A DNA stretch of 64,000 nucleotides. Origin: an uncultured Flavobacteriaceae bacterium. Lineage in GTDB: Bacteria > Bacteroidota > Bacteroidia > Flavobacteriales > Flavobacteriaceae. This document shows, in pieces, positions 1 through 64,000 of the stretch. The notes under the pieces were generated by a model, which saw nothing but the letters and a program-made list of their open reading frames with translations, ran no database searches and was not told where the DNA came from. The stretch spans positions 1 through 64,000 of the forward strand of contig CANMSN010000006.1 of NCBI GenBank assembly GCA_947500585.1, written 5' to 3'. The position numbers and the translations under genes are program-made. Positions within the stretch are counted from its first letter, which is position 1; each line of letters starts with the position of its first letter.

Positions 1-96
1 CTTCTTGTCATTTTTCAAAGTTAAAATATTAACCTAGAACCTCTCTTCTTACTGTCCAGTCAAATATAGTAAGTCCAACCCTTAATATTTATCAAT

Positions 97-1491
97 ATGG
101 TTCTGTATGTTCTGATTGACCCGATCTGGGAAAGTCCGAAAATAGAAAAGAAGTATAGAGTAAAATTTAAGCTTAAAAATGGGAGTTTAAAACTAAGGAA
201 CATTCGTAGAGGTGCTTCTGTTATTGCCTCTTCTGGAAGCGGAAAAACAGAATCCGTAGTCTATAATTTTTTAAAACATTTTCAAAAGCACCAATTCTGT
301 GGGGTTATTCATGACTACAAGCATTTGGAACTTACGGAAATAGCATACCCACTTTTTAAAGACCCCAAGATTCCCTTTCATATCATTTCCTTTGATGACA
401 TCTATGACAAGGTCAATCCCATCGCTCCAAGATATATAGAAGATGAAGAAAGTGTCAATGAAGTTTCCAGAGTCCTCCTTGAAAACCTATTGGAACAACG
501 GGAATCGATAGCTGCGGGATCGTCTAAATTTTTTAACGATACCGTTGAAGGTCTATTAGGAGGTCTGATTTGGAAAATGAAAACCACCTACCCAGACTAT
601 TGTACCTTGCCCCATTTGATTGCCACCTACCAGTATTTGGATACGGAAAGTTTGATCGATTTTTTAAGTTCCGACTTCACCTCCAAATCGATTGCTAGTG
701 CTTTTATCTCAGGAAAAGATTCGGAACGCCAAACCGCAGGGGTGTTGAGTACCCTAAACAATGCCTTAAAGAAAATCAGTGCCAAGCGTATTTTTATGAC
801 GCTCTCGGCAGATGAAGTTCCTCTCGATATCAATAACCCCAAAAACCCAAGAGTAGTTACTGTAGTGAACAACCCTAAATACGTTACTAGCTATTCTCCT
901 GTGATTGCCACCATTATCCATACCATAACCAAACAAATGAGTTTACGGCATCAGAAATCATCTTTTATCCTTTTGGAAGAAGCACCCACCATCAGGCTAC
1001 TTAATATGCACCAAATCCCGGCAACACTAAGAAGCTATGATATTTCAACAGTCTACGTGCTACAGGACAAAACCCAAAATGACATGATGTATGGCGATAA
1101 GGCAAGTCGGGCTATCTTGAGCAATCTATCCTACCAATTTTTTGGAAAGGCTAATGATCCAGAAACCGCTAAGTACTATGAGCGCTTTTTTGAGATTGTT
1201 AAAAAGCCAACGACGACCATTAGCAAAAGTCAAAATAGCCTAGATTTTGATTCTCGAATCAGTACAGGAGAGAAGGAAGTTAGTAAGATTCGTTCAGATG
1301 TGTTCTTCGGCTTAAAGCAAGGGGAGTTTATCTCTTTTGCAGATGGGAAGGATCGTAGAGTAAAGTTTGAAATGCCTAAAATCACAAGAGACTTGCCAGC
1401 TCCAAAACATCGCTATAATGATGCCGAAATACAGGCTAATTTTGAACGAGTTCATCTAGAGGTCAGACAGCTATTTAAGTTAAAGGCTTAA
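97..1491 (+). CDS. TraG/VirD4-type coupling ATPase, N-terminally shortened
   Basis: Coupling proteins of this family are hexameric inner-membrane ATPases that hand the relaxase-DNA complex to the type IV secretion channel during conjugation. A Walker A motif ASSGSGKT lies at residues 44-51 and a Walker B motif FILLEE at 290-295. It is followed by the TraG-like stretch in which a glutamine-rich ATPase segment (VLQDKTQND) and a domain close to the C-terminus are visible. Family members in Bacteroidota usually have about 100-200 more residues at the N-terminus with membrane helices. None are present here, and all three forward frames upstream are closed by stops. The gene may be a relic or a soluble variant. 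No relaxase or other tra gene is in view. Confidence 0.75.
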   Translation: MVLYVLIDPIWESPKIEKKYRVKFKLKNGSLKLRNIRRGASVIASSGSGKTESVVYNFLKHFQKHQFCGVIHDYKHLELTEIAYPLFKDPKIPFHIISFDDIYDKVNPIAPRYIEDEESVNEVSRVLLENLLEQRESIAAGSSKFFNDTVEGLLGGLIWKMKTTYPDYCTLPHLIATYQYLDTESLIDFLSSDFTSKSIASAFISGKDSERQTAGVLSTLNNALKKISAKRIFMTLSADEVPLDINNPKNPRVVTVVNNPKYVTSYSPVIATIIHTITKQMSLRHQKSSFILLEEAPTIRLLNMHQIPATLRSYDISTVYVLQDKTQNDMMYGDKASRAILSNLSYQFFGKANDPETAKYYERFFEIVKKPTTTISKSQNSLDFDSRISTGEKEVSKIRSDVFFGLKQGEFISFADGKDRRVKFEMPKITRDLPAPKHRYNDAEIQANFERVHLEVRQLFKLKA

Positions 1492-1729
1492 GCATAATCT
1501 ACCAAATCTAACAAAATCAATCTGTTTTGAGATTGAATGGTTGTCAGGACTAAGAGTCAGTTTTTTTATTCAAAATTAATGTATGATTAATCATTTATAT
1601 CTGAAAAGATTTATTGTTTAGAACTTTAAACTGCATTATAACGAATTTCACAAAAACTTAACATGGATTACGGCTTTTCCGTAAGAATAAAACGAAAACA
1701 TTGTTTATTTTTAATGTAAATAAAATACT

Positions 1730-2290
1730 ATGAAAAAAATACTTGTAATCTTACTTGTTGTTGCCTTTAGTGCGTGCAATAACGACGATGAACCAGCTGA
1801 CCCCATAAGTCAACTCCCACAAGCTACTCAAACAGGAGAAAATACTATTGGTTGCTTGGTAAATGGTGAAGCTCTATTACCAAAAGGTAGCCCTCTTGCT
1901 GGACCTGTAAAAAATGCATTTTATCAATTGATTGATGGAGAGTATTTCTTTGGTTTGTCATTTTCTAATAAAAATGGGGAAGCTTTAAAAGCTCTTAGCA
2001 TAGGGGTTTTGTATATAAAATTAACTAAAAACCAGATAATAACGTTGGATAAAAATCCAATTGATGATGGTGATTTCGTTGGTGGAGGAGCAGAGTATTC
2101 AAGTTCCATTGACATTTTTACAGGTAGTGACTACTTTACTAATTCTATTCAAAATGGTGAGCTGACGATCACTAATTTAGATGAAAATAACCAAATTATA
2201 TCTGGTACGTTTTGGTTTGATGCTATTGACAATAAAGGAGATATTGTAGAAATTCGAGAAGGTCGATTTGATATGCCATATTCTAAATAA
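1730..2290 (+). CDS. Small lipoprotein, DUF6252-like
   Basis: The 186-residue product starts with a lipoprotein signal peptide, MKKILVILLVVAFSAC, so Cys16 should be lipidated and the protein anchored in the outer or inner membrane. After a short acidic linker comes the phrase TGENTIGCLVNGEALLPKG, which I recognise as the opening of a Bacteroidota lipoprotein family (DUF6252); that name is from memory. The rest is predicted beta-rich with no catalytic motif that I can see. It stands alone, about 240 bases after the ATPase gene and before the frameshifted hydrolase, and is probably cargo of the element. Function unknown. Confidence 0.65.
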   Translation: MKKILVILLVVAFSACNNDDEPADPISQLPQATQTGENTIGCLVNGEALLPKGSPLAGPVKNAFYQLIDGEYFFGLSFSNKNGEALKALSIGVLYIKLTKNQIITLDKNPIDDGDFVGGGAEYSSSIDIFTGSDYFTNSIQNGELTITNLDENNQIISGTFWFDAIDNKGDIVEIREGRFDMPYSK

Positions 2291-2295
2291 AAAAA

Positions 2296-2323
2296 GAATG
2301 GTTTTGCACTAACAAAACCATTC
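2296..2323. terminator. Hairpin after the lipoprotein gene
   Basis: A perfect 11-bp stem (GAATGGTTTTG with its complement) encloses a 6-base loop starting five bases after the lipoprotein stop. On the + strand it is followed by AAAATT rather than a T-run. The A-run on its left would be a T-run for minus-strand transcripts. It may act as a 3' stabilising hairpin or a weak terminator. Confidence 0.5.
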
Positions 2324-2374
2324 AAAATTAAATTAAACATTTTAAAACATTTAATCTAAATCCACTACAAATTT

Positions 2375-3190
2375 ATGAAAACTACAAAGAAGTACATTTA
2401 CTATGCTCAAAAAAACATAGTACCTCATATCATACTATGCTTTTTCATGCTTTTTACTGGTGGGCATAAAACTCTAGCCCAACAAGATATAAACACCTCG
2501 TTTAAAAGCCTAATGGATAATACGTTCCAAAATCTTGAAAAAAACCGAATACCACATGGTATTTTAATAGATTTTGGTATGGAGTTCGCTCATGTACCCG
2601 CCTACAACGGCACCCTTACCGACAGCACATATATTAATAAAAGGGTGCTGAAAGAGATTTATAATACTCTTTTAATGAGCAGGGTTACTATGGCTTCTTC
2701 AGGCTTTGTTACCTCGGAAGATTTTGACACCAACTGGAAAACTAACCGGAGTAAAAACTATATAGCTCTTTCGGGTCTATTTTTTAAATACAGCAGGTTT
2801 GATGCGAATGCCTATCCTTCTAAAATACAATTTGGCAACAATCAATTTTCAGATAAATATGTAGGGGGTACTTGGCAAGATCCTTATGAGACGCTACAAA
2901 CATTTGCTTTAACAACGCCCATCGAGGTTTTTGATGGGTTAAACTTCAATATTAAAGTACCTCAAAGTATTTTTTACAGCAATGCAGCTACGAGCATCAA
3001 CAGATTAGAGATAGATTTTGATAATGGCAACGGCTATCAGCAAGTTAATTTTGACCAAGAAGTTGCTGTAAGCTATACAAGTGCAGGCAATAAAATATGG
3101 AAATATAAATTAGTATTGACCAATGGGCAGCTTTTATATGCGCACTCGAAGATAAATGATAACAGGAGATTCAGTAAGTCAAGGAAATAA
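2375..3190 (+). pseudogene. 5' part of a frameshifted secreted hydrolase
   Basis: This 271-residue frame carries an N-terminal hydrophobic segment (residues about 17-36, ending near LAQQD), so the product should be exported. The body is a beta-rich region seen in front of Bacteroidota secreted esterase-like proteins; no catalytic site lies in it. The reading ends with a basic nonsense tail (NRRFSKSRK) just where the next frame opens with sequence that continues the fold. Restoring two bases (AC) at about 3163 would join the frames as ...KINDNTGDSVSQG.... This part and the next are therefore most simply one gene of about 1130 codons. The frameshift could be real decay or a sequencing error. 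Confidence 0.7.
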
Positions 3191-5768
3191 TATATTAGCC
3201 AAGTCCCCAACTCAAAAAGGGGTGGCAAATTGGATATGCAATAGCTCTGGCCGTTATCTTCTTGAAGCTGAAGCGGAAATTGCCTATCTGGGTATAGAGG
3301 GAACAGCTACCATTACCTTGGATGACGCCGGTAACGATTGCCAAATCACTAGACCTCTGATTGTTGCTGAAGGCTTTGATGCTGGCAGTTTGTTAAATCC
3401 TGAAACGCCATTGGGAGATTCTAATATCCTTTCTTTTTCCTCGGGAATTGAAGGATCACAAAGTAACACTTTAAGAGATTTATTAACTGGCTTTACAGAT
3501 ATTGCTCCAACAGATCAAGAGTACGATATTATCTACATAGATTGGGATAATGGAGTAGATTATTTACAGCGGAATGCTTATGTATTGGAAGAAGTGATAA
3601 ATTGGGTTAACGATAACAAAGTACCTGATGACGATGGGGTGCGTCAACCAAATATAGTGTTAGGACAAAGCATGGGTGGTGTGGTAGCACGTTATGCTCT
3701 AAGCGACATGGAAACTAGAGGAGAAATACACGAAACAGGTCTATTTATATCTCAAGATGCTCCACAACAAGGCGCCAATGTCCCTCTAAGTTATCAGTTT
3801 TTGTACAGGCACTTGATAAAGCAATATGTTACGGCATCCAACACCTTACTTGGTAATATTGTTACCGTACCACTAACAAACAGCCTAACGGATGCTAATA
3901 TTTCAGATTATTTGTCGATTTTAGATACACCTGCGAGTAGACAGCTACTTAAAAATTGGTCTACAAATTCTTATCAAGTTAATAATACTTTTCATGACGA
4001 TTTTTACACAGAGTTAAGAGGTCTTAACAATAATAGTGGTTACCCACAGCAAGGTAATATTAGAAATATTGCTCTGAGTAACGGTAGCGAATGTGGGACA
4101 CCACAAACCTATAATGCAGGAGACCACCTTGCTAATGTACAAATGAATGAAAAACTATCTTTTTTAGAGAATCTTGCTTTTACATTTTTAGGACCTCTAA
4201 TTGGCGTTACCGCTGGCTTAACAATAGATCCTGATTTTTTTAGAGTTGGCTTGCTAAGTAAAGTCCCTGGCAGTTCTAGGTTTATAATAGATGTTCAGGC
4301 CAAAGCTCTATCCTACACCAACAATGCGCATATATACAAAGGTTTGATACGGTACAAGAAAAAAATATTAGGTGTTTTCGATTCGCAAGTGTCTATAACT
4401 AATGTTAATAAAAACCAACCAAATAATATTTTACCTTTTGATTACTACGGTGGTGGTTTTTTTGATACTTCAGGGCAAAGCCAAATTATTGATGCAGGCA
4501 TTGCAGATATAACTATAGAAGTTGAGGACAAGTTTGGGTTTATTCCTACCGCTAGTGCTTTGGACATAAAATTAATTAGTAGTAATTTAGATGATGCAGA
4601 CTATTTAAAAGGTTATGTTGGAGGTATACCGACACCTACATCTCCATTCGATAATTTCAGTACGGAATTTACAACTCCAAACGATATTGATAATAATAAT
4701 GAACAACATCTGGAATTTAATAGAAGAAATGGTAACTGGTTAGCCGAAGAATTAGAAGGTATAAATGCGGTATCTGATTGTTCTGCCTTTTGTTCAACCA
4801 ATTCTGTTATCATAAATGGTTCCGACTCAATATGTAACTCAGGTACATATACACTTGATAATGATAATTATTCACCATTATGGTCTATCATATCTGGACA
4901 GAGTTTAGTTAGTTCATCAATAAACGGAAACTCAATTACAATTACAAAATTGAATATTAATTCAACAGGAATGGTAACCTTAAGAGCGTTCATATCAAGC
5001 GGGAATGAATGTAGTAACCAAACCACAATTGTTACAAAAAATATTTTTTTAAACACGAAACCAACAATTAGTTTCAATAATACCGCTTTAAGAGATGCTA
5101 TTTTAGCAGGTAATACATTGGCGGATGAATCACCTTTTGTTATTGAAAGCGGAGATATTGTTAATATAACGACAGCAGGTCCGGCTACTGAGCTTAAATG
5201 GAAATATACAGGTTTTGAGCCATATGGTAGTTGCCTCACCTTTCCTAATGTAACACCTCCTAATTCCGTAGTTGGTATTGTTCCTTTGATTGGGTATAAC
5301 TTTATTACTCCTGATCCTTTTGCTGTCCCTTTAAGTAGCAGCCCAGAGATTTCTATACCATCAAGTAGTGACGGGTATTTAGAAGTCGAAGTAACTGCCG
5401 TTAATGAATGTGGTTGCCATACAGATACAAATGTATATGTTAAAGAAGATAATAGTACGCCTACGCCTCCTAACGAACCACCTGTGGATTTTACAGCATC
5501 ACCAAACCCATACACAGCATTTGATTTTGGACTTGCCGTACATGTATTTAGAACCGACCCTGTACCATCAGGTCAATCTATACAAATCTATAATTGTACA
5601 TTTGAAATTCTTAATTTGGTTACAGGATTTAGTTACCATCAGACATCGTTTTTATTTGATACAAACGAAACTAATATATTGATATTGCCCTCTCTTCCCC
5701 CAGGAACTCACGTAATGAATTTAGGCTATGGAGGACAAACTGTCTCGAAATTGTTAGTGGTTCATTAA
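3156..5768 (+). pseudogene. 3' part of the frameshifted alpha/beta-hydrolase, T9SS-like tail
   Basis: The frame encodes an alpha/beta-hydrolase region with the nucleophile elbow GQSMGG (Ser172 of this frame) preceded by the strand IIYIDWDNG, as in lipase and esterase families. A long beta-rich region with Ig-like or PKD-like segments follows (about residues 540-770). The last 80 residues, from ASPNPYTAFDF to SKLLVVH, have the layout of a type A T9SS sorting domain, so the intact protein was probably released to the cell surface by type IX secretion. The apparent ATG at the start of this frame lies inside the preceding frame and has no convincing ribosome site, so independent translation is unlikely. 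Substrate unknown. Confidence 0.7.
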
Positions 5769-5793
5769 CTAAACAACTTATAATGGATAAATT

Positions 5794-5824
5794 AAAGCAC
5801 CAAATATGTATTTGGTGCTTTTTT
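5794..5824 (+). terminator. Rho-independent terminator
   Basis: A perfect 13-bp stem AAAGCACCAAATA/TATTTGGTGCTTT with a T-run lies 26 bases after the hydrolase stop. It closes the cargo transcript. Confidence 0.85.
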
Positions 5825-6033
5825 AACCTTTAAAAATAAAGACTCTTTAGGTCCAGTGAAGGCAGGATTTTTGGCGACAAGTACCTAAAACATATCAAAG
5901 AAATCCATTGCAAATCAAATGGAATTGGTACGGAACATAAATCAAAAAAACTGAACTAGTTTTACAATAACTCTTGAAATAAGATATTCCCGACAACAGC
6001 CACAATATCCTTGGAGTTTGTTTTAAAAAATTT

Positions 6034-7272
6034 TTAAAGAACTTCATTTAATTTTTGATCATTTTTAAATTTTTCTCTTAAAATATTCATATCATTACTT
6101 ACCTTTTTATCTAATATTTTTGCATAATGTTGGGTGGCTCTTAAAGATTTATGACCAAGCATTTTACTTACAGATTCAATGGGAACGCCATTGTTTAAAG
6201 TTACTGTTGTGGCGAATGTATGTCTGGCTAAATGAAAAGTCAGGTTTTTTTGTATGCCACAAATATCGGCTATTTCTTTTAAATAGGTATTCATTTTTTG
6301 ATTACTAAATACGGGTAAAACTTTGTCAGAGTTCAACATATCTGGATGATAAGCATATTTATTTAATATAGATTGAGCGATTGGTAATAAAGGAATATTG
6401 GTTCTACTGTCAGTTTTTGTTCTTTTCGTTTTAATCCAATATTCTCCGTCAATTCCAAGAACAATATTGTTTTTAGAAAGTCTTTTAACATCAATGTATG
6501 CCAAACCCGTAAAACAACAAAAAACAAAGATATCTTTCACAATATTAATTCTTTCGATAGAAGTTTTCTTTTCAATGATTGATTTAATTTCTTCTTCTAG
6601 AAGAAACTCTCGGTCAACAATTTTGAATTTTGTTTTATAATGTATAAAAGGGTCTGCATCTATCCACCCGTTTGTATATGCAATTCGGATAATTTTTTTT
6701 AAGTTGGAGACATATTTAAATGTGGTGTTATGGCTGCATTTTTGTTTCGTCTTTAAATAGTACTCAAGATTATTAATAAATTTGAGATCAACTTTTTTAA
6801 GAGGGAAGTCATTTGCTTTATATTGACTTTGAATGAATTTTATGATATGATTTTTGGTCGTTTTATAGCGAATTAATGTATTTGCTGCATAGTCTATTCC
6901 AACTAGCTTTTCAAGTTGGTCATTATGATCTTGAAATATCTGGAGTACCATTCTAGATTCTTCATCTTTACCTAAATAACGATCACGTAGTTTAACGGCA
7001 GTTAACATTTCCCCTTGATCAATAAGCTGTTGTTGGCAAGAAAATATTTTATTCTTTATAGAAGCAATATACCTATTTAGTAGTTGAATTTCTTTAGAAC
7101 TTCCTTTAGCTAAACCAGTATCACTACTCCAACGACTTAGTTCGATTTTTCGACATATACTGAATTCAGCCCTTAGCTGATCTATTGTAATTCTTACATA
7201 AATGGGTGCTTTTCCCAAATTATCTAATTTGCTTTTTTTAAGATATACTAAAAGTTTTAGTGAATGGGTCAC
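6034..7272 (-). CDS. Tyrosine recombinase (integrase), IntDOT-like subgroup
   Basis: This 412-residue site-specific recombinase is of the Bacteroidota ICE type. It has an N-terminal arm-binding domain (about 1-100), a SAM-like core-binding domain (about 110-215) and a C-terminal catalytic domain. Visible catalytic residues are His347-x-x-Arg350, His374 in MLGH and the nucleophile Tyr383. The place of the first catalytic arginine (CFTGLAYID) holds Ala258, as in CTnDOT-type integrases, which lack that arginine. The gene reads away from tRNA-Leu, whose 3' end is 260 bases from its start, fitting integration at that tRNA. It is full length, so the enzyme could still be active. No excisionase gene is visible beside it. 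Confidence 0.9.
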   Translation of the reverse strand: MTHSLKLLVYLKKSKLDNLGKAPIYVRITIDQLRAEFSICRKIELSRWSSDTGLAKGSSKEIQLLNRYIASIKNKIFSCQQQLIDQGEMLTAVKLRDRYLGKDEESRMVLQIFQDHNDQLEKLVGIDYAANTLIRYKTTKNHIIKFIQSQYKANDFPLKKVDLKFINNLEYYLKTKQKCSHNTTFKYVSNLKKIIRIAYTNGWIDADPFIHYKTKFKIVDREFLLEEEIKSIIEKKTSIERINIVKDIFVFCCFTGLAYIDVKRLSKNNIVLGIDGEYWIKTKRTKTDSRTNIPLLPIAQSILNKYAYHPDMLNSDKVLPVFSNQKMNTYLKEIADICGIQKNLTFHLARHTFATTVTLNNGVPIESVSKMLGHKSLRATQHYAKILDKKVSNDMNILREKFKNDQKLNEVL

Positions 7273-7385
7273 CTGTTATACTGTTTTTGTTATTAATTTT
7301 GCTTGAAATTACAAAAAAATTCACAAACAGTTTATTTTTTAACACACTGAAAATCAATTTTTTATGTTCTAAATTGGGTTAATTT

Positions 7386-7430
7386 GGTGCCCCTTTTTTT
7401 GAATTATCAAGTGACACCGAATTGGACACC
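7386..7430. repeat. Short GGTGTC/GACACC repeats before the integrase
   Basis: GACACC occurs at 7413-7418 and 7425-7430, exactly 12 bases apart. A near-inverse copy GGTGCC lies at 7386-7391. The position, between the tRNA and the integrase start, is where integrase arm-type or regulatory sites are expected. The function is inference from place only. Confidence 0.35.
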
Positions 7431-7475
7431 TTTTATTTGATTTTATATGATATTATTTAGAGGTATTAAAAATGT

Positions 7476-7508
7476 AAAAACCTGTAAATCATATATTTAC
7501 AGGTTTTT
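7476..7508. terminator. Bidirectional terminator between integrase and tRNA-Leu
   Basis: A 14-bp perfect inverted repeat AAAAACCTGTAAAT with its complement surrounds a CATAT loop, with A-runs and T-runs on the two sides. It lies 25 bases past the 3' end of tRNA-Leu and would end its transcript. The same hairpin shields the island from tRNA read-through. Confidence 0.8.
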
Positions 7509-7532
7509 TGAATTAGGATAATACCTAAAAAG

Positions 7533-7614
7533 TACTCAAGGTGGGAATCGAACCCACACGACCGAAGTCACTGGATTTTGAATCCAGCGCGTCTACCAAT
7601 TCCGCCACTTGAGC
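7533..7614 (-). tRNA. tRNA-Leu (anticodon CAA)
   Basis: On the minus strand the gene starts with GCTCAAG, which pairs with CTTGAGT to form the acceptor stem, and has discriminator A. The anticodon stem CTGGA/TCCAG encloses the loop TTCAAAA, giving anticodon CAA, which reads UUG leucine codons. The T-arm GTGGGTTCGATTCCCAC is canonical, and a long variable arm, as in class II tRNAs, gives 82 nt. CCA is not encoded. The 3' half is the likely attachment site for the integrase next door. Confidence 0.97.
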
Positions 7615-7699
7615 AAATTTGAAAAGCAAAAATATAGCTTTTTTCGATATTATATATAAAAATACTAGTCAATATACTTTTTAGGTTAAAATAAATGCA

Positions 7700-7707
7700 T
7701 AAATTTG
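7700..7707 (+). promoter_or_regulatory. Bacteroidota-type -7 box before prs
   Basis: TAAATTTG matches the TAnnTTTG consensus of the Bacteroidota primary sigma factor, 53 bases before the prs start. No clear -33 TTTG is seen. Confidence 0.4.
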
Positions 7708-7759
7708 CACCTCGATTAAAATAAGGTGCTGTTTAGTGCTTAAAAACAACTAGTTAACT

Positions 7760-8701
7760 ATGCCAATTGTAATTACTGAAGCTAAAATTTTTGCATGTAC
7801 CCAAAGCAAGGTTCTTGGTGAAAAAATTGCTAAATCATTTGGTGCAGAATTAGGTAATGTAATTACCTCGACATATAGTGATGGCGAGTTTCAACCATCG
7901 TATGAGGAGTCTATTCGAGGAACTAGAATTTTTATCATAGGTTCTACAAATCCTGGGCCAGAAAATTTAATGGAGATGTTACTCATGATTGATGCAGCAA
8001 AACGAGCTTCAGCAAGACATGTAACAGCAGTTTTACCGTATTTTGGATGGGCAAGACAAGATAGAAAAGATAAACCAAGAGTACCTATTGCCGCAAAATT
8101 AGTAGCAAAAATGCTAGAAGCAGCAGGAGCCACACGTATTATTACAATGGATTTGCATGCAGATCAAATTCAAGGATTTTTTGAAAAACCTGTAGATCAC
8201 TTATTTGCATCCACCATTTTTCTACCTTATTTAAAAAGCTTAAACCTAGATAATTTAACCATAGCTTCACCAGATATGGGTGGTTCCAAAAGAGCATATG
8301 CTTATTCTAAAGCATTACAAAGTGATGTTGTTATTTGCTATAAACAAAGAGAAAAAGCTAATATAATTTCTCACATGGAACTTATTGGTAATGTTGAAGG
8401 TAAAAATGTAGTGTTGGTTGATGATATGGTTGATACAGCTGGCACACTAACAAAAGCTGCCGATTTAATGATGGAGCGTGGCGCATTAAGTGTAAGAGCT
8501 ATTTGTACACATCCTATTTTATCTGGAAAAGCATATGATAATTTAAATAAATCAAAACTAGAAGAATTAATAGTTACAGATTCAATACCAGTAAAGCCAT
8601 TAACCGATAAAATTAGAGTATTGAGTTGTGCAGATTTATTTGCTGAAGTTATGGAGAAAGTTCATAATAATCAATCTATTAGTTCAAAATTTGTGATGTA
8701 G
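7760..8701 (+). CDS. prs: Ribose-phosphate pyrophosphokinase
   Basis: Phosphoribosyl pyrophosphate (PRPP) synthetase transfers pyrophosphate from ATP to ribose 5-phosphate in the cytoplasm, feeding purine, pyrimidine, histidine and NAD synthesis. The 313 residues match the family length. Visible motifs are the ATP-binding YFGWARQDRK flexible-loop region (about residues 93-102), the histidine in DLHADQIQGFF and the PRPP-binding loop VVLVDDMVDTAGT (about 217-229). The start at ATG follows the AACTAGTTAACT leader and agrees with the family N-terminus. rplY and pth follow on the same strand with gaps of about 80 bases, a neighbourhood common in Flavobacteriaceae. Housekeeping gene; identification is firm. 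Confidence 0.97.
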   Translation: MPIVITEAKIFACTQSKVLGEKIAKSFGAELGNVITSTYSDGEFQPSYEESIRGTRIFIIGSTNPGPENLMEMLLMIDAAKRASARHVTAVLPYFGWARQDRKDKPRVPIAAKLVAKMLEAAGATRIITMDLHADQIQGFFEKPVDHLFASTIFLPYLKSLNLDNLTIASPDMGGSKRAYAYSKALQSDVVICYKQREKANIISHMELIGNVEGKNVVLVDDMVDTAGTLTKAADLMMERGALSVRAICTHPILSGKAYDNLNKSKLEELIVTDSIPVKPLTDKIRVLSCADLFAEVMEKVHNNQSISSKFVM

Positions 8702-8781
8702 TTTCGACTACGCTCAACTACCTTACTCATGTATTTGGGTTATGGTAAAAAGTAATTTAATATTAACTATAAATTTAAATA

Positions 8782-9423
8782 ATGAAATCAATTACAATCG
8801 ACGGATCTCAAAGAGAAAGCGTAGGCAAAAAAGCAACAAAAGCCTTACGTAATGCTGGTCAGGTTCCTTGCGTATTATACGGAGGAGATAAGCCACTTCA
8901 TTTCTCAGCACCAGAATTAGCTTTCTCTAAACTTGTATACACGCCTAATGCGCATACAGTTGTGATTAATTTAGACAATGGTGAAACTTTAAATGCAGTA
9001 CTACAAGACATTCAATTTCACCCAGTAACAGATAGAGTCTTGCACATAGATTTCTATCAATTATTCGAAGACAAAGAAATTGCTTTAAACATTCCAGTAA
9101 ACCTTGTTGGTAATTCAAAAGGTGTTAAAAACGGTGGTGTTTTAAGAAGAAACAACAGAAAACTTCGTATTAAAGCACTTCCAGCTAACTTACCAGATTT
9201 TATAGAGATCGATATTGCACCTCTTAAAATTGGAGATAAAGTAACTGTTGGGGATTTACCAACCGATAAATATACTTTTTTACATACTGATAATATTGTA
9301 GTATGTCAAGTTAGAACTTCTAGAGTAGCAATAGCAGATGAAGACGACGACGAAGAAGAATTAGAAGAAGGAGCTGAAGCAGCAAGTGCAGATGCACCAG
9401 CAGCTGAGGCAACTCAAGAATAA
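8782..9423 (+). CDS. rplY: 50S ribosomal protein L25/general stress protein Ctc
   Basis: L25 of the long Ctc type binds 5S rRNA in the large ribosomal subunit. The 213 residues hold the N-terminal L25 domain (about 1-92, with QVPCVLYGG near residue 28), the beta-rich TL5/Ctc C-terminal domain (about 97-180) and an acidic Asp/Glu/Ala-rich tail ([14 protein letters not shown]) typical of Bacteroidota versions. It lies between prs and pth and is followed by a strong terminator. The 80 bases after prs hold a short remnant TTCGACTACGCTCAA, which resembles the dispersed repeats elsewhere in this window. Confidence 0.95.
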
Positions 9424-9448
9424 TTTAATCTTAAAATTAAATAATAAG

Positions 9449-9479
9449 AAGCATCCTGATTTATTCAGGATGCTTTTTT
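9449..9479 (+). terminator. Rho-independent terminator after rplY
   Basis: An 11-bp stem AAGCATCCTGA with its complement, a 5-base loop and a T-run lie 25 bases after the rplY stop. Confidence 0.9.
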
Positions 9480-9501
9480 ATTTTTACAAAAAGAAACTTT
9501 T

Positions 9502-10128
9502 ATGTGCCAGTTTTTAATCAGATTATTTAAAAAGAATACTCGCATAAAAGAACAAGATTCCATGAAAAAATATTTAATAGTAGGTTTAGGAAATATTGGC
9601 GAGAAATATGAAAATACACGTCATAACATCGGTTTTAAAGTTTTAGATCATTTTGCACGTAAAGAAGATTTAACTTTTGAAACTCAAAAACTTGGAGACA
9701 TTGCTACTTATAAATTGAAAGGAAGAACATTCATTTTATTAAAACCAAATACTTACATGAATTTAAGTGGTAAAGCGGTTTTATATTGGCTAACTAAAGA
9801 AAAAATTCCTATAGAAAACTTACTTGTCATAACAGATGATTTAAATCTGCCTTTCGGAAGTATTAGATTGAAAACTAAAGGAAGTGATGGCGGTCATAAT
9901 GGTTTAAAGGATATTCAAGAAAAACTAAATACTACAAAATATAATCGATTTAGATTTGGAATAAGCGATGCTTTTAATAAAGGAAAACAAATTGATTATG
10001 TATTAGGCGAATGGACTGATGAGGAAAATAAAACTCTAAAAGAACGTTTAGAAAAATCTGTTGAACTTATTAAATCCTTCGTTCTTGCAGGAGTAAATAA
10101 TACGATGAACGCTTTTAACGGAAAATAA
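9502..10128 (+). CDS. pth: Peptidyl-tRNA hydrolase
   Basis: Pth cleaves the ester bond of peptidyl-tRNAs dropped by stalled ribosomes and recycles the tRNA. The core is clear: YLIVGLGNIGEKYENTRHN with the catalytic His of the TRHN motif, LLKPNTYMNLSG, the aspartate in VITDDLNLP, and SDGGHNGLK. The frame opens at ATG 9502, giving 208 residues with a 20-residue basic extension. The usual family start would be the internal ATG at 9562 (MKKYLIVGLGN). Some flavobacterial entries carry such an extension, so I keep the longer form but either is possible. It is convergent with the metalloprotease gene, 26 bases away, without a visible terminator between them. Confidence 0.93.
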   Translation: MCQFLIRLFKKNTRIKEQDSMKKYLIVGLGNIGEKYENTRHNIGFKVLDHFARKEDLTFETQKLGDIATYKLKGRTFILLKPNTYMNLSGKAVLYWLTKEKIPIENLLVITDDLNLPFGSIRLKTKGSDGGHNGLKDIQEKLNTTKYNRFRFGISDAFNKGKQIDYVLGEWTDEENKTLKERLEKSVELIKSFVLAGVNNTMNAFNGK

Positions 10129-10154
10129 TAAACAAAACTTCGAGTTTCATTTTA

Positions 10155-12821
10155 CTATCTAATAATAATCTTTTTGGAAGACTTTTGAATACCATCATTT
10201 ATATTTAAAATATACATACCAGATTGTATGTAGTTTAAATCAATATCTTCATCAAAATCTCCATTTAAGTTATCATAAATAGTTTCAAATACTAAACGAC
10301 CTCTTATATCGAAAAGGGTTAACATAATTTTTGTTGATTCAGTCGATAATTGAATTTTAAACTGACCTGAGTTAGGATTCGGAAAAAGAGAAAATTCTGG
10401 AAAATCAACAAAATCAGGTTCATCAATATCTAATGGTGTTTCATTGGTTTCACATAGTTCTACAAACCAAGAATTCAAAGTTCCTATGTCTCCATCTTCA
10501 AAATCACCTAAACGAATAGTCCAATTTCCTGAAGCATTTTCACCATTAAAACCATCTAGTAATTCCCTTAAAGATTTAGAGGCTATATTTATTCCAGAAT
10601 TAGAGCAATTGTAAGTTAAAGCATCGTCATCAAAAGTACCAATAATATTATCTTCCTCTTGGCAGTCGCTAGACGATTTCAATAAAACTTCAGTGTTATT
10701 AGGACTCAATAAAGCTATAGCTAAATCACCTATGTATGAATGTGTAATATTTACACCAATATTAATATCAGAAATAATAGAAGAATCTGGAATGTTTATA
10801 GTATGACTTTGTGTAAAAGTCCTCGCATTATCAGTTATAGATATTCCCAAATTTGATGCTGAACTGTATTGTACACAGGTTGTATTTACATTATAATTAA
10901 TAGCAAAATCTTTTGAATTAATTGCAAAGAAATTATTGTTTGTAGGTTCAATCATTATTCTACAGTATGGTGCAGCAATATTAGGGACTGTGAGGTTATA
11001 GCTCCCATTATTTGGTATGTCGTTTACAATAACATTATAAGTGCTGCCTCCATCGGTAGAAAGTAAAATATTAATATTTGAAGCTCCAGATAATGTATTG
11101 GTATTATTCACATTCCATGTTATGGTTTCGCTTGTTCCACTTGTCCATGAAATACCAGATGTGTTTTGTGAAGTTATTTCAAATGGCCCATAATTAGAGT
11201 CAAAAGTAACCCGCATATCATCATGTTTGTTATTTGCACCGCCTGATTTATTATCTCTAACGGTTAATCTGAAATCTGCAGTTCTATTTGTATTTGGTAT
11301 TTTTTCCCATTGCGTAGCATTAACTCCAAACCTTAAATCTGATAAATTAGGAAAATATCTAATGTTATTAATTGTTGGTGAATATGATCTAAACAGAACC
11401 GAGTTAGAGTCTGTTGAATTTGCATCAGGATAAGTTGTTGAGCCATTGTTTTCATCAATCTGTTCCCAGCAATAGGTAATTATATCACCATCAACATCGC
11501 CGCCAGTACCTACTAATTTAAAAGGCGTTCCGATGGGCAATGTTAAATTACTTCCAGCGTCTACCGTTGGGGTTGTATTGCCTGTATTTACAGTAGATGC
11601 GCAAGAGGTGTTTTTAATATAAGATGTTACTTGCTCAATAGAAATAGCATGAAAGTAAGGATCACTATTTGTTTGTACATTAGCTGAACCTGCAATTCCA
11701 GCATATCCCATGATTGTTGTACCGCTGCCAGGTTCCATTTGTGCAATAGTATTATCAAAATCTATATCGCCATTGCTAGTCCAAGTATGGTTTGCTCCAA
11801 ATTGGTGGCCTATTTCATGAGCTACCAAGTCTATATCAAAATTAAAACCATCTGGATCGGTGTCAGAACTATAGCCACTTCCTTTTAATCCATTAACACA
11901 AACACAACCTATACACCCAGCATTTCCGTCAAATCCAATAGCAGATAAAAGATGTCCAATATCGTAATTAGCGCTTAGTATTTCTGTATCAAGTGTGGTT
12001 TGTAATTCATTACTATAGTTTGAAAAACCTGAGTAAGGATCAAATCCAGAATTTAAATAAATTACAGAATCGTTCGTGCCAATTAATTCTAAAGAAAGGT
12101 TGAAATCGTTTTCAAAAACGGCATTTATATTAGTTAAAGTTGCAGCTAAAGAGGCATTTACAGAAGCTAGTGTTCCACCATGAAAAGCGGCATATTCTCC
12201 AGTTACAGATATTGCTAACCTGTAAGTTCTTTTTATACTATCATCAGCATCCTTTGAAGTAAAACTAGACTTTAATGTATTCTCTAAAGAAGTGTTTTCA
12301 GTTAAACATTTAAAACCTTTCTTTTTATCAATACTTGACTTATTTATAACAGTAATTAGATTATTTTTAGTTGCATCTGGTTCAAAAACTAGTGTTTCGT
12401 CTTTTCCTAAAATAATTCCTGTTAACCCTTTATAAGGAGATAAACTAAAACGTAAATAAGCCGAAGGCGAATCTATACCATAACCAACATAAGATTTTAT
12501 TTCAGGATATTTTGCTTGTAAATTTGGATGAAAAACGGAGGCTTCTTCTATTCTATATTTTTCAAACTTGCCATTAGCATTAGGTAAGCTTAAAACGAAG
12601 TTTTGTGTTTTTGAAAGATTAAAATTTTTTGAAAGCACATTTGATAGCTGATCATAATCAAACTCAAATACAACTTTTCCATCAATTACTGGATTGCTTA
12701 TGTTAGATTTTTGGAGTGTATTGTTGCTTTCAACTTTAGTGAAATAGATATTTTGTCCAAATGATGAAAATACCATTAAAAATATGGAAGTTGTTAAAAC
12801 ATGATGTAGTTTTGCTTTCAT
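10155..12821 (-). CDS. Secreted reprolysin-type zinc metalloprotease with P domain and T9SS tail
   Basis: The 888-residue extracellular protease has a signal peptide (MKAKLHHVLTTSIFLMVFSSFGQ) and a propeptide-like region to about 200. A metallopeptidase domain carries the zinc motif HEIGHQFGANH near residue 333 and a Met-turn-like TIMGYAG. After Ig-like repeats comes a proprotein-convertase P domain (about 647-790, with GDLAIALLSP and GNWTIRLGD), then a type A T9SS sorting domain (about 807-888, from FPNPNSGQ to KKIIIR). It probably digests peptides or proteins outside the cell after passing through the type IX system. I use the ATG at 12821, because the longer frame would need TTG at 12848 and places nine residues before the signal peptide. 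It is transcribed alone, divergent from ribF. Confidence 0.9.
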   Translation of the reverse strand: MKAKLHHVLTTSIFLMVFSSFGQNIYFTKVESNNTLQKSNISNPVIDGKVVFEFDYDQLSNVLSKNFNLSKTQNFVLSLPNANGKFEKYRIEEASVFHPNLQAKYPEIKSYVGYGIDSPSAYLRFSLSPYKGLTGIILGKDETLVFEPDATKNNLITVINKSSIDKKKGFKCLTENTSLENTLKSSFTSKDADDSIKRTYRLAISVTGEYAAFHGGTLASVNASLAATLTNINAVFENDFNLSLELIGTNDSVIYLNSGFDPYSGFSNYSNELQTTLDTEILSANYDIGHLLSAIGFDGNAGCIGCVCVNGLKGSGYSSDTDPDGFNFDIDLVAHEIGHQFGANHTWTSNGDIDFDNTIAQMEPGSGTTIMGYAGIAGSANVQTNSDPYFHAISIEQVTSYIKNTSCASTVNTGNTTPTVDAGSNLTLPIGTPFKLVGTGGDVDGDIITYCWEQIDENNGSTTYPDANSTDSNSVLFRSYSPTINNIRYFPNLSDLRFGVNATQWEKIPNTNRTADFRLTVRDNKSGGANNKHDDMRVTFDSNYGPFEITSQNTSGISWTSGTSETITWNVNNTNTLSGASNINILLSTDGGSTYNVIVNDIPNNGSYNLTVPNIAAPYCRIMIEPTNNNFFAINSKDFAINYNVNTTCVQYSSASNLGISITDNARTFTQSHTINIPDSSIISDINIGVNITHSYIGDLAIALLSPNNTEVLLKSSSDCQEEDNIIGTFDDDALTYNCSNSGINIASKSLRELLDGFNGENASGNWTIRLGDFEDGDIGTLNSWFVELCETNETPLDIDEPDFVDFPEFSLFPNPNSGQFKIQLSTESTKIMLTLFDIRGRLVFETIYDNLNGDFDEDIDLNYIQSGMYILNINDGIQKSSKKIIIR

Positions 12822-12858
12822 AAATAGTATTTGGGGTAATTTTATCAAACACGAATAA

Positions 12859-12866
12859 CAAATTTA
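12859..12866 (-). promoter_or_regulatory. -7 box for the metalloprotease gene
   Basis: On the minus strand TAAATTTG matches TAnnTTTG, 38 bases before the ATG, in the narrow divergent gap shared with ribF. Confidence 0.4.
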
Positions 12867-12903
12867 GTTTTTTTTATATTAACACAGAAATCTAGTGTTA
12901 TTA

Positions 12904-13839
12904 ATGAGTAAAGTTCAAAACATTGAAAAATATAAATCAGTCGAACCAACAGTAGTTACTATCGGAACTTTTGATGGTGTTCATATTGGGCACCAAAAGA
13001 TTGTTAAACGTTTAATAAACACAGGAAAATTAGAAGGACTAAAATCTGTAATTCTAACTTTTTTTCCACATCCTCGGATGGTTTTACAAAAGGATTCGAA
13101 TATCAAATTAATAAATACTATTGATGAACGAAGCGATATTTTAGATAAGCTAGGGCTAGATTATTTGCTTATTAAAAAATTCACTAAAGCATTTTCACGA
13201 TTGTCGGCTGAAGATTTTGTAAAACAAATTCTGGTTGATAAGCTAAATGCTAAAAAAGTAATTATAGGTTACGATCATAGATTTGGACGAAATAGAAATG
13301 CTGATATTAATGATTTGAAAACCTATGGAGAAATTTACGAGTTTGAAGTTGAAGAAATTTCGGTTGAAGATATTGATGACGTTGCTGTAAGTTCTACTAA
13401 AATAAGGCATGCATTAAATGAAGGCGATATTGCAAAAGCAAATAGTTTTTTGGGTTATCATTTTATGCTTAACGGTATAGTAGTTAAAGGTAAAGGCTTA
13501 GGCAGAACATTAAAATACCCGACTGCCAATATTTATATTGATCAAGATTATAAACTCATACCAAAACGTGGGTCTTATGTTGTGAATTCTAAAATAGGTG
13601 ATAAATTATTTTTTGGAATGATGAATGTAGGTGTAAATCCAACTGTAAATGGCGAGAAAGAAACTATTGAAGTTCATTTTTTCGATTTAAACAAAGATAT
13701 TTATAATCAAACCATTCAAATTAATTTGTTAGAGCGCATTCGTGACGAACAAAAGTTTGAATCAATTGAAGCTCTACAAGCACAATTACAAAAAGATAAA
13801 AAAACGGCACTACAATACATAGATAATTATAATGCTTAA
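12904..13839 (+). CDS. ribF: Bifunctional riboflavin kinase/FAD synthetase
   Basis: RibF makes FMN from riboflavin and ATP, then FAD from FMN and ATP. The N-terminal nucleotidyltransferase domain shows TIGTFDGVHIGHQKIV (about residues 20-35), the FFPHPR motif and GYDHRFGRNR. The C-terminal flavokinase domain shows GKGLGRTLKYPTANI and the MMNVGVNPTV stretch. Length (311 residues from this ATG) fits the family. An upstream in-frame GTG at 12895 exists, but the ATG at 12904 fits better. Its stop overlaps the start of the HTTM gene by 8 bases, indicating translational coupling. Confidence 0.96.
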   Translation: MSKVQNIEKYKSVEPTVVTIGTFDGVHIGHQKIVKRLINTGKLEGLKSVILTFFPHPRMVLQKDSNIKLINTIDERSDILDKLGLDYLLIKKFTKAFSRLSAEDFVKQILVDKLNAKKVIIGYDHRFGRNRNADINDLKTYGEIYEFEVEEISVEDIDDVAVSSTKIRHALNEGDIAKANSFLGYHFMLNGIVVKGKGLGRTLKYPTANIYIDQDYKLIPKRGSYVVNSKIGDKLFFGMMNVGVNPTVNGEKETIEVHFFDLNKDIYNQTIQINLLERIRDEQKFESIEALQAQLQKDKKTALQYIDNYNA

Positions 13840-15142
13840 CACATGGTTATTTAAACATATAGATAATTCGGCATTAATAGTTTTTAGGATCATTTTTGGG
13901 CTACTTTGTTTTTTAGAATCTGTTGGCGCTATAATTACAGGTTGGGTTAAAACAACTTTAATCGACCCTAAATTTACTTTCAATTTTATAGGTTTAGATT
14001 TTTTACAACCACTATCAGGAAATGGCATGTACTTTTATTATGCTGTAATGGGTGTTTTTGGGCTGTTTATTATGTTGGGTTATAAGTATAGATTTAGCAT
14101 GTTTTGTTTTACAATCATGTGGTCTGCAACATACTTAATGCAAAAAGCATCATACAACAATCATTATTATTTATTGATGCTGTTAAGTAGTATTATGGTT
14201 TTTCTTCCGGCACATAAATATGCTTCAATAGATGCGAAACTAAAGCCAAATATAAAAAGTTACTCCATGCCAAATTGGTGTAAATGGGTTTTTGTAATTC
14301 AACTTTTTATTGTTTACACGTATGCTTCGGTAGCTAAATTATATCCAGATTGGTTAGACACCACAGTTATAGAATTACTTATGAGAGGCAAAAAAAATTA
14401 TGTTTTAATAGGCGATTTACTTCAACAAAAATGGATGCATTACTTGCTAGCTTATGGCGGTATTTTATTTGATGGGTTGGTTATTCCGTTACTATTATTT
14501 AAACCTACTAGAAAATATATTTTTTTCATTTCTATCTTTTTCCATGTGTTTAACTCTGTAGTTTTTCAAATCGGGATTTTTCCATATTTATCATTAGCTT
14601 TTACATTATTCTTTTTTGAACCACAAACCATTCAAAGACTATTTTTGAAAAGCAAACCATTTTATAACGATACAGAAGTAACTATTCCAAATTACAGAAC
14701 ACCAGCAATAGCGATATTCTCAATTTATTTTTTGATCCAAATAGGGTTGCCATTGCGTCATCATTTTATTGAAGATGATGTGCTTTGGACAGAAGAAGGA
14801 CATCGGTTATCATGGCGCATGATGCTAAGAGTAAAAAGTGGTAATGCTACTTATAAAGTTGAAAATAAGGCTACAGGAAAAATTGTCAATATTAATTTAG
14901 AAGATTATTTAACCAAAAAGCAGCAACGTTTAGCAACATCTAAACCAGATGTGATTTGGCAATTTTCACAACATTTAAAAAAAGAGTTCCAAGCCAAAGG
15001 CGAAGATGTAGCCGTTTATGTTAGTTGCAAACTTAGTGTAAATGGGAAACCCTATAAAACCCTAATAAATCCGGAAGTAGATTTAGCCAATGTAGAGTGG
15101 AACACTTTTAAACACAGTAATTGGATTTTACCTTCAAAATAG
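13832..15142 (+). CDS. HTTM-domain membrane protein
   Basis: The 436-residue protein has many hydrophobic helices in its first 300 residues and a soluble C-terminal part. The layout and phrases such as NHYYLLMLLSSIMVFLPAHKYASID fit the HTTM (horizontally transferred transmembrane) family, related to vitamin K-dependent gamma-carboxylase. Bacterial members are common in Flavobacteriaceae, but no substrate is established for most. It overlaps ribF by 8 bases. A role in modification at the membrane is inference, and a carboxylase function is not shown. Confidence 0.8.
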   Translation: MLNTWLFKHIDNSALIVFRIIFGLLCFLESVGAIITGWVKTTLIDPKFTFNFIGLDFLQPLSGNGMYFYYAVMGVFGLFIMLGYKYRFSMFCFTIMWSATYLMQKASYNNHYYLLMLLSSIMVFLPAHKYASIDAKLKPNIKSYSMPNWCKWVFVIQLFIVYTYASVAKLYPDWLDTTVIELLMRGKKNYVLIGDLLQQKWMHYLLAYGGILFDGLVIPLLLFKPTRKYIFFISIFFHVFNSVVFQIGIFPYLSLAFTLFFFEPQTIQRLFLKSKPFYNDTEVTIPNYRTPAIAIFSIYFLIQIGLPLRHHFIEDDVLWTEEGHRLSWRMMLRVKSGNATYKVENKATGKIVNINLEDYLTKKQQRLATSKPDVIWQFSQHLKKEFQAKGEDVAVYVSCKLSVNGKPYKTLINPEVDLANVEWNTFKHSNWILPSK

Positions 15143-15166
15143 TTCTGTACTATATCTGGAATTCCC

Positions 15167-15174
15167 TAAATTTG
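15167..15174 (+). promoter_or_regulatory. -7 box before serS
   Basis: TAAATTTG matches TAnnTTTG, 19 bases before the serS ATG, giving a leader of about a dozen bases. TTCTG about 20 bases upstream is a weak -33 candidate. Confidence 0.45.
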
Positions 15175-15192
15175 TCGCTTAAATTTTAACAG

Positions 15193-16464
15193 ATGTTACA
15201 AGTACCTTTTATTAGAGAACATAAAGATTTGGTTATTGCACGATTAGAAAAAAGAAACATCGATGCAACTTCTATGATTGATGAAGTTATAACTTTGGAT
15301 GAAGACCGCAGACGTATTCAAACAGAGCTTGATAATACTTTAGCTGAATCGAATTCGCTATCAAAAGAAATAGGTAACTTATATAAATCTGGGGAAGCTC
15401 AAAAAGCTAATCTTTTAAAAGAAAAAACAAGTCAGTTAAAAGAAACTTCAAAAGAACTTACTGAAAAACTTAGTAATACTACTGAAGCACTAACGGAGTT
15501 ACTTTATAAAATCCCAAATGTTCCAAATGAATTAGTGCCAAGGGGAAATTCTGAAGAAGACAATGAAGAAGTCTATAAAGAAGGAGTCATTCCTGTTTTA
15601 CACAAAAACGCTTTACCACATTGGGAATTAGCCAAGAAGTATGATATTATAGATTTTGAGCTTGGTAATAAAATAACAGGAGCAGGTTTTCCTGTATATA
15701 AAGGTAAAGGAGCAAAACTACAACGCGCATTAATCGCTTATTTTTTAGATAAAAATACAGCAGCAGGATATACAGAATATCAATTGCCACTTATGGTGAA
15801 TGAAGCTTCTGCAACAGGAACAGGACAGTTGCCAGATAAAGAAGGGCAAATGTATCATGTTACTGAGGATAATTTATATTTAATACCAACTGCTGAGGTG
15901 CCTGGAACTAATATTTTTAGAGACACCTTACTTAATGAAACAGAGTTGCCAATAGGAATTACAGGTTATACACCATGTTTTCGTAGAGAAGCAGGAAGCT
16001 ACGGCGCGCATGTAAGAGGTTTAAATAGGTTGCATCAATTTGATAAAGTTGAAATTATTAGAGTAGAACATCCTAGTAAATCTTATGCAGCTTTAGATGG
16101 TATGGTTGAGCATGTGAAATCTATTTTAAAAGAATTAAAACTACCATATAGAATTTTAAGATTGTGTGGAGGTGACACCTCATTTGCATCTGCATTAACT
16201 TACGATTTTGAAGTGTTTTCTACAGCGCAAGATCGATGGTTAGAAATTTCATCAGTTTCAAATTTTGAAACCTTTCAAGCCAACCGATTAAAACTTCGAT
16301 TTAAAAATAGTGATGGTAAAAACGAATTAGCGCATACACTAAATGGAAGTGCTTTAGCATTACCCAGAGTACTTGCAGGAATTTTAGAAAACTACCAAAC
16401 AGAGGCAGGAATTGTTATTCCAGAAGTACTTCAACCTTACACAGGGTTTAGTATAATTAGCTAA
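15193..16464 (+). CDS. serS: Serine--tRNA ligase
   Basis: SerRS charges tRNA-Ser (and tRNA-Sec where present) with serine. The 423-residue product has the N-terminal helical coiled-coil arm that grips the long variable arm of the tRNA (about 30-110) and a class II catalytic core. Motif 2 is FRREAGSYG with the loop HVRGLNRLHQF (about 265-285), and motif 3 is NGSALALPRVLAGILEN near the C-terminus. IPTAEVPGTN holds the serine-binding TxE. Housekeeping gene, probably transcribed from its own promoter just upstream. Confidence 0.97.
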   Translation: MLQVPFIREHKDLVIARLEKRNIDATSMIDEVITLDEDRRRIQTELDNTLAESNSLSKEIGNLYKSGEAQKANLLKEKTSQLKETSKELTEKLSNTTEALTELLYKIPNVPNELVPRGNSEEDNEEVYKEGVIPVLHKNALPHWELAKKYDIIDFELGNKITGAGFPVYKGKGAKLQRALIAYFLDKNTAAGYTEYQLPLMVNEASATGTGQLPDKEGQMYHVTEDNLYLIPTAEVPGTNIFRDTLLNETELPIGITGYTPCFRREAGSYGAHVRGLNRLHQFDKVEIIRVEHPSKSYAALDGMVEHVKSILKELKLPYRILRLCGGDTSFASALTYDFEVFSTAQDRWLEISSVSNFETFQANRLKLRFKNSDGKNELAHTLNGSALALPRVLAGILENYQTEAGIVIPEVLQPYTGFSIIS

Positions 16465-16638
16465 AATGTATTGCAAATAAATAAAAGTAAAATCTTACAA
16501 ATAAACAAGGTTTCGTTTTTAAAAACCGATTAAGTGTAAATTAATAAGGTTGTTTAACGATTTTATCTTCATTTCTTTTGTTTTTCAAAATATATTTTTG
16601 AAGTTAGCAAAACCAAATAAAGATAAACTTAACCTACC

Positions 16639-16764
16639 ATGAAAAATGTTAAACGCATTTTACTTTTAATAGCTTTAATTTTCTTTGCAAGTAAAGTTTT
16701 GTTTTCAGATTTTGAAATTTCTAAATCTAAAAATGAAACCGCTTCTATTGCAACAAGTAAATAG
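16639..16764 (+). CDS. 41-residue hydrophobic micro-protein
   Basis: A short open frame (ATG to TAG) lies in the 630-base gap between serS and the TPR gene. It begins MKNVKRILLLIALIFFASK, a basic start followed by a single membrane-spanning or signal-like helix, and ends in a polar Ser/Thr/Lys tail (NETASIATSK). There is no lipobox. AACCTACC precedes the ATG, without a strong Shine-Dalgarno, which is usual in Bacteroidota. I know no family for it. The initiation context and hydrophobic pattern make it plausible but not proven. The rest of the gap holds a terminator at 16927, a hairpin at 17010 and no other gene I can see. Confidence 0.4.
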   Translation: MKNVKRILLLIALIFFASKVLFSDFEISKSKNETASIATSK

Positions 16765-16926
16765 ATATCGAGATATTAATTGTATAAATAAAATTCCAAG
16801 ATAAGTAGTAAGAGATTAAAAATAGTCCTTTTCGTTAATTCGAAAAATAAAGGCTGTCCCCAATCGAGTATTACAATGTTTTTAAATTAGCACATAGTTA
16901 ATTATAAATTTATTTTGGTTGGTTAG

Positions 16927-16955
16927 TGCCCGAATTTTATTCGGGCATTTTTTTT
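16927..16955 (+). terminator. Rho-independent terminator
   Basis: An 8-bp stem TGCCCGAA/TTCGGGCA with a 5-base loop and eight T residues lies in the gap before the TPR gene. It could end transcription from the micro-ORF or from serS. Confidence 0.85.
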
Positions 16956-17009
16956 AGTGAAACTTTTTTTGAAAAACTAAGAGTATTTTCAAAAATATTA
17001 GTTGAACTA

Positions 17010-17029
17010 ATCCAGATGAAAATCTGGAT
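17010..17029. repeat. Small GAAA-loop hairpin
   Basis: ATCCAGAT-GAAA-ATCTGGAT is a perfect 8-bp hairpin with a tetraloop, about 60 bases before the TPR gene start. It has no T-run, so it is not a terminator; it could be a leader structure or a small repeat. Confidence 0.4.
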
Positions 17030-17092
17030 CTCCTCAATTAAAAACTTCTGATTAATACAAAATCTAAAACACACAATTGTTATATTTACAGA

Positions 17093-18868
17093 ATGAGATT
17101 TCTTTTTGTTTTATTTCTTTCAGTCACCATAAATGCTTTTGCCCAAGACGATATTTTGGCAAAGGAGTACTTTAAAAATGGAGATTTTGAAAAAGCTTTA
17201 TTTGAATACAAAAAGTTATATTCTAAATCGCCCTCTAACCTTTCATATATAGATCAAATAGTTACTACACATCAACAATTAGAACAATATGATGAGGCTG
17301 AGGCGTTCTTAACAAAGTTAATGGAGCGGGTTAATTACCCTTCTTTTTTAGTAGAATTGGGTTATAATTTTCAACTAAAAAATGATATTGAAAAAGCAAA
17401 TCTAAATTACAACAAGGCTATTGCAAGTATTAATATAAACCCAAGTAATGTGTTTGCTGTAGCTAGAAGTTTTCAGAATCATTCACTTTTAGACGAAGCT
17501 ATTATGGCCTATGAAAAAGGGATGCAGCTTAAGCCAGATTATAATTTTAATTTGCAATTAGCTCAATTGTATGGCGAAAAAGGAGACATTGAAAAGATGT
17601 TTACAGGCTATATTAATTTTGCCGAATCCAACCCAGCGTCATTAGTTACTATTAAACGCTATATCAATGATTTTATTAGTGAAAATAGTGCTAGTGAAAA
17701 CAACACAACATTCCGAAAAATTCTACTAAAAAAAATTCAACAAGAGCCTAATTTACTTTGGAATGAAATGTTGAGTTGGCTATTTATTCAGCAAAAAGAT
17801 TTTAAAAAAGCATTCATTCAAGAAAAAGCTATTTTTAACAGGAAGCCAGAAAGTTTAAAACGAATAGAAGATTTAGCTGCTATTTCATCAAACGAAAATG
17901 AAAATGAAACAGCAAAAGAAATTTACAACTTTATAATAGAAACAGCTCAAGATTTAGAAACCTTATTAGATGCCCATTACAACCTACTGCAATTAGAAAT
18001 TAAAGAAGGTTTAAAAGAAAATTACACTAGTATTAATTCAAAATATTTAGAGTTATTTAAAGAATTTGGTACGTTTTCTCAAACCTTAAATCTTCAAATT
18101 TCGTATGCGCATTTTTTGGCTTTTAATATGAATGAAACTAATAAGGCCATAGCTTTTTTAGAAAACACATTAAAGTTGCCATTAACCGAATTGCAAAAAG
18201 CCAAGGTAAAACTTGAATTGGGAGACATTTTAGTTTTACAAGAAAAATTTAATCAAGCATTAATCTATTATACACAAATTCAGCGGAATTTAAAAAATAG
18301 CACTATTTCACAAGAGGCGCGTTATAAAGTAGCAAAAGCAAGTTATTATAAAGGCGATTTTAAATGGGCGGAATCTCAACTTAAAATTTTAAAAGCATCA
18401 ACATCACAGCTTATTGCAAATGATGCATTAGATTTAAAACTTCTTATATCTGACAATAAATATGAAGATTCGCTTCAAACAGCTTTAAAACACTATGCAA
18501 AAGCAGATTTGTTGGCTTTCCAAAATAGAAATGATGAAGCGATTATGCTACTTGATAAAATTTTAGAAGAACATAAAACCGAACCAATAATAGCTCAAGC
18601 GCTATACAAACAAGCAAAGTTATTTGAATTAAAAGGCACCATTGAAAAAGCCAAAGTTAATTATGAGCGTATTATAGAAAATTATAGAGATGGCATTTTA
18701 ATTGACGATGCGCTTTTTTATTTAGCTGAAATATATGAGAAGCAATTAAATGACCCAGAAAAAGCAAAAACTTTATACGAGCAAATTATTTTTGACCACG
18801 CCGATAGTATTTATTTTGTAGATGCTAGAAAGTGTTACAGAACCTTGCGAGGCGATGCCATAAATTAG
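17093..18868 (+). CDS. Exported TPR-repeat protein
   Basis: The 591-residue product starts with a signal peptide (MRFLFVLFLSVTINAFAQ) and is built of tetratricopeptide-like helices throughout. Examples are YFKNGDFEKALFEYKKLY at about residues 26-43, and repeats near 375-400, 500-520 and 535-570 with A-x-x-Y/F-E patterns. Such proteins act as periplasmic or envelope scaffolds; no enzyme motif is present. It has its own gap upstream and precedes a small membrane regulator on the same strand. Specific role unknown. Confidence 0.8.
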   Translation: MRFLFVLFLSVTINAFAQDDILAKEYFKNGDFEKALFEYKKLYSKSPSNLSYIDQIVTTHQQLEQYDEAEAFLTKLMERVNYPSFLVELGYNFQLKNDIEKANLNYNKAIASININPSNVFAVARSFQNHSLLDEAIMAYEKGMQLKPDYNFNLQLAQLYGEKGDIEKMFTGYINFAESNPASLVTIKRYINDFISENSASENNTTFRKILLKKIQQEPNLLWNEMLSWLFIQQKDFKKAFIQEKAIFNRKPESLKRIEDLAAISSNENENETAKEIYNFIIETAQDLETLLDAHYNLLQLEIKEGLKENYTSINSKYLELFKEFGTFSQTLNLQISYAHFLAFNMNETNKAIAFLENTLKLPLTELQKAKVKLELGDILVLQEKFNQALIYYTQIQRNLKNSTISQEARYKVAKASYYKGDFKWAESQLKILKASTSQLIANDALDLKLLISDNKYEDSLQTALKHYAKADLLAFQNRNDEAIMLLDKILEEHKTEPIIAQALYKQAKLFELKGTIEKAKVNYERIIENYRDGILIDDALFYLAEIYEKQLNDPEKAKTLYEQIIFDHADSIYFVDARKCYRTLRGDAIN

Positions 18869-18944
18869 ACTTCAAAAATTACTCAGACAATAATGACGTA
18901 AAAATGTCATAAATGCGACGCTATCAAAATGAAAGAGCCTGAAA

Positions 18945-18952
18945 TACTTTTG
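18945..18952 (+). promoter_or_regulatory. -7 box before the membrane XRE regulator
   Basis: TACTTTTG matches TAnnTTTG exactly, 23 bases before the ATG. Confidence 0.45.
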
Positions 18953-18974
18953 TTTCAAATAAAATCATACTAAA

Positions 18975-19562
18975 ATGAGTAATTTGAATTTAGCAGAACG
19001 TTTAAAAGAATTGAGAAGCAGAAAAGGAATCTCACAAGAATTATTAGCAGAAGAATCTGGATTGAGTTTAAGAACTATTCAAAGAATTGAAAATAATGAA
19101 ACTGTTCCCAGAGGTGACACTCTAAAGCGATTAGCCATAGCCTTGGATACATCACCTGATGAGATCGTGGATTGGAAAGTTCAAGAAGATCAAAATTATT
19201 TGACTATAATGAGTATGTCTGCGCTTAGTTTTTTGTTTTTCCCCATACTAGGAATCATAATCCCTTTAACTATGTGGATATTTAAAAAAGATAAAATAAA
19301 GGATGTAAATGAATTAGGTAAGTCCATATTGAATTTTCAAATCTCATGGACACTTTTATTGTTCTTATACTATATACTTATGTTTACAGGTATATTTGGT
19401 AGAATGTTTGGAGGTGTAGTTTCTCCATTTAGAGTGATGAGTTTGTTTATTCCATTAATAATTTTATATGGATATAATGTTATTATTATAGTATTTAATA
19501 GTGTGAGAGTTTATAATAAAAAGACGTTTAAATACTTGCCAGCTTTAAGAATTTTAAGATAA
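18975..19562 (+). CDS. XRE-family HTH protein with membrane C-terminus
   Basis: Residues about 7-62 form a Cro/C1-type helix-turn-helix (LKELRSRKGISQELLAEESG, then LSLRTIQRIENNETVPRGDT). After a short linker the chain enters three to four hydrophobic helices (about 75-95, 115-135, 155-175) with a DUF4870-like pattern. The protein is therefore a DNA-binding domain tethered to the inner membrane. It could respond to membrane state directly as a one-component regulator. Target genes are unknown. The DUF4286 and GNAT genes follow closely on the same strand and may be co-transcribed. Confidence 0.8.
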   Translation: MSNLNLAERLKELRSRKGISQELLAEESGLSLRTIQRIENNETVPRGDTLKRLAIALDTSPDEIVDWKVQEDQNYLTIMSMSALSFLFFPILGIIIPLTMWIFKKDKIKDVNELGKSILNFQISWTLLLFLYYILMFTGIFGRMFGGVVSPFRVMSLFIPLIILYGYNVIIIVFNSVRVYNKKTFKYLPALRILR

Positions 19563-19612
19563 ATTCTTTTAGTATTTTTGTTATTCCTACATGTATCCAC
19601 AATAAAAAAATC

Positions 19613-19936
19613 ATGATCATATACAACGTAACAGTAAATATTGACGAATCCATCCACGACGAATGGCTCATTTGGATAAAAGAACATATCCCTCAAGTTT
19701 TAGGTACAGGAAAATTTGAAAAAGCAACCTTATCAAAAATTTTGGTAGAAGAAGACATGGGAGGTGTGAGTTATTCCATTCAATACCGTTCGTATTCTAG
19801 AGAAGCTTTAGATGCTTATTATAAAGAAGATGCTGATAAACTTCAAAAAGAGGGTATGAAAAAGTTTGCAGATAAAATGCTAGCTTTTAGAACCGAACTT
19901 CAAATTGTAGATGAGTATACGGTTAATTTTAAATAG
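19613..19936 (+). CDS. DUF4286 family protein
   Basis: This 107-residue soluble protein begins MIIYNVTVNIDESIHDEWLI and contains GGVSYSIQYRS, the pattern I know as DUF4286, a Bacteroidota family with a ferredoxin-like fold related to antibiotic-biosynthesis monooxygenase folds. No biochemical role is established. It ends 9 bases before the GNAT gene, so the two are probably translated from one mRNA with rsmA further downstream. Confidence 0.8.
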   Translation: MIIYNVTVNIDESIHDEWLIWIKEHIPQVLGTGKFEKATLSKILVEEDMGGVSYSIQYRSYSREALDAYYKEDADKLQKEGMKKFADKMLAFRTELQIVDEYTVNFK

Positions 19937-19945
19937 GTAACATCT

Positions 19946-20401
19946 ATGATTTTCAGAAAAGCAACAGAAAAAGATCTTTCACAAATTATTAAAATGATTG
20001 CTGATGATGAGCTTGGAAAAACAAGAGAGAATTATCAAATTCCATTACCAAAAGAATATATTGATGCTTTTAATAAAATCAATTCAGACGACAACCATGA
20101 ACTCATAGTCGTAGAAAATGAAAACTTCGAAATAATAGGAACATTACAGCTTACATTCATTCAATATTTAACCTACCAAGGAGGCATTAGAGCTCAAATA
20201 GAAGCTGTAAGAATCAGAAAAGACCAAAGAGGTATTGGTCTTGGAAAAAAAATGTTTGTATGGGCAATACAAAGAGCTAAAGAAAAGAAAGCGCACGTTT
20301 TACAATTAACCACAGATAAAAAGAGACCTAAAGCTATTAAATTCTATGAAGATTTAGGATTTAAATCATCACACGAAGGCATGAAAATGCATTTCAATTA
20401 A
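19946..20401 (+). CDS. GNAT-family N-acetyltransferase
   Basis: A 151-residue acetyl-CoA-dependent transferase. The acetyl-CoA binding loop is seen as VRIRKDQRGIGLGKKMFVWA (R/Q-x-x-G-x-G/A pattern, about residues 90-109), and the C-terminal RPKAIKFYEDLGFKSSHEG gives the usual NxxA/FYxxxGF signature with Lys in place of Asn. Substrate cannot be told. It sits between DUF4286 and rsmA. Confidence 0.88.
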   Translation: MIFRKATEKDLSQIIKMIADDELGKTRENYQIPLPKEYIDAFNKINSDDNHELIVVENENFEIIGTLQLTFIQYLTYQGGIRAQIEAVRIRKDQRGIGLGKKMFVWAIQRAKEKKAHVLQLTTDKKRPKAIKFYEDLGFKSSHEGMKMHFN

Positions 20402-20492
20402 AATATAGCACCACCAATTAAGCTTTACAACTTAACGGCTTTGCGAACAAAACTTACTATCTTCGTATTTCTCTTAAAACATTCGTGAATTC

Positions 20493-21290
20493 GTGGCGTA
20501 CAAACCCAATCAACATCAAGTAAAAGCAAAAAAATATTTAGGTCAGCACTTTTTAAATGATGAATCTGTGGCTGAAAAAATAGCTAATTCATTAACCTTA
20601 AAAGGCTATAAAAATGTTTTAGAAATTGGTCCTGGCATGGGCGTGCTCACTAAGTATTTACTTAAAAAAGACATTACCACGTATGTTATTGAGATTGATA
20701 CAGAATCAGTAGAATATCTTCAAGCCAATTATTTAAATCTTGCCCCAAGAATTATTGAAAAAGATTTTTTAAAGTACGATTTAAACGATGTTTTCAATCA
20801 AGAACCATTTGCTATTATTGGTAACTTTCCATACAACATTTCCACCCAAATTGTATTTAAAACCTTAGAAATGCGAGATCAAATTCCAGAATTCTCTGGA
20901 ATGTTTCAAAAAGAAGTAGCGCAACGTATCTGTTCAAAAGAAGGTAGTAAAGTGTATGGTATTCTTTCGGTATTAACCCAAGCATTTTATGACGCTGAAT
21001 ATTTATTCACTGTGCCACCAAACGTTTTTAATCCACCGCCAAAAGTAGATTCAGGCGTTTTAAGACTCACTAGAAAAGCAGATTATTCGTTACCATGTGA
21101 TGAGAAATTCTTTTTTAAAGTTGTTAAAGCCGCTTTTCAACAACGCAGAAAAACACTCCGTAATAGTTTAAAAACATTCAATTTATCTGATAATTTAAAA
21201 GCAAATAGTATATTTGACAAACGTCCAGAACAATTAAGTGTTCAAGCATTTATTGAGCTTACGCAATTAATAGAAGCAGACGTTAGTTAG
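20493..21290 (+). CDS. rsmA: 16S rRNA (adenine1518-N6/adenine1519-N6)-dimethyltransferase
   Basis: RsmA (KsgA) dimethylates two adjacent adenines near the 3' end of 16S rRNA during 30S assembly, using S-adenosylmethionine. The N-terminal [11 protein letters not shown] is the family signature, [12 protein letters not shown] is the SAM-binding motif I (about residues 40-51), and NFPYNIST is the catalytic N-x-P-Y motif. Translation seems to start at GTG, because no in-frame ATG precedes the signature. 265 residues is the normal length. Confidence 0.95.
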
Positions 21291-21352
21291 ATTAGAAATG
21301 ACACATTGAGTCTCATTTTTATATAGCGCATATCGAGAAGCTTTTAAACTTC

Positions 21353-22732
21353 ATGAAAGAAGAAAACGAAAACATACAATTTCAATTAACGGATGAACTC
21401 ATTGAGCAAGTTGAGTTATTTATCAAACAAAAAAATGATAAAGAACTTAAAACACTTTTAGACGAGTTTCATTACGCAGATATTGCCGAAATTTTAGATG
21501 AATTAAATCTAGAAGAGGCTATGTATGTCATAAAACTTCTAGATTCTGAGACCACTTCAGATATCTTAATGGAACTCGATGAAGATAATCGAGAAAAAGT
21601 CTTAAAAAATCTTTCTGCCAAAGAAATAGCCGAAGAAGTTGAAGAATTAGATACCGATGATGCCGCAGATATTATTGCTGAATTATCTGAAGAACGTCAG
21701 CAAGCTGTAATAGCTCAAATTGAAGATGAAGAACATAAAGCAGAAATCACTGAGCTTTTAGCTTATGATGAAGACACAGCAGGTGGACTCATGGCAAAAG
21801 AGCTTGTTAAAGTTTATGAAACCTGGACAGTCGCGGGGTGTATGCGTAGAATTCGTGGTCAAGCTAAAGAAGTTACTCGCGTGCATTCTATTTATGTAGT
21901 CAATAAAGAAGAAAAACTTATAGGACGCCTGTCTTTAAAAGATTTAATTGTTGCTAAAAGTGAGCAAAAAATAGCAGATATAGTTAAGGTAAATGTAGAT
22001 TATGTAAATGTTAATGAAAAACCAGAAGAAGTAGCGCGAATCATGGCAAAATATGATTTAGAAGCTATTCCTGTTATTCAAAGTGATGATAACAAAGTGC
22101 TTTTAGGTAGAATTACCATTGATGATATCGTAGACGTACTAAAAGAAGAAGCCGATAAAGATTACCAAATGGCTGCTGGTATTACAGGCGATGTTGAAGC
22201 CGACGATAGTATCCTGCAACTTACTCGCGCACGATTACCGTGGTTGTTTTTAGGTTTGGTAGGCGGTATAGGTGCTTTTTTAATTATGGAAGGCTTTGAA
22301 GGGCTTTTTACTGGTAAAGCAGTTATATTATTCTTTTTTACACCACTAATTGCAGCTATGGCTGGTAATGTTGGTGTGCAGTCTAGTGCTATTATTGTGC
22401 AAGGTTTGGCTAATGATGATGTTCGTGGAAGTGTAAATAGTCGTTTGTTAAAAGAAATGTTATTAGCAGCACTAAATGGTGTTATTCTTGCGTTGTTTTT
22501 ATTCTTTTTTGTCTGGGCTTTTAAGGGCGAATTAAATACCGCTTTAGCCATTTCAATATCGCTTGTTGCTGTTATTATTGTTGCAGGACTTATAGGCACA
22601 TTTGTTCCCTTATTTTTAAATAAACGCGGTATAGATCCCGCCATTGCTACCGGACCTTTTATTACTACCAGCAACGATATTTTAGGTATTCTACTTTATT
22701 TCTGGATTGCAAAAATGATTTTAGGAATTTGA
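21353..22732 (+). CDS. mgtE: Magnesium transporter MgtE
   Basis: MgtE is a dimeric inner-membrane Mg2+ channel gated by cytosolic Mg2+. The 459-residue product has the acidic superhelical N domain (about 15-130), a CBS pair (about 135-260, with VHSIYVVNKEEKLIGRLSLKD and LEAIPVIQ) and five membrane helices (about 285-455). The C-terminal domain has the ion-path region around FITTSNDILGI. It lies 62 bases downstream of rsmA, a conserved pairing in Flavobacteriaceae as far as I recall. After the stop comes a dispersed repeat region. Confidence 0.95.
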   Translation: MKEENENIQFQLTDELIEQVELFIKQKNDKELKTLLDEFHYADIAEILDELNLEEAMYVIKLLDSETTSDILMELDEDNREKVLKNLSAKEIAEEVEELDTDDAADIIAELSEERQQAVIAQIEDEEHKAEITELLAYDEDTAGGLMAKELVKVYETWTVAGCMRRIRGQAKEVTRVHSIYVVNKEEKLIGRLSLKDLIVAKSEQKIADIVKVNVDYVNVNEKPEEVARIMAKYDLEAIPVIQSDDNKVLLGRITIDDIVDVLKEEADKDYQMAAGITGDVEADDSILQLTRARLPWLFLGLVGGIGAFLIMEGFEGLFTGKAVILFFFTPLIAAMAGNVGVQSSAIIVQGLANDDVRGSVNSRLLKEMLLAALNGVILALFLFFFVWAFKGELNTALAISISLVAVIIVAGLIGTFVPLFLNKRGIDPAIATGPFITTSNDILGILLYFWIAKMILGI

Positions 22733-22736
22733 CTTT

Positions 22737-22838
22737 TGTCATACTGAACTTGTTTAAGTGTCTCATTTAATTTGGGCGTTACCATACCCTTCGACTCCGC
22801 TCAGGGCAAGTGGTCGGGCTTTCGGCAGTCGCTTTTTT
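22737..22838. repeat. Compound intergenic repeat (GGGCGTTACC/GGTCGGGCTTTCGG type)
   Basis: The gap after mgtE holds TGTCATACTGAACTTG, then GGGCGTTACC at 22774-22783, CCTTCGACTCCGCTCAGGG, and GGTCGGGCTTTCGGC at 22812-22826 followed by CGC and a T-run. I recognise the GGGCGTTACC...GGTCGGGCTTTCGG pair as a repeat found in the gaps of many flavobacterial genomes, here with another repeat unit inserted between its halves. This is from memory, not from a search. Confidence 0.6.
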
Positions 22839-22918
22839 TGAGAAAAACAAAAAAGAGCTTCAACAATGCCTCAATCCCTAACGCAAAACTTTGTAATTTT
22901 ATAGTCTAATTTCAAGAC

Positions 22919-23881
22919 ATGAAAATCCTCCACCTAGATACCAATCACGAATTATTAATCAATAAATTAAACGATTTAGGATTTATAAATCATGAAGATT
23001 ATACGTCCTCAAAAGAAGCTGTTGAAGCTAAAATTTATGACTATGATGGTGTTATTTTAAGAAGCCGTTTTACTATTGATAAAATATTTTTGGATGCCGC
23101 AAAAAAGTTAAAATTTATAGGGCGTGTTGGAGCAGGATTAGAAAATATAGATTGTGACTATGCCGAAAAAAAAGGCGTGTATTTAATTTCGGCTCCAGAA
23201 GGTAATAGAAATGCAGTTGGGGAGCATACTTTAGGCATGCTACTATCACTTTTCAATAAATTAAATAAAGCAAATTCTGAGGTGCGACAAGGCAAATGGC
23301 TTAGGGAAGATAACCGTGGGATTGAACTAGACGGAAAAACCGTTGGCCTTAATGGTTACGGGAATATGGGAAAAGCCTTTGCAAAAAAACTTCGTGGATT
23401 TGATGTTGAGGTATTGTGTTACGATATAAAAGATAATGTTGGCGATACCAATGCAAAACAAGTTTCGCTTGCTAAATTTCAAGAAAAAGTAGATGTGGTT
23501 AGTTTACATACGCCACAAACACCATTAACTTTAAACATGATTAATGAAGCTTTTATCAATGCATTTAAAAAGCCATTCTGGTTCATCAATACGGCTCGAG
23601 GTAAAAGTGTGGTGACTGAAGATTTAGTTTCAGCATTAAAATCAGGAAAAATTTTAGGAGCAGGTCTTGATGTTTTAGAATACGAAAAAGCATCATTTGA
23701 AAACCTTTTTAAAAAAGATGATTCTGGGCTGCTGAGCGTAGCCGAAGTACCAGAAGCATTTCAATATTTAATAGATGCAGAAAATGTATTACTAACCCCT
23801 CATGTTGCGGGTTGGACGATTGAAAGCAAAGAAAAATTAGCACAAACCATAGTAGATAAAATTAAAGCAAAATTTTGCTAA
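22919..23881 (+). CDS. D-2-hydroxyacid dehydrogenase (NAD-dependent)
   Basis: A 320-residue member of the D-isomer 2-hydroxyacid dehydrogenase family, which reduces 2-oxoacids or oxidises D-2-hydroxyacids with NAD. The catalytic triad is visible: Arg in INTARGKSVV, Glu in GAGLDVLE, and His in TPHVAGWT. The NAD-binding Rossmann motif is GLNGYGNMGKAFA (about residues 142-154). It resembles phosphoglycerate dehydrogenase without the ACT domain. Whether it acts on 3-phosphoglycerate, glyoxylate or another acid cannot be told from sequence. The membrane LuxR-type gene begins 9 bases after its stop. Confidence 0.9.
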   Translation: MKILHLDTNHELLINKLNDLGFINHEDYTSSKEAVEAKIYDYDGVILRSRFTIDKIFLDAAKKLKFIGRVGAGLENIDCDYAEKKGVYLISAPEGNRNAVGEHTLGMLLSLFNKLNKANSEVRQGKWLREDNRGIELDGKTVGLNGYGNMGKAFAKKLRGFDVEVLCYDIKDNVGDTNAKQVSLAKFQEKVDVVSLHTPQTPLTLNMINEAFINAFKKPFWFINTARGKSVVTEDLVSALKSGKILGAGLDVLEYEKASFENLFKKDDSGLLSVAEVPEAFQYLIDAENVLLTPHVAGWTIESKEKLAQTIVDKIKAKFC

Positions 23882-23890
23882 TTTTAAAGC

Positions 23891-24301
23891 ATGAAAAAAA
23901 CCGTTCTTGTTTTTTCACTACTAATTATTGCATTACTGCTTCTATTTCAATTTAGTAAGTACACTTTAATTAGTGGCGACTTAAAGATTGAATATCTCAT
24001 GGCATTAATTGCCATTGTTTTTTTAGGCATAGGCATTTTTATTAATAGGAAATCACAAAAGGAAAACGCAGCTTCCAATAAAGAGATAGATCTTCAAAAA
24101 ATTCAGCAATTAGGACTAAGTAAACGAGAATATGAAGTTTTAAAAGAAGTTGCTTCAGGTTTATCTAACCAAGAAATTGCAGAAAAATTATTTGTGTCAG
24201 AAAGCACTATAAAAACGCATGTTTCTAACCTTCTTGTTAAGTTAAATGCTAAACGGCGTACGCAAGCTATTCAAATTTCAAAAGACTTTAATATCATTTA
24301 A
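23891..24301 (+). CDS. Small membrane-anchored LuxR-type regulator
   Basis: Two hydrophobic helices (about residues 5-21 and 33-50) precede a complete LuxR/FixJ-type helix-turn-helix: LSKREYEVLKEVASGLSNQE followed by IAEKLFVSESTIKTHVSNLL. There is no receiver domain, so it is not a classical response regulator. The 136-residue protein would place a DNA-binding head at the cytoplasmic face of the membrane. The target is unknown. It follows the dehydrogenase gene closely and may be co-transcribed. Confidence 0.85.
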   Translation: MKKTVLVFSLLIIALLLLFQFSKYTLISGDLKIEYLMALIAIVFLGIGIFINRKSQKENAASNKEIDLQKIQQLGLSKREYEVLKEVASGLSNQEIAEKLFVSESTIKTHVSNLLVKLNAKRRTQAIQISKDFNII

Positions 24302-24381
24302 ATTCTATATTTCATTAGCTTTACAACTAGAGTATTAACAATTTAGTACTTTAGTATGAGTCTCAATTCTTCCTGTCAAAC

Positions 24382-24389
24382 TACTTTTG
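24382..24389 (+). promoter_or_regulatory. -7 box before the DUF4199 gene
   Basis: TACTTTTG matches TAnnTTTG, 27 bases before the ATG of the DUF4199 gene. Confidence 0.45.
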
Positions 24390-24415
24390 TTTAACTAATC
24401 AATACATAATTAAAC

Positions 24416-24922
24416 ATGAAACATACTGTAATTAAATACGGCCTTTATGCATTAATAAGTGGGTTTGTATTATTTGGGTTGCCTTTCTTTTTAGGAATGG
24501 GTTTAGATTTTGACTATGGAGAACTGATAGGTTACACATCCATGGTACTCTCTTTATTATTTGTTTATTTTGGTATCAAACACTATCGTGATAAAGTAAA
24601 TAATGGTAAAGTGTCTTTGGGTAAGGCCATAGGAATTGGGATGTTAATAGCATTGTTTTCTGCTATTGGAGTTGCTGTTTTCGATTACATTTATACGAGC
24701 TATATAAACCCTGATTTTGCAACTGAATATTTAGAGTATTCAGTAAAAAAAATGAGCGACACACTACCGGCTGAAGAAGTAAAAGTTAAAACTGCTGAGT
24801 TAACTCAGCAAATGAAAGATTATGGAAGTCCTAGTTTTATGGCGCTTATGATGTTTGTATCCGTTATGATTCTTGGATTTATCATATCATTAATTTCAGG
24901 ATTAATACTTCAAAAAAAATAA
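24416..24922 (+). CDS. DUF4199 membrane protein
   Basis: A 168-residue protein with four predicted helices (about 7-28, 38-55, 73-95, 143-166) and a cytoplasmic or periplasmic loop carrying FATEYLEYSVKKM. This layout, with the GKAIGIGMLIALFSAIGVAVFDYIY run given here only in outline, is that of DUF4199, a Bacteroidota family of unknown function. It begins a short run of same-strand genes (DUF1801, VOC, TSUP) with small gaps, possibly one transcript. Confidence 0.75.
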   Translation: MKHTVIKYGLYALISGFVLFGLPFFLGMGLDFDYGELIGYTSMVLSLLFVYFGIKHYRDKVNNGKVSLGKAIGIGMLIALFSAIGVAVFDYIYTSYINPDFATEYLEYSVKKMSDTLPAEEVKVKTAELTQQMKDYGSPSFMALMMFVSVMILGFIISLISGLILQKK

Positions 24923-24929
24923 TATAATT

Positions 24930-25388
24930 ATGCAATCTAAAGCAACTACACCAAAGCAATATCTTGATGAATTGCCTGAAGACAGAAAAGACCCAATAAA
25001 CAAGTTAAGGCAACGAATTTTAGACAACCTTCCAAAAGGGGTAGAAGAAACCATGAATTACGGCATGTTAGGTTATGTTATTCCGCATAAAATATATCCA
25101 GAGGGTTATCATTGCGATCCAAAATTACCATTGCCATTTATGAATTTAGCGTCGCAAAAAAACTTTATTGCTGTTTATAGTATGGTATTATATTCTAAAA
25201 AAGAGTTGATGGATTGGTTTACTTCAGAATATGCAAAACGCTGTAAGTATAAGTTAGATATGGGTAAAAGCTGTATTCGTTTTAAAAGAATGGATGATAT
25301 TCCTTTTGAGCTTATAGGAGAATTAACCACAAAAGTAAGTGCCGAGGAATGGATTCAGATTTATGAAACAGCAATTAAAAAGAAATAA
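24930..25388 (+). CDS. DUF1801 family protein
   Basis: A 152-residue soluble protein with YLDELPEDRKDPINKLRQRI, then ETMNYGMLGYVIP and the C-terminal LDMGKSCIRFKRMDDIPFEL. These patterns match the YdhG-like DUF1801 fold, once linked by structure to iron-chaperone-like proteins, but no function is proven. It lies 7 bases after DUF4199. Confidence 0.85.
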   Translation: MQSKATTPKQYLDELPEDRKDPINKLRQRILDNLPKGVEETMNYGMLGYVIPHKIYPEGYHCDPKLPLPFMNLASQKNFIAVYSMVLYSKKELMDWFTSEYAKRCKYKLDMGKSCIRFKRMDDIPFELIGELTTKVSAEEWIQIYETAIKKK

Positions 25389-25408
25389 TGATTTCCCCTT
25401 TCTAGGGA

Positions 25409-25813
25409 ATGAAAAATAAGTTTACAATGAAAAATCGAGTAACAGGAATAGGAGGGTTATTTTTTAAAACGAAAGATCCGAAAGCATCAAAAGATTGGTA
25501 CAAAAAACATTTAGGTTTTAATACAGATGATTACGGTTGTACGTTTTGGTGGAAAGATAAAGAAGGAAATGATTGCTCAACACAATGGAGCCCGTTTTCA
25601 GAAGACACTAAATATTATGAGCCATCAAAAAAAGATTTTATGTTTAATTATCGTGTTGAAAATTTACATGAATTACTTAAAACCTTAAAAGAAGAAGGCG
25701 TAACTGTTGTTGGCGATGTCGAGGAATATGAGTATGGGAAATTTGGATGGATTCTTGATAATGATGGTAACAAAATTGAACTTTGGGAACCTGTAGACAA
25801 GGCTTTTTTGTAA
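25409..25813 (+). CDS. VOC-superfamily (glyoxalase-like) protein
   Basis: A 134-residue protein with one vicinal-oxygen-chelate domain: GIGGLFFKTKDPKASKDWYK at the front and GKFGWILDNDGNKIELWEP at the back. The terminal Glu of ELWEP is the usual metal ligand. Substrate unknown; family members are glyoxalases, fosfomycin-resistance enzymes and dioxygenases. Two starts are possible, ATG at 25409 or ATG at 25427; AGGGA precedes the first. Confidence 0.85.
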   Translation: MKNKFTMKNRVTGIGGLFFKTKDPKASKDWYKKHLGFNTDDYGCTFWWKDKEGNDCSTQWSPFSEDTKYYEPSKKDFMFNYRVENLHELLKTLKEEGVTVVGDVEEYEYGKFGWILDNDGNKIELWEPVDKAFL

Positions 25814-25836
25814 ATTCGTTTCTTCAAAATAAACTA

Positions 25837-26601
25837 TTGACTTACATAGAAATACTTCAATCATACAATTTAACTGCATTACAATGGTTAGCTATTAGTT
25901 TTGCAGTTTTTTTATTAGGTTTATCTAAGTCTGGTATTAAAGGCATTGGAATTATTATTGTAGTTATTCTGGCATTTGTTTTTGGCGAAAAAGCATCCAC
26001 AGGAATTTTGCTTTCCATGTTAATTTGTGCTGATGTTTTTGCGGTTATTTATTATAACAGACATGCACAGTGGCATATCATCAAAAAACTAATACCATGG
26101 ATGATTGTCGGTGTTTTAGTTGGTGTTTGGGTTGGTAATGATGTGTCTGAAATACTTTTTAAAAGACTAATGGCAATAATTATTATTGGTTCTGTAATTA
26201 TCATGTTTTTTACTGAAATTAGAAAATCTACCAAAGTACCAACAAATAAATGGTTTGCTGGCGTAACAGGATTTTTAGCAGGCTTTACCACCATGATTGG
26301 GAATTTAGCAGGACCTATTTCAAATATTTATTTTTTGGCAATGCGTTTTCCAAAGAACGAATTTATAGGAACTGCAGCGTGGCTATTTTTTATAATAAAT
26401 GTGTTTAAATTACCTTTTCATTTCTTTGTTTGGAAAACCGTCACTGTAGAAAGTTTAGTTTTAAATTCAGTTTTAATACCAGCAGTTATATTGGGGTTTT
26501 TCGTAGGTGTTTCTATTGTAAAGTTAATTTCAAATATAAATTATAGACGATTTATATTAATAGTTACAGCAATAGGAGGTATCGTTTTATTGTTTAGGTA
26601 A
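25837..26601 (+). CDS. TSUP-family transporter (TauE/SafE type)
   Basis: An eight-helix membrane protein of the sulfite/organosulfonate exporter superfamily. I place the start at TTG 25837 (TYIEILQSYNLT follows), because the longer frame starts at a TTG inside the VOC gene. The first half shows FLLGLSKSGIKGIGIIIV, and the second half FLAGFTTMIGNLAGPISNIYFL, the two family repeats. Bacterial TSUP members move sulfite, sulfoacetate or other small anions; substrate not known here. Its gene lies 23 bases after the VOC stop. Confidence 0.85.
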   Translation: MTYIEILQSYNLTALQWLAISFAVFLLGLSKSGIKGIGIIIVVILAFVFGEKASTGILLSMLICADVFAVIYYNRHAQWHIIKKLIPWMIVGVLVGVWVGNDVSEILFKRLMAIIIIGSVIIMFFTEIRKSTKVPTNKWFAGVTGFLAGFTTMIGNLAGPISNIYFLAMRFPKNEFIGTAAWLFFIINVFKLPFHFFVWKTVTVESLVLNSVLIPAVILGFFVGVSIVKLISNINYRRFILIVTAIGGIVLLFR

Positions 26602-26706
26602 TATTATTTTATGAATAAATGTAACGTTATTATAATTTGAAACACATATAGTTATAGTGCATTTGTTTTTTTATTACATTTATACTCAAACCAAAAATTT
26701 ATTAAA

Positions 26707-27183
26707 ATGTCTGATGAAAAAAATTTAAGCGACGACCTAAACGATATGTTAGGCGATGCAAAAGAAGGCGCAAAAAAAGCTGTCGATAAAGCTGGTGAAT
26801 TTGCAGAAGAAGCAAAAGAAAAAGCTAAAGAATTTGCGAATGAAGCTAAGGAAACTGCTTCTGAGTTTGCTGATGATGCTAAAGAAATTTTGAGTGATGG
26901 AAAGAATGTAGCCATAATTGCTCACATAACTTTAATAGGTTGGATTATTGCTCTAGTTATGAACAATAGTAATAAATCTGAGTTAGGTTCTTTTTATATA
27001 AGACAGATGTTGGGATTAATAATAATTTCATTCATTCTTTATTTTATTCCTGTAGTTGGATGGATTTTAAATCTAGCTTTAATTGTTTTTTGGATTATGA
27101 GTTTGGTTGGAGCCTTTAGTGGAGAAAAAAAACTTACACCAATATTAGGAACGTATTTTCAAGATTGGTTTAAGTCGTTATAA
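26707..27183 (+). CDS. 11-mer amphipathic repeat protein with DUF4870-like membrane domain
   Basis: Residues 29-61 consist of three consecutive 11-residue units of the form A-x-E-F-A-x-x-A-K-E-x, with a weaker fourth at 18-28. Such 11-mers form long amphipathic helices as in LEA proteins and apolipoproteins. Residues about 68-155 hold three hydrophobic helices with the spacing of Tic20/DUF4870 proteins. The fusion suggests an acidic and basic helix lying on or above the membrane. Known LEA 11-mer proteins protect membranes or proteins in drying or salt stress; that use here is inference. It is a stand-alone gene with its own terminator. Confidence 0.75.
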   Translation: MSDEKNLSDDLNDMLGDAKEGAKKAVDKAGEFAEEAKEKAKEFANEAKETASEFADDAKEILSDGKNVAIIAHITLIGWIIALVMNNSNKSELGSFYIRQMLGLIIISFILYFIPVVGWILNLALIVFWIMSLVGAFSGEKKLTPILGTYFQDWFKSL

Positions 27184-27189
27184 AATTTT

Positions 27190-27222
27190 AAAAAAGTCAA
27201 AAAAATATGTTTTGACTTTTTT
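27190..27222 (+). terminator. Terminator after the 11-mer repeat gene
   Basis: A 13-bp stem AAAAAAGTCAAAA with its complement, a 7-base loop and a T-run start right after the stop codon. Confidence 0.85.
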
Positions 27223-27241
27223 ATTTAAAATTAACATCGTA

Positions 27242-27253
27242 ATATTGCAATAT
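27242..27253. promoter_or_regulatory. Palindrome before arsR, likely operator
   Basis: ATATTGCAATAT is a perfect 12-bp palindrome ending 14 bases before the GTG of the ArsR gene, framed by a wider TAATATT...AATATTA pair (27240-27246 and 27257-27263). ArsR proteins usually bind such AT-rich dyads over their own promoter. Binding is inferred. Confidence 0.55.
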
Positions 27254-27267
27254 ATAAATATTAAAAA

Positions 27268-27591
27268 GTGGGCATTACCAAAACACAAATATTTACAGAA
27301 CAGCAAAATGACTTAGCACAATTTTTTAAAGTCTTAGGGCATCCAGCTAGAGTAAGCATTTTACAATATATAAGTAGACAAAATACTTGTATTTGCAATG
27401 ATTTAGTTGAAGAAATAGGATTAGCCCAAGCTACGATATCTCAACATTTGAAAGAATTGAAAAGTATTGGGTTGCTTAAAGGTGAAGTAGAAGGTAAAAG
27501 CATGTGTTATTGTATAAATATTGTGCGTTGGATAGATATTCAAAACCAGTTAAACACCTTTTTTAATACAACAAAATCCAATTGCTGTTAG
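27268..27591 (+). CDS. arsR: ArsR-family metalloid-responsive repressor
   Basis: A 107-residue winged-helix repressor. FKVLGHPARVSILQYI opens the fold and ATISQHLKELKSIGLLKGEV is the recognition region. The inducer-binding pair sits in NTCICNDLVEE, the CxC of the ArsR/SmtB type that binds As(III) or Sb(III). A second pair occurs in SMCYCIN, and the last residues are SNCC. It starts at GTG, as no ATG fits. DUF6428 and an arsenate-reductase-like phosphatase follow on the same strand, which supports a role in arsenic stress. Which metalloid it senses is not certain. Confidence 0.88.
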   Translation: MGITKTQIFTEQQNDLAQFFKVLGHPARVSILQYISRQNTCICNDLVEEIGLAQATISQHLKELKSIGLLKGEVEGKSMCYCINIVRWIDIQNQLNTFFNTTKSNCC

Positions 27592-27599
27592 CCCTATTT

Positions 27600-27625
27600 T
27601 GTCATTTCCGCATAGGCGGGAATCC
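27600..27625. repeat. TGTCATTTCCGC...GCGGGAATCC repeat
   Basis: A short imperfect inverted repeat (TTCCGC and GCGGGAA arms) lies in the gap between arsR and the DUF6428 gene, similar to the copies at 28180, 57346 and 58282. It could form a hairpin in the mRNA. Confidence 0.55.
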
Positions 27626-27662
27626 ATAATTTTTTTAACATACATTACAAAAAAGTTAAAAC

Positions 27663-28172
27663 ATGAAAACAAAAGAATTTTTTAATCTATTAGAAACATA
27701 TAAAGACAAGTCTTTATTGTTTCAATATGCTCCAGATTTATTAGTTGGAGCTAACTACCATATTACAGAAGTAAAGCATATTTCAGTTGATTCTGTAGAT
27801 TGTGGCGCTCAAACCGATACTTGGAAAGAAACTATTATTCAACTATGGGAAAGTCCATTAGAAAAAGGGAAAATAGAATATATGTCTGTAGTTAAAGCAT
27901 TAGGAATTTTAAATAAGGTTGGCAAAATGAAATCTTATGATTTAGAATCTGAAGTTAAATTTGAATACAGTAATAAAACATTTCATACCGCACAATTATT
28001 TGTTAACGATTTTGAAATACAAGGAAATAATCTATTGGTTAAATTAGTCATTGAAAAAACGGACTGTAAAGCAAAAGAACTTTGTGGTGTTCCAGAAAAG
28101 GTTGTTGAACTTGCTGAAAAAGTAGTTGAGAAAGTAGAATCTTGTTGTTCGCCAACGGGAAATTGTTGTTAA
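27663..28172 (+). CDS. DUF6428 family protein with Cys-rich tail
   Basis: A 169-residue soluble protein. The opening KTKEFFNLLETYKDKSLLFQ and the phrase VDSVDCGAQTDTWKETIIQLWESP fit the DUF6428 family, which I know from arsenic clusters of Bacteroidota. The end is ESCCSPTGNCC, four cysteines within ten residues, and CGA and DCKAKELCG add more. This suggests binding of As(III) or another soft metal, possibly as a chaperone or sink; that is inference. It follows arsR after 71 bases, which hold a small repeat. Confidence 0.7.
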   Translation: MKTKEFFNLLETYKDKSLLFQYAPDLLVGANYHITEVKHISVDSVDCGAQTDTWKETIIQLWESPLEKGKIEYMSVVKALGILNKVGKMKSYDLESEVKFEYSNKTFHTAQLFVNDFEIQGNNLLVKLVIEKTDCKAKELCGVPEKVVELAEKVVEKVESCCSPTGNCC

Positions 28173-28179
28173 ATAGTAT

Positions 28180-28252
28180 TGTCATTCCTGCGAGGTCACT
28201 GAGCGGCTGGTACTGAGCGAAGCCGAAGTAAGTCGAAGTGAATGCAGGAATC
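28180..28252. repeat. Dispersed inverted repeat (ATTCCTGC...GCAGGAAT)
   Basis: Arms ATTCCTGC at 28184-28191 and GCAGGAAT at 28244-28251 enclose about 50 bases that contain CTGAGCGAAGCCGAAGTAAG, itself a common flavobacterial spacer sequence. It lies between the DUF6428 and phosphatase genes and does not appear to encode protein. Confidence 0.65.
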
Positions 28253-28309
28253 TTATTAATTGAAACTAATTTTATAATGGATTCCTGTCTTTATAGGAAA
28301 GAAAAACAT

Positions 28310-28930
28310 ATGGAAAACATATTATTTAAACATATTTCGAATACTATAAAATCGTTAGACACGAATACTATTTCTGAAGACAGAAAGTTGGTGTTAAAAC
28401 CGTTAATAGATTATCTAAAAGTAAAACATAAAAATAATAATGCAATTCGTTTAAATTTTATTTGCACACATAATTCCAGACGTAGTCATTTGTCTCAAAT
28501 TTGGGCACAAACTATGGCGGCATATTACAATATTAATAATGTATCATGCTATTCTGGAGGAACAGAAGCAACGGCTATGTTTCCAAAAGTAGGAGAGACT
28601 TTAAGGAATCAAGGTTTTAAAATTGATAAACTTTCAGAAGAAAATAATCCTATTTATAGTATAAAATTTTCAGAGAACGAACCGTCTATTATAGCGTTTT
28701 CAAAGAAATTTGATAACAATTTTAACCCATCTTCAGAATTTGCAGCAATCATGACTTGCTCGTCTGCTGATGAGGCTTGTCCTATGGTTTTAGGCTGTGA
28801 TAAACGCATCGCTATCACTTATGAAGATCCAAAAAAATCTGATGGTACACCTCAGCAAACTGAAACGTATTTAGAAAGAAGTTTGCAAATTGCAACTGAG
28901 ATGAAATTTGTGTTTTCTGGCTTGAAGTAA
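28310..28930 (+). CDS. Low-molecular-weight phosphatase/arsenate reductase-like protein
   Basis: The active-site P-loop FICTHNSRRSHLSQIWAQ holds Cys-x5-Arg as in LMW protein-tyrosine phosphatases and thioredoxin-linked arsenate reductases. The 206 residues exceed the classical 140, with about 55 helical residues in front of the loop and a C-terminal part with MTCSSADEACPMVLGCDKRI, where extra cysteines could shuttle electrons. I choose ATG 28310 (MENILFKHI), because upstream codons run into the repeat. Reduction of arsenate to arsenite is the likely role, given arsR and DUF6428. No arsenite pump follows. Confidence 0.82.
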   Translation: MENILFKHISNTIKSLDTNTISEDRKLVLKPLIDYLKVKHKNNNAIRLNFICTHNSRRSHLSQIWAQTMAAYYNINNVSCYSGGTEATAMFPKVGETLRNQGFKIDKLSEENNPIYSIKFSENEPSIIAFSKKFDNNFNPSSEFAAIMTCSSADEACPMVLGCDKRIAITYEDPKKSDGTPQQTETYLERSLQIATEMKFVFSGLK

Positions 28931-28936
28931 CCTTTT

Positions 28937-29953
28937 TTACAATTCTAGTCGATAATCAAAAGGCAATAATTCACCAATGCGTTGTTCTCCCATAGCACCA
29001 GAGAATAGTATCTTATCTACATCAGTGTAATTTCCATAGGAGTCTATATAAATAAAAGGTGTTAAAAATTCAATTCTAGATTTTTCCCGATTTTTAAATA
29101 ATATATTTAACGGTTGATTTAAATACACTCGTTTTATTTCAGAGCTATTTTTAGTTTCTATTTTGAAATATTTCCAAGGATCAACTTTAGATGTCATATC
29201 GTAAATTTCAAATCTATTGTCTTCTAATTTATATTTATACAAAGCCCTCATAAATTGCAATCTTGAACCTTGATATACTTTTTCTCTATTTTTAATGGCT
29301 TTTTGTTTATTAAAAATTTTAAAATTACTGTAGTAGGTATTGCCAAAAAAACCAACAGACTTTACATCAAAGACGCCACCATTAGGATTTGTACGATGAA
29401 ATTTTAGGACAAACGATGTTAAATCATAACTAACTAAATACTGTAACGCACTATTTTGAATTTTAAGAGGTACTTTTGAATAGGCTGTAATTATTTTTTC
29501 TTTTTTATTATAACGAATAATAATATCGTCTTCATTTAAAATTGTACAAGAATTTCCAAATCGTGATGTACCTAAAAATTCTTTTCTAAAAAAGCGTAGT
29601 TTTTGTTTTCGAGTTAAACCATCATCAGCATTTACAATAACTTCATTTAATGATTCATGACTTTCTTCAAGTTGAACAGTGAGCTTATTATTATCTCTGT
29701 AATTATTTATTATTTGTTTTTCATAACCTAAAAAAGAAACTATTAATGGAGATTTTATGGCTTTTGAATAGCGAATTGAAAACTCACCTTTACTATTTGT
29801 AATGACGCCTAACGTTGTGTTATCAAAATAAACTGCTGCCGTTTCTATAGGTGTATTGGTTTTTGCATCTAAAACTACTCCAGTTATAGTTTGAGCTACA
29901 GCTATAGAGCAAACAAAAAAAAGACTGATTAAAATTCTAGTTTTAACTTTCAT
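28937..29953 (-). CDS. Exported protein with CarboxypepD_reg-like domain
   Basis: A 338-residue product with a signal peptide (MKVKTRILISLFFVCSIAVAQ) and a carboxypeptidase-regulatory-like beta domain: TITGVVLDAKTNTPIETAAV, then TNSKGEFSIRY (about residues 21-90). This domain is widespread at the N-terminus of Bacteroidota surface and SusC-type proteins. The remaining 240 residues are beta-rich and match nothing I know. Start at ATG 29953, eleven bases inside the end of the upstream acyltransferase gene, so the two are translationally coupled; a longer in-frame start at 29977 lies deeper in that gene. Function unknown. Confidence 0.75.
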   Translation of the reverse strand: MKVKTRILISLFFVCSIAVAQTITGVVLDAKTNTPIETAAVYFDNTTLGVITNSKGEFSIRYSKAIKSPLIVSFLGYEKQIINNYRDNNKLTVQLEESHESLNEVIVNADDGLTRKQKLRFFRKEFLGTSRFGNSCTILNEDDIIIRYNKKEKIITAYSKVPLKIQNSALQYLVSYDLTSFVLKFHRTNPNGGVFDVKSVGFFGNTYYSNFKIFNKQKAIKNREKVYQGSRLQFMRALYKYKLEDNRFEIYDMTSKVDPWKYFKIETKNSSEIKRVYLNQPLNILFKNREKSRIEFLTPFIYIDSYGNYTDVDKILFSGAMGEQRIGELLPFDYRLEL

Positions 29954-31772
29954 TACTGCCTGTAAACTTTCGTTCAAGCTCAGCTTGAAATTCTTCCATT
30001 ACAGGGCGAACGGTGCTTTCGGGTAAGTCAGCAATTTTAATGTACATTAGGCCATCAACAGCGTTATTAAAAAGCGGATCGACGTTAAAGGCTACAAGTC
30101 GCGCATTTTGTTTGATGTATTTTTTTAATAGAACTGGTAAGCGTAATGCTCCAGGCTCAATTTCATCAATAAATTTATCAAATTTGTTTAAATCGGCTTC
30201 GGTTTCATCGAAAACAAAATCTTTATCAGCGTCTTTAAGTTTTACTTTAAACTCTTTTTTAGGGTGTACATACTGCGCTATGTAAGGGTCGTAATAATGC
30301 GATTTCATAAATTCAATCATTAGTGATTTTGAAAAATTTGAAAACTGATTACTAATACTTACACCACCAATTAAATAGTTATGTTCTGGAAACCTTAATG
30401 TAGTATGCACAATACCTTTCCAAAGTAAAAATAAAGGCATGGGTTTTTGTTGGTACTCTTTGATTATGAAAGCACGACCCATTTCTATGGACTGACTCAT
30501 CATTTTGTGAAGTTCAGGTTCAAATCTAAACAAGTCTTGAAGATAAAATCCATCAATACCATAACGTTCAAAAATTTTAGAGCCTAATCCCATTCTATAG
30601 GCACCAGCAATTAACTTACTTTCATTATCCCATAAAAACATGTGATGGTAATAGGTGTCAAAAGTATCTAAATCAATGGCTTCATTAGTGCCTTCTCCAA
30701 CTTCTCTAAATGTTATTTCACGCAAACGACCTATTTCTCTAAGGATATTAGGAATGTTTTCAGCAGGTGCTAAAAACACTTCATAATTCTTACTTTGTAA
30801 CAACCTGAAATTACCTTTATAAAGCGCTTCAATTTCTTTTGTCATTATACTCGTATCAACAGGCGTTACAATGCGCTTGGGTATTTTAGGTGTTTTTAAC
30901 GTCGATGAAATGTTTTCTAAAATCTTCGATTTTTTCTCAAAAGCATTAGATAGCATATAGGTTTTACGCCTTAAAAATTCTGAGAATTCTTCAAGCGTTG
31001 TATGTTCTTTTTGATCTTCAACAGAAATAGGTCTGCCAATTCTAACCTTTATAACACGTCGTTTTTGTGTCAATACTTCTGACGGTAATTTAGCGGTTCT
31101 AAACGTATCGCTAATTTTCGATAGTTTATAAAATAACTTACTATTTTTAGCATGAAAATAGATTGGAACTACAGGCACCTCTGCTTTTTTTATAAGCTTT
31201 AAAGCTGCTTCTTCCCATGGTTTATCAACTACCAATTTACCATCTCTATAAGTAGATACTTCTCCAGCAGGAAATATTCCAAGCGGATGCCCACCTCTTA
31301 AATGTAAAATAGAATTTTTAAAACCTGCGATACTTGACTTTACATCTTTTCGGTCTTCAAAAGGATTAACAGGCATGATGTATGGCTTCATAGGTTCTAT
31401 TCTATGTAGCAAAAAATTAGCAATTATTTTAAAATCATCGCGTTGTTGTAACATGAGTTTTAAAAGTAAAATACCATCGATACCGCCTAATGGATGATTT
31501 GATACGGTTATGTATGCACCGTCTTTTGGGAGTCGTTTTAAGTCTTCTTCAGGAATTTCGAATTTAATTTGAAATTCCTCTAAAATACTATCTAAAAAAT
31601 CAAGACCTTGAAGATGTTTGTTGCGTTTATAAAATTTATTAAGAGTAGATATTTTAAGAACCTTCATTAAAAGCCAACCAACAAATGTGCCTATAAAACC
31701 ATACTTGTCTAGTTGTATAGCTTTAGCAACTTCTTTGGCTGTTACAAGCCCCGCATTTTGTTGTTTGCTCAT
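29943..31772 (-). CDS. Fused PlsC-type/GNAT-type acyltransferase, amino-acid-lipid synthesis
   Basis: The 609-residue protein has two enzymes in one chain. Residues about 60-290 are a lysophospholipid-acyltransferase domain with SNHPLGGIDG (His93 and Asp99), GGHPLGIFPAGEV and a PIYFH block. Residues about 320-560 are an OlsB/GlsB-like N-acyltransferase of the GNAT fold, with LREITFREVGEGTNEAIDLD and GAYRMGLG. This order is that of OlsF, which makes ornithine lipids: the C-terminal part adds the first acyl chain to the amino group and the N-terminal part adds the second. In Bacteroidota the head may be ornithine or glycine. The gene overlaps the exported protein gene after it by 11 bases. Confidence 0.8.
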   Translation of the reverse strand: MSKQQNAGLVTAKEVAKAIQLDKYGFIGTFVGWLLMKVLKISTLNKFYKRNKHLQGLDFLDSILEEFQIKFEIPEEDLKRLPKDGAYITVSNHPLGGIDGILLLKLMLQQRDDFKIIANFLLHRIEPMKPYIMPVNPFEDRKDVKSSIAGFKNSILHLRGGHPLGIFPAGEVSTYRDGKLVVDKPWEEAALKLIKKAEVPVVPIYFHAKNSKLFYKLSKISDTFRTAKLPSEVLTQKRRVIKVRIGRPISVEDQKEHTTLEEFSEFLRRKTYMLSNAFEKKSKILENISSTLKTPKIPKRIVTPVDTSIMTKEIEALYKGNFRLLQSKNYEVFLAPAENIPNILREIGRLREITFREVGEGTNEAIDLDTFDTYYHHMFLWDNESKLIAGAYRMGLGSKIFERYGIDGFYLQDLFRFEPELHKMMSQSIEMGRAFIIKEYQQKPMPLFLLWKGIVHTTLRFPEHNYLIGGVSISNQFSNFSKSLMIEFMKSHYYDPYIAQYVHPKKEFKVKLKDADKDFVFDETEADLNKFDKFIDEIEPGALRLPVLLKKYIKQNARLVAFNVDPLFNNAVDGLMYIKIADLPESTVRPVMEEFQAELERKFTGSNES

Positions 31773-31794
31773 GAGTGTAAATGTACTAAATTGT

Positions 31795-33045
31795 TTATTT
31801 AGTTACTACTTGCATAGTTTCTTGAGTTAATTGTTTTAATAACACAGTTTTACCCAATTCAATTTGATTAATAGACTTATCGTTGTAATGTCTAATAGTA
31901 TAAAGAGACACATTTTCGTGGCATGTTACTTTAAATTTTCCTTTTAAATGATGCAATAATTTTTCAAGGTTGTTATAAATATTATCTACGCATACAGAAA
32001 AGCTAATGGCAGAGTTTTGAATAAGATCAACCTTCATTTTGTATAAATGTAATAGATTAAAAATTTCACTAATATTTTCCTCAACGATATATGAAAAATC
32101 TAAAGATGATAACGAAATGAGCACTTGGTTTTTCTTTACTATAAAACAAGGAATCATAGGCTCTAAAGTAACATCTTTACCAATTTTAGTACCTGAGTTT
32201 TCTGGATTTAAAAAAGATTTTACATATAATGGTATTTCTTTTCCTTGAAGCGGTTGTAAGGTTTTTGGATGAATAACAGACGCGCCATAAAAAGCTAATT
32301 CTATAGCTTCACGGTATGATATTTTATTTAGCAATTGTGCGTTTTCAAAATATCTAGGATCTGCATTTAAAACTCCAGGTACGTCTTTCCAGATGGTAAC
32401 ACTTTCAGCATTTAAACAATAAGCAAAAATTGCTGCGGTATAATCACTCCCTTCTCTACCCAGAGTGGTGGTGAAATTGTTAGCATCACTTCCTAAAAAC
32501 CCCTGAGTAATGTTTAAAGTGTTTTTATTAAATTTTGATGTTATTAAACTTTGAGTTTGTTCCCAATTAATATTAGCACGTCTATAATAGTTATCTGTTT
32601 TTATGTAATTTCTAACGTCAATCCAATTATTTTTTAATCCAATAAAATTTAAATATTCACTTATAATGGTTGTAGACACTAGCTCGCCAAAGCCAATGGT
32701 TTGATCGTAAACAAAATTATAATCTGGAGATTTATTAGTTTTAAAAAAACTACTTAATTCATTAAAAAGTACTGATATTTTTTTAAATGCTTGATGGTGT
32801 TCATTCTCAAATAAATCTAAAAGAATACCATTATGATATTTCTTTACCTCTTGAATTGAGCTTTGCAATTCTGCTTTGTTTTCAAAATAATTTTTAACAA
32901 TTAGTTCTATAGCATTGGTAGTTTTTCCCATAGCTGAAATTACAATAAGAGCGTTTTTATAACCAACTTTTTGTAAAACAGCAGCTAAATTTTTTACGCC
33001 ATTTCCATCTTTTACAGATGCGCCACCAAATTTAAATACTTGCAT
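31795..33045 (-). CDS. Aspartate kinase
   Basis: Aspartokinase phosphorylates L-aspartate, the first step to lysine, threonine and methionine. The 416-residue product opens with QVFKFGGASVKDGNGVKNLA, the family Lys-Phe-Gly-Gly motif, and has TLGREGSDYTAAIFAYCLNA (about residues 194-213) with the substrate-binding Gly-Ser-Asp. The end (about 310-400) forms a regulatory part in the ACT position. It is not fused to homoserine dehydrogenase. Its start codon overlaps the stop of the GNAT gene by one base (33045). Confidence 0.93.
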   Translation of the reverse strand: MQVFKFGGASVKDGNGVKNLAAVLQKVGYKNALIVISAMGKTTNAIELIVKNYFENKAELQSSIQEVKKYHNGILLDLFENEHHQAFKKISVLFNELSSFFKTNKSPDYNFVYDQTIGFGELVSTTIISEYLNFIGLKNNWIDVRNYIKTDNYYRRANINWEQTQSLITSKFNKNTLNITQGFLGSDANNFTTTLGREGSDYTAAIFAYCLNAESVTIWKDVPGVLNADPRYFENAQLLNKISYREAIELAFYGASVIHPKTLQPLQGKEIPLYVKSFLNPENSGTKIGKDVTLEPMIPCFIVKKNQVLISLSSLDFSYIVEENISEIFNLLHLYKMKVDLIQNSAISFSVCVDNIYNNLEKLLHHLKGKFKVTCHENVSLYTIRHYNDKSINQIELGKTVLLKQLTQETMQVVTK

Positions 33046-33524
33046 TATATTTTAGATAAATAGTCCTTAATACCTTGTTCATTTAAATGAACCACATCCC
33101 AATCGCGTTTAACATCAGCGCCTTTTTTTTCATAAAATTTTATAGCAGGTTCGTTCCAATCTAACACTTCCCAACTAATGCGTTTAACGCCTAAATCGTT
33201 TCCATATTTAACAACTTCATCTAAAAGAGCAGTGCCAATTCCTGTACCTCTCATTTTTTCGCTCACAATCAAATCTTCCAAATGCAATACCTTTCCTTTC
33301 CAAGTAGAATATCTGTAATATATTAATGCAATACCCTCAATTTTATTGTTAACTTCAGCAATAAAGCATTTAAAATCTGGAGCTGTTTTAAAACCATCAT
33401 CTTCTAAATCTGAAATTGAAACTTCAACAGCATTAGCTTCCTTTTCAAAAGATGCTAACGCTTTTATGAGTTCAAGTACACGTGGCATATCTTCTTTTTT
33501 AGCACTTCTAATTGTAAATTTCAT
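33045..33524 (-). CDS. GNAT-family N-acetyltransferase
   Basis: A 159-residue transferase. The acetyl-CoA loop EKMRGTGIGTALLDEVVKYG (about residues 89-108) and VLDWNEPAIKFYEKKGADV (Asn-x-x-Ala then Phe-Tyr-x-x-x-Gly) are both present. It resembles diamine or thialysine acetyltransferases (SAT2-like), where LEDLIVSEKMRGTGIG is typical, but the substrate is not proven. It is immediately upstream of the aspartate kinase gene with a one-base overlap. Confidence 0.9.
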   Translation of the reverse strand: MKFTIRSAKKEDMPRVLELIKALASFEKEANAVEVSISDLEDDGFKTAPDFKCFIAEVNNKIEGIALIYYRYSTWKGKVLHLEDLIVSEKMRGTGIGTALLDEVVKYGNDLGVKRISWEVLDWNEPAIKFYEKKGADVKRDWDVVHLNEQGIKDYLSKI

Positions 33525-33543
33525 AATTCAGAATAAGGTTTTT

Positions 33544-33551
33544 CAAATATA
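33544..33551 (-). promoter_or_regulatory. -7 box for the GNAT-aspartate kinase pair
   Basis: On the minus strand TATATTTG matches TAnnTTTG, 20 bases before the GNAT ATG, in the divergent gap with fbp. Confidence 0.4.
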
Positions 33552-33648
33552 CTTTAAAGTTCAATATGTAATGGTATATATATCCAACGAAAACGATGTA
33601 GTTTGCTAAAAATTATGCATATTTGTACAAACAAACTTAATTACATTT

Positions 33649-34665
33649 ATGGCTCATAAGAAACAAACCTTAGGAGAATTTATTATTGAAAATCAATCAT
33701 CATTTAAGTTCTCTTCTGGGGAACTATCGAGTCTTATCAATTCCATCCGGTTAGCTGCTAAAGTTGTAAATCATGAAGTAAACAAAGCAGGTTTGGTAGA
33801 TATTATTGGAGCCGCTGGAGATACTAATATACAAGGTGAAGATCAGCAAAAGTTAGATGTATATGCTAATGATAAGTTTATACAAACACTAACCAACAGA
33901 AATATAGTTTGTGGTATTGCTAGTGAAGAAGAGGACGATTTTATTTCTATAAATAGTCAAGATGAAAATCATCAAAATAAATATATTGTATTGATTGATC
34001 CTCTTGATGGGTCATCTAATATAGACGTAAATGTATCTGTAGGAACTATTTTCTCTATTTACAGACGTGTTACTCCTGTTGGAACACCAGTGACTCTCGA
34101 AGATTTTTTGCAAAAAGGGAGTAAGCAAGTTGCTGCTGGTTATGTGGTTTATGGTACCTCGACCATGTTAGTTTATACAACAGGCGATGGTGTTAATGGA
34201 TTTACATTAAACCCTGCTATTGGGTCCTTTTATTTATCGCATCCAGATATGAAATTCCCAGAAGATGGAGGCATTTATTCTGTAAATGAAGGAAATTATT
34301 TTGATTTCCCCAAAGGAGTTAAAAATTATATAAAATACTGTCAGCAAGAAGAAGGTGACAGACCTTACACTTCAAGATATATAGGCTCATTAGTTTCAGA
34401 TTTTCATAGAAATATGATTAAAGGTGGTATTTATTTATATCCTCAAAGTTCTAAAAATCCTAATGGGAAATTACGTTTGTTATATGAATGTAATCCTATA
34501 GCATTTTTAGCAGAACAAGCTAATGGTAAATCTAGTGATGGTTTTACAAGAACCATGGATGTTGAACCAACAGAATTACATCAGCGCGTACCTTTTATTT
34601 GCGGAAGTAAAAACATGGTAGAAAAATGTGAGGAGTTTATGCGTGAAGCTAGAAAGCTAAGTTAA
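33649..34665 (+). CDS. fbp: Fructose-1,6-bisphosphatase class 1
   Basis: FBPase hydrolyses fructose 1,6-bisphosphate in gluconeogenesis. The 338-residue product shows the metal-binding [20 protein letters not shown] (about residues 111-130; Asp, Asp and Ser of the DPLDGSS signature), a preceding ASEEEDD that supplies a Glu ligand, and the C-terminal [19 protein letters not shown]. Length is normal. It is single-gene, ends in a strong terminator shared with the convergent gltD. Confidence 0.97.
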
Positions 34666-34671
34666 AATTTA

Positions 34672-34701
34672 AAAAAAGCGAACTGAAAAGTTCGCTTTTT
34701 T
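34672..34701. terminator. Bidirectional terminator between fbp and gltD
   Basis: A 13-bp stem AAAAAAGCGAACT with its complement and a GAAA loop is flanked by A-runs and T-runs, serving both converging genes. Confidence 0.9.
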
Positions 34702-34724
34702 TACAACACTTATTTATTTTAAAC

Positions 34725-36188
34725 TTACATCGCCACCAAATCACCAGTAACATCTTTTGAAGGTAAATTAGATTTACCCATTAAATATAAATCTACTTGA
34801 CGAGCTGCTTCTCTACCTTCTGATATTGCCCAAACAATTAATGATTGTCCACGGCGCATATCGCCAGCAGTAAAAATATTTGAGATATTAGTTTGGTATT
34901 TTCCGTATTCTGCTTTGTAGTTAGAACGTGCATCCGTTTTAATGCCTAATTTGTCTGCCAATGTGCTTTCAGGACCCGTAAAACCAAGTGCTAACAATGC
35001 TAAGTCACAAGGCCATGTTTTTTCCGTACCAGCAATTTCTATGAGTTGTGGGCGTTCACCAGGAACCATTTTCCACTCAACATTTACTGTTTTTAAAGCT
35101 GTTAATTTGCCGTTATCATCGGTAATAAATTCTTTTGTGTTTATTAACCAATTACGCTCAACACCTTCTTTGTGGGAAGACGATGTTTTTAGCTGTAATG
35201 GCCAATAAGGCCATGGTGTAGTTGGAGAACGATGCCCTGGAGGTTTAGGCATAATTTCAAAATTAACTACTGATTTTGCACCATGACGATTTGATGTTCC
35301 TATACAATCTGAACCTGTGTCACCACCACCAATTACAATAACATGCTTATCGGTAGCCATAATCTGGTTTTCAACTTTTTTACCAAATAATACTTTGGTT
35401 TGTTGCGTAAGGAAATCCATAGCCTGTACAACACCATCAGCATCAATACCAGGTGTTGGAAGACTTCGTCTTTCGGTTGCACCACCACATAAAACTACAG
35501 CATCAAATGCTTTTAAATCTTTAACATCATAATTAACACCAACATTAACGTTTGTTTTAAACGTAATACCCTCGGCTTCTAAAATAGCTAAGCGACGGTC
35601 AATGATTTCTTTTTCCATTTTAAAGTTAGGAATACCGTAACGTAATAAGCCTCCGATTTCATCATCGCGTTCAAAAACGGTTACTGTGTGTCCAGCTCTG
35701 TTTAATTGTTGTGCAGCTGCTAATCCAGCTGGTCCAGAACCAACGACAGCAATCGTTTTTCCTGTTCTGGTTTTTGGAGGTTGAGGTTTTATCCAACCTT
35801 CTTTAAAGGCACGTTCAACAATATTTTTCTCTATATTTTCAATAGAAACTGGGTCTTCAATAATACCTAATACGCAGGCTTGTTCACAAGGTGCAGGACA
35901 CAAACGACCAGTAAACTCTGGAAAGTTATTAGTGGAATGTAATATCCAAGAGGCTTTTTGCCATTCGCCTTGGTGTACCATATGATTAAAATCTGGAATT
36001 AAATTCCCCAACGGGCAACCACTGTGGCAAAAGGGTATGCCGCAATCCATACAACGAGAGCCTTGTTTTGTTATTTCCGTATCACTTAATGGTACTGTAA
36101 ATTCTTTATAGTGTTTTACGCGTTCCTGTGGTGGTACGTAAGTTTCATCTTGTCTTTCAAATTCTTTAAATCCTGTTACTTTTCCCAT
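34725..36188 (-). CDS. gltD: Glutamate synthase small subunit
   Basis: GltD is the FAD- and NADPH-binding subunit that passes electrons to GltB. The 487-residue product has two 4Fe-4S motifs, CMDCGIPFCHSGCPLGN (about residues 46-62) and CPAPCEQACVLG (about 97-108), an FAD Rossmann site VVGSGPAGLAAAQQL (about 147-161) and an NADPH site VIGGGDTGSDCIG (about 286-298). It is read after gltB with 4 bases between stop and start, so the two subunits are co-translated. Confidence 0.96.
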   Translation of the reverse strand: MGKVTGFKEFERQDETYVPPQERVKHYKEFTVPLSDTEITKQGSRCMDCGIPFCHSGCPLGNLIPDFNHMVHQGEWQKASWILHSTNNFPEFTGRLCPAPCEQACVLGIIEDPVSIENIEKNIVERAFKEGWIKPQPPKTRTGKTIAVVGSGPAGLAAAQQLNRAGHTVTVFERDDEIGGLLRYGIPNFKMEKEIIDRRLAILEAEGITFKTNVNVGVNYDVKDLKAFDAVVLCGGATERRSLPTPGIDADGVVQAMDFLTQQTKVLFGKKVENQIMATDKHVIVIGGGDTGSDCIGTSNRHGAKSVVNFEIMPKPPGHRSPTTPWPYWPLQLKTSSSHKEGVERNWLINTKEFITDDNGKLTALKTVNVEWKMVPGERPQLIEIAGTEKTWPCDLALLALGFTGPESTLADKLGIKTDARSNYKAEYGKYQTNISNIFTAGDMRRGQSLIVWAISEGREAARQVDLYLMGKSNLPSKDVTGDLVAM

Positions 36189-36192
36189 GACA

Positions 36193-39100
36193 TTATGCTG
36201 TTGTTAATTCTTCTACCATTGGTTCTTCAGTCTCAATACGTATTAACGCACGCTTGTATTCTGTTGGCATCACTCTTACAAAGTTTCCTAAACTAGTCTC
36301 CCAATTATCTAATAATCTTGTGGCTAGTTTACTATCAGTATATAATTTATGTTTTTCAATCAAGCTTTTTAAATCGGCAGCATCTTCTGCTAAAATATCT
36401 TCAAACTCAATAGTTTCTGTGTTGCATAAACCGTTTACAAATTTATTTTCAGGGTCGTAAACATAAGCAATACCACCGCTCATTCCTGCAGCAAAGTTTC
36501 TTCCGGTGTTACCTAAAACAACTACTTTTCCTCCCGTCATATATTCGCAGCAGTGATCTCCAACACCTTCTACAACTGCAGTTGCACCAGAATTTCTAAC
36601 GGCAAAACGTTCACCTGCAATACCGTTTATATAAGCTTCACCTTGTACGGCACCAAATAAACAAACATTACCAATAATGATGTTTTCTTCTGCAACAAAA
36701 TCAGCTTTCACTGGTTTTTTAACAATTAATTTGGCCCCAGATAATCCTTTACCTAAATAATCATTCGTATTACCTTCAAGTTTAAAAGTTAAACCGTGTG
36801 CTCCAAAAGCTCCAAAACTCTGACCTGCAGATCCTGTAAAATTGATGTTTAAAGTGTTTTCAGGTAATCCTAAATGTCCGTAAATTTTAGAAATCTCGTT
36901 ACTAACAATAGCGCCTACGGTTCTGTTGGTGTTTTTTATAGGATAAGCAAGCGTCATTTGCTCTTTTCTATATAAAGCTCTATGCGAATCTTTTAATATG
37001 GTAAAATCTAAAACATTATCTATATCATGCTGTTGTTTTTGTGTGTTTTTAACAGTCATGTTTCTGTAAGCCGTAGGACGATGTAAAATACTAGATAAGT
37101 CTAAACCTTTTGCTTTATAATGTTTTATAGCACTATTAGCATTAATTTTATGTGTTTGTCCTACCATTTCACCTAAAGTTCTAAATCCTAATTGCGCCAT
37201 AATACCACGCAATTCTTCGGCTATATAGTAGAAGAAATTAATAACATGTTCAGGTGTTCCTTTGAAGTTTTTACGTAACTCTTTATCTTGTGTTGCAATA
37301 CCAACAGGGCAGGTATTCAAATGGCATTTACGCATCATGATACATCCTGAAGCCACCAAAGGCGCAGTTGCAAAACCAAACTCTTCAGCACCGAGTAATG
37401 CTGCAATAGCTACATCTCGACCAGTTTTTAATTGACCATCACATTCTACAACAATTCTGCTTCGTAAGTTATTTAAAACTAAGGTTTGTTGTGCTTCAGC
37501 TAAACCAAGTTCCCATGGCAAGCCTGCATGTTTTAATGAGGTTAAAGGGGATGCTCCCGTTCCGCCATCATAACCAGAAATCAATACAACATCTGCTTTT
37601 GCTTTGGCTACACCAGCTGCTATGGTTCCAACACCAACTTCTGACACTAATTTCACATTAACTCGAGCTTCACGATTTGCATTTTTTAAATCGAAAATAA
37701 GTTGCGCTAAATCTTCAATTGAATAGATATCGTGATGCGGTGGTGGCGAAATTAAGCCTACAAAAGGCGTTGAGTTTCTTGCAGCGGCAATCCAAGGTAA
37801 TACTTTGTAGCCTGGTAATTGACCACCTTCTCCTGGTTTTGCACCTTGAGCCATTTTTATTTGAATTTCTCTCGCATTAGTTAAATAATGTGAAGTCACT
37901 CCAAAACGACCAGATGCTACTTGTTTTATGGCAGAATTTCTACTATCTCCGTTTATATCTGGATGAAAACGGTTTCTGTCTTCACCACCTTCACCAGAAT
38001 TAGATTTACCTCCAATTCGGTTCATGGCAATCGCTAAATTTTCGTGGGCTTCTCTGGAAATTGATCCGTAAGACATGGCGCCTGTTTTAAAGCGTTTTAC
38101 GATTTCTGTCCATGGTTCTACTTCTTCAATAGGAATTGGGTCTAAATTATCAAACTCAAATAAGCCACGAATGGTCATTAAATTTTCTGCTTGTTCGTTT
38201 ATAGCTTTCGAATACACATCGTAACTAGCTTGATCACTCAATCTAACGGCTTGCTGTAATTTGGCAATAGTGGTTGGGTTGAATAAATGGCGTTCACCAT
38301 TACGTCTCCATCTATAATCGCCACCAATATTCAATCCTAAATTTTTATCAATAGTATTATCTGGATAGGCTTGTTTGTAGCGTTGGTCAATTTCTTTTTC
38401 AATTTCATATAAGCCAATACCTTCAATTCTGGAAGCAGTATATGGGAAATATTTTTCAACAAATTGAGAGTTAAAACCAACTATTTCAAAAATTTGAGAA
38501 CCTCTGTAAGAATGTAATGTTGAGATTCCTATTTTGTTCATTATTTTTAAAATACCTTTTCCTATGGCTTTGTTAAAATTATCAACTGCTTTTTGCTCGT
38601 CCATTTCGGTTATAAAACCTTCTTTTACTTGCATTCTGATAATTTCATTCACCATATATGGGTTTATAGCACTAGCGCCATAACCAAACAATGTTGCAAA
38701 ATGATGCGGTTCACGAGGTTCTGCAGATTCGATAATGATATCGAAATAAGAACGCTTACGTAAACGATTTAATTGATGATTTACGTATGAACATGCTAAT
38801 AATGCTGGAATTGGCGCAAAATCTTTATTTACACCTCTGTCCGAAAGAATAATAATATTTGTTTTACGCTCTAATGCTTTTTCAATTTGGATAATAATAT
38901 CATCTAAAGCATCTTCAAGACCATTAAGTCCTTGAGCTTTTGGATATAATATTTCAATAGTTTCAGCTTTAAAGGCCTCTATTGAAATGCTTCTAATTTT
39001 TTCTAAATCGGCATTAGAAATAACAGGGTTTTGTATTTTTAATTTTCTACACTGCCTTTCGGTAATGCTGAAAATATTTCTGTCTTTTCCTAGATTTAAG

Positions 39101-40707
39101 CTAATATCTGTTACAATTTCTTCACGAATTCCGTCTAAAGGCGGATTGGTAACTTGAGCAAATAATTGCTTAAAATAATTTGAAATAAGCTGAGGTCTGT
39201 CTGATAAAACGGCTAAAGGCGTATCAATTCCCATAGAGCCTAAGGCTTCTTTACCAACAATTGCCATAGGTGTTATAACCTCTTGGATGTCTTCAAAAGT
39301 ATAGTTAAATAAACGTTGCCTTGTTTTAATATCAATCGTTTCAATTGGGCAAGTTTCATTGGTGTAAGGCACATCTTTTAAATGTAATCTTGTTTTTTCT
39401 AACCACGCTCTATATGGCCTTTCAGAAACAATTTTACTTTTAATTTCTTCATCTTTGATGATGCGTCCTTTATTCATATCTACCAAGAACATTTTTCCTG
39501 GTTCTAGTCGACCATGACTTTCAATATCTTCAGGTTCAATATCAACCACTCCAATCTCAGATGACATGATTAATTTTCCGCTTTTAGTAACGGTATATCT
39601 CGAAGGTCTTAGTCCGTTTCTGTCTAAAAGTGCGCCAATATAATCGCCATCTGTAAACGGTACAGAAGCAGGGCCATCCCAAGGCTCCATAATGCAAGCG
39701 TTGTATTCGTAAAATGCTTTACGTTCATCAGACATGGTTTTGTGCTTTTCCCATGCTTCAGGAATCATCATCATCATAATTTCTGGTAATGAACGTCCTG
39801 TATGTGTCAATAATTCAACAACCATATCCATGGATGCAGAATCTGATTTTCCTGGTAAAATAATTGGAAATAACCTGTCTATTTGCGGGCCAAAAACATC
39901 ACTTCTCATGATTTCTTCTCGAACGCGCATTCTACTCACATTACCACGTAGGGTATTAATCTCTCCATTCTGACACATAAAACGGAAAGGCTGCGCTAAT
40001 TCCCAAGTAGGCATTGTATTAGTTGAAAAACGCTGATGTACTAATGCTAAGCGCGTTACAAGGTCTATTTGTTGTAAATCAGTATAGTAAGGGCCAATGT
40101 CTTCAGGCATTATTATACCCTTGTATATTAAGGTTGTTGTTGATAAACTTGGGAGGTAAAAATAAGAGCTTTCAGATATTTTAGAGTTTCTTATTTCGTG
40201 CTCGGTAATTTTACGAGCAGCATATAATTTTGCTTTAAAAGTAGCCTCATCAATAGGTTCTTTTTTTCCAACAAAAATTTGCTCAATATTAGGTTCAGAA
40301 GCCTTTGCTATTTCGCCTAATTGTGTAGAATCTACAGGTACTTTTCGCCATCCTAAAACAGTAAGTCCTTGCTCTACAATTTCTTTTTCAAAAGTGTCTT
40401 TACAAAATTGATATTGGTTTCTAACTTTAGGTAAAAAAACCATACCTACAGCATACTCCCTTGGAGCAGGAATTGGAAACCCGCTAACACGTGTAAAATA
40501 CTCATGCGGGATATCAATTAATAAACCAGCACCATCACCTGTTTTTCCATCGGCACTAACACCGCCTCGGTGTTCTAGTTTTACTAGAATTTCCAGAGCA
40601 TCATGTATAATTTGATTGGTCTTTTCTCCTTTAAGATTACAGATAAAACCTGCGCCACAATTTTCGTGTTCAAATTCAGGCAAATAGAGTCCTTGTTTCT
40701 TCAGCAT
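36193..40707 (-). CDS. gltB: Glutamate synthase large subunit
   Basis: GltB moves the amide nitrogen of glutamine to 2-oxoglutarate. I start at ATG 40707, which gives 1504 residues and puts the amidotransferase nucleophile in [10 protein letters not shown] at Cys17, after a 16-residue propeptide that should be cut off; the longer frame uses TTG. Class II glutaminase fills about residues 17-410, the linker domain continues to about 800, the FMN-binding synthase domain has [10 protein letters not shown] and the 3Fe-4S motif CHLNTCPVG, and the C-terminal beta-helix (GXGXG-type repeats) fills the last 250. It is divergent from the porin-amt-PII cluster across a 460-base regulatory gap. Confidence 0.97.
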
Positions 40708-41028
40708 AATCAGCAATTTTTATTAAAAAATTTGAGTCGGAATGTAAAGATATGCACTAGAAATTGAAATACAATAAGGGGTATTTCATTATTTCGATTT
40801 TAGAAGCGAAGGGAAGATAAAAATAATTATATATCAATAATACATAAATATTTTAATAAATATTCAATCGTTAAATATTTAACAATAAATGCACATTTGT
40901 TAATTAACCTCAATAAAACCTCAGATTATTAAAAATAATGTCATTAAAAAATAAAAAATACTAATAATAATTCAAATTATTAGTTTGTTGAAAAATCAAA
41001 AAATCAAAAAAAAACGAGAATACCTCTA

Positions 41029-41086
41029 AAAAAATAGGGTAAAAAATGAAATATTGATAAAAGTTATCCAAATAGCCCTATTTTTT
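41029..41086. promoter_or_regulatory. Outer inverted repeat before the porin-amt genes
   Basis: AAAAAATAGGG (41029-41039) and CCCTATTTTTT (41076-41086) are perfect 11-bp complements separated by 36 bases. Together with the second repeat at 41091 they form two adjacent dyads. They may be paired regulator sites; they lie upstream of the probable transcription start. Confidence 0.5.
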
Positions 41087-41090
41087 ATGG

Positions 41091-41121
41091 GGGTTAAAAC
41101 TTTTTAGCATAGTTTTAACCC
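41091..41121. promoter_or_regulatory. Inner inverted repeat over a -7-like box
   Basis: GGGTTAAAAC (41091-41100) and GTTTTAACCC (41112-41121) form a perfect 10-bp dyad with an 11-base spacer. TAGTTTTA at 41110-41117, one base from the TAnnTTTG consensus, lies in its right arm, so a protein bound here would block or steer the porin-amt promoter. A hairpin in the leader RNA is the alternative. Confidence 0.55.
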
Positions 41122-41170
41122 ATTCTTAAGGAAATTAACCAAAGAAATTAATAACTAAAATTTAAACATT

Positions 41171-42202
41171 ATGAAAAAATTTATTACACTTTCAATGCTT
41201 TTTATGGCAACAGCCTTATTTGCACAAGAAGAGGAAGCAACTACTCCTTCGTTTACGATAAGTGGTAGTGTTGATGCTTATTACAGAGCTAATTTGAACG
41301 CCCCAAATGATGAAGCTGCAGTGGCTCCTGGTTCTTCTTTTGCTAACCTGCCTGGATTTGCTTTAGGTATGGCAAATGTAGTGTTTGCTTATGAAGGTGC
41401 AAAAGCAGGTTTTGTAGCAGACTTAGTATTTGGGCCAAGAGGTGCTGATGCAGTATTTAATTCTCCCCAGTTAGATCCATTTTACAGATCTTCGAACATA
41501 GTAAATCAATTATACGCTTACTGGAATGTTAGTGAGTCTGTAACATTAACAATGGGTAACTTCAATACCTTTTTAGGTTATGAGGTAATTTCTCCAACGG
41601 CAAACTTTAACTACAGTACATCTTATTTATTTTCTTATGGTCCTTTTAGTCACACTGGATTAAAAGCAGACATAGCCTTATCTGATGATTTTAGCTTAAT
41701 GTTAGCTGTTATGAATGATACTGATTTAACTGAATTTAACTCAACTGGAGATTATGCATTTGGAGCACAATTAGGATTTGCTGGTCAATACTTAAACTTT
41801 TTATTAGATCCTACATTTACTGAAATCGATTTTACAGGTGGATTTGATTTATCTGATGATTTCTTTTTAGGAATCAATGCTGCTTATTTAAGTCTTGAAG
41901 ATGATGCTGGAGGATTTATGGGTGCTGCTTTATATCCGCAATATGCTTTAAGTGATACATTTACTTTAGGTTTAAGAGGAGAGTATTTTGCAGAAGATAA
42001 AGATTTTGGAGCTATAGGCACTGGGGTAGAAGATTCTTCAGTATTTGCAACTACTTTAACTGCAAGTTTCGCTATTGATAATTTAACTATCAAGCCTGAA
42101 TTGAGATTAGATTCTGCTTCTGATGACTTTTTCTTAGATTCAGACTTAGCTGCTCAAAAAAGCTTAAGTTCTTTTGTAATAGCCGCTATCTACTCATTCT
42201 AA
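41171..42202 (+). CDS. Outer-membrane porin, OmpL/BBP2-like
   Basis: A 343-residue outer-membrane beta-barrel: signal peptide MKKFITLSMLFMATALFAQ, then alternating strands throughout and a terminal aromatic residue (IAAIYSF), as needed for insertion by the BAM complex. It looks like the beta-barrel porin-2 (BBP2) family. Its place directly before amt, with divergent gltBD, suggests it lets ammonium or small nitrogen compounds through the outer membrane under nitrogen control. That role is inference from context. A hairpin separates it from amt. Confidence 0.85.
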   Translation: MKKFITLSMLFMATALFAQEEEATTPSFTISGSVDAYYRANLNAPNDEAAVAPGSSFANLPGFALGMANVVFAYEGAKAGFVADLVFGPRGADAVFNSPQLDPFYRSSNIVNQLYAYWNVSESVTLTMGNFNTFLGYEVISPTANFNYSTSYLFSYGPFSHTGLKADIALSDDFSLMLAVMNDTDLTEFNSTGDYAFGAQLGFAGQYLNFLLDPTFTEIDFTGGFDLSDDFFLGINAAYLSLEDDAGGFMGAALYPQYALSDTFTLGLRGEYFAEDKDFGAIGTGVEDSSVFATTLTASFAIDNLTIKPELRLDSASDDFFLDSDLAAQKSLSSFVIAAIYSF

Positions 42203-42220
42203 ATACAAAACAATATTACC

Positions 42221-42253
42221 ACATACCCGTTTTTTAACCAAAAACGGGTATGT
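42221..42253 (+). terminator. Hairpin between porin and first amt
   Basis: A 13-bp stem ACATACCCGTTTT with its complement and a 7-base loop lies in the intergenic gap. There is no T-run after it on the + strand, so it more likely protects the porin mRNA end or lowers read-through than stops transcription fully. Confidence 0.55.
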
Positions 42254-42296
42254 ATTCGATAAATTAATTAATTACTAACCATTAAAATTATAAAAT

Positions 42297-43562
42297 ATGT
42301 CTTTATTAAACATGCCCCTTATAATTCAAGATACTGCCGCTGTTGAAGGCGATATGGGAATGCTTTGGATGCTATTATCTGGTATCTTAGTATTCTTTAT
42401 GCAGGCTGGATTTACACTTGTTGAATCTGGAATGACGCGCGCAAAAAACGCTGTAAACATTGCAATGAAAAATTTGCTTGATATATGCGTAGGATCATTA
42501 ACCTTCTGGTTTGTAGGTTATTCATTAATGTATGGTGATACTACCAACGGATGGTTTTTCTGGGGAGGTTTCATGCAAGGTGAAGGCGCAGATTTATTCT
42601 TCCAAACTATGTTTGCTGCAACAGCTGCTACTATCGTTTCTGGTGCTATAGCAGGAAGAACTAAATATACAACCTATGCTATATTTTCAGTTATTATGAC
42701 TGCAATCATCTACCCAATTGCTGGCGGATGGCAATGGCAAGGTTCTGGTTGGTTAACCGAACTAGGATTTATTGATTTTGCTGGATCTTCTATTGTACAC
42801 TCTGTTGGTGGATGGGCTGCACTTGTAGCTGCATTTATGGTAGGGCCAAGAATTGGTAAATATGTAAACGGAAAAGTAATGCCAATACCAGGACACAATC
42901 AAATCTTAGCTACTTTAGGTGTATTTATCCTTTGGTTAGGATGGTTTGGTTTTAATGGTGGTTCTCAATTAGCTTGGGGTGGTGATGACGCTACTGGTGC
43001 TTCAAACGTCGTGCTAATTACAAATTTAGCTGCTGCTGCTGGTGCTTTAGGTGCACTAATTACAACTTGGATTTGGTACGGAAAACCAAACTTAGGTCAA
43101 ACATTGAACGGTGCTTTAGCTGGTTTAGTAAGTATTACTGCTGGTTGTGGAAACATGACAGATGGAGGTGCTGTATTAGCAGGTCTTGTAGGTGGTATTC
43201 TAGTGGTATTCTCAATTGAGTTTATTGAGAAAAAACTTAAAATTGATGATGCTATTGGTGCTGCATCTGTACACGGCGTTGCCGGTGCTTGGGGTACTTT
43301 AGTAATTGGTCTTTGGGGTGTTGATGGCGATACTGCTATTGGATTATTCAATGGTGGCGGTGCTACACAATTAGGCGCTCAAGCAACTGGAGTTTTAGCT
43401 TATGCCGTATGGTCTGTTGTTTTATCTTTTATTGTATTCGGTATACTAAAAGCAACTCTAGGATTGCGTGTTACTGAAGAAGAAGAAATACAAGGCCTTG
43501 ATATTTCTGAGCACGGTTCTATAGCGTATCCAGGTAAGAGACAAAGAGAAATGGAAGATTAA
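42297..43562 (+). CDS. amt: Ammonium transporter (first copy)
   Basis: Amt proteins are trimers that move ammonium across the inner membrane. The 421-residue chain has about 11 helices. The twin-histidine pore residues are His168 (SIVHSVGG) and His326 (SVHGVAGAW); ATIVSGAIAGR and NGALAGLVSITAGCGN are family marks. The C-terminal tail GLDISEHGSIAYPG is the PII-binding region of family members. It starts with a short extension (MSLLNMPLIIQDTAAVEG). PII and a second Amt lie downstream. Recognition by this PII is expected but inferred. Confidence 0.95.
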   Translation: MSLLNMPLIIQDTAAVEGDMGMLWMLLSGILVFFMQAGFTLVESGMTRAKNAVNIAMKNLLDICVGSLTFWFVGYSLMYGDTTNGWFFWGGFMQGEGADLFFQTMFAATAATIVSGAIAGRTKYTTYAIFSVIMTAIIYPIAGGWQWQGSGWLTELGFIDFAGSSIVHSVGGWAALVAAFMVGPRIGKYVNGKVMPIPGHNQILATLGVFILWLGWFGFNGGSQLAWGGDDATGASNVVLITNLAAAAGALGALITTWIWYGKPNLGQTLNGALAGLVSITAGCGNMTDGGAVLAGLVGGILVVFSIEFIEKKLKIDDAIGAASVHGVAGAWGTLVIGLWGVDGDTAIGLFNGGGATQLGAQATGVLAYAVWSVVLSFIVFGILKATLGLRVTEEEEIQGLDISEHGSIAYPGKRQREMED

Positions 43563-43603
43563 TTTTTTCTCAGATCTATCTTAAATTTATAAACTATATT
43601 AAT

Positions 43604-43635
43604 AAAGATGCCTTATTTAATTTTAAGGCATCTTT
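43604..43635 (+). terminator. Hairpin between first amt and PII gene
   Basis: A 12-bp stem AAAGATGCCTTA with its complement and an 8-base loop, without a full T-run, lies 40 bases after the amt stop. It may reduce transcription into glnK. Confidence 0.55.
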
Positions 43636-43723
43636 ACTATTAAAAAAGGTAGTTTATTAGGTGGTTTTATATAACATCTAATTTTCCTAATTTTGAGCGA
43701 ACTAAACGAAATATAATATTATT

Positions 43724-44062
43724 ATGAAGAAAATTGAAGCGATTATTAGAAAATCAAAGTATCGTGTGGTTAAAGAAGCATTACATGATGTTGGTGTAAA
43801 TTTTTTCTCTTACTGGGATGTTACTGGTTTAGGAAATGAAAAAGAAGGTCATGTTTACAGGGGTGTTTCTTACAGCACTAGTGATATACAACGTAGATAC
43901 CTTTCTATTGTAGTAAACGATGATTTTGCTGAAACAACAATTCAAACAATTATCAGTTCTGCAGGAACTGGTGAAGTAGGTGATGGTAAAATTTTTGTGT
44001 CAGACGTACAAGAATGCTATAGAATACGAACAGGAGAAAAAGGCGGAGACACACTAAAATAA
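43724..44062 (+). CDS. PII signal-transduction protein, variant T-loop
   Basis: PII trimers sense ATP/ADP and 2-oxoglutarate and gate Amt channels. The 112 residues keep the core (MKKIEAIIRKSK, TGEVGDGKIFV, YRIRTGEKG) and Tyr50 at the place of the E. coli uridylylated Tyr51 (YRGVSY). Yet the T-loop is one residue shorter before Tyr45, Gln39 is replaced by Glu39 in GLGNEKEG, and Lys58 appears as Arg57 (IQRRYL). Gln39 coordinates Mg2+ and Lys58 pairs with 2-oxoglutarate in classical PII, so ligand sensing may differ. The gene lies between two amt genes. Whether it is GlnB or GlnK cannot be decided, though linkage to amt suggests GlnK. Confidence 0.9.
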   Translation: MKKIEAIIRKSKYRVVKEALHDVGVNFFSYWDVTGLGNEKEGHVYRGVSYSTSDIQRRYLSIVVNDDFAETTIQTIISSAGTGEVGDGKIFVSDVQECYRIRTGEKGGDTLK

Positions 44063-44088
44063 TAATCATCTAACACAAAAATTTAATT

Positions 44089-45318
44089 ATGGAATTATTA
44101 ACAACGAATAATGTATGGATGATGATCTGTACAGCACTAGTTTTCTTTATGCATACAGGTTTTGCATTTTTGGAAATTGGACTAACTAGACAAAAAAATA
44201 CAATAAACATATTATTTAAAAACATTTTTATTATTACTGTTGGCCTTCTGCTATATTACTTAATTGGGTTTAACTTAATGTATCCTGGTTTTGCTGAAGA
44301 CTCTATGGGAATTATTGATTTTTCAGGATTTGGTATTGCACCACCTGAAAATGGAATGACGCCAGAGTATGCTGATGGTGGTTATACCTGGTGGACAGAT
44401 TTCTTGTTTCAAGGTATGTTTGCAGCTACTGCAGCAACTATTGTTTCAGGAGCTGTAGCTGAGCGTATGAAAATAGGAGCGTTTATGATTTTTGTAGTTA
44501 TATATGTAGGATTAGTTTACCCAATTGCTGGCTCATGGAAATGGGGCGGTGGATTCTTAGACGGGTTAGGGTTCTACGATTTTGCTGGTTCTACCTTAGT
44601 GCACTCAGTTGGTGGTTGGGCTGCTTTAGTAGCAGTTTGGTTACTAGGTTCTAGAATAGGTAAGTTTGGAAATGACGGTAAGCCTCAAGCTATACCAGGT
44701 CACAACATCCCATTAGCAACTGCAGGTGTTTTAATCCTTTGGTTAGGATGGTTTGGTTTTAATGGAGGTTCAGTACTTTCAGCAGATCCAGAATTAACAT
44801 CGTTAACATTAGTAACAACCTGTTTAGCAGCTGCAGCAGGAGGCGTAGTAGCAATGATAACTTCTACAATAATGTATAAAAACCTAGATTTAACAATGTT
44901 TTTAAATGGTATTTTAGGTGGGTTAGTAAGCATTACTGCTGGAGCAGATGTAATGACTCCTGAGAGTGCTATTTTAATTGGTGCTATAGGAGGAATACTT
45001 ATTGTTTTTGCAGTTGCCTTTATTGATAAAATAAAATTAGATGACCCAGTTGGTGCTATAGCTGTGCATTTGGCATGTGGTATTTGGGGAACACTAGCCG
45101 TTGGAATTTTTTCAACAAACCCAGAGCATACATTTTCAGCACAATTAATAGGTGTGTTATGCTACGCTGGAATATGTATAGTATCTTCTTTCATAATATT
45201 CTTTTTGCTTAAGAAAACAATTGGTATTAGAGTATCGGAAAAAGAAGAATTAGAAGGCTTAGATATGCATGAACATGGTATGGATGCCTATCCAGATTTT
45301 AGATTAAACGAACGTTAA
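44089..45318 (+). CDS. amt: Ammonium transporter (second copy)
   Basis: A 409-residue Amt with the twin histidines His172 (TLVHSVGG) and His327 (AVHLACGIW). It differs clearly from the first copy in loops and helices, so this is an old duplication or separate lineage. The C-terminus ends GLDMHEHGMDAYPDF, matching the PII-contact tail of the first copy. It begins 26 bases after the PII gene, so they are probably one transcript. Two Amts may have different affinities; that is inference. Confidence 0.94.
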   Translation: MELLTTNNVWMMICTALVFFMHTGFAFLEIGLTRQKNTINILFKNIFIITVGLLLYYLIGFNLMYPGFAEDSMGIIDFSGFGIAPPENGMTPEYADGGYTWWTDFLFQGMFAATAATIVSGAVAERMKIGAFMIFVVIYVGLVYPIAGSWKWGGGFLDGLGFYDFAGSTLVHSVGGWAALVAVWLLGSRIGKFGNDGKPQAIPGHNIPLATAGVLILWLGWFGFNGGSVLSADPELTSLTLVTTCLAAAAGGVVAMITSTIMYKNLDLTMFLNGILGGLVSITAGADVMTPESAILIGAIGGILIVFAVAFIDKIKLDDPVGAIAVHLACGIWGTLAVGIFSTNPEHTFSAQLIGVLCYAGICIVSSFIIFFLLKKTIGIRVSEKEELEGLDMHEHGMDAYPDFRLNER

Positions 45319-45349
45319 AATATAAATAATTTAGTTTAGTTAGTGTTAA

Positions 45350-45382
45350 AAAAGGTGTTTTGCCTAAAGCAAAACACCTTTT
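45350..45382 (+). terminator. Terminator after the second amt
   Basis: A 14-bp stem AAAAGGTGTTTTGC with its complement and a 5-base loop, ending in a TTTT run, closes the porin-amt-PII-amt cluster. Confidence 0.85.
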
Positions 45383-45425
45383 CTACTTTAAATGCATAAA
45401 AATTATATATTTAATCCGTTATACC

Positions 45426-45501
45426 TTTTGATGAAATTCTTGTTCTCGATACAAATTTTACTCATTTTCAATCGTAAAATCCACTCGAACTGACATCAAA
45501 A
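45426..45501. repeat. 76-base element with 8-bp terminal inverted repeats
   Basis: TTTTGATG (45426-45433) and CATCAAAA (45494-45501) enclose TTCTCGATACAAATTTT and CCACTCGAACTGACAT. I recognise the TCTCGATAC/CACTCGAACTGAC pair as a dispersed flavobacterial spacer repeat, so this may be a MITE-like or REP-like unit. It has no coding capacity. Confidence 0.5.
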
Positions 45502-45546
45502 TAGTCTTTTTAGATTCAAATTGCACAACGAGTATATTAGTTCAAT

Positions 45547-45584
45547 AAAAAAGCTTTCTCTAATATAAATGAGAAAGCTTTTTT
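45547..45584 (-). terminator. Terminator for ppc
   Basis: A 14-bp stem AAAAAAGCTTTCTC with its complement and a 10-base loop. The A-run on the left becomes a T-run on the minus strand, 26 bases after the ppc stop. It also has a T-run on the right and could act both ways. Confidence 0.85.
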
Positions 45585-45609
45585 ATTTATAGTTTGATGA
45601 AACTAATTT

Positions 45610-48201
45610 TTAAGCAGAATTTCTACTAGCATTTATATTCCCAAATAAAGAACGCGTTACAATTTTTTCAAAAATCAACTTTTCAGGATCATCGTTTGGA
45701 GTACCCGCTTTTTCGAGTTCTTGAATTTTCTTTAAAGCATACTGCTGTATGGTTAGTAATGGTAAAACAATAGATTCTCTTACCTCTATAGAAGCTTTAC
45801 CAGAAGGTTCATTTTCCATAAGTTCTGAGTATCCTGTAACCTTTAAAAGTAACCTTTTTGTTATTAAATACTCGTCATGAATAATATTCCAAAAAGCCCC
45901 AAATTCTTCATCTTCAGACATGTATTTTGTTAAATCGAAAAACGATTTGGTTAACGACATCATACTGTTTTCTAGTAATGTTTTAAAGAATTTAGAGTTG
46001 TTATACAATTGTTCAACTTTATCAAATTCACCTTTATCTTCATAAACTTTTAAAGCTGTACCTACTCCAAAAAATCCTGGTACATTCTGTTTTAATTGAC
46101 TCCAAGACCCAACAAAAGGAATCGCTCTTAAATCTGAAAACACTAATTTATCTGAAGTACCTCGTTTTGATGGTCGGCTTCCAATATTTGTTTTTGCATA
46201 GTATTTTAATGTACTCATGCGCTCTAAATACGGAATGAACATCGGGTGGCTTTTAAAGTTTTTATAAGCCTCATAACTCGTTTCAGCTAAATGATTCATA
46301 ACTTCTTTATCTTCATCAGACATTGGAAGTTTATTTTTGCCAAAACTGTTAAATAAGCCAGAACTTATTAATTGCTCTAGGTTGAATTGCGAGGAATCTA
46401 AAGTGCCAAAATTTGAACTTATGGTTTGTCCTTGAATGGTTAACTGCACTTCATTATCTTCAATAGTTGGCCCTAGTGAAGAGTAAAATTGATGTGTTTT
46501 TCCACCACCACGTGCTGGAGGTCCACCACGACCATCAAAGAAAATAGCTGTAATGTCATGTTTTCTAGACATTTCAGTAAGTAATTCTTTAGCTTTAAAA
46601 ATACCCCAGTTGGCCATTAAATAACCACCATCTTTAGTGCCATCAGAAAACCCTAACATAATGGTTTGTTTGTTTCCACGCTTTTCTAAGTGGGCTCTGT
46701 AAGCTTCATTTGTATATAATTGCTCCATCACTGCAGGAGCATTTTCTAAATCGGTTATAGTTTCAAAAAGTGGAACAACATCTACTGTTAAATCATCTTT
46801 AAAAGCAACAATTTTAAGCATAGCGAAAAGTTGCATAACATTTAAAGCCGTTTGATTGTTACTAATAATATATCGGTTTGCACCTCGTTCTCCGTTATGT
46901 AATTGAATTTCTTTAATACACTGTATTGTTTTTAAGGTATTAAAGACCATTTCGTCTTCAAAAACATCTAAATCGGAGATATCATCATTTGCTTTTGATA
47001 AAATTTCAATTTGTTCAGCTTCAGATAAATCATGATAATTTTTAGGAAATGAGGAACTTCCCGTTTTAATTAAATAATCTATAGCAGTTGTGAAAACGGA
47101 ATGATGAATTCTACTGTCTTGTCTTATATCTAAGCATGCAAAATTATAACCAAAAAGGTGTATTCTGTTTATTAAACTATTTATTTCACTAACGTATAAA
47201 GATTGGTGCTCTTTAACTATCAGGCTTCTTATGCTCAATAGTTCTTTTAAGAGTTCTCTGGAAGAAATATTGTCCTCAGCATGCGGGTTTAAACTGTAGT
47301 TGTATATAATGGTTTCAAGTCTAATAACACGTTCTTCAACACCTCTAAAAGTAAGTTTTCGTCTTAAATTTTTAAGATCTGCGTAGTACTTTTTTAAAAT
47401 GGCTTGTTTAAGTTTTTTAGCAACTTTTAAAGTCGTGTCTGGTTTAACAAATGGATTCCCATCACGATCGCCTCCGGGCCAGAAACCAATATTAATTATT
47501 TCATTATGTTTTTTGCTATCAGCATAAATGTTTTCTTGTATGTAGTTGTAAATTTTACCAAAAGAAGTATAAAACACATTTTCTAAATACCAAATTAAGC
47601 TTTTAGCTTCATCGTAAGGCGTTGGTTTTTCTCTTTTAAAGAAAGGTGTTTTTCCTAATTGCCCAAATAAGTTGTTGATTTCGTTTAGGTTGTTTTCTTT
47701 TATGGCTTCTGTTAAATCTGTTATAATTCCTAAAACAGAACCTGGATAAAACTGGGTTGGATGCGCCGTTAATACAATACGCACTTTAAACTCTTCCAAG
47801 TAATTTTGTAATTCTTCCAGTTTGTTTTCAGATGTTGCTGTGCCTTTTAAGTGTCTTAAAGTACCAACACCTTCCATATTATTTACTATTGGAAAAGCGG
47901 CGTCTTCAATAGCATCAAATAAAACAACTTGTCTTTCTATATATTGAATAAATCTGAACAATAAATTTATCTGACTTTCCTTTGAACGACGTGCTTGGTA
48001 TTTTTTAAAAAAGATTTCAACGATGGCAGTTGGGTTTTGGCCTTTAGCAAACCCTTTTTCACAAGTTTCATGAAATAAAGGCAGTAAAACCCCTGTTTTT
48101 GTTACGGAATCAAAAGGTAAGGTCATGAATATACTATTGTATATTTGATATTTAGACAATACGTTTTGATTAAATCGTGTTAATTTTGGTTTTACAGACA
48201 T
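45610..48201 (-). CDS. ppc: Phosphoenolpyruvate carboxylase
   Basis: PEPC makes oxaloacetate from phosphoenolpyruvate and bicarbonate, refilling the TCA cycle. The 863-residue product has the catalytic stretches VLTAHPTQFYPGS (about residues 157-169) with its histidine, GFWPGGDRDGNPFV (about 238-251), FFDGRGGPPARGGG (about 548-561) with the glycine-rich PEP-binding loop, and the regulatory end EKIVTRSLFGNINASRNSA. Its own promoter must lie in the 250 bases to the right. Placement beside the nitrogen cluster fits supply of carbon skeletons for 2-oxoglutarate; co-regulation is inference. Confidence 0.95.
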   Translation of the reverse strand: MSVKPKLTRFNQNVLSKYQIYNSIFMTLPFDSVTKTGVLLPLFHETCEKGFAKGQNPTAIVEIFFKKYQARRSKESQINLLFRFIQYIERQVVLFDAIEDAAFPIVNNMEGVGTLRHLKGTATSENKLEELQNYLEEFKVRIVLTAHPTQFYPGSVLGIITDLTEAIKENNLNEINNLFGQLGKTPFFKREKPTPYDEAKSLIWYLENVFYTSFGKIYNYIQENIYADSKKHNEIINIGFWPGGDRDGNPFVKPDTTLKVAKKLKQAILKKYYADLKNLRRKLTFRGVEERVIRLETIIYNYSLNPHAEDNISSRELLKELLSIRSLIVKEHQSLYVSEINSLINRIHLFGYNFACLDIRQDSRIHHSVFTTAIDYLIKTGSSSFPKNYHDLSEAEQIEILSKANDDISDLDVFEDEMVFNTLKTIQCIKEIQLHNGERGANRYIISNNQTALNVMQLFAMLKIVAFKDDLTVDVVPLFETITDLENAPAVMEQLYTNEAYRAHLEKRGNKQTIMLGFSDGTKDGGYLMANWGIFKAKELLTEMSRKHDITAIFFDGRGGPPARGGGKTHQFYSSLGPTIEDNEVQLTIQGQTISSNFGTLDSSQFNLEQLISSGLFNSFGKNKLPMSDEDKEVMNHLAETSYEAYKNFKSHPMFIPYLERMSTLKYYAKTNIGSRPSKRGTSDKLVFSDLRAIPFVGSWSQLKQNVPGFFGVGTALKVYEDKGEFDKVEQLYNNSKFFKTLLENSMMSLTKSFFDLTKYMSEDEEFGAFWNIIHDEYLITKRLLLKVTGYSELMENEPSGKASIEVRESIVLPLLTIQQYALKKIQELEKAGTPNDDPEKLIFEKIVTRSLFGNINASRNSA

Positions 48202-48397
48202 GTTATCAATTTAATGAAAATTAACCATAAAAGTAATAAAGCTTTAACTAATGATGGTAGGCAAAATGAAGTTTTATTAATTTTTGTTGTTTGTTTAATT
48301 CTAATTATGAATAATTAAATAAAACTGTGCTTATCTCTACATGTTTCTAATCTAACTTTATCATCGAAATGGGTTTTTAATCAAATGACTTAAAAAA

Positions 48398-48430
48398 ATA
48401 AGCGAAACCCCATTAAGAAGTTTCGCTTAT
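48398..48430 (-). terminator. Terminator for ssb
   Basis: An 11-bp stem ATAAGCGAAAC with its complement; the A-run on its left is a T-run on the minus strand, just past the ssb stop. Confidence 0.8.
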
Positions 48431-48448
48431 ATATAAACAGGTTAAGTA

Positions 48449-48784
48449 TTATTTTGTTCCTAACATTAATAATTCGCTACAAACAACCTCGGTGATGAAT
48501 TTTTTGTTACCGTCTTTATCTTCATAACTACGCGATGTTAGTTTACCTTCAATAGCAACTTCTTTTCCTTTTTTCACATACTTCTCAATTATTTGAGCTG
48601 TTTTTCCCCAAGCAACAACATTGTGCCATTGGGTGTCTGTAATTTTTTCACCTTTATTATTTGTGTAGCTTTCGTTAGTGGCAATATTAAATTTTGCTAA
48701 TGTTTTTCCTGATTCAAGATTGATGATTTCTGGATTGTTTCCTAAGTTACCAATCAACTGTACTTTGTTTCTAAGTGTGTTCAT
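48449..48784 (-). CDS. ssb: Single-stranded DNA-binding protein, tail-less
   Basis: A 111-residue OB-fold protein: NKVQLIGNLGNNPEI opens the fold, QWHNVVAWGKTAQIIEKYVKKG and VAIEGKLTSRSYEDKDG follow. Full-length bacterial SSBs have a disordered part and an acidic tip (DDDIPF type) that recruits partner proteins; here the chain ends VCSELLMLGTK right after the OB fold. It is probably a secondary SSB that binds DNA without recruiting partners, or works in natural transformation or repair. Transcribed alone. Confidence 0.9.
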   Translation of the reverse strand: MNTLRNKVQLIGNLGNNPEIINLESGKTLAKFNIATNESYTNNKGEKITDTQWHNVVAWGKTAQIIEKYVKKGKEVAIEGKLTSRSYEDKDGNKKFITEVVCSELLMLGTK

Positions 48785-48817
48785 AATTTTAATTTACGTG
48801 TTAAACAGTTAATACCA

Positions 48818-48846
48818 TGTCCTGAACTTGTTTCAGGATCTTTTTA
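48818..48846. repeat. TCCTGAA-CTTGT-TTCAGGA hairpin repeat
   Basis: A perfect 7-bp hairpin (48820-48826 with 48832-48838) followed by TCTTTTT, 36 bases upstream of ssb. The sequence TGTCCTGAACTTGTTTCAGGATCT is shared with flavobacterial spacer repeats, and a half copy (CATACTGAACTTG) occurs at 22739. Confidence 0.55.
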
Positions 48847-48960
48847 ATTTATTTTAATTGTCTTTTTATGAATGAGTTACTGAAATAAGTCCAGTACTAA
48901 TTCGACAGTGCAAAGATGTAACAGCTCGCAAATTTTATTCGGTAATTACTTATTTAAAAT

Positions 48961-48990
48961 CGTTTGTAAATGTTTGTAGTCGTTTGTAAA
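48961..48990. repeat. Three 10-base tandem repeats (iteron-like)
   Basis: CGTTTGTAAA, TGTTTGTAGT and CGTTTGTAAA follow each other exactly every 10 bases, one turn of the helix, and end 24 bases before the zinc-ribbon gene ATG. The spacing would put three protein contacts on the same face of the DNA. It lies at the probable promoter of that gene. Confidence 0.55.
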
Positions 48991-49013
48991 CGGATATTTT
49001 GTATATTGCACTC

Positions 49014-49364
49014 ATGCAAAAACAATGTTTAGAGTGCGGTGATAAAATCATTGGTAGAATTGATAAAAAATTCTGTAGCGATGGTTGCAGAAATGCATAT
49101 AATAATCGTGTAAATAAAGACAGTAAAAACTTAATACGTAATACGAACAATAGATTACGAAAAAATTATAGAATTTTAGAAACTTTAAATCCAGACCAAA
49201 AAACAAAAACCTCAAGAGCTAAACTTATTGAGGCAGGTTTCGATTTTAATTACTTCACAAGTATTTATACGACAAAAGCTGGCACTATTTATTACTTTAT
49301 TTACGACCAAGGGTATTTACCTTTAGAAAACGATTTTTATGCATTAGTAAAACGAGAAAGTTAA
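49014..49364 (+). CDS. Zinc-ribbon hypothetical protein
   Basis: A 116-residue basic protein. Its first 25 residues hold CLECGDKIIGRIDKKFCSDG and CRNAYNN, four cysteines placed as a small zinc ribbon. The rest is Lys/Arg/Asn-rich with helix and ends LPLENDFYALVKRES. I start at ATG 49014; the frame also opens at 48999 but that lies in the promoter region. The ribbon and charge suggest nucleic-acid contact, though this is inference. The GIDE-like membrane gene follows after 5 bases. Confidence 0.7.
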   Translation: MQKQCLECGDKIIGRIDKKFCSDGCRNAYNNRVNKDSKNLIRNTNNRLRKNYRILETLNPDQKTKTSRAKLIEAGFDFNYFTSIYTTKAGTIYYFIYDQGYLPLENDFYALVKRES

Positions 49365-49369
49365 AGTTT

Positions 49370-50083
49370 ATGGAAGATATCTTATTTTTTATAAAAGAGA
49401 ACTCTAACATACTGGTGCCAGTTATAATGTTTTCTACAGTTATAATAATTGTTGTTATTGCTCATTATTTTAGTAACAAAAAAATAATGCTTCGTGAGTT
49501 TAAAAAAACCAGAAAAAAACAAATTAACAGAATTAAAGATAATGAATATGCTAAAATAATTGGGAAAGCAAAACACGTAAATAGACCTTTAATAGCGCCA
49601 TTAAGTGGAAGGGAATGTGTGTATTACCATATTGTAGTTGAGGTAAAAGCAGATAAAGGTTGGAGAAGGATTATTAATGAAAAAGTAAACCAAGATTTTT
49701 TTATTGAAAGTCAATCTGAAATGGCTATTGTAAAAGTGTCTTCATTACAAAAATCAATGCAACGTTTTTATTTAGTAAAAGATTACAAAGAAAAATCTGG
49801 ATTTAGAAACGATGCCACAGATAAACTGGAAGCATATTTAGAAACTCATAACAAAAAAAGTACTGGGTTTCTGGGCACTAATAAAACTATACGATATAGT
49901 GAGGGTATTATAGAGTTGAATGAGGTAATAGGTGTTAAAGGTGTTGCGCAATGGAAAACACTTAAAGAACCAATAGAAGGGTATTCTTATTCAAAAATAT
50001 TAACATTAACAGGCACAAAAAAAGAAAAACTTTTGATTACCGATGAACCAAAAGCTTTAGTAAGAGTTACTGATAGAATTTAA
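49370..50083 (+). CDS. GIDE-domain membrane protein
   Basis: A single N-terminal membrane helix (about residues 13-33) leads to a basic stretch and then AKIIGKAKHVNRPLIAPLSG, with RECVYYHIVVE. This is the GIDE/BAM domain pattern known from the mitochondrial E3 ligase MUL1 and from prokaryotic membrane proteins; no RING follows here. Residues about 55-230 should face the cytosol or periplasm. Function in bacteria is not established. It follows the zinc-ribbon gene by 5 bases, so the two may be a pair. A convergent CBS gene ends 2 bases past its stop. Confidence 0.75.
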   Translation: MEDILFFIKENSNILVPVIMFSTVIIIVVIAHYFSNKKIMLREFKKTRKKQINRIKDNEYAKIIGKAKHVNRPLIAPLSGRECVYYHIVVEVKADKGWRRIINEKVNQDFFIESQSEMAIVKVSSLQKSMQRFYLVKDYKEKSGFRNDATDKLEAYLETHNKKSTGFLGTNKTIRYSEGIIELNEVIGVKGVAQWKTLKEPIEGYSYSKILTLTGTKKEKLLITDEPKALVRVTDRI

Positions 50084-50084
50084 T

Positions 50085-50552
50085 TTATTTCCAGTTCTGC
50101 CCTTTTAATTTCATAGCAGCTTTTAAAACATCTTTTTGGCTTATCTGCCCTACAAGTTTTCCGTTTTCAACGATTGGAAAACGCCGTCTTTTAGCATTTA
50201 AAAACTTATTAGCGGCATCAAAAATATTCATATTACCATCAATAGTTTCTACATTTACAGCCATGTGTTTTTCTATGGTTTGCTCTTGCATGGGCATATT
50301 GTAGTATCTGCTTTCACTTATTTGTTTAATACAATCGCCTTCAGAAATAACTCCAATTAATTCATTTTTTTCATTTACTACAGGACCACCAGAAATTCTA
50401 TGCTTAATGATGGCTTGCATAACGCTTTCAATACTTTGATTAGGGGTAAACGTAATCAAATTTGTGGTCATATAATCACTAACCTTTAAAGGTGTGCTAT
50501 CTGTGGCATTGTTTTGCTGTTTTCTAGCGCCTTGAAAACTTTTTATTCCCAT
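50085..50552 (-). CDS. CBS-pair protein
   Basis: A 155-residue protein made almost only of two CBS motifs, VSDYMTTNLITFTPNQSIES (about residues 24-43) and IEKHMAVNVETIDGNMNIFD (about 92-111), each followed by the SGGPVVNEKNELIGVISEGD and RRFPIVENGKLVGQISQKD strands. Such modules bind AMP, ATP or other adenosyl ligands and usually work as dimers that sense energy state. No effector domain is attached. It stands alone on the minus strand. Confidence 0.9.
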   Translation of the reverse strand: MGIKSFQGARKQQNNATDSTPLKVSDYMTTNLITFTPNQSIESVMQAIIKHRISGGPVVNEKNELIGVISEGDCIKQISESRYYNMPMQEQTIEKHMAVNVETIDGNMNIFDAANKFLNAKRRRFPIVENGKLVGQISQKDVLKAAMKLKGQNWK

Positions 50553-50828
50553 AATCTATAAATTTTAGTAATCTTAAATGTACTTATTTTTTTTGAATTT
50601 TCCTAAAAATGTATTTCTAGGCATCTTAACTATCCAAAAAATATAGATTTCATAATATTCAATTAAAATTCTAAGATTAAAAAAAAGAACTTTGTAAGAC
50701 CTCAAATATTTGATTAGAAGTAATCGATTGTGTGTATATTATGTCAAACGCAAATAATTAGCATTCTTTTAAGAGATTAAATGTTAATTTTTCATAGTTT
50801 TAGCCCCTGAAAATAAATTAAATAAAAA

Positions 50829-51542
50829 ATGAAAAAAATATTTGTATTGTTTTTATTGATGAGTGGTTTTATGTTAAGCGCGCAAACTAACTCTGAATTA
50901 GTTAAACATTTTGAAGCATATTACAAGCAAATGAAAGCGCAAGGTGATGTTCAAGGTATTGTAAATGGGATGACACATTTAAATTTATTAGCGCCTTCTG
51001 AAGCTAGAAAAGACACTTTAGCATATCTTTATATGTCTGAAAACCAGTATATTCAAGCATTAAATACTATTGGTGTTGATAGGCTGGCTACAGATTCTGA
51101 TATTGCTGTTGAAGTAAAAGCAGTGTCTTTAAAAGCAGTAAAGCAGCCTAAAATGGCTATTGGTCATTTTGAAGAAATGTTTAAGCGTAATCCTAATGCA
51201 TTGATAGCTTATGAATTGGCCGAACTTAATTTACAAACTCAAAATTTAACTGAAGCTGAAAAACATATAAATTATGGTTTAGCAAACTCTAAGGATGATA
51301 TGAAAAAAGCGTTTTATGAAACACAAAATCCTTATGAGGTGCCTTTAAGATCAGCTTTTATGTATCTTAACGCACTTAAGGTTTATAATGATGACCCTAA
51401 GTTGAATATTGATGCAGCTGTAGATATTTTAGATGCTACATTAAAAACAGCTCCAAACTTTAATTTGATACAATTATCAAAAACAGAATTGTTAAGACAA
51501 AAACAAGCATTGCAAGCACAAGCAGCGCAACCTAAAAATTAA
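50829..51542 (+). CDS. Exported TPR-like protein
   Basis: A 237-residue product with a signal peptide (MKKIFVLFLLMSGFMLSAQ). The body is helical with TPR-like pairs, including YMSENQYIQALNTIG, MAIGHFEEMFKRNPNALIAY and LTEAEKHINYGLANSKDD. The C-terminus is Gln/Ala-rich (LQAQAAQPKN). It is probably a periplasmic or envelope helper. TAGTTTTAGCCC before it resembles the right arm of the porin-leader dyad. A terminator follows. Confidence 0.75.
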   Translation: MKKIFVLFLLMSGFMLSAQTNSELVKHFEAYYKQMKAQGDVQGIVNGMTHLNLLAPSEARKDTLAYLYMSENQYIQALNTIGVDRLATDSDIAVEVKAVSLKAVKQPKMAIGHFEEMFKRNPNALIAYELAELNLQTQNLTEAEKHINYGLANSKDDMKKAFYETQNPYEVPLRSAFMYLNALKVYNDDPKLNIDAAVDILDATLKTAPNFNLIQLSKTELLRQKQALQAQAAQPKN

Positions 51543-51557
51543 TAAAAATTTTATAAT

Positions 51558-51595
51558 AAAAAGAGCAGTTTCTAATTATAGGAACGGCTCTTTTT
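51558..51595 (+). terminator. Terminator after the TPR-like gene
   Basis: A 9-bp outer stem AAAAAGAGC/GCTCTTTTT with an inner GTTTC/GGAAC extension and T-run; 15 bases after the stop. Confidence 0.8.
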
Positions 51596-51611
51596 GTTTA
51601 GAATAATTTGT

Positions 51612-52124
51612 TTAAGGCTTTTCAATTATTCTGCTGTCTTTTTCAATCTTCTTATTCATTTGAAAATTAAGGTTAGAAAAAGATTCTAAAAATTCTTTTA
51701 TAATATCACTAAGTTCTTGTTTGTCTGTGTTTGCTAAATTCGAAAAACTTTTAAGTTTATAAAACTTGGTTTTTAAAGCAACTATTCTAGCTAGGGTTGC
51801 TGAACTATTTACTTCATCAGGTATATTTTCAATTAGGGTTTTAAATAGCCCATCAATTTCTGCTTCATTATCACTAAAAAAACTTAGATTTCCTTTTCTT
51901 ACTTCTGCTACTACATCTTGTAATCGAAAATATTCTTCCCAATCTTTAATAGAGTTTTCTGTTTTTGGGTCTAAAGTAAATTCTATAAAATCAAGGTTGG
52001 AAAGTTCTTTTTCACTAATGCCTTGACTTGTAGTTTCATTTTCGGCTAAATTATTTTCTTGCGTTTTTTTACAAGAAAATAGTATAGTTAAAACAATTAA
52101 TACCGCTAAAAGCCTAATAGTCAT
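51612..52124 (-). CDS. Small lipoprotein
   Basis: A 170-residue lipoprotein with the lipobox LFSC (Cys18), followed by KKTQENNLAENETTSQG and a mainly helical body. No family is recognised and no catalytic residues stand out. It is transcribed alone on the minus strand, divergent from the threonine-dehydrogenase-like gene. Function unknown. Confidence 0.7.
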   Translation of the reverse strand: MTIRLLAVLIVLTILFSCKKTQENNLAENETTSQGISEKELSNLDFIEFTLDPKTENSIKDWEEYFRLQDVVAEVRKGNLSFFSDNEAEIDGLFKTLIENIPDEVNSSATLARIVALKTKFYKLKSFSNLANTDKQELSDIIKEFLESFSNLNFQMNKKIEKDSRIIEKP

Positions 52125-52246
52125 ATTTCTCTATTTTGAGATGCTGTACAAATATATAATAATAGCTAATTTTTATAGCTAAATAAACGTTAATGAGTTC
52201 GATAATATTTTAATTATAAAATGAATAATTGTTATAAAAATGTTAT

Positions 52247-52254
52247 TATTTTTG
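52247..52254 (+). promoter_or_regulatory. -7 box before the SDR gene
   Basis: TATTTTTG matches TAnnTTTG, 27 bases before the ATG of the epimerase/threonine-dehydrogenase-like gene. Confidence 0.45.
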
Positions 52255-52280
52255 AATAATTGTTATTAGCAGTGTTTTAA

Positions 52281-53231
52281 ATGAGTAAAAAAATATTGAT
52301 TATTGGTGCTTGTGGTCAAATTGGTTCGGAATTAACATTCAAGTTACGCGAGTTGTATGGTGATGAAAATGTTGTAGCTAGCGATATTAGTTACAGTAAT
52401 TTAGAAATAGTTAATTCAGGTATTTTTGAAATTGTAGATGCTCAAGATTATGCAAGTGTTCAAACATGTGTACAAAAATATAATATAGATACGGTTTATT
52501 TAATGGCAGCTATGTTGAGCGCTACTGGCGAAAAATACCCTATGAAAGCTTGGGATTTGAATATGACCTCTTTATTTCATGTGCTTAATTTGGCTCGTGC
52601 AAAATTTATAAAAAAAGTGTTTTGGCCATCAAGTATTGCCGTTTTTGGGTCAACTACGCCCACAGACTATACGCCACAATACACAATTATGGAACCCTCA
52701 ACCGTTTATGGAATTACCAAGCAAGTAGGAGAGCGTTGGTGTGAGTATTACCATAATAAGTACGATGTGGATGTTAGAAGTTTGCGATATCCTGGTATTA
52801 TAAGTTGGAAAACGTTACCAGGCGGTGGTACAACAGATTATGCTGTTGAAATTTATCATAAAGCAATAACCGATAAATTTTACGATTGTTTTTTAAAAGA
52901 AGACACTAAACTGCCCATGATGTTTATGGATGATGCCATTAAAGCCACTATAGATATTATGAATGCCAAAAAGAATGATGTAAAAATAAAATCATCTTAT
53001 AATTTAGCAGCAATAAGCTTTACGCCTAAAGAAGTTGCAGAATCTATAAAAAAACACATACCAGAATTTAAAATTACATACAATCCGGATTACAGGCAAA
53101 CTATTGCCAATAGTTGGCCAAAAAGTATTAACGATTCTTATGCACGACAAGATTGGAAATGGAAACATAAATTCGCTCTAGAAGACATCACAACCGAGAT
53201 GTTAAAACAACTATATAAAAAATATAAATAA
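52281..53231 (+). CDS. NAD-dependent SDR, threonine 3-dehydrogenase-like
   Basis: An extended short-chain dehydrogenase of 316 residues: ILIIGACGQIGSELTFKL is the NAD-binding motif (about residues 5-22) and the catalytic pair is in VYGITKQVGE (Tyr-x-x-x-Lys, about 141-150). LRYPGIISWKTLPGGGTTDYA is a segment I associate with the SDR-type L-threonine 3-dehydrogenase, which oxidises threonine to 2-amino-3-oxobutyrate. The alternative is a nucleotide-sugar epimerase. No kbl gene (the usual next step) is beside it. Confidence 0.8.
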   Translation: MSKKILIIGACGQIGSELTFKLRELYGDENVVASDISYSNLEIVNSGIFEIVDAQDYASVQTCVQKYNIDTVYLMAAMLSATGEKYPMKAWDLNMTSLFHVLNLARAKFIKKVFWPSSIAVFGSTTPTDYTPQYTIMEPSTVYGITKQVGERWCEYYHNKYDVDVRSLRYPGIISWKTLPGGGTTDYAVEIYHKAITDKFYDCFLKEDTKLPMMFMDDAIKATIDIMNAKKNDVKIKSSYNLAAISFTPKEVAESIKKHIPEFKITYNPDYRQTIANSWPKSINDSYARQDWKWKHKFALEDITTEMLKQLYKKYK

Positions 53232-53234
53232 TTG

Positions 53235-53242
53235 TATATTTG
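53235..53242 (+). promoter_or_regulatory. -7 box before the HupE/UreJ gene
   Basis: TATATTTG matches TAnnTTTG, 47 bases before the ATG, starting right after the SDR stop codon. Confidence 0.4.
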
Positions 53243-53288
53243 AATAACACCAAGTTGTAAATTGGTGTTACCCTAAATCTTAATTATT

Positions 53289-53879
53289 ATGCTCGAAAAT
53301 TTCTGGTTTAATGTAGAATATGGTATTAATCATGTATTAGATATTAATGCCTACGACCATGTTTTATTTCTTATCGTTTTAACGATCCCGTATGTTTTTA
53401 AAGATTGGAAACGTGTACTTTTATTAGTATCCATGTTTACTTTAGGGCACACCTTGTCTTTAGTTTTAGCGGCTTATAATGTAGTAAGCGTAAATGCTGC
53501 AGTAGTTGAGTTTTTAATACCCATTACCATATTAATTGCTGCCCTTTTTAATGTATTTACAGCTGGAAAAGGTGCGCAAAAAGAAAAAGTAGGTATTCTG
53601 TTTTTAACCACGTTAGCATTTGGTTTAATCCATGGCTTAGGGTTTGCACGCGAATTTCAAATGCTTTTGGGCGATACTGATAATAAACTGGTATTGCTTT
53701 TAGAATTTGCCTTGGGTATAGAATTATCACAAGTTATCATAGTGTTTGTTGTCCTGTTTTTAAGTTATATAGTTCAAACTATTTTTAGGTTTACAAGGCG
53801 CGATTGGATTATGGTAATATCTGCCATAGTTGTTGGTTTAGTAATTCCTATGATTTTAAACAGTGATTTTTTATCATAA
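53289..53879 (+). CDS. HupE/UreJ-family membrane protein
   Basis: A 196-residue inner-membrane protein with about six helices. NAYDHVLFLIVLTIPYVF and LTLGHTLSLVLAA carry conserved His and Asp, and FGLIHGLGFAREFQ is the family signature. HupE and UreJ are nickel or cobalt carriers linked to hydrogenase or urease, but no such enzyme is nearby, so the substrate may be a different metal or none. Stands alone. Confidence 0.85.
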   Translation: MLENFWFNVEYGINHVLDINAYDHVLFLIVLTIPYVFKDWKRVLLLVSMFTLGHTLSLVLAAYNVVSVNAAVVEFLIPITILIAALFNVFTAGKGAQKEKVGILFLTTLAFGLIHGLGFAREFQMLLGDTDNKLVLLLEFALGIELSQVIIVFVVLFLSYIVQTIFRFTRRDWIMVISAIVVGLVIPMILNSDFLS

Positions 53880-53988
53880 AAATTTCATAAAAGTTTAACG
53901 AACATGTGTTGTAATTAAAATACGAACCAACTATATTCGTTATTAGGTTTTGCTCAGTAAATACCTCAATTACATTTAAAACAAATTA

Positions 53989-54420
53989 ATGCCAAAAAAT
54001 AAACAGCTTAAGTACGATAAAGCTTATTTAAGAATTGCTGAAGAATGGGGTAAATTATCATACTGTAAGCGCAGACAAGTAGGCGCACTTATTGTTAAGG
54101 ATAGAATGATTATATCTGATGGATATAATGGAACACCATCAGGTTTTGAAAACTTTTGTGAAGATGATGAAGGCTATACAAAGTGGTATGTCTTACATGC
54201 TGAGGCCAATGCTATTTTAAAAGTAGCGTCATCAACACAATCTTGTAAAGGCGCAACACTATATATAACGATGTCTCCTTGTAAAGAATGTAGTAAATTA
54301 ATACACCAAGCAGGTATTGTAAAAGTAGTTTATAATCAAGCTTATAAAGATGACTCTGGACTGAGGTTCTTAGAAAAAGCAGGAATAGAACTTGAACAAA
54401 TTGAAGATTTAAAAGCGTAA
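53989..54420 (+). CDS. dCMP/CMP deaminase-type zinc enzyme
   Basis: Zinc-dependent deaminase of 143 residues that probably turns dCMP into dUMP for thymidylate synthesis. The zinc and proton-shuttle motif is VLHAEANAIL (His-Ala-Glu), and the two cysteine ligands are in TMSPCKECSKLI (PCxxC). SYCKRRQVGALIVKDRMIIS gives the N-terminal family context. Its stop overlaps the start of the S41 protease gene by one base (TAATG), so the two are translationally coupled. Confidence 0.92.
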   Translation: MPKNKQLKYDKAYLRIAEEWGKLSYCKRRQVGALIVKDRMIISDGYNGTPSGFENFCEDDEGYTKWYVLHAEANAILKVASSTQSCKGATLYITMSPCKECSKLIHQAGIVKVVYNQAYKDDSGLRFLEKAGIELEQIEDLKA

Positions 54421-56012
54421 TGTCGTATCAAAAAAAATATTTGCCTTTAGTTTTAGGTGTTGCAATTGCAGCAGGTGTTTTTATTGGGGGCAAGTTAAAT
54501 TTTACTGATTCGTCAGATCGTTTGTTTTCTACAAATAGTAAAAAAGACAAACTCAACAGACTTATAGACTATATAGATTACGATTATGTTGATGAAATAA
54601 ATACAGACAGCATTGTAGATGTAACAGTTAACGGTATTCTAAACAATCTAGATCCACATTCGGTATATATTCCAAAAGAAGATATGGCTCGTGTAACCGA
54701 AGAGATGAAAGGCGATTTTGTAGGTATAGGGGTTAGTTTTTATACTTATAAAGATACCATTACAGTTATTAGGCCAATAGAAGGTGGTCCAAGTGCCAAA
54801 GCAGGTATTAAAGGCGGCGATAGAATTATTATGGCTGATGGCGATTCACTTTATGGAAAAAACTTAGAAGATGGTGAACTTGTAAAAAAACTAAAAGGAA
54901 CTTTTAATTCTAAAGTGAAGCTAAAAATTTACAGAAAAGGAGAGCCGGAACTTTTAGATATTACAGTAAAACGAGGAAAAATACCTATTAAAAGTGTAGA
55001 TGCAGCATATATGCTTACCAAAAAATTAGGGTATATAAAAGTAAACCGTTTCGCAGAATCTACTTATAAAGAATTTAAAAAAGGCTTAAATGACCTACAA
55101 AATCTAGGCGCAACCGAAATTGCTTTAGATTTACGAGATAACCCTGGAGGATTTTTAGGTATTGCAGAGCAAATAGTTGATGAGTTTTTAGAGGATGATA
55201 AACTCATTTTATTTACTAAAAACAAACGCGGAAACATTGAAAAGAGTTTTGCTACAAGTAAAGGTGATTTTGAAGACGGAAAAATTTATGTGCTTATAGA
55301 TGAAAACTCAGCATCTGCTAGTGAAATTGTTGCAGGAGCCTTACAAGATAATGATAAAGGTATTATTGTAGGACGCCGCTCTTACGGAAAAGGACTTGTG
55401 CAACGCGAAATGGATTTAGGCGATGGTAGTGCTGTTCGTTTAACAGTATCACGTTATTATACGCCAACAGGTCGCTCAATACAACGACCATACAAGAATG
55501 GGAATAAGGATTATTACGATGAATATTTTGAGCGTTTAGACAGCGGTGAGTTGCTAGATCCAGAGAAAATACAAGTCGCAGATTCTTTAAAGTTTACTAC
55601 GCCTGCGGGTAAAGTGGTTTATGGCGGTGGTGGTATTATTCCAGATGTTTTTGTGCCCATAGATAATAGTATGCACAACGAAACGCTTAACTTTTTACAA
55701 CGCCGAGGTTTTATAAGTTATTTTGTTTTTGAAGAATTAGAAAAAGATAGACACCTCTACGATGGCATTTATAAACGTGATTTTATAGATTCGTTTGAAG
55801 TAAGTGACGATTTAGTATTTGCATTTCAAGATTATTTAAATGTACGAACCGATTCTAAAATAACCTTCGTGGCTTATCATGAAGAAGTAAAGCAATATAT
55901 TAAAGCAACCTTAGCGGATCAACTTTATGGCGATGGTGCTTTTGAAGAAATTTTCAATCAGCGCGATATCATGATTGATGAGGTTATTAAGTTGAGTGAT
56001 GAAACGAACTAA
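54420..56012 (+). CDS. S41-family C-terminal processing protease (CtpA-like)
   Basis: A 530-residue serine protease with an N-terminal membrane anchor (about residues 7-24) and a periplasmic body. A PDZ domain lies at about 90-175 (GDFVGIGVSFYTYKDTITVI, then GIKGGDRIIMADGDSL). The catalytic Ser is in ENSASASEIVAGALQD (about residues 296-311) and the catalytic Lys in SYGKGLVQREM. YTPTGRSIQRPY is a further family mark. It trims or degrades periplasmic proteins by their C-termini. Coupled to the deaminase gene by a one-base overlap. Confidence 0.93.
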   Translation: MSYQKKYLPLVLGVAIAAGVFIGGKLNFTDSSDRLFSTNSKKDKLNRLIDYIDYDYVDEINTDSIVDVTVNGILNNLDPHSVYIPKEDMARVTEEMKGDFVGIGVSFYTYKDTITVIRPIEGGPSAKAGIKGGDRIIMADGDSLYGKNLEDGELVKKLKGTFNSKVKLKIYRKGEPELLDITVKRGKIPIKSVDAAYMLTKKLGYIKVNRFAESTYKEFKKGLNDLQNLGATEIALDLRDNPGGFLGIAEQIVDEFLEDDKLILFTKNKRGNIEKSFATSKGDFEDGKIYVLIDENSASASEIVAGALQDNDKGIIVGRRSYGKGLVQREMDLGDGSAVRLTVSRYYTPTGRSIQRPYKNGNKDYYDEYFERLDSGELLDPEKIQVADSLKFTTPAGKVVYGGGGIIPDVFVPIDNSMHNETLNFLQRRGFISYFVFEELEKDRHLYDGIYKRDFIDSFEVSDDLVFAFQDYLNVRTDSKITFVAYHEEVKQYIKATLADQLYGDGAFEEIFNQRDIMIDEVIKLSDETN

Positions 56013-56155
56013 GAAGTTGGTTAATTTTCAAAAACCATCTTTCATCAGGTTTTAATCTGCTTTTTTCCTTAAAATAGGCTATGGCTTCCCATATTTAATT
56101 TATTTAATACTAATTAATTTCGTTATTACCTATTAACTAAAATTAAAGCCAACCT

Positions 56156-56608
56156 ATGGAAGCAAAAACTATTGAACTTGTACAGGGAACATTTAAAGAA
56201 GTTGTTCCAATTGCAGATACAGCTGCAGAAATTTTTTACAATAAATTATTTGATTTAGACCCTGCATTAAAGCCATTATTTAAAGGTGATATGAAAGAAC
56301 AAGGCGCTAAATTAATGAGTATGATAGGAACAGCTGTAAACGGGTTAAATAATTTAGAAGCTATTGTACCTGCTGTACAAAATCTTGGAAAAAGCCACGT
56401 AGGCTATGGAGTAAAAGATAGCCATTACGACACTGTAGGTAATGCATTACTATATACTTTAGATAAAGGTTTAGGTGAAGCGTTTACACCAGAGGTTAAA
56501 GATGCTTGGGTCGAAGTGTATACTGTTTTAGCTACAACAATGAAAGATGCTGCGAGTACAGTTGCTGATCCAGTGACAGAAACTAAGCCTTGGTGGAAAT
56601 TTTGGTAA
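56156..56608 (+). CDS. Globin-family protein
   Basis: A 150-residue haem protein of the flavohaemoglobin/Vitreoscilla-type globin fold, without a reductase domain. GKSHVGYGVKDSHYDTVGNA has the proximal His81 in the KHxxxGV-like position and a conserved Tyr/Val pattern, and FYNKLFDLDPALKPLFKGD forms the B-C helix region. The tail TKPWWKFW is aromatic and unusual. Oxygen or NO binding is expected. Convergent with a short FAD oxidoreductase gene across a strong hairpin; a functional link as globin and reductase is possible but not shown. Confidence 0.85.
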   Translation: MEAKTIELVQGTFKEVVPIADTAAEIFYNKLFDLDPALKPLFKGDMKEQGAKLMSMIGTAVNGLNNLEAIVPAVQNLGKSHVGYGVKDSHYDTVGNALLYTLDKGLGEAFTPEVKDAWVEVYTVLATTMKDAASTVADPVTETKPWWKFW

Positions 56609-56622
56609 CACGAAAACACTAT

Positions 56623-56667
56623 TATATACTAAAAAGCAGGTTAATTTAACCTGCTTTTTAGTATATA
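56623..56667. terminator. Bidirectional terminator with 21-bp perfect stem
   Basis: TATATACTAAAAAGCAGGTTA (split at its middle, 56623-56643) pairs perfectly with 56647-56667 around a 3-base loop. It lies between the globin and the converging oxidoreductase gene. The A and T tracts inside the stem act for both strands. Confidence 0.88.
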
Positions 56668-56689
56668 ATACCTTTAAAATTACAGATCC

Positions 56690-57295
56690 TTATTTAATCT
56701 TATCATGAACCTTAGTATGCTTTCCAACATTCCAAAGTGTTAAAATATCAGTAGCTACATGTGCACCACTACCTGAAGCTATGGCAAACTGACTTCGCCA
56801 ACCAGCAAGTGTGCCAGCAACGTATAAGTTTTTTTCAATTAAATGATCATTATTTTTTAGCCAGATACGGTCTTTTTCAATGGCTGCTCTTGGGTGTGGT
56901 TCAATGTATTCATTTAAGCCTTTTATAGTTAACAGATTAGTATAGCCAACAGCAATTACAACTATTTTGGCGGTGTAATTTTCTTTATTCGTTTTAACAA
57001 AAAAACCGTTTTCATTTTTAGAAATTTCTAATACTTTTTGGTTTTCTATTTGTTCAATATGAGGATATAAGCTGGCAAGTTGTTTTTTGCCGCTTTCTAA
57101 AATTGATGCACCTGTTGTTCCTGGAGTTAACCCTAAAACATTATTAAAAAGAGCTGTTTGTAAATGCGATGTTTTTTGGTGTGTAATGATACCAATATGC
57201 TTGTCTTTAGCAAAAGCTTTGTTTTTAGCCGAACCTAATACCAAAGCACAAGATAGTCCTGCGGCACCGCCACCAATTATCAAAACATCATGCAT
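56690..57295 (-). CDS. Short FAD-dependent oxidoreductase (thioredoxin-reductase-like)
   Basis: The FAD Rossmann motif DVLIIGGGAAGLSCALVLG (about residues 3-21) opens the chain. A VVIAVGYTN block (about 131-139) and the C-terminal LYVAGTLAGWRSQFAIASGS follow, all found in thioredoxin reductases. At 201 residues it is about 110 shorter than those enzymes; the NADPH domain with its CxxC is missing, with no sign of a frameshift. It may be a natural FAD-only form in this family. The electron donor is unknown. Confidence 0.8.
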   Translation of the reverse strand: MHDVLIIGGGAAGLSCALVLGSAKNKAFAKDKHIGIITHQKTSHLQTALFNNVLGLTPGTTGASILESGKKQLASLYPHIEQIENQKVLEISKNENGFFVKTNKENYTAKIVVIAVGYTNLLTIKGLNEYIEPHPRAAIEKDRIWLKNNDHLIEKNLYVAGTLAGWRSQFAIASGSGAHVATDILTLWNVGKHTKVHDKIK

Positions 57296-57345
57296 ATATT
57301 TAAAAAATATTCTTCGAGGCTATGCCTCGGGGTTTCCGTTGAAAT

Positions 57346-57373
57346 TGTCATTCCCGCAGAAGCGAGAATCTAA
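57346..57373. repeat. TGTCATTCCCGC...GCGAGAATCT repeat
   Basis: A short imperfect inverted repeat (ATTCCCGC at 57350-57357, GCGAGAAT at 57362-57369), preceded at 57315-57329 by the hairpin CGAGGC-TAT-GCCTCG. Matches the copies at 27600 and 58282. Confidence 0.6.
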
Positions 57374-57416
57374 AGTAAAGAATTTTGGTTTTACTTTTTA
57401 AGTATAACCAAATTCT

Positions 57417-57620
57417 TTACTTACTTTCTTTTACTTTTTGTTCAATACGTTTGGATATTCTTAAAATAGACATCATCAGTATCACGCAAAGTGAAGCCAC
57501 AATAGTAATAATGGCAACTGTACTTTGTCCTTCAAAAGGATTGTTATAATCTACCTGAGTTAAGTTAAAACCAATTAACCCTAAAGCGATTATGATTATT
57601 ATAATAGTTAATATTTTCAT
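57417..57620 (-). CDS. Small two-helix membrane protein
   Basis: A 67-residue protein: MKILTIIIIIIALGLIGFN is helix one, then a short polar loop VDYNNPFEGQS, then a second helix (about residues 33-54) and a basic end RISKRIEQKVKESK. I start at ATG 57620; a longer frame begins at 57653 but would run into the MarC stop. It follows the MarC gene by 19 bases and is probably on the same mRNA. Function unknown. Confidence 0.65.
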   Translation of the reverse strand: MKILTIIIIIIALGLIGFNLTQVDYNNPFEGQSTVAIITIVASLCVILMMSILRISKRIEQKVKESK

Positions 57621-57639
57621 TGTGGTAATATTTAAGTTT

Positions 57640-58227
57640 TTACGCCATATCAAAAAGCGCTTTTATATTATGTGCAAATAGTTTAACAGCAATGGCTAAT
57701 AAAACCACACCAAAAACTTTACGTACAATATTAATACCGTTTGCTCCTAAAAAACGTTCTATTTTACCAGAAGTTTTCAGAACTATAAAAATAATAATAA
57801 CATTCATAATAACAGCAACAATAATGTTTTCTGTTCTAAATTCTGCTCTTAAGGATAATAGTGTAGTTAAACTACCAGGGCCAGCAATAAGTGGAAACGC
57901 TAGCGGAAACACAGCAGTTGTCATAGCATCATGTTCTTCTTGTTTGTATAATGTAATGCCCAAGATCATTTCTAAAGCAATAAAAAATAAAATAAAAGCA
58001 CCAGCTACTGCAAACGAGTTCACATCTATACCAATAAGGTTTAGGATGCTTTTTCCTAAAAACAAAAAACAGATTAAAATTACTCCAGCGATTATAGAGG
58101 CTTTTTCACTTTGAATGTGGCCAACTTTTTTACGTAAATCTATTATTATAGGAATATTACCCACAATATCAATTACAGCAAATAATACCATAAATGCAGT
58201 AAATATTTCTTTAAAATTAAATTGCAT
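57640..58227 (-). CDS. MarC-family membrane protein
   Basis: A 195-residue protein with six hydrophobic helices in the MarC (NAAT) pattern. FMVLFAVIDIVGNIPIIIDL is the N-terminal family mark, and AVFPLAFPLIAGPGSLTTLL (about residues 102-121) the second. Despite the family name no drug-efflux role is proven. It is followed on the same strand by a small membrane protein. Confidence 0.88.
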   Translation of the reverse strand: MQFNFKEIFTAFMVLFAVIDIVGNIPIIIDLRKKVGHIQSEKASIIAGVILICFLFLGKSILNLIGIDVNSFAVAGAFILFFIALEMILGITLYKQEEHDAMTTAVFPLAFPLIAGPGSLTTLLSLRAEFRTENIIVAVIMNVIIIFIVLKTSGKIERFLGANGINIVRKVFGVVLLAIAVKLFAHNIKALFDMA

Positions 58228-58281
58228 TATTTTAAGTTTTAATTTAAAAAATTCTCGCGGCTAGCTGCGTTTCTATTAATT

Positions 58282-58336
58282 TGTCATTCTCGTCTTTCGT
58301 CTTCGCTCAAGATAAACTTAGGCGAGAATCTAAAAA
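58282..58336. repeat. TGTCATTCTCG...CGAGAATCTAAA repeat
   Basis: ATTCTCG (58286-58292) and CGAGAAT (58323-58329) are perfect arms around a 30-base spacer containing TCGTCTTCGCTCAAGATAAA. Same class as 57346 and 28180. Confidence 0.65.
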
Positions 58337-58418
58337 TATAGAATTGCCATTTTAGCATATTCTGTATTTTTCGGCAAAAGTAGATTATTCTTCTAATTAA
58401 AGTCACCAAAAGTTTAAC

Positions 58419-58426
58419 TATTTTTG
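58419..58426 (+). promoter_or_regulatory. -7 box before the DUF3109 gene
   Basis: TATTTTTG matches TAnnTTTG, 24 bases before the ATG. Confidence 0.45.
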
Positions 58427-58449
58427 CTGCCTACAAGATAATTATTTTT

Positions 58450-59019
58450 ATGTTCCAATTAGGAAAAACTATTGTGTCTGAGGATGTTATAGAAAAAGAC
58501 TTTTTATGTAATCTATCTGCTTGTAAAGGTGCCTGTTGTATTGATGGTGATGCTGGCGCACCACTTGAAAAAGATGAGGCTAAAATACTTGAAGAAATCT
58601 ATCCAAAAATAAAACCTTTTTTGCGACAAGAAGGTATTGATGTTATTGAAGAGCAAGGTGCGTTTATAACAACTGAAGAAGGCGAATTGGAAACGCCACT
58701 TATTAATGGAGCTGATTGTGCTTATGTTATTTTTGATGAAAAAAATGTAGCGCTTTGCGCTATTGAAGAAGCGTATAATCAAGGTGAAGTAACTTGGAAA
58801 AAACCAGTGTCTTGTCATTTATATCCAATTAGAGTTCAAGATTATTCTGAATTTTCAGCAGTTAATTATCATAAGTGGCAAATTTGTGATGATGCATGCA
58901 CACTTGGTGAAGAATTAGGTGTTCCAGTATACAAATTTGTAAAAGAAGCGTTGATTAGAAAATTTGGTGAAGACTGGTATATGGAATTAGAAAAAGTGGC
59001 TAATAATCTTCAAAAATAA
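58450..59019 (+). CDS. DUF3109 family Cys-rich protein
   Basis: A 189-residue soluble protein. The cysteines in FLCNLSACKGACCIDGDAGA (four within about 11 residues near residue 20), then CAYVIF, LCAIEE, SCHLYPIRV and WQICDDACTLG form a pattern like metal- or cluster-binding proteins of the YkgJ/DUF3109 type. No enzymatic role is known. It is transcribed alone; the -7 box lies just upstream. Whether the bound metal is Zn or Fe cannot be told. Confidence 0.85.
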   Translation: MFQLGKTIVSEDVIEKDFLCNLSACKGACCIDGDAGAPLEKDEAKILEEIYPKIKPFLRQEGIDVIEEQGAFITTEEGELETPLINGADCAYVIFDEKNVALCAIEEAYNQGEVTWKKPVSCHLYPIRVQDYSEFSAVNYHKWQICDDACTLGEELGVPVYKFVKEALIRKFGEDWYMELEKVANNLQK

Positions 59020-59296
59020 CTTCAAAAACACTATAAAATAGGTGCTTTTCTAAGTAAATGACTCTTATATATCGTTGCTCTGAAACTCTCAGTGTTTTAT
59101 TTTTAAAATATTGATAATCAATAACTTAAAATTATTTTACTTAAAATCATTTTTTTCATGTAGGATTTTTTCATTGTTAAAAACTTGTTGACAATGTTTA
59201 TAACTATGCCTTTCATTTATGGTTACATTTTTGAATCTTTGTTGTTCCCTAAATTGGGAAAATTTCGTTAAATTTTTATAAAAAAACACAAATACC

Positions 59297-60277
59297 ATGT
59301 CTCAGACCATCGAACCCATTTTACAAGAAAACAAAGATCGTTTTGTAATTTTTCCAATTCAACATCATGATATTTGGGAATGGTATAAGAAGTCTGAAGC
59401 AAGTTTTTGGACTGCAGAAGAAATTGATTTACATCAAGATCTTTCAGATTGGTCTACAAAGCTAAATGATGACGAGCGTTATTTTATAAAACATATTTTG
59501 GCATTTTTTGCTGCAAGTGATGGTATTGTAAATGAAAATTTGGCTGAAAATTTTGTAAACGAAGTGCAATACAGTGAGGCGAAATTCTTTTACGGATTTC
59601 AAATCATGATGGAGAACATCCACAGTGAAACGTACTCGCTTCTAATAGATACTTACGTAAAAGACGAAAAGGAAAAAGATTTATTATTTAATGCTTTAGA
59701 AAATTTTCCTGCTATTAAGAAAAAAGCAGATTGGGCACTTAAATGGATAGATTCTCCAAGTTTTGCAGAACGTTTAATTGCTTTTGCTGCAGTAGAAGGT
59801 ATTTTCTTTTCAGGCGCATTTTGTTCTATTTTCTGGTTAAAGAAAAGAGGCTTAATGCCAGGATTAACGTTTTCAAATGAATTAATCTCTCGTGATGAAG
59901 GTGTACACTGCGACTTTGCAGTACACTTACATAACAAACATTTAATAAATAAGGTTCCAAAAGAGCGAATCAGGGAGATTTTAGTAGATGCTTTAGATAT
60001 AGAACGTGAGTTTATAACAGAGTCGTTACCAGCGAGTTTAATTGGTATGAATGCTGTTTTAATGTCTCAATACTTAGAATTTGTAACCGACAGATTATTA
60101 TTTGAATTAGGTTGCGATAAAGAATATAATACCGCAAATCCATTTGATTTTATGGATATGATTTCGTTGCAAGGAAAAACAAATTTCTTTGAAAAACGTG
60201 TGTCAGAGTATCAAAAAGCAGGTGTTCTTAATAAAGAAGAAGAAAAAGATAAATTCAGTTTTGATGCTGATTTTTAA
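59297..60277 (+). CDS. nrdB: Ribonucleotide reductase class Ia beta subunit
   Basis: The R2 subunit holds the diiron-tyrosyl radical that starts reduction of ribonucleotides. In this 326-residue chain the metal and radical residues are in [11 protein letters not shown]: Glu106, His109 and Tyr113, the radical tyrosine, with the second helix pair in [15 protein letters not shown] and [17 protein letters not shown]. The match with ENIHSEMYSLL of eukaryotic R2 is close. The gene precedes nrdA by about 200 bases, opposite to the usual enterobacterial order. The 280-base leader holds no NrdR box that I can point to. Confidence 0.96.
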
Positions 60278-60286
60278 TTGACCCTT

Positions 60287-60316
60287 AATTTTTAAAAAGT
60301 TACTTTTTTAAAAATT
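60287..60316 (+). other. AT-rich near-perfect hairpin between nrdB and nrdA
   Basis: AATTTTTAAAAAGT and ACTTTTTTAAAAATT are complements apart from one extra T, ten bases after the nrdB stop. It could be a weak terminator or simply AT-rich chance; nrdA may still be read from nrdB. Confidence 0.35.
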
Positions 60317-60479
60317 CAATTAATAGCTCCATTATATATGGAAAACTAAACTAAATAATTTTTATTTAATTAACCAAAGTGACTGAATTTTAGCTCATTA
60401 TAATTAGAGCAAGAATTTAGAATAATTAACTAACCATTTTTCTGAAGGTGTATCAGAAAACCTAAAAAAGTGTATTAAT

Positions 60480-62963
60480 ATGTATGTAGTAAAAAGAGAC
60501 GGCAGGAAAGAGCAAATTATGTTCGACAAAATCACTGCTAGAGTGCGTAAATTATGTTACGGATTAAACGAATTGGTAGATCCGTTAAAAGTAGCAATGC
60601 GTGTGATAGAAGGATTATATGATGGTGTAACAACCAGTGAACTAGATAACCTTGCTGCAGAAATTGCTGCAACCATGACAACCGCACATCCAGATTATGC
60701 ACGTTTGGCTGCACGTATTTCTGTTTCTAACTTACATAAAAATACCAAGAAAACGTTTAGCGATGTTATGGAAGATTTACACAAATACGTAAATCCAAGA
60801 ACAGGTAAAGATGCACCACTTTTAGCAGACGATGTTTATGAGGTAATCATGGCGAATAAAGAGCGTTTAGATTCTACTATCATATACAACCGCGATTTTG
60901 GTTACGATTATTTTGGGTTTAAAACTCTAGAACGCTCGTATCTTTTAAAATTAAACGGACAAATTGCCGAACGTCCGCAACACATGCTTATGCGTGTTTC
61001 AATTGGTATTCATTTAAACGATTTAGATGCTGCTATTGAGACTTATGAGCTTATGTCTAAAAAATATTTTACACACGCTACACCAACATTATTCAATTCT
61101 GGTACACCAAAACCTCAAATGTCTTCATGTTTTTTATTAACTATGAAAGATGATAGTATTGAAGGGATTTATGATACACTAAAACAAACAGCAAAAATTT
61201 CTCAATCTGCAGGAGGAATAGGTTTAGCTATACACAACGTTCGTGCTACAGGAAGTTATATTGCAGGAACTAACGGTACAAGTAATGGTATTGTGCCAAT
61301 GCTTCAAGTATTTAATGATACTGCGCGTTACGTAGATCAAGGTGGCGGAAAACGTAAAGGTAGTTTTGCCATTTATATTGAAACTTGGCATGCCGATATT
61401 TTTGATTTCTTAGATTTAAAAAAGAATCATGGAAAAGAAGAAATGCGTGCGCGTGATTTATTTTATGCCATGTGGATTTCAGATTTATTCATGAGACGTG
61501 TTCAAGAAAATGGAGATTGGACATTAATGTGTCCTAATGAATGCCCTGGCTTACCAGAAACACATAGTGATGAGTTTGAAGCACTTTACTTAAAATATGA
61601 ATCTGAAGGAAAAGGACGTAAAACAATTAAAGCTCGCGAGCTTTGGGAGAAAATATTAGAATCTCAAATTGAAACAGGTACGCCTTACATGTTGTACAAA
61701 GATGCAGCAAATCGTAAATCTAATCAGCAAAATTTAGGAACTATTCGTTCTTCAAACTTATGTACTGAAATTTTAGAGTACACATCTCCAGATGAGGTGG
61801 CTGTTTGTAATTTAGCATCTATAGCATTGCCAATGTTTATTAAAAACGGTGAGTTTGATCATAAAGAATTGTTCCGTATTACTAAACGTGTAACGAAAAA
61901 CTTAAATAGGGTTATCGATAGAAATTACTATCCTGTAATAGAAGCTGAAAACTCTAATATGCGTCACAGACCAATTGGTTTAGGTGTACAAGGATTAGCA
62001 GATACGTTTATAAAATTACGTTTACCATTTACAAGCGATGAAGCTAAAAAATTAAATCAAGATATTTTTGAAACGCTTTACTATGCCGCTGTTACAGCAA
62101 GTATGGAAGAAGCAAAAGCTGATGGGCCTTACCAAAGTTATGAAGGTTCTCCAATTAGTAAAGGTGATTTTCAGCACAACCTTTGGAATATTAAGGATGA
62201 TGAATTAAGTGGTAATTGGGATTGGGATAAATTACGTAAGCAAGTGCTTAAAAACGGTGTTCGTAACTCATTATTAGTAGCACCAATGCCAACGGCTTCT
62301 ACATCTCAAATTTTAGGAAATAATGAATGTTTCGAACCATATACATCTAATATTTATACACGTCGTGTATTATCTGGTGAGTTTATTGTAGTAAACAAGC
62401 ACCTATTAGAAGACTTAGTTGAATTAGGATTATGGAACGAGAATTTAAAACAAGATATTATGAGAGCCAATGGTTCTGTTCAAGGTATCGAAAATATTCC
62501 GCAAGATATTAAAGACCTTTATAAGACGGTTTGGGAGTTAAGTATGAAAGATATTATAGATATGTCTCGCCAACGCGGATACTTTATAGATCAATCACAA
62601 TCGCTTAACTTATTCTTGGAAGGCGCAACAATGGCTAAATTAACATCAATGCATTTTTATGCTTGGAAAAGTGGCTTAAAAACAGGCATGTATTATTTAC
62701 GTACTAAGAGTGCAGTTGATGCTATTAAATTCACATTAAAAACCACTAAAAAAGAAGAGCCTACGGCTGAGGTTGTTGAGGTTAATCAAGCAGCGGTGGA
62801 AAAAGACGATGCTAAGAAAATGAAAGTAGCTGCACAAAACGCTGCAAAATTTGCACAGAAAACCACGCCAGAAGTTGAGCCTATGTCGGCAGAAGAAATG
62901 AAAGCACTTATAGCACAAGCTAAAGCAGCCGAAGGTGATGATTGTTTAATGTGTGGCTCTTAA
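60480..62963 (+). CDS. nrdA: Ribonucleotide reductase class I alpha subunit
   Basis: R1 reduces ribonucleoside diphosphates. The 827-residue product has an ATP-cone (about residues 1-95, [20 protein letters not shown]), the catalytic cysteines in [22 protein letters not shown] and [13 protein letters not shown], the dCTP/substrate loop region [14 protein letters not shown], and the C-terminal pair CLMCGS that is re-reduced by thioredoxin. Tyr residues that relay the radical lie in the later part. Residues about 755-800 form a charged, alanine-rich linker. Partner of nrdB upstream. Firm identification. Confidence 0.97.
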
Positions 62964-63039
62964 AAGATAATGCACTTAGAATAGGTTTCTCCCAATTTTG
63001 TCTCAAGGAATTTGAGAGGGGTTTAAAATTAAGTGTTGA

Positions 63040-63069
63040 AAAAAAGCACCTCTTTCGAGGTGCTTTTTT
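63040..63069 (+). terminator. Terminator after nrdA
   Basis: A 13-bp stem AAAAAAGCACCTC with its complement, a TTTC loop and a T-run, between nrdA and the converging OmpA gene; usable from both strands. Confidence 0.9.
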
Positions 63070-63093
63070 GTAAATAAAATATATGGTTTTAGA

Positions 63094-63954
63094 CTAGTCT
63101 AAAATTGTTTCCGCTAAAGAATCATTATTTTCACCCATTAAAGCAAAAAACTTATCAATGTTTGGAAGAATTATAATTCTGGTTCTTCTGTTTTTAGCTC
63201 TGTTTTCTTTCGTATCATTATCTGCAAGAGGTTGGTAACTACTTCTACCAGATGCAATAAGTTTTTCTGGAGCTACATTATATTTATTTTGTAGTTTACG
63301 CACCACAGAAGTTGATCTTAAAACGCTTAAATCCCAGTTATCAGCAATATTTGAAGTGCTTATTGTTCTAGAATCGGTATGACCTTCAACCATAACATCT
63401 AAACTTGGCTCGGAATTAATAACGTCTGCTAATTTTTGTAAAATAGTATCAGCTTTAGAGCTTAATTTGTAGCTTCCACTGTTAAATAGCATGTTATCTG
63501 CAATAGAAATCATAACAACAGTTTCATTAATATTTACTGCAAAGTCTTCATCTTCATTTATATTGCTTTCATTGATTGTTTTTTCAAGGTTATAAGCAAT
63601 AGCCAAGTTCATAGAATCTTTAAGGGTTTTAGCTTGACTTAATTTTTCAGTATCTACATTCTCTAATGTAGCTCTCATTTTTACTTTAGTGTCTTTAGAT
63701 ATAACACCAACATTGTCAACAACCTCTAATTTAGAATCGTTTTCTTCTTTAAGAGACATTATTTTAGAGTTATATGCCTCAACTCGAGCCTCAATTTTTT
63801 CAAACTTAGCTTCTAAATCTTCTTTAGCAACTTTAGTTTTTTGTAATTCACTTTTAATTTCACCATTTTCTTGTTCTAGTGCAATGTATTTTTTCTTTGA
63901 AACACATGAAATAGTAAAGATGGCTAATAGTAATAAAACAGAAATTTTTTTCAT
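63094..63954 (-). CDS. OmpA-family lipoprotein with coiled coil
   Basis: A 286-residue envelope protein: signal peptide with lipobox TISC (Cys17), a coiled coil from about residue 24 to 75 (KKYIALEQENGEIKSELQKT and onward), and a C-terminal OmpA domain (about 140-275). The peptidoglycan-binding residues sit in VEGHTDSRTI (Asp) and NRRTRIIILP (Arg). It should tether the outer membrane to the cell wall. It is transcribed alone, leftward, close to the window end. Confidence 0.92.
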   Translation of the reverse strand: MKKISVLLLLAIFTISCVSKKKYIALEQENGEIKSELQKTKVAKEDLEAKFEKIEARVEAYNSKIMSLKEENDSKLEVVDNVGVISKDTKVKMRATLENVDTEKLSQAKTLKDSMNLAIAYNLEKTINESNINEDEDFAVNINETVVMISIADNMLFNSGSYKLSSKADTILQKLADVINSEPSLDVMVEGHTDSRTISTSNIADNWDLSVLRSTSVVRKLQNKYNVAPEKLIASGRSSYQPLADNDTKENRAKNRRTRIIILPNIDKFFALMGENNDSLAETILD

Positions 63955-64000
63955 AATGATGTTAGTCTTTTAAGATTTATACTATTTACGGATGAAATAC

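Follow-up and report, generated by a model that had tools for sequence, protein, structure and literature searches.

The intergenic region between the divergent glutamate synthase gene gltB and the porin-amt1-PII-amt2 operon of an uncultured Flavobacteriaceae bacterium is the control region of that operon, and it carries two copies of one palindrome, sites A and B, followed by a -7 box. Comparison with related loci indicates that the two sites and the box form one conserved module, which stays with ammonium-transport operons as the gene order changes. A and B probably represent a pair of DNA sites for a putative regulator, and we consider it likely that they are operators of one nitrogen regulator. 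The DNA analysed, referred to as the window, is a stretch of 64,000 nucleotides (contig CANMSN010000006.1, positions 1 to 64,000).

The presumed operon lies on the plus strand. Its first gene encodes a beta-barrel porin (BBP2, OmpL-like; 41171-42202; PF07642, 231 bits) and is followed by the ammonium transporter gene amt1 (42297-43562; PF00909, 389 bits), a PII signalling protein gene (43724-44062; PF00543, 80.6 bits) and a second ammonium transporter gene, amt2 (44089-45318; PF00909, 391 bits). The gene for the glutamate synthase large subunit, gltB, is on the minus strand (36193-40716; PF00310, PF01645, PF04898 and PF01493). Stem-loops occur between porin and amt1 (42221-42253) and between amt1 and PII (43603-43636), and where relatives have amt ahead of porin, a CGGAGCG...CGCTCCG stem-loop separates the two genes. 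These intergenic structures possibly serve mRNA processing or partial termination.

A first-pass annotation of the window had described two adjacent dyads at this porin-amt promoter, the second of 10 bp, and read their arrangement as a regulatory switch. Both are directly confirmed in the sequence, except that the second is 11 bp long. The first pair links 41029-41039 (AAAAAATAGGG) with 41076-41086 (CCCTATTTTTT), complementary at 11 of 11 positions across a spacer of 36 nt. The second consists of 41091-41101 (GGGTTAAAACT) and 41111-41121 (AGTTTTAACCC), with a spacer of 9 nt, and its right arm does overlap the -7 box TAGTTTTA (41110-41117). The two pairs sit in the 454-bp region between the divergent transcription units. 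Dinucleotide shuffles of this region (n = 1000), scored for perfect 11-bp pairs with three or more G/C and arms no more than 60 apart inside the 454 bp, gave at least one pair in 0.4% of cases and at least two in 0.2%.

The relatives separate the two dyads. From the best 80 of 149 porin relatives, 27 loci were aligned with the window to give 28 rows, in which the alignment of the upstream DNA runs from site A to the -7 box and no gap exceeds 1 bp. Across these rows 248 of the 308 cells of the first pair are complementary, compared with at most 202 when the arms are slid. The pair is perfect in eight rows, and a spacing of 33-36 from the G-run to the C-run (three or more bases each) is kept in 26 of the 28, the window among them. 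The annotation had made its proposal depend on conservation in relatives, and for the first pair such conservation is found. The idea of a switch is supported; its anatomy has to be redrawn, the units being two copies of a palindrome of about 21 bp, TACCCCTA-AT-rich-TAGGGGTA. Distal site A (TACCTCTAAAAAAATAGGGTA) occupies 41021-41041 with its centre at 41031, proximal site B (AGCCCTATTTTTTATGGGGGT) occupies 41074-41094 with its centre at 41084, and neither is assigned a strand. The centres are 53 bp apart in the window, about five turns, and about 52-53 bp apart in the conserved module as a whole. Read on the plus strand, the first pair joins the inner half of A (its right half, 41029-41039, the left arm) to the inner half of B (its left half, 41076-41086, the right arm), and it is the G-run/C-run spacing of these arms that is conserved.

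Over the 28 rows the profile of site A holds 25.5 bits (41020-41045) and that of site B 26.7 bits (41072-41097), the most conserved columns being G/C positions. Position weight matrices score site A at 35.7 and site B at 36.9 in the window, with the caveat that they derive from the same 28 rows they describe. Column frequencies also mark GATAAAAGT between the sites (41056-41064, plus strand), within which AAAA at 41059-41062 is identical in all 28 rows. This segment is a possible contact for the alpha-CTD of RNA polymerase.

The second dyad (41091-41101/41111-41121, no strand assigned) is perfect in one row, that of the window itself. We rejected it as a conserved operator and judge it incidental. 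Its arms are nevertheless perfect over 11 bp, chance would rarely produce two pairs of this kind here, and pairing over the 28 rows reaches 173 of 308 cells against at most 129 for slid versions. This excess is explained by two fixed elements, the end of site B forming the left arm and the -7 box the right. The dyad moreover lies almost entirely 5′ of the predicted transcription start and would therefore hardly be transcribed. An independent role for it, as operator or RNA hairpin, is largely refuted by non-conservation, and we regard it as very unlikely.

The -7 box (41110-41117, plus strand) starts 26 bp 3′ of the centre of B. Its assignment relies on column conservation, on distance statistics and on the Bacteroidota -7 consensus TAnnTTTG, as given in an excerpt of the source (PMC7366714); TAGTTTTA matches this housekeeping feature except at the last base. 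The box would place the transcription start near 41121-41125. The -33 feature TTG/TTTG is lacking, with TTG anywhere in 41080-41095 in only four of 28 rows. Its lack is not decisive, given that Flavobacterium johnsoniae yielded no -33 motif either, according to the same excerpt (PMC7366714).

The -7 box has a bearing on a further observation of the first-pass annotation, that a phrase from this promoter recurs before a TPR-like gene at about 50.8 kb. The phrase, CATAGTTTTARCCC, does occur at exactly two places, 41108 and 50793. With up to two mismatches it is found at four places, a number reached by five of 100 shuffles, and the copy at 50.8 kb is the -7 element common in Bacteroidota. Boxes like TATAGTTTTRGC are kept at this promoter in several relatives, and the upstream stretches that were read showed no palindromes of the A/B kind by eye. 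With AATTAGCATNTTTTTAAGAG ... TTAATTTTTTATAGTTTTRGC kept in its closest relatives, the region before the TPR-like gene (50730-50815) is a separate conserved promoter without the palindromes.

Is the module tied to ammonium transport? Upstream regions could be assessed at 75 of the 80 loci, one having no called porin ORF and four having short upstream DNA. Tandem sites 50-55 bp apart are present at 46 of 71 amt/PII-linked loci, a range set after the spacing was seen in the alignment, to which 27 of the 80 loci belong. Eleven of the 71 have sites but no tandem pair, and 14 have no site. Porin loci without amt (n = 4) have no sites. The control regions, taken upstream of other ORFs called at these loci, contain no tandem pair (0/248), although we caution that these controls are often coding and less AT-rich, with an AT content of 0.68 over 257 regions of the control type against 0.79 in the 28 aligned promoters. 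A single weak match at the threshold used occurs in 65 of the 248, so that a single site is weak evidence. We note that porin paralogues with neither amt nearby nor sites occur in L038, L039, L041 and L044, and that a link between this porin and ammonium uptake is not universal.

Gene order among the 80 loci is varied: porin first beside gltB, PII-amt-porin, amt-porin-PII-amt and porin-amt-PII-amt-gltB. The first gene of the 46 tandem loci is porin in 26, PII in 13 and amt in seven. TAnnTTTR lies 24-28 bp past the centre of B in 38 of these 46 promoters (porin 22/26, PII 11/13, amt 5/7), and where an exact TAnnTTTG is found 12-60 bp downstream of B (n = 15) all instances fall at 24.5-27. At one locus, L121, three consecutive sites follow each other at intervals of about 51-54 bp. 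Some relatives carry an internal site before PII; in the window none was seen at 43563-43723, nor is there a matrix match above 13 there. Turning to the other side of the intergenic region, gltB was rejected as a target in the clade of the window, the upstream comparison showing a different conserved element. The gltB promoter (40717-40830, minus strand) displays a conserved AAAATCGAAATAATGAAAT and a TATCTTWGC-like -7 region. In loci L108 and L123 a palindrome site is located 289 bp before gltB.

Searching 149 Flavobacteriaceae genomes for TACCCC-W10-GGGGTA with up to one mismatch gave 42 matches in 36 genomes, compared with nine for the reversed control. Thirty-six adjoin nitrogen-assimilation genes and six are within ORFs. 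The former are next to the glutamine synthetase genes GSII and/or GSIII (14), PII-amt (nine), porin/gltB (seven), gltB alone (two), alanine dehydrogenase (three) and another Amt (one). Neighbours were identified by blastp to the window proteins and by reading of sequences, with Pfam checked for one GSII, one GSIII and one alanine dehydrogenase. At locus L114 the site overlaps a 146-aa ORF, which we took as spurious because the site is 53 bp before PII. At the level of sequence, these matches show that the module recurs at other nitrogen-assimilation genes. Where promoters have an exact TAnnTTTG, which several do not, the distance to it can be compared. In PII promoters the proximal site is at 25-26.5 and the distal site at 77-79, in GSII promoters the full site is at 77-78.5, and in Flavobacteriaceae GSIII promoters the site is at 26, 45, 45 and 47, values that differ by about two turns.

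In the genome to which the window belongs, the GSII/GSIII intergenic region repeats the layout of the window with one full site, a half site recognised by eye and a TATATTTG box. Beyond the amt and GS promoters no site stands out among the places read in that genome and match counts are near the control. ACCCC-W10-GGGGT with up to two mismatches is found at nine places per strand against six in the control, the place with a single mismatch (L082) being inside an ORF, and ACCCN{10,13}GGGTA gives 14/15 against 12/15.

Could the A-tract palindromes be architectural, for bending or a nucleoid protein, or simply chance in AT-rich DNA? The region is AT-rich and there are A/T tracts within each site. 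Conservation is highest at the G/C positions, though, the shuffle controls and control upstream regions speak against chance, and the intergenic palindrome matches adjoin nitrogen genes. We consider this explanation extremely unlikely.

The strict 22-bp palindrome is not enriched across the class, with 13 matches in 247 Bacteroidia genomes against 28 for the control. GSIII was found in 68 of 70 class genomes, and 64 of 65 upstream regions were counted, GSIII not being found for L202; the GSIII start of L187 was misassigned in one reading. A run of at least four G separated by 34 or 35 bases from a run of at least four C (G4+-N34/35-C4+) is present upstream of GSIII in 11 of 64 Bacteroidia regions, from nine families; in 200 shuffles the count averages 0.3 and never exceeds two. 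One of the 11 (L206) resembles a terminator hairpin, making 10 of 64 the cautious count, and the regions are not independent because GSIII promoters share ancestry. The typical arrangement is TTTTAGGGGGTGTTAATAAAA ... ACCCCCTTTTTT and then TAnnTTTG. If runs of three are allowed there are 16 pairs, 15 of them at 34 or 35, and an exact -7 box is downstream in ten of the 16. By eye, about half of the GSIII regions have no clear element. A search of 149 class genomes for AGGGGGTGTTRATAAA with up to one mismatch gave 42 matches against 31 in the control, both strands included; ten of 30 loci read, and eight of nine exact matches (one by coordinates only), are upstream of GSIII. In L212, L213, L201 and L221 the DNA between the half-sites has a central inverted repeat of its own, AAAAAGT..ACTTTTT or similar (by eye). 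Among L181-L203, a cluster of 14 ORFs that encode an apparently exported protein with TPRs is found downstream of GSIII and on its strand, an unexplained conserved neighbour.

Taken with the Flavobacteriaceae data, the balance tips modestly towards the element being one operator of a general Bacteroidia nitrogen-control system, in which one putative regulator would read paired G-run/C-run half-sites across a fixed 34-36-bp gap and control glutamine synthetases, GOGAT, PII, ammonium transporters and alanine dehydrogenase. If so, in Flavobacteriaceae the half-sites would have been completed to two palindromes five turns apart.

How might the sites act? In Prevotella ruminicola, transcripts of amtB, glnK, gltBD and glnN are reported to respond strongly to ammonium, with the direction inconsistent between passages of that source (PMC5552732). 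For the window we lean slightly towards activation. One dimeric regulator would bind A and B on the same helix face, with B near -37 and A near -90 relative to the predicted start, a geometry that fits a class-II activator with a helper site. Under nitrogen limitation it would recruit RNA polymerase, the alpha-CTD perhaps resting on the conserved AAAA between A and B. An activator that contacts RNA polymerase is favoured because the -7 distance is fixed across different first genes, the sites are five turns apart and the AAAA is conserved.

A possible, if somewhat doubtful, account is that the sites bind a repressor and the operon is shut off when nitrogen is in excess, with B covering the -33 region and blocking RNA polymerase while A stabilises the complex. 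For the GSIII promoters of other families repression is the favoured reading because the half-site is closer to the -7 box; the first C falls 12-16 bp before it in eight of the ten with an exact box, about two turns nearer than in the window. In L190 and L201 the -7 box precedes the C-run. The Flavobacteriaceae promoters point the other way. A -7 distance of about 26 bp, held across different first genes in 38 of 46 promoters, has the strictness expected of RNA polymerase contact, and the GSIII positions differ by about two turns. For the window, activation is the reading that we slightly favour.

The identity of the putative regulator was sought among neighbouring genes. No regulator gene was recognised by eye directly beside the Flavobacteriaceae palindrome matches or downstream of the intergenic AGGGGGTGTTRATAAA matches, nor beside GSIII among the neighbours listed, except for an HTH_XRE-like protein in L197. 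In L267 a protein resembling a cyclic-nucleotide-binding regulator is encoded 561 bp from a AGGGGGTGTTRATAAA match inside an ORF. The Lrp/AsnC gene downstream of some amt-porin loci (cluster c7) is a conserved neighbour in 13 of 80 loci, and a homologue 65% identical is present in the genome of the window. A match at E ≤ 1e-25 is found in only one of 70 class genomes, that same genome, although a strongly diverged orthologue would be missed, and this scarcity argues against c7 as a class-wide regulator. Since the element is present in GSIII promoters of other genomes among those 70, it is very unlikely that c7 encodes the protein in question.

NtcA, a CRP-family regulator of cyanobacteria, binds GTA-N8-TAC at class-II promoters of nitrogen-assimilation targets such as amt and glnA/glnN. 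The likeness is in the targets and in the class-II layout, with a palindrome preceding the -10/-7 element, whereas here there are two copies at five-turn spacing and the NtcA site occurs in none of the 28 rows. GlnR and TnrA, of the MerR family in Firmicutes, exert nitrogen control over glutamine synthetase and ammonium uptake through TGTnA-N6/7-TnACA boxes; the control is alike but the boxes are missing here (0/28 rows). NtrC with sigma-54 places glnK-amtB under nitrogen-limitation control from promoters with the consensus TGGCWC-N4/6-TTGC. That full consensus is absent from all 28 rows and the loose form GG-N10-GC is in two, the window included; a housekeeping -7 box is conserved here instead of a -24/-12 promoter. 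The lux box (ACCTGTA-N6-TACAGGT) is similar in half-site spacing only, and neither it, NarL 7-2-7 heptamers nor the CRP box occurs in any of the 28 rows.

Within the phylum, the Bacteroides Crp/BT4338 consensus is wwwTATGTTnTAnAACATAwww, as quoted in excerpts of two sources (PMC3878776, PMC6989115). It too is a 22-bp palindrome near a -7 box, but its own targets concern carbohydrate and its core is missing here, the site TATGTTnTAnAACATA, tested as TATGTT-N4-AACATA, being found in 0 of 28 rows. Among the matches listed from open-licence literature no description was found of this motif, of a Bacteroidota nitrogen regulon or of its regulator. The putative regulator could be sought with the element as a defined bait, helped by the target list and the promoter geometry that it provides, and the Bacteroidota concerned matter in sea and gut. 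If the proposal is correct, the system would be the Bacteroidia counterpart of NtrC, GlnR or NtcA.
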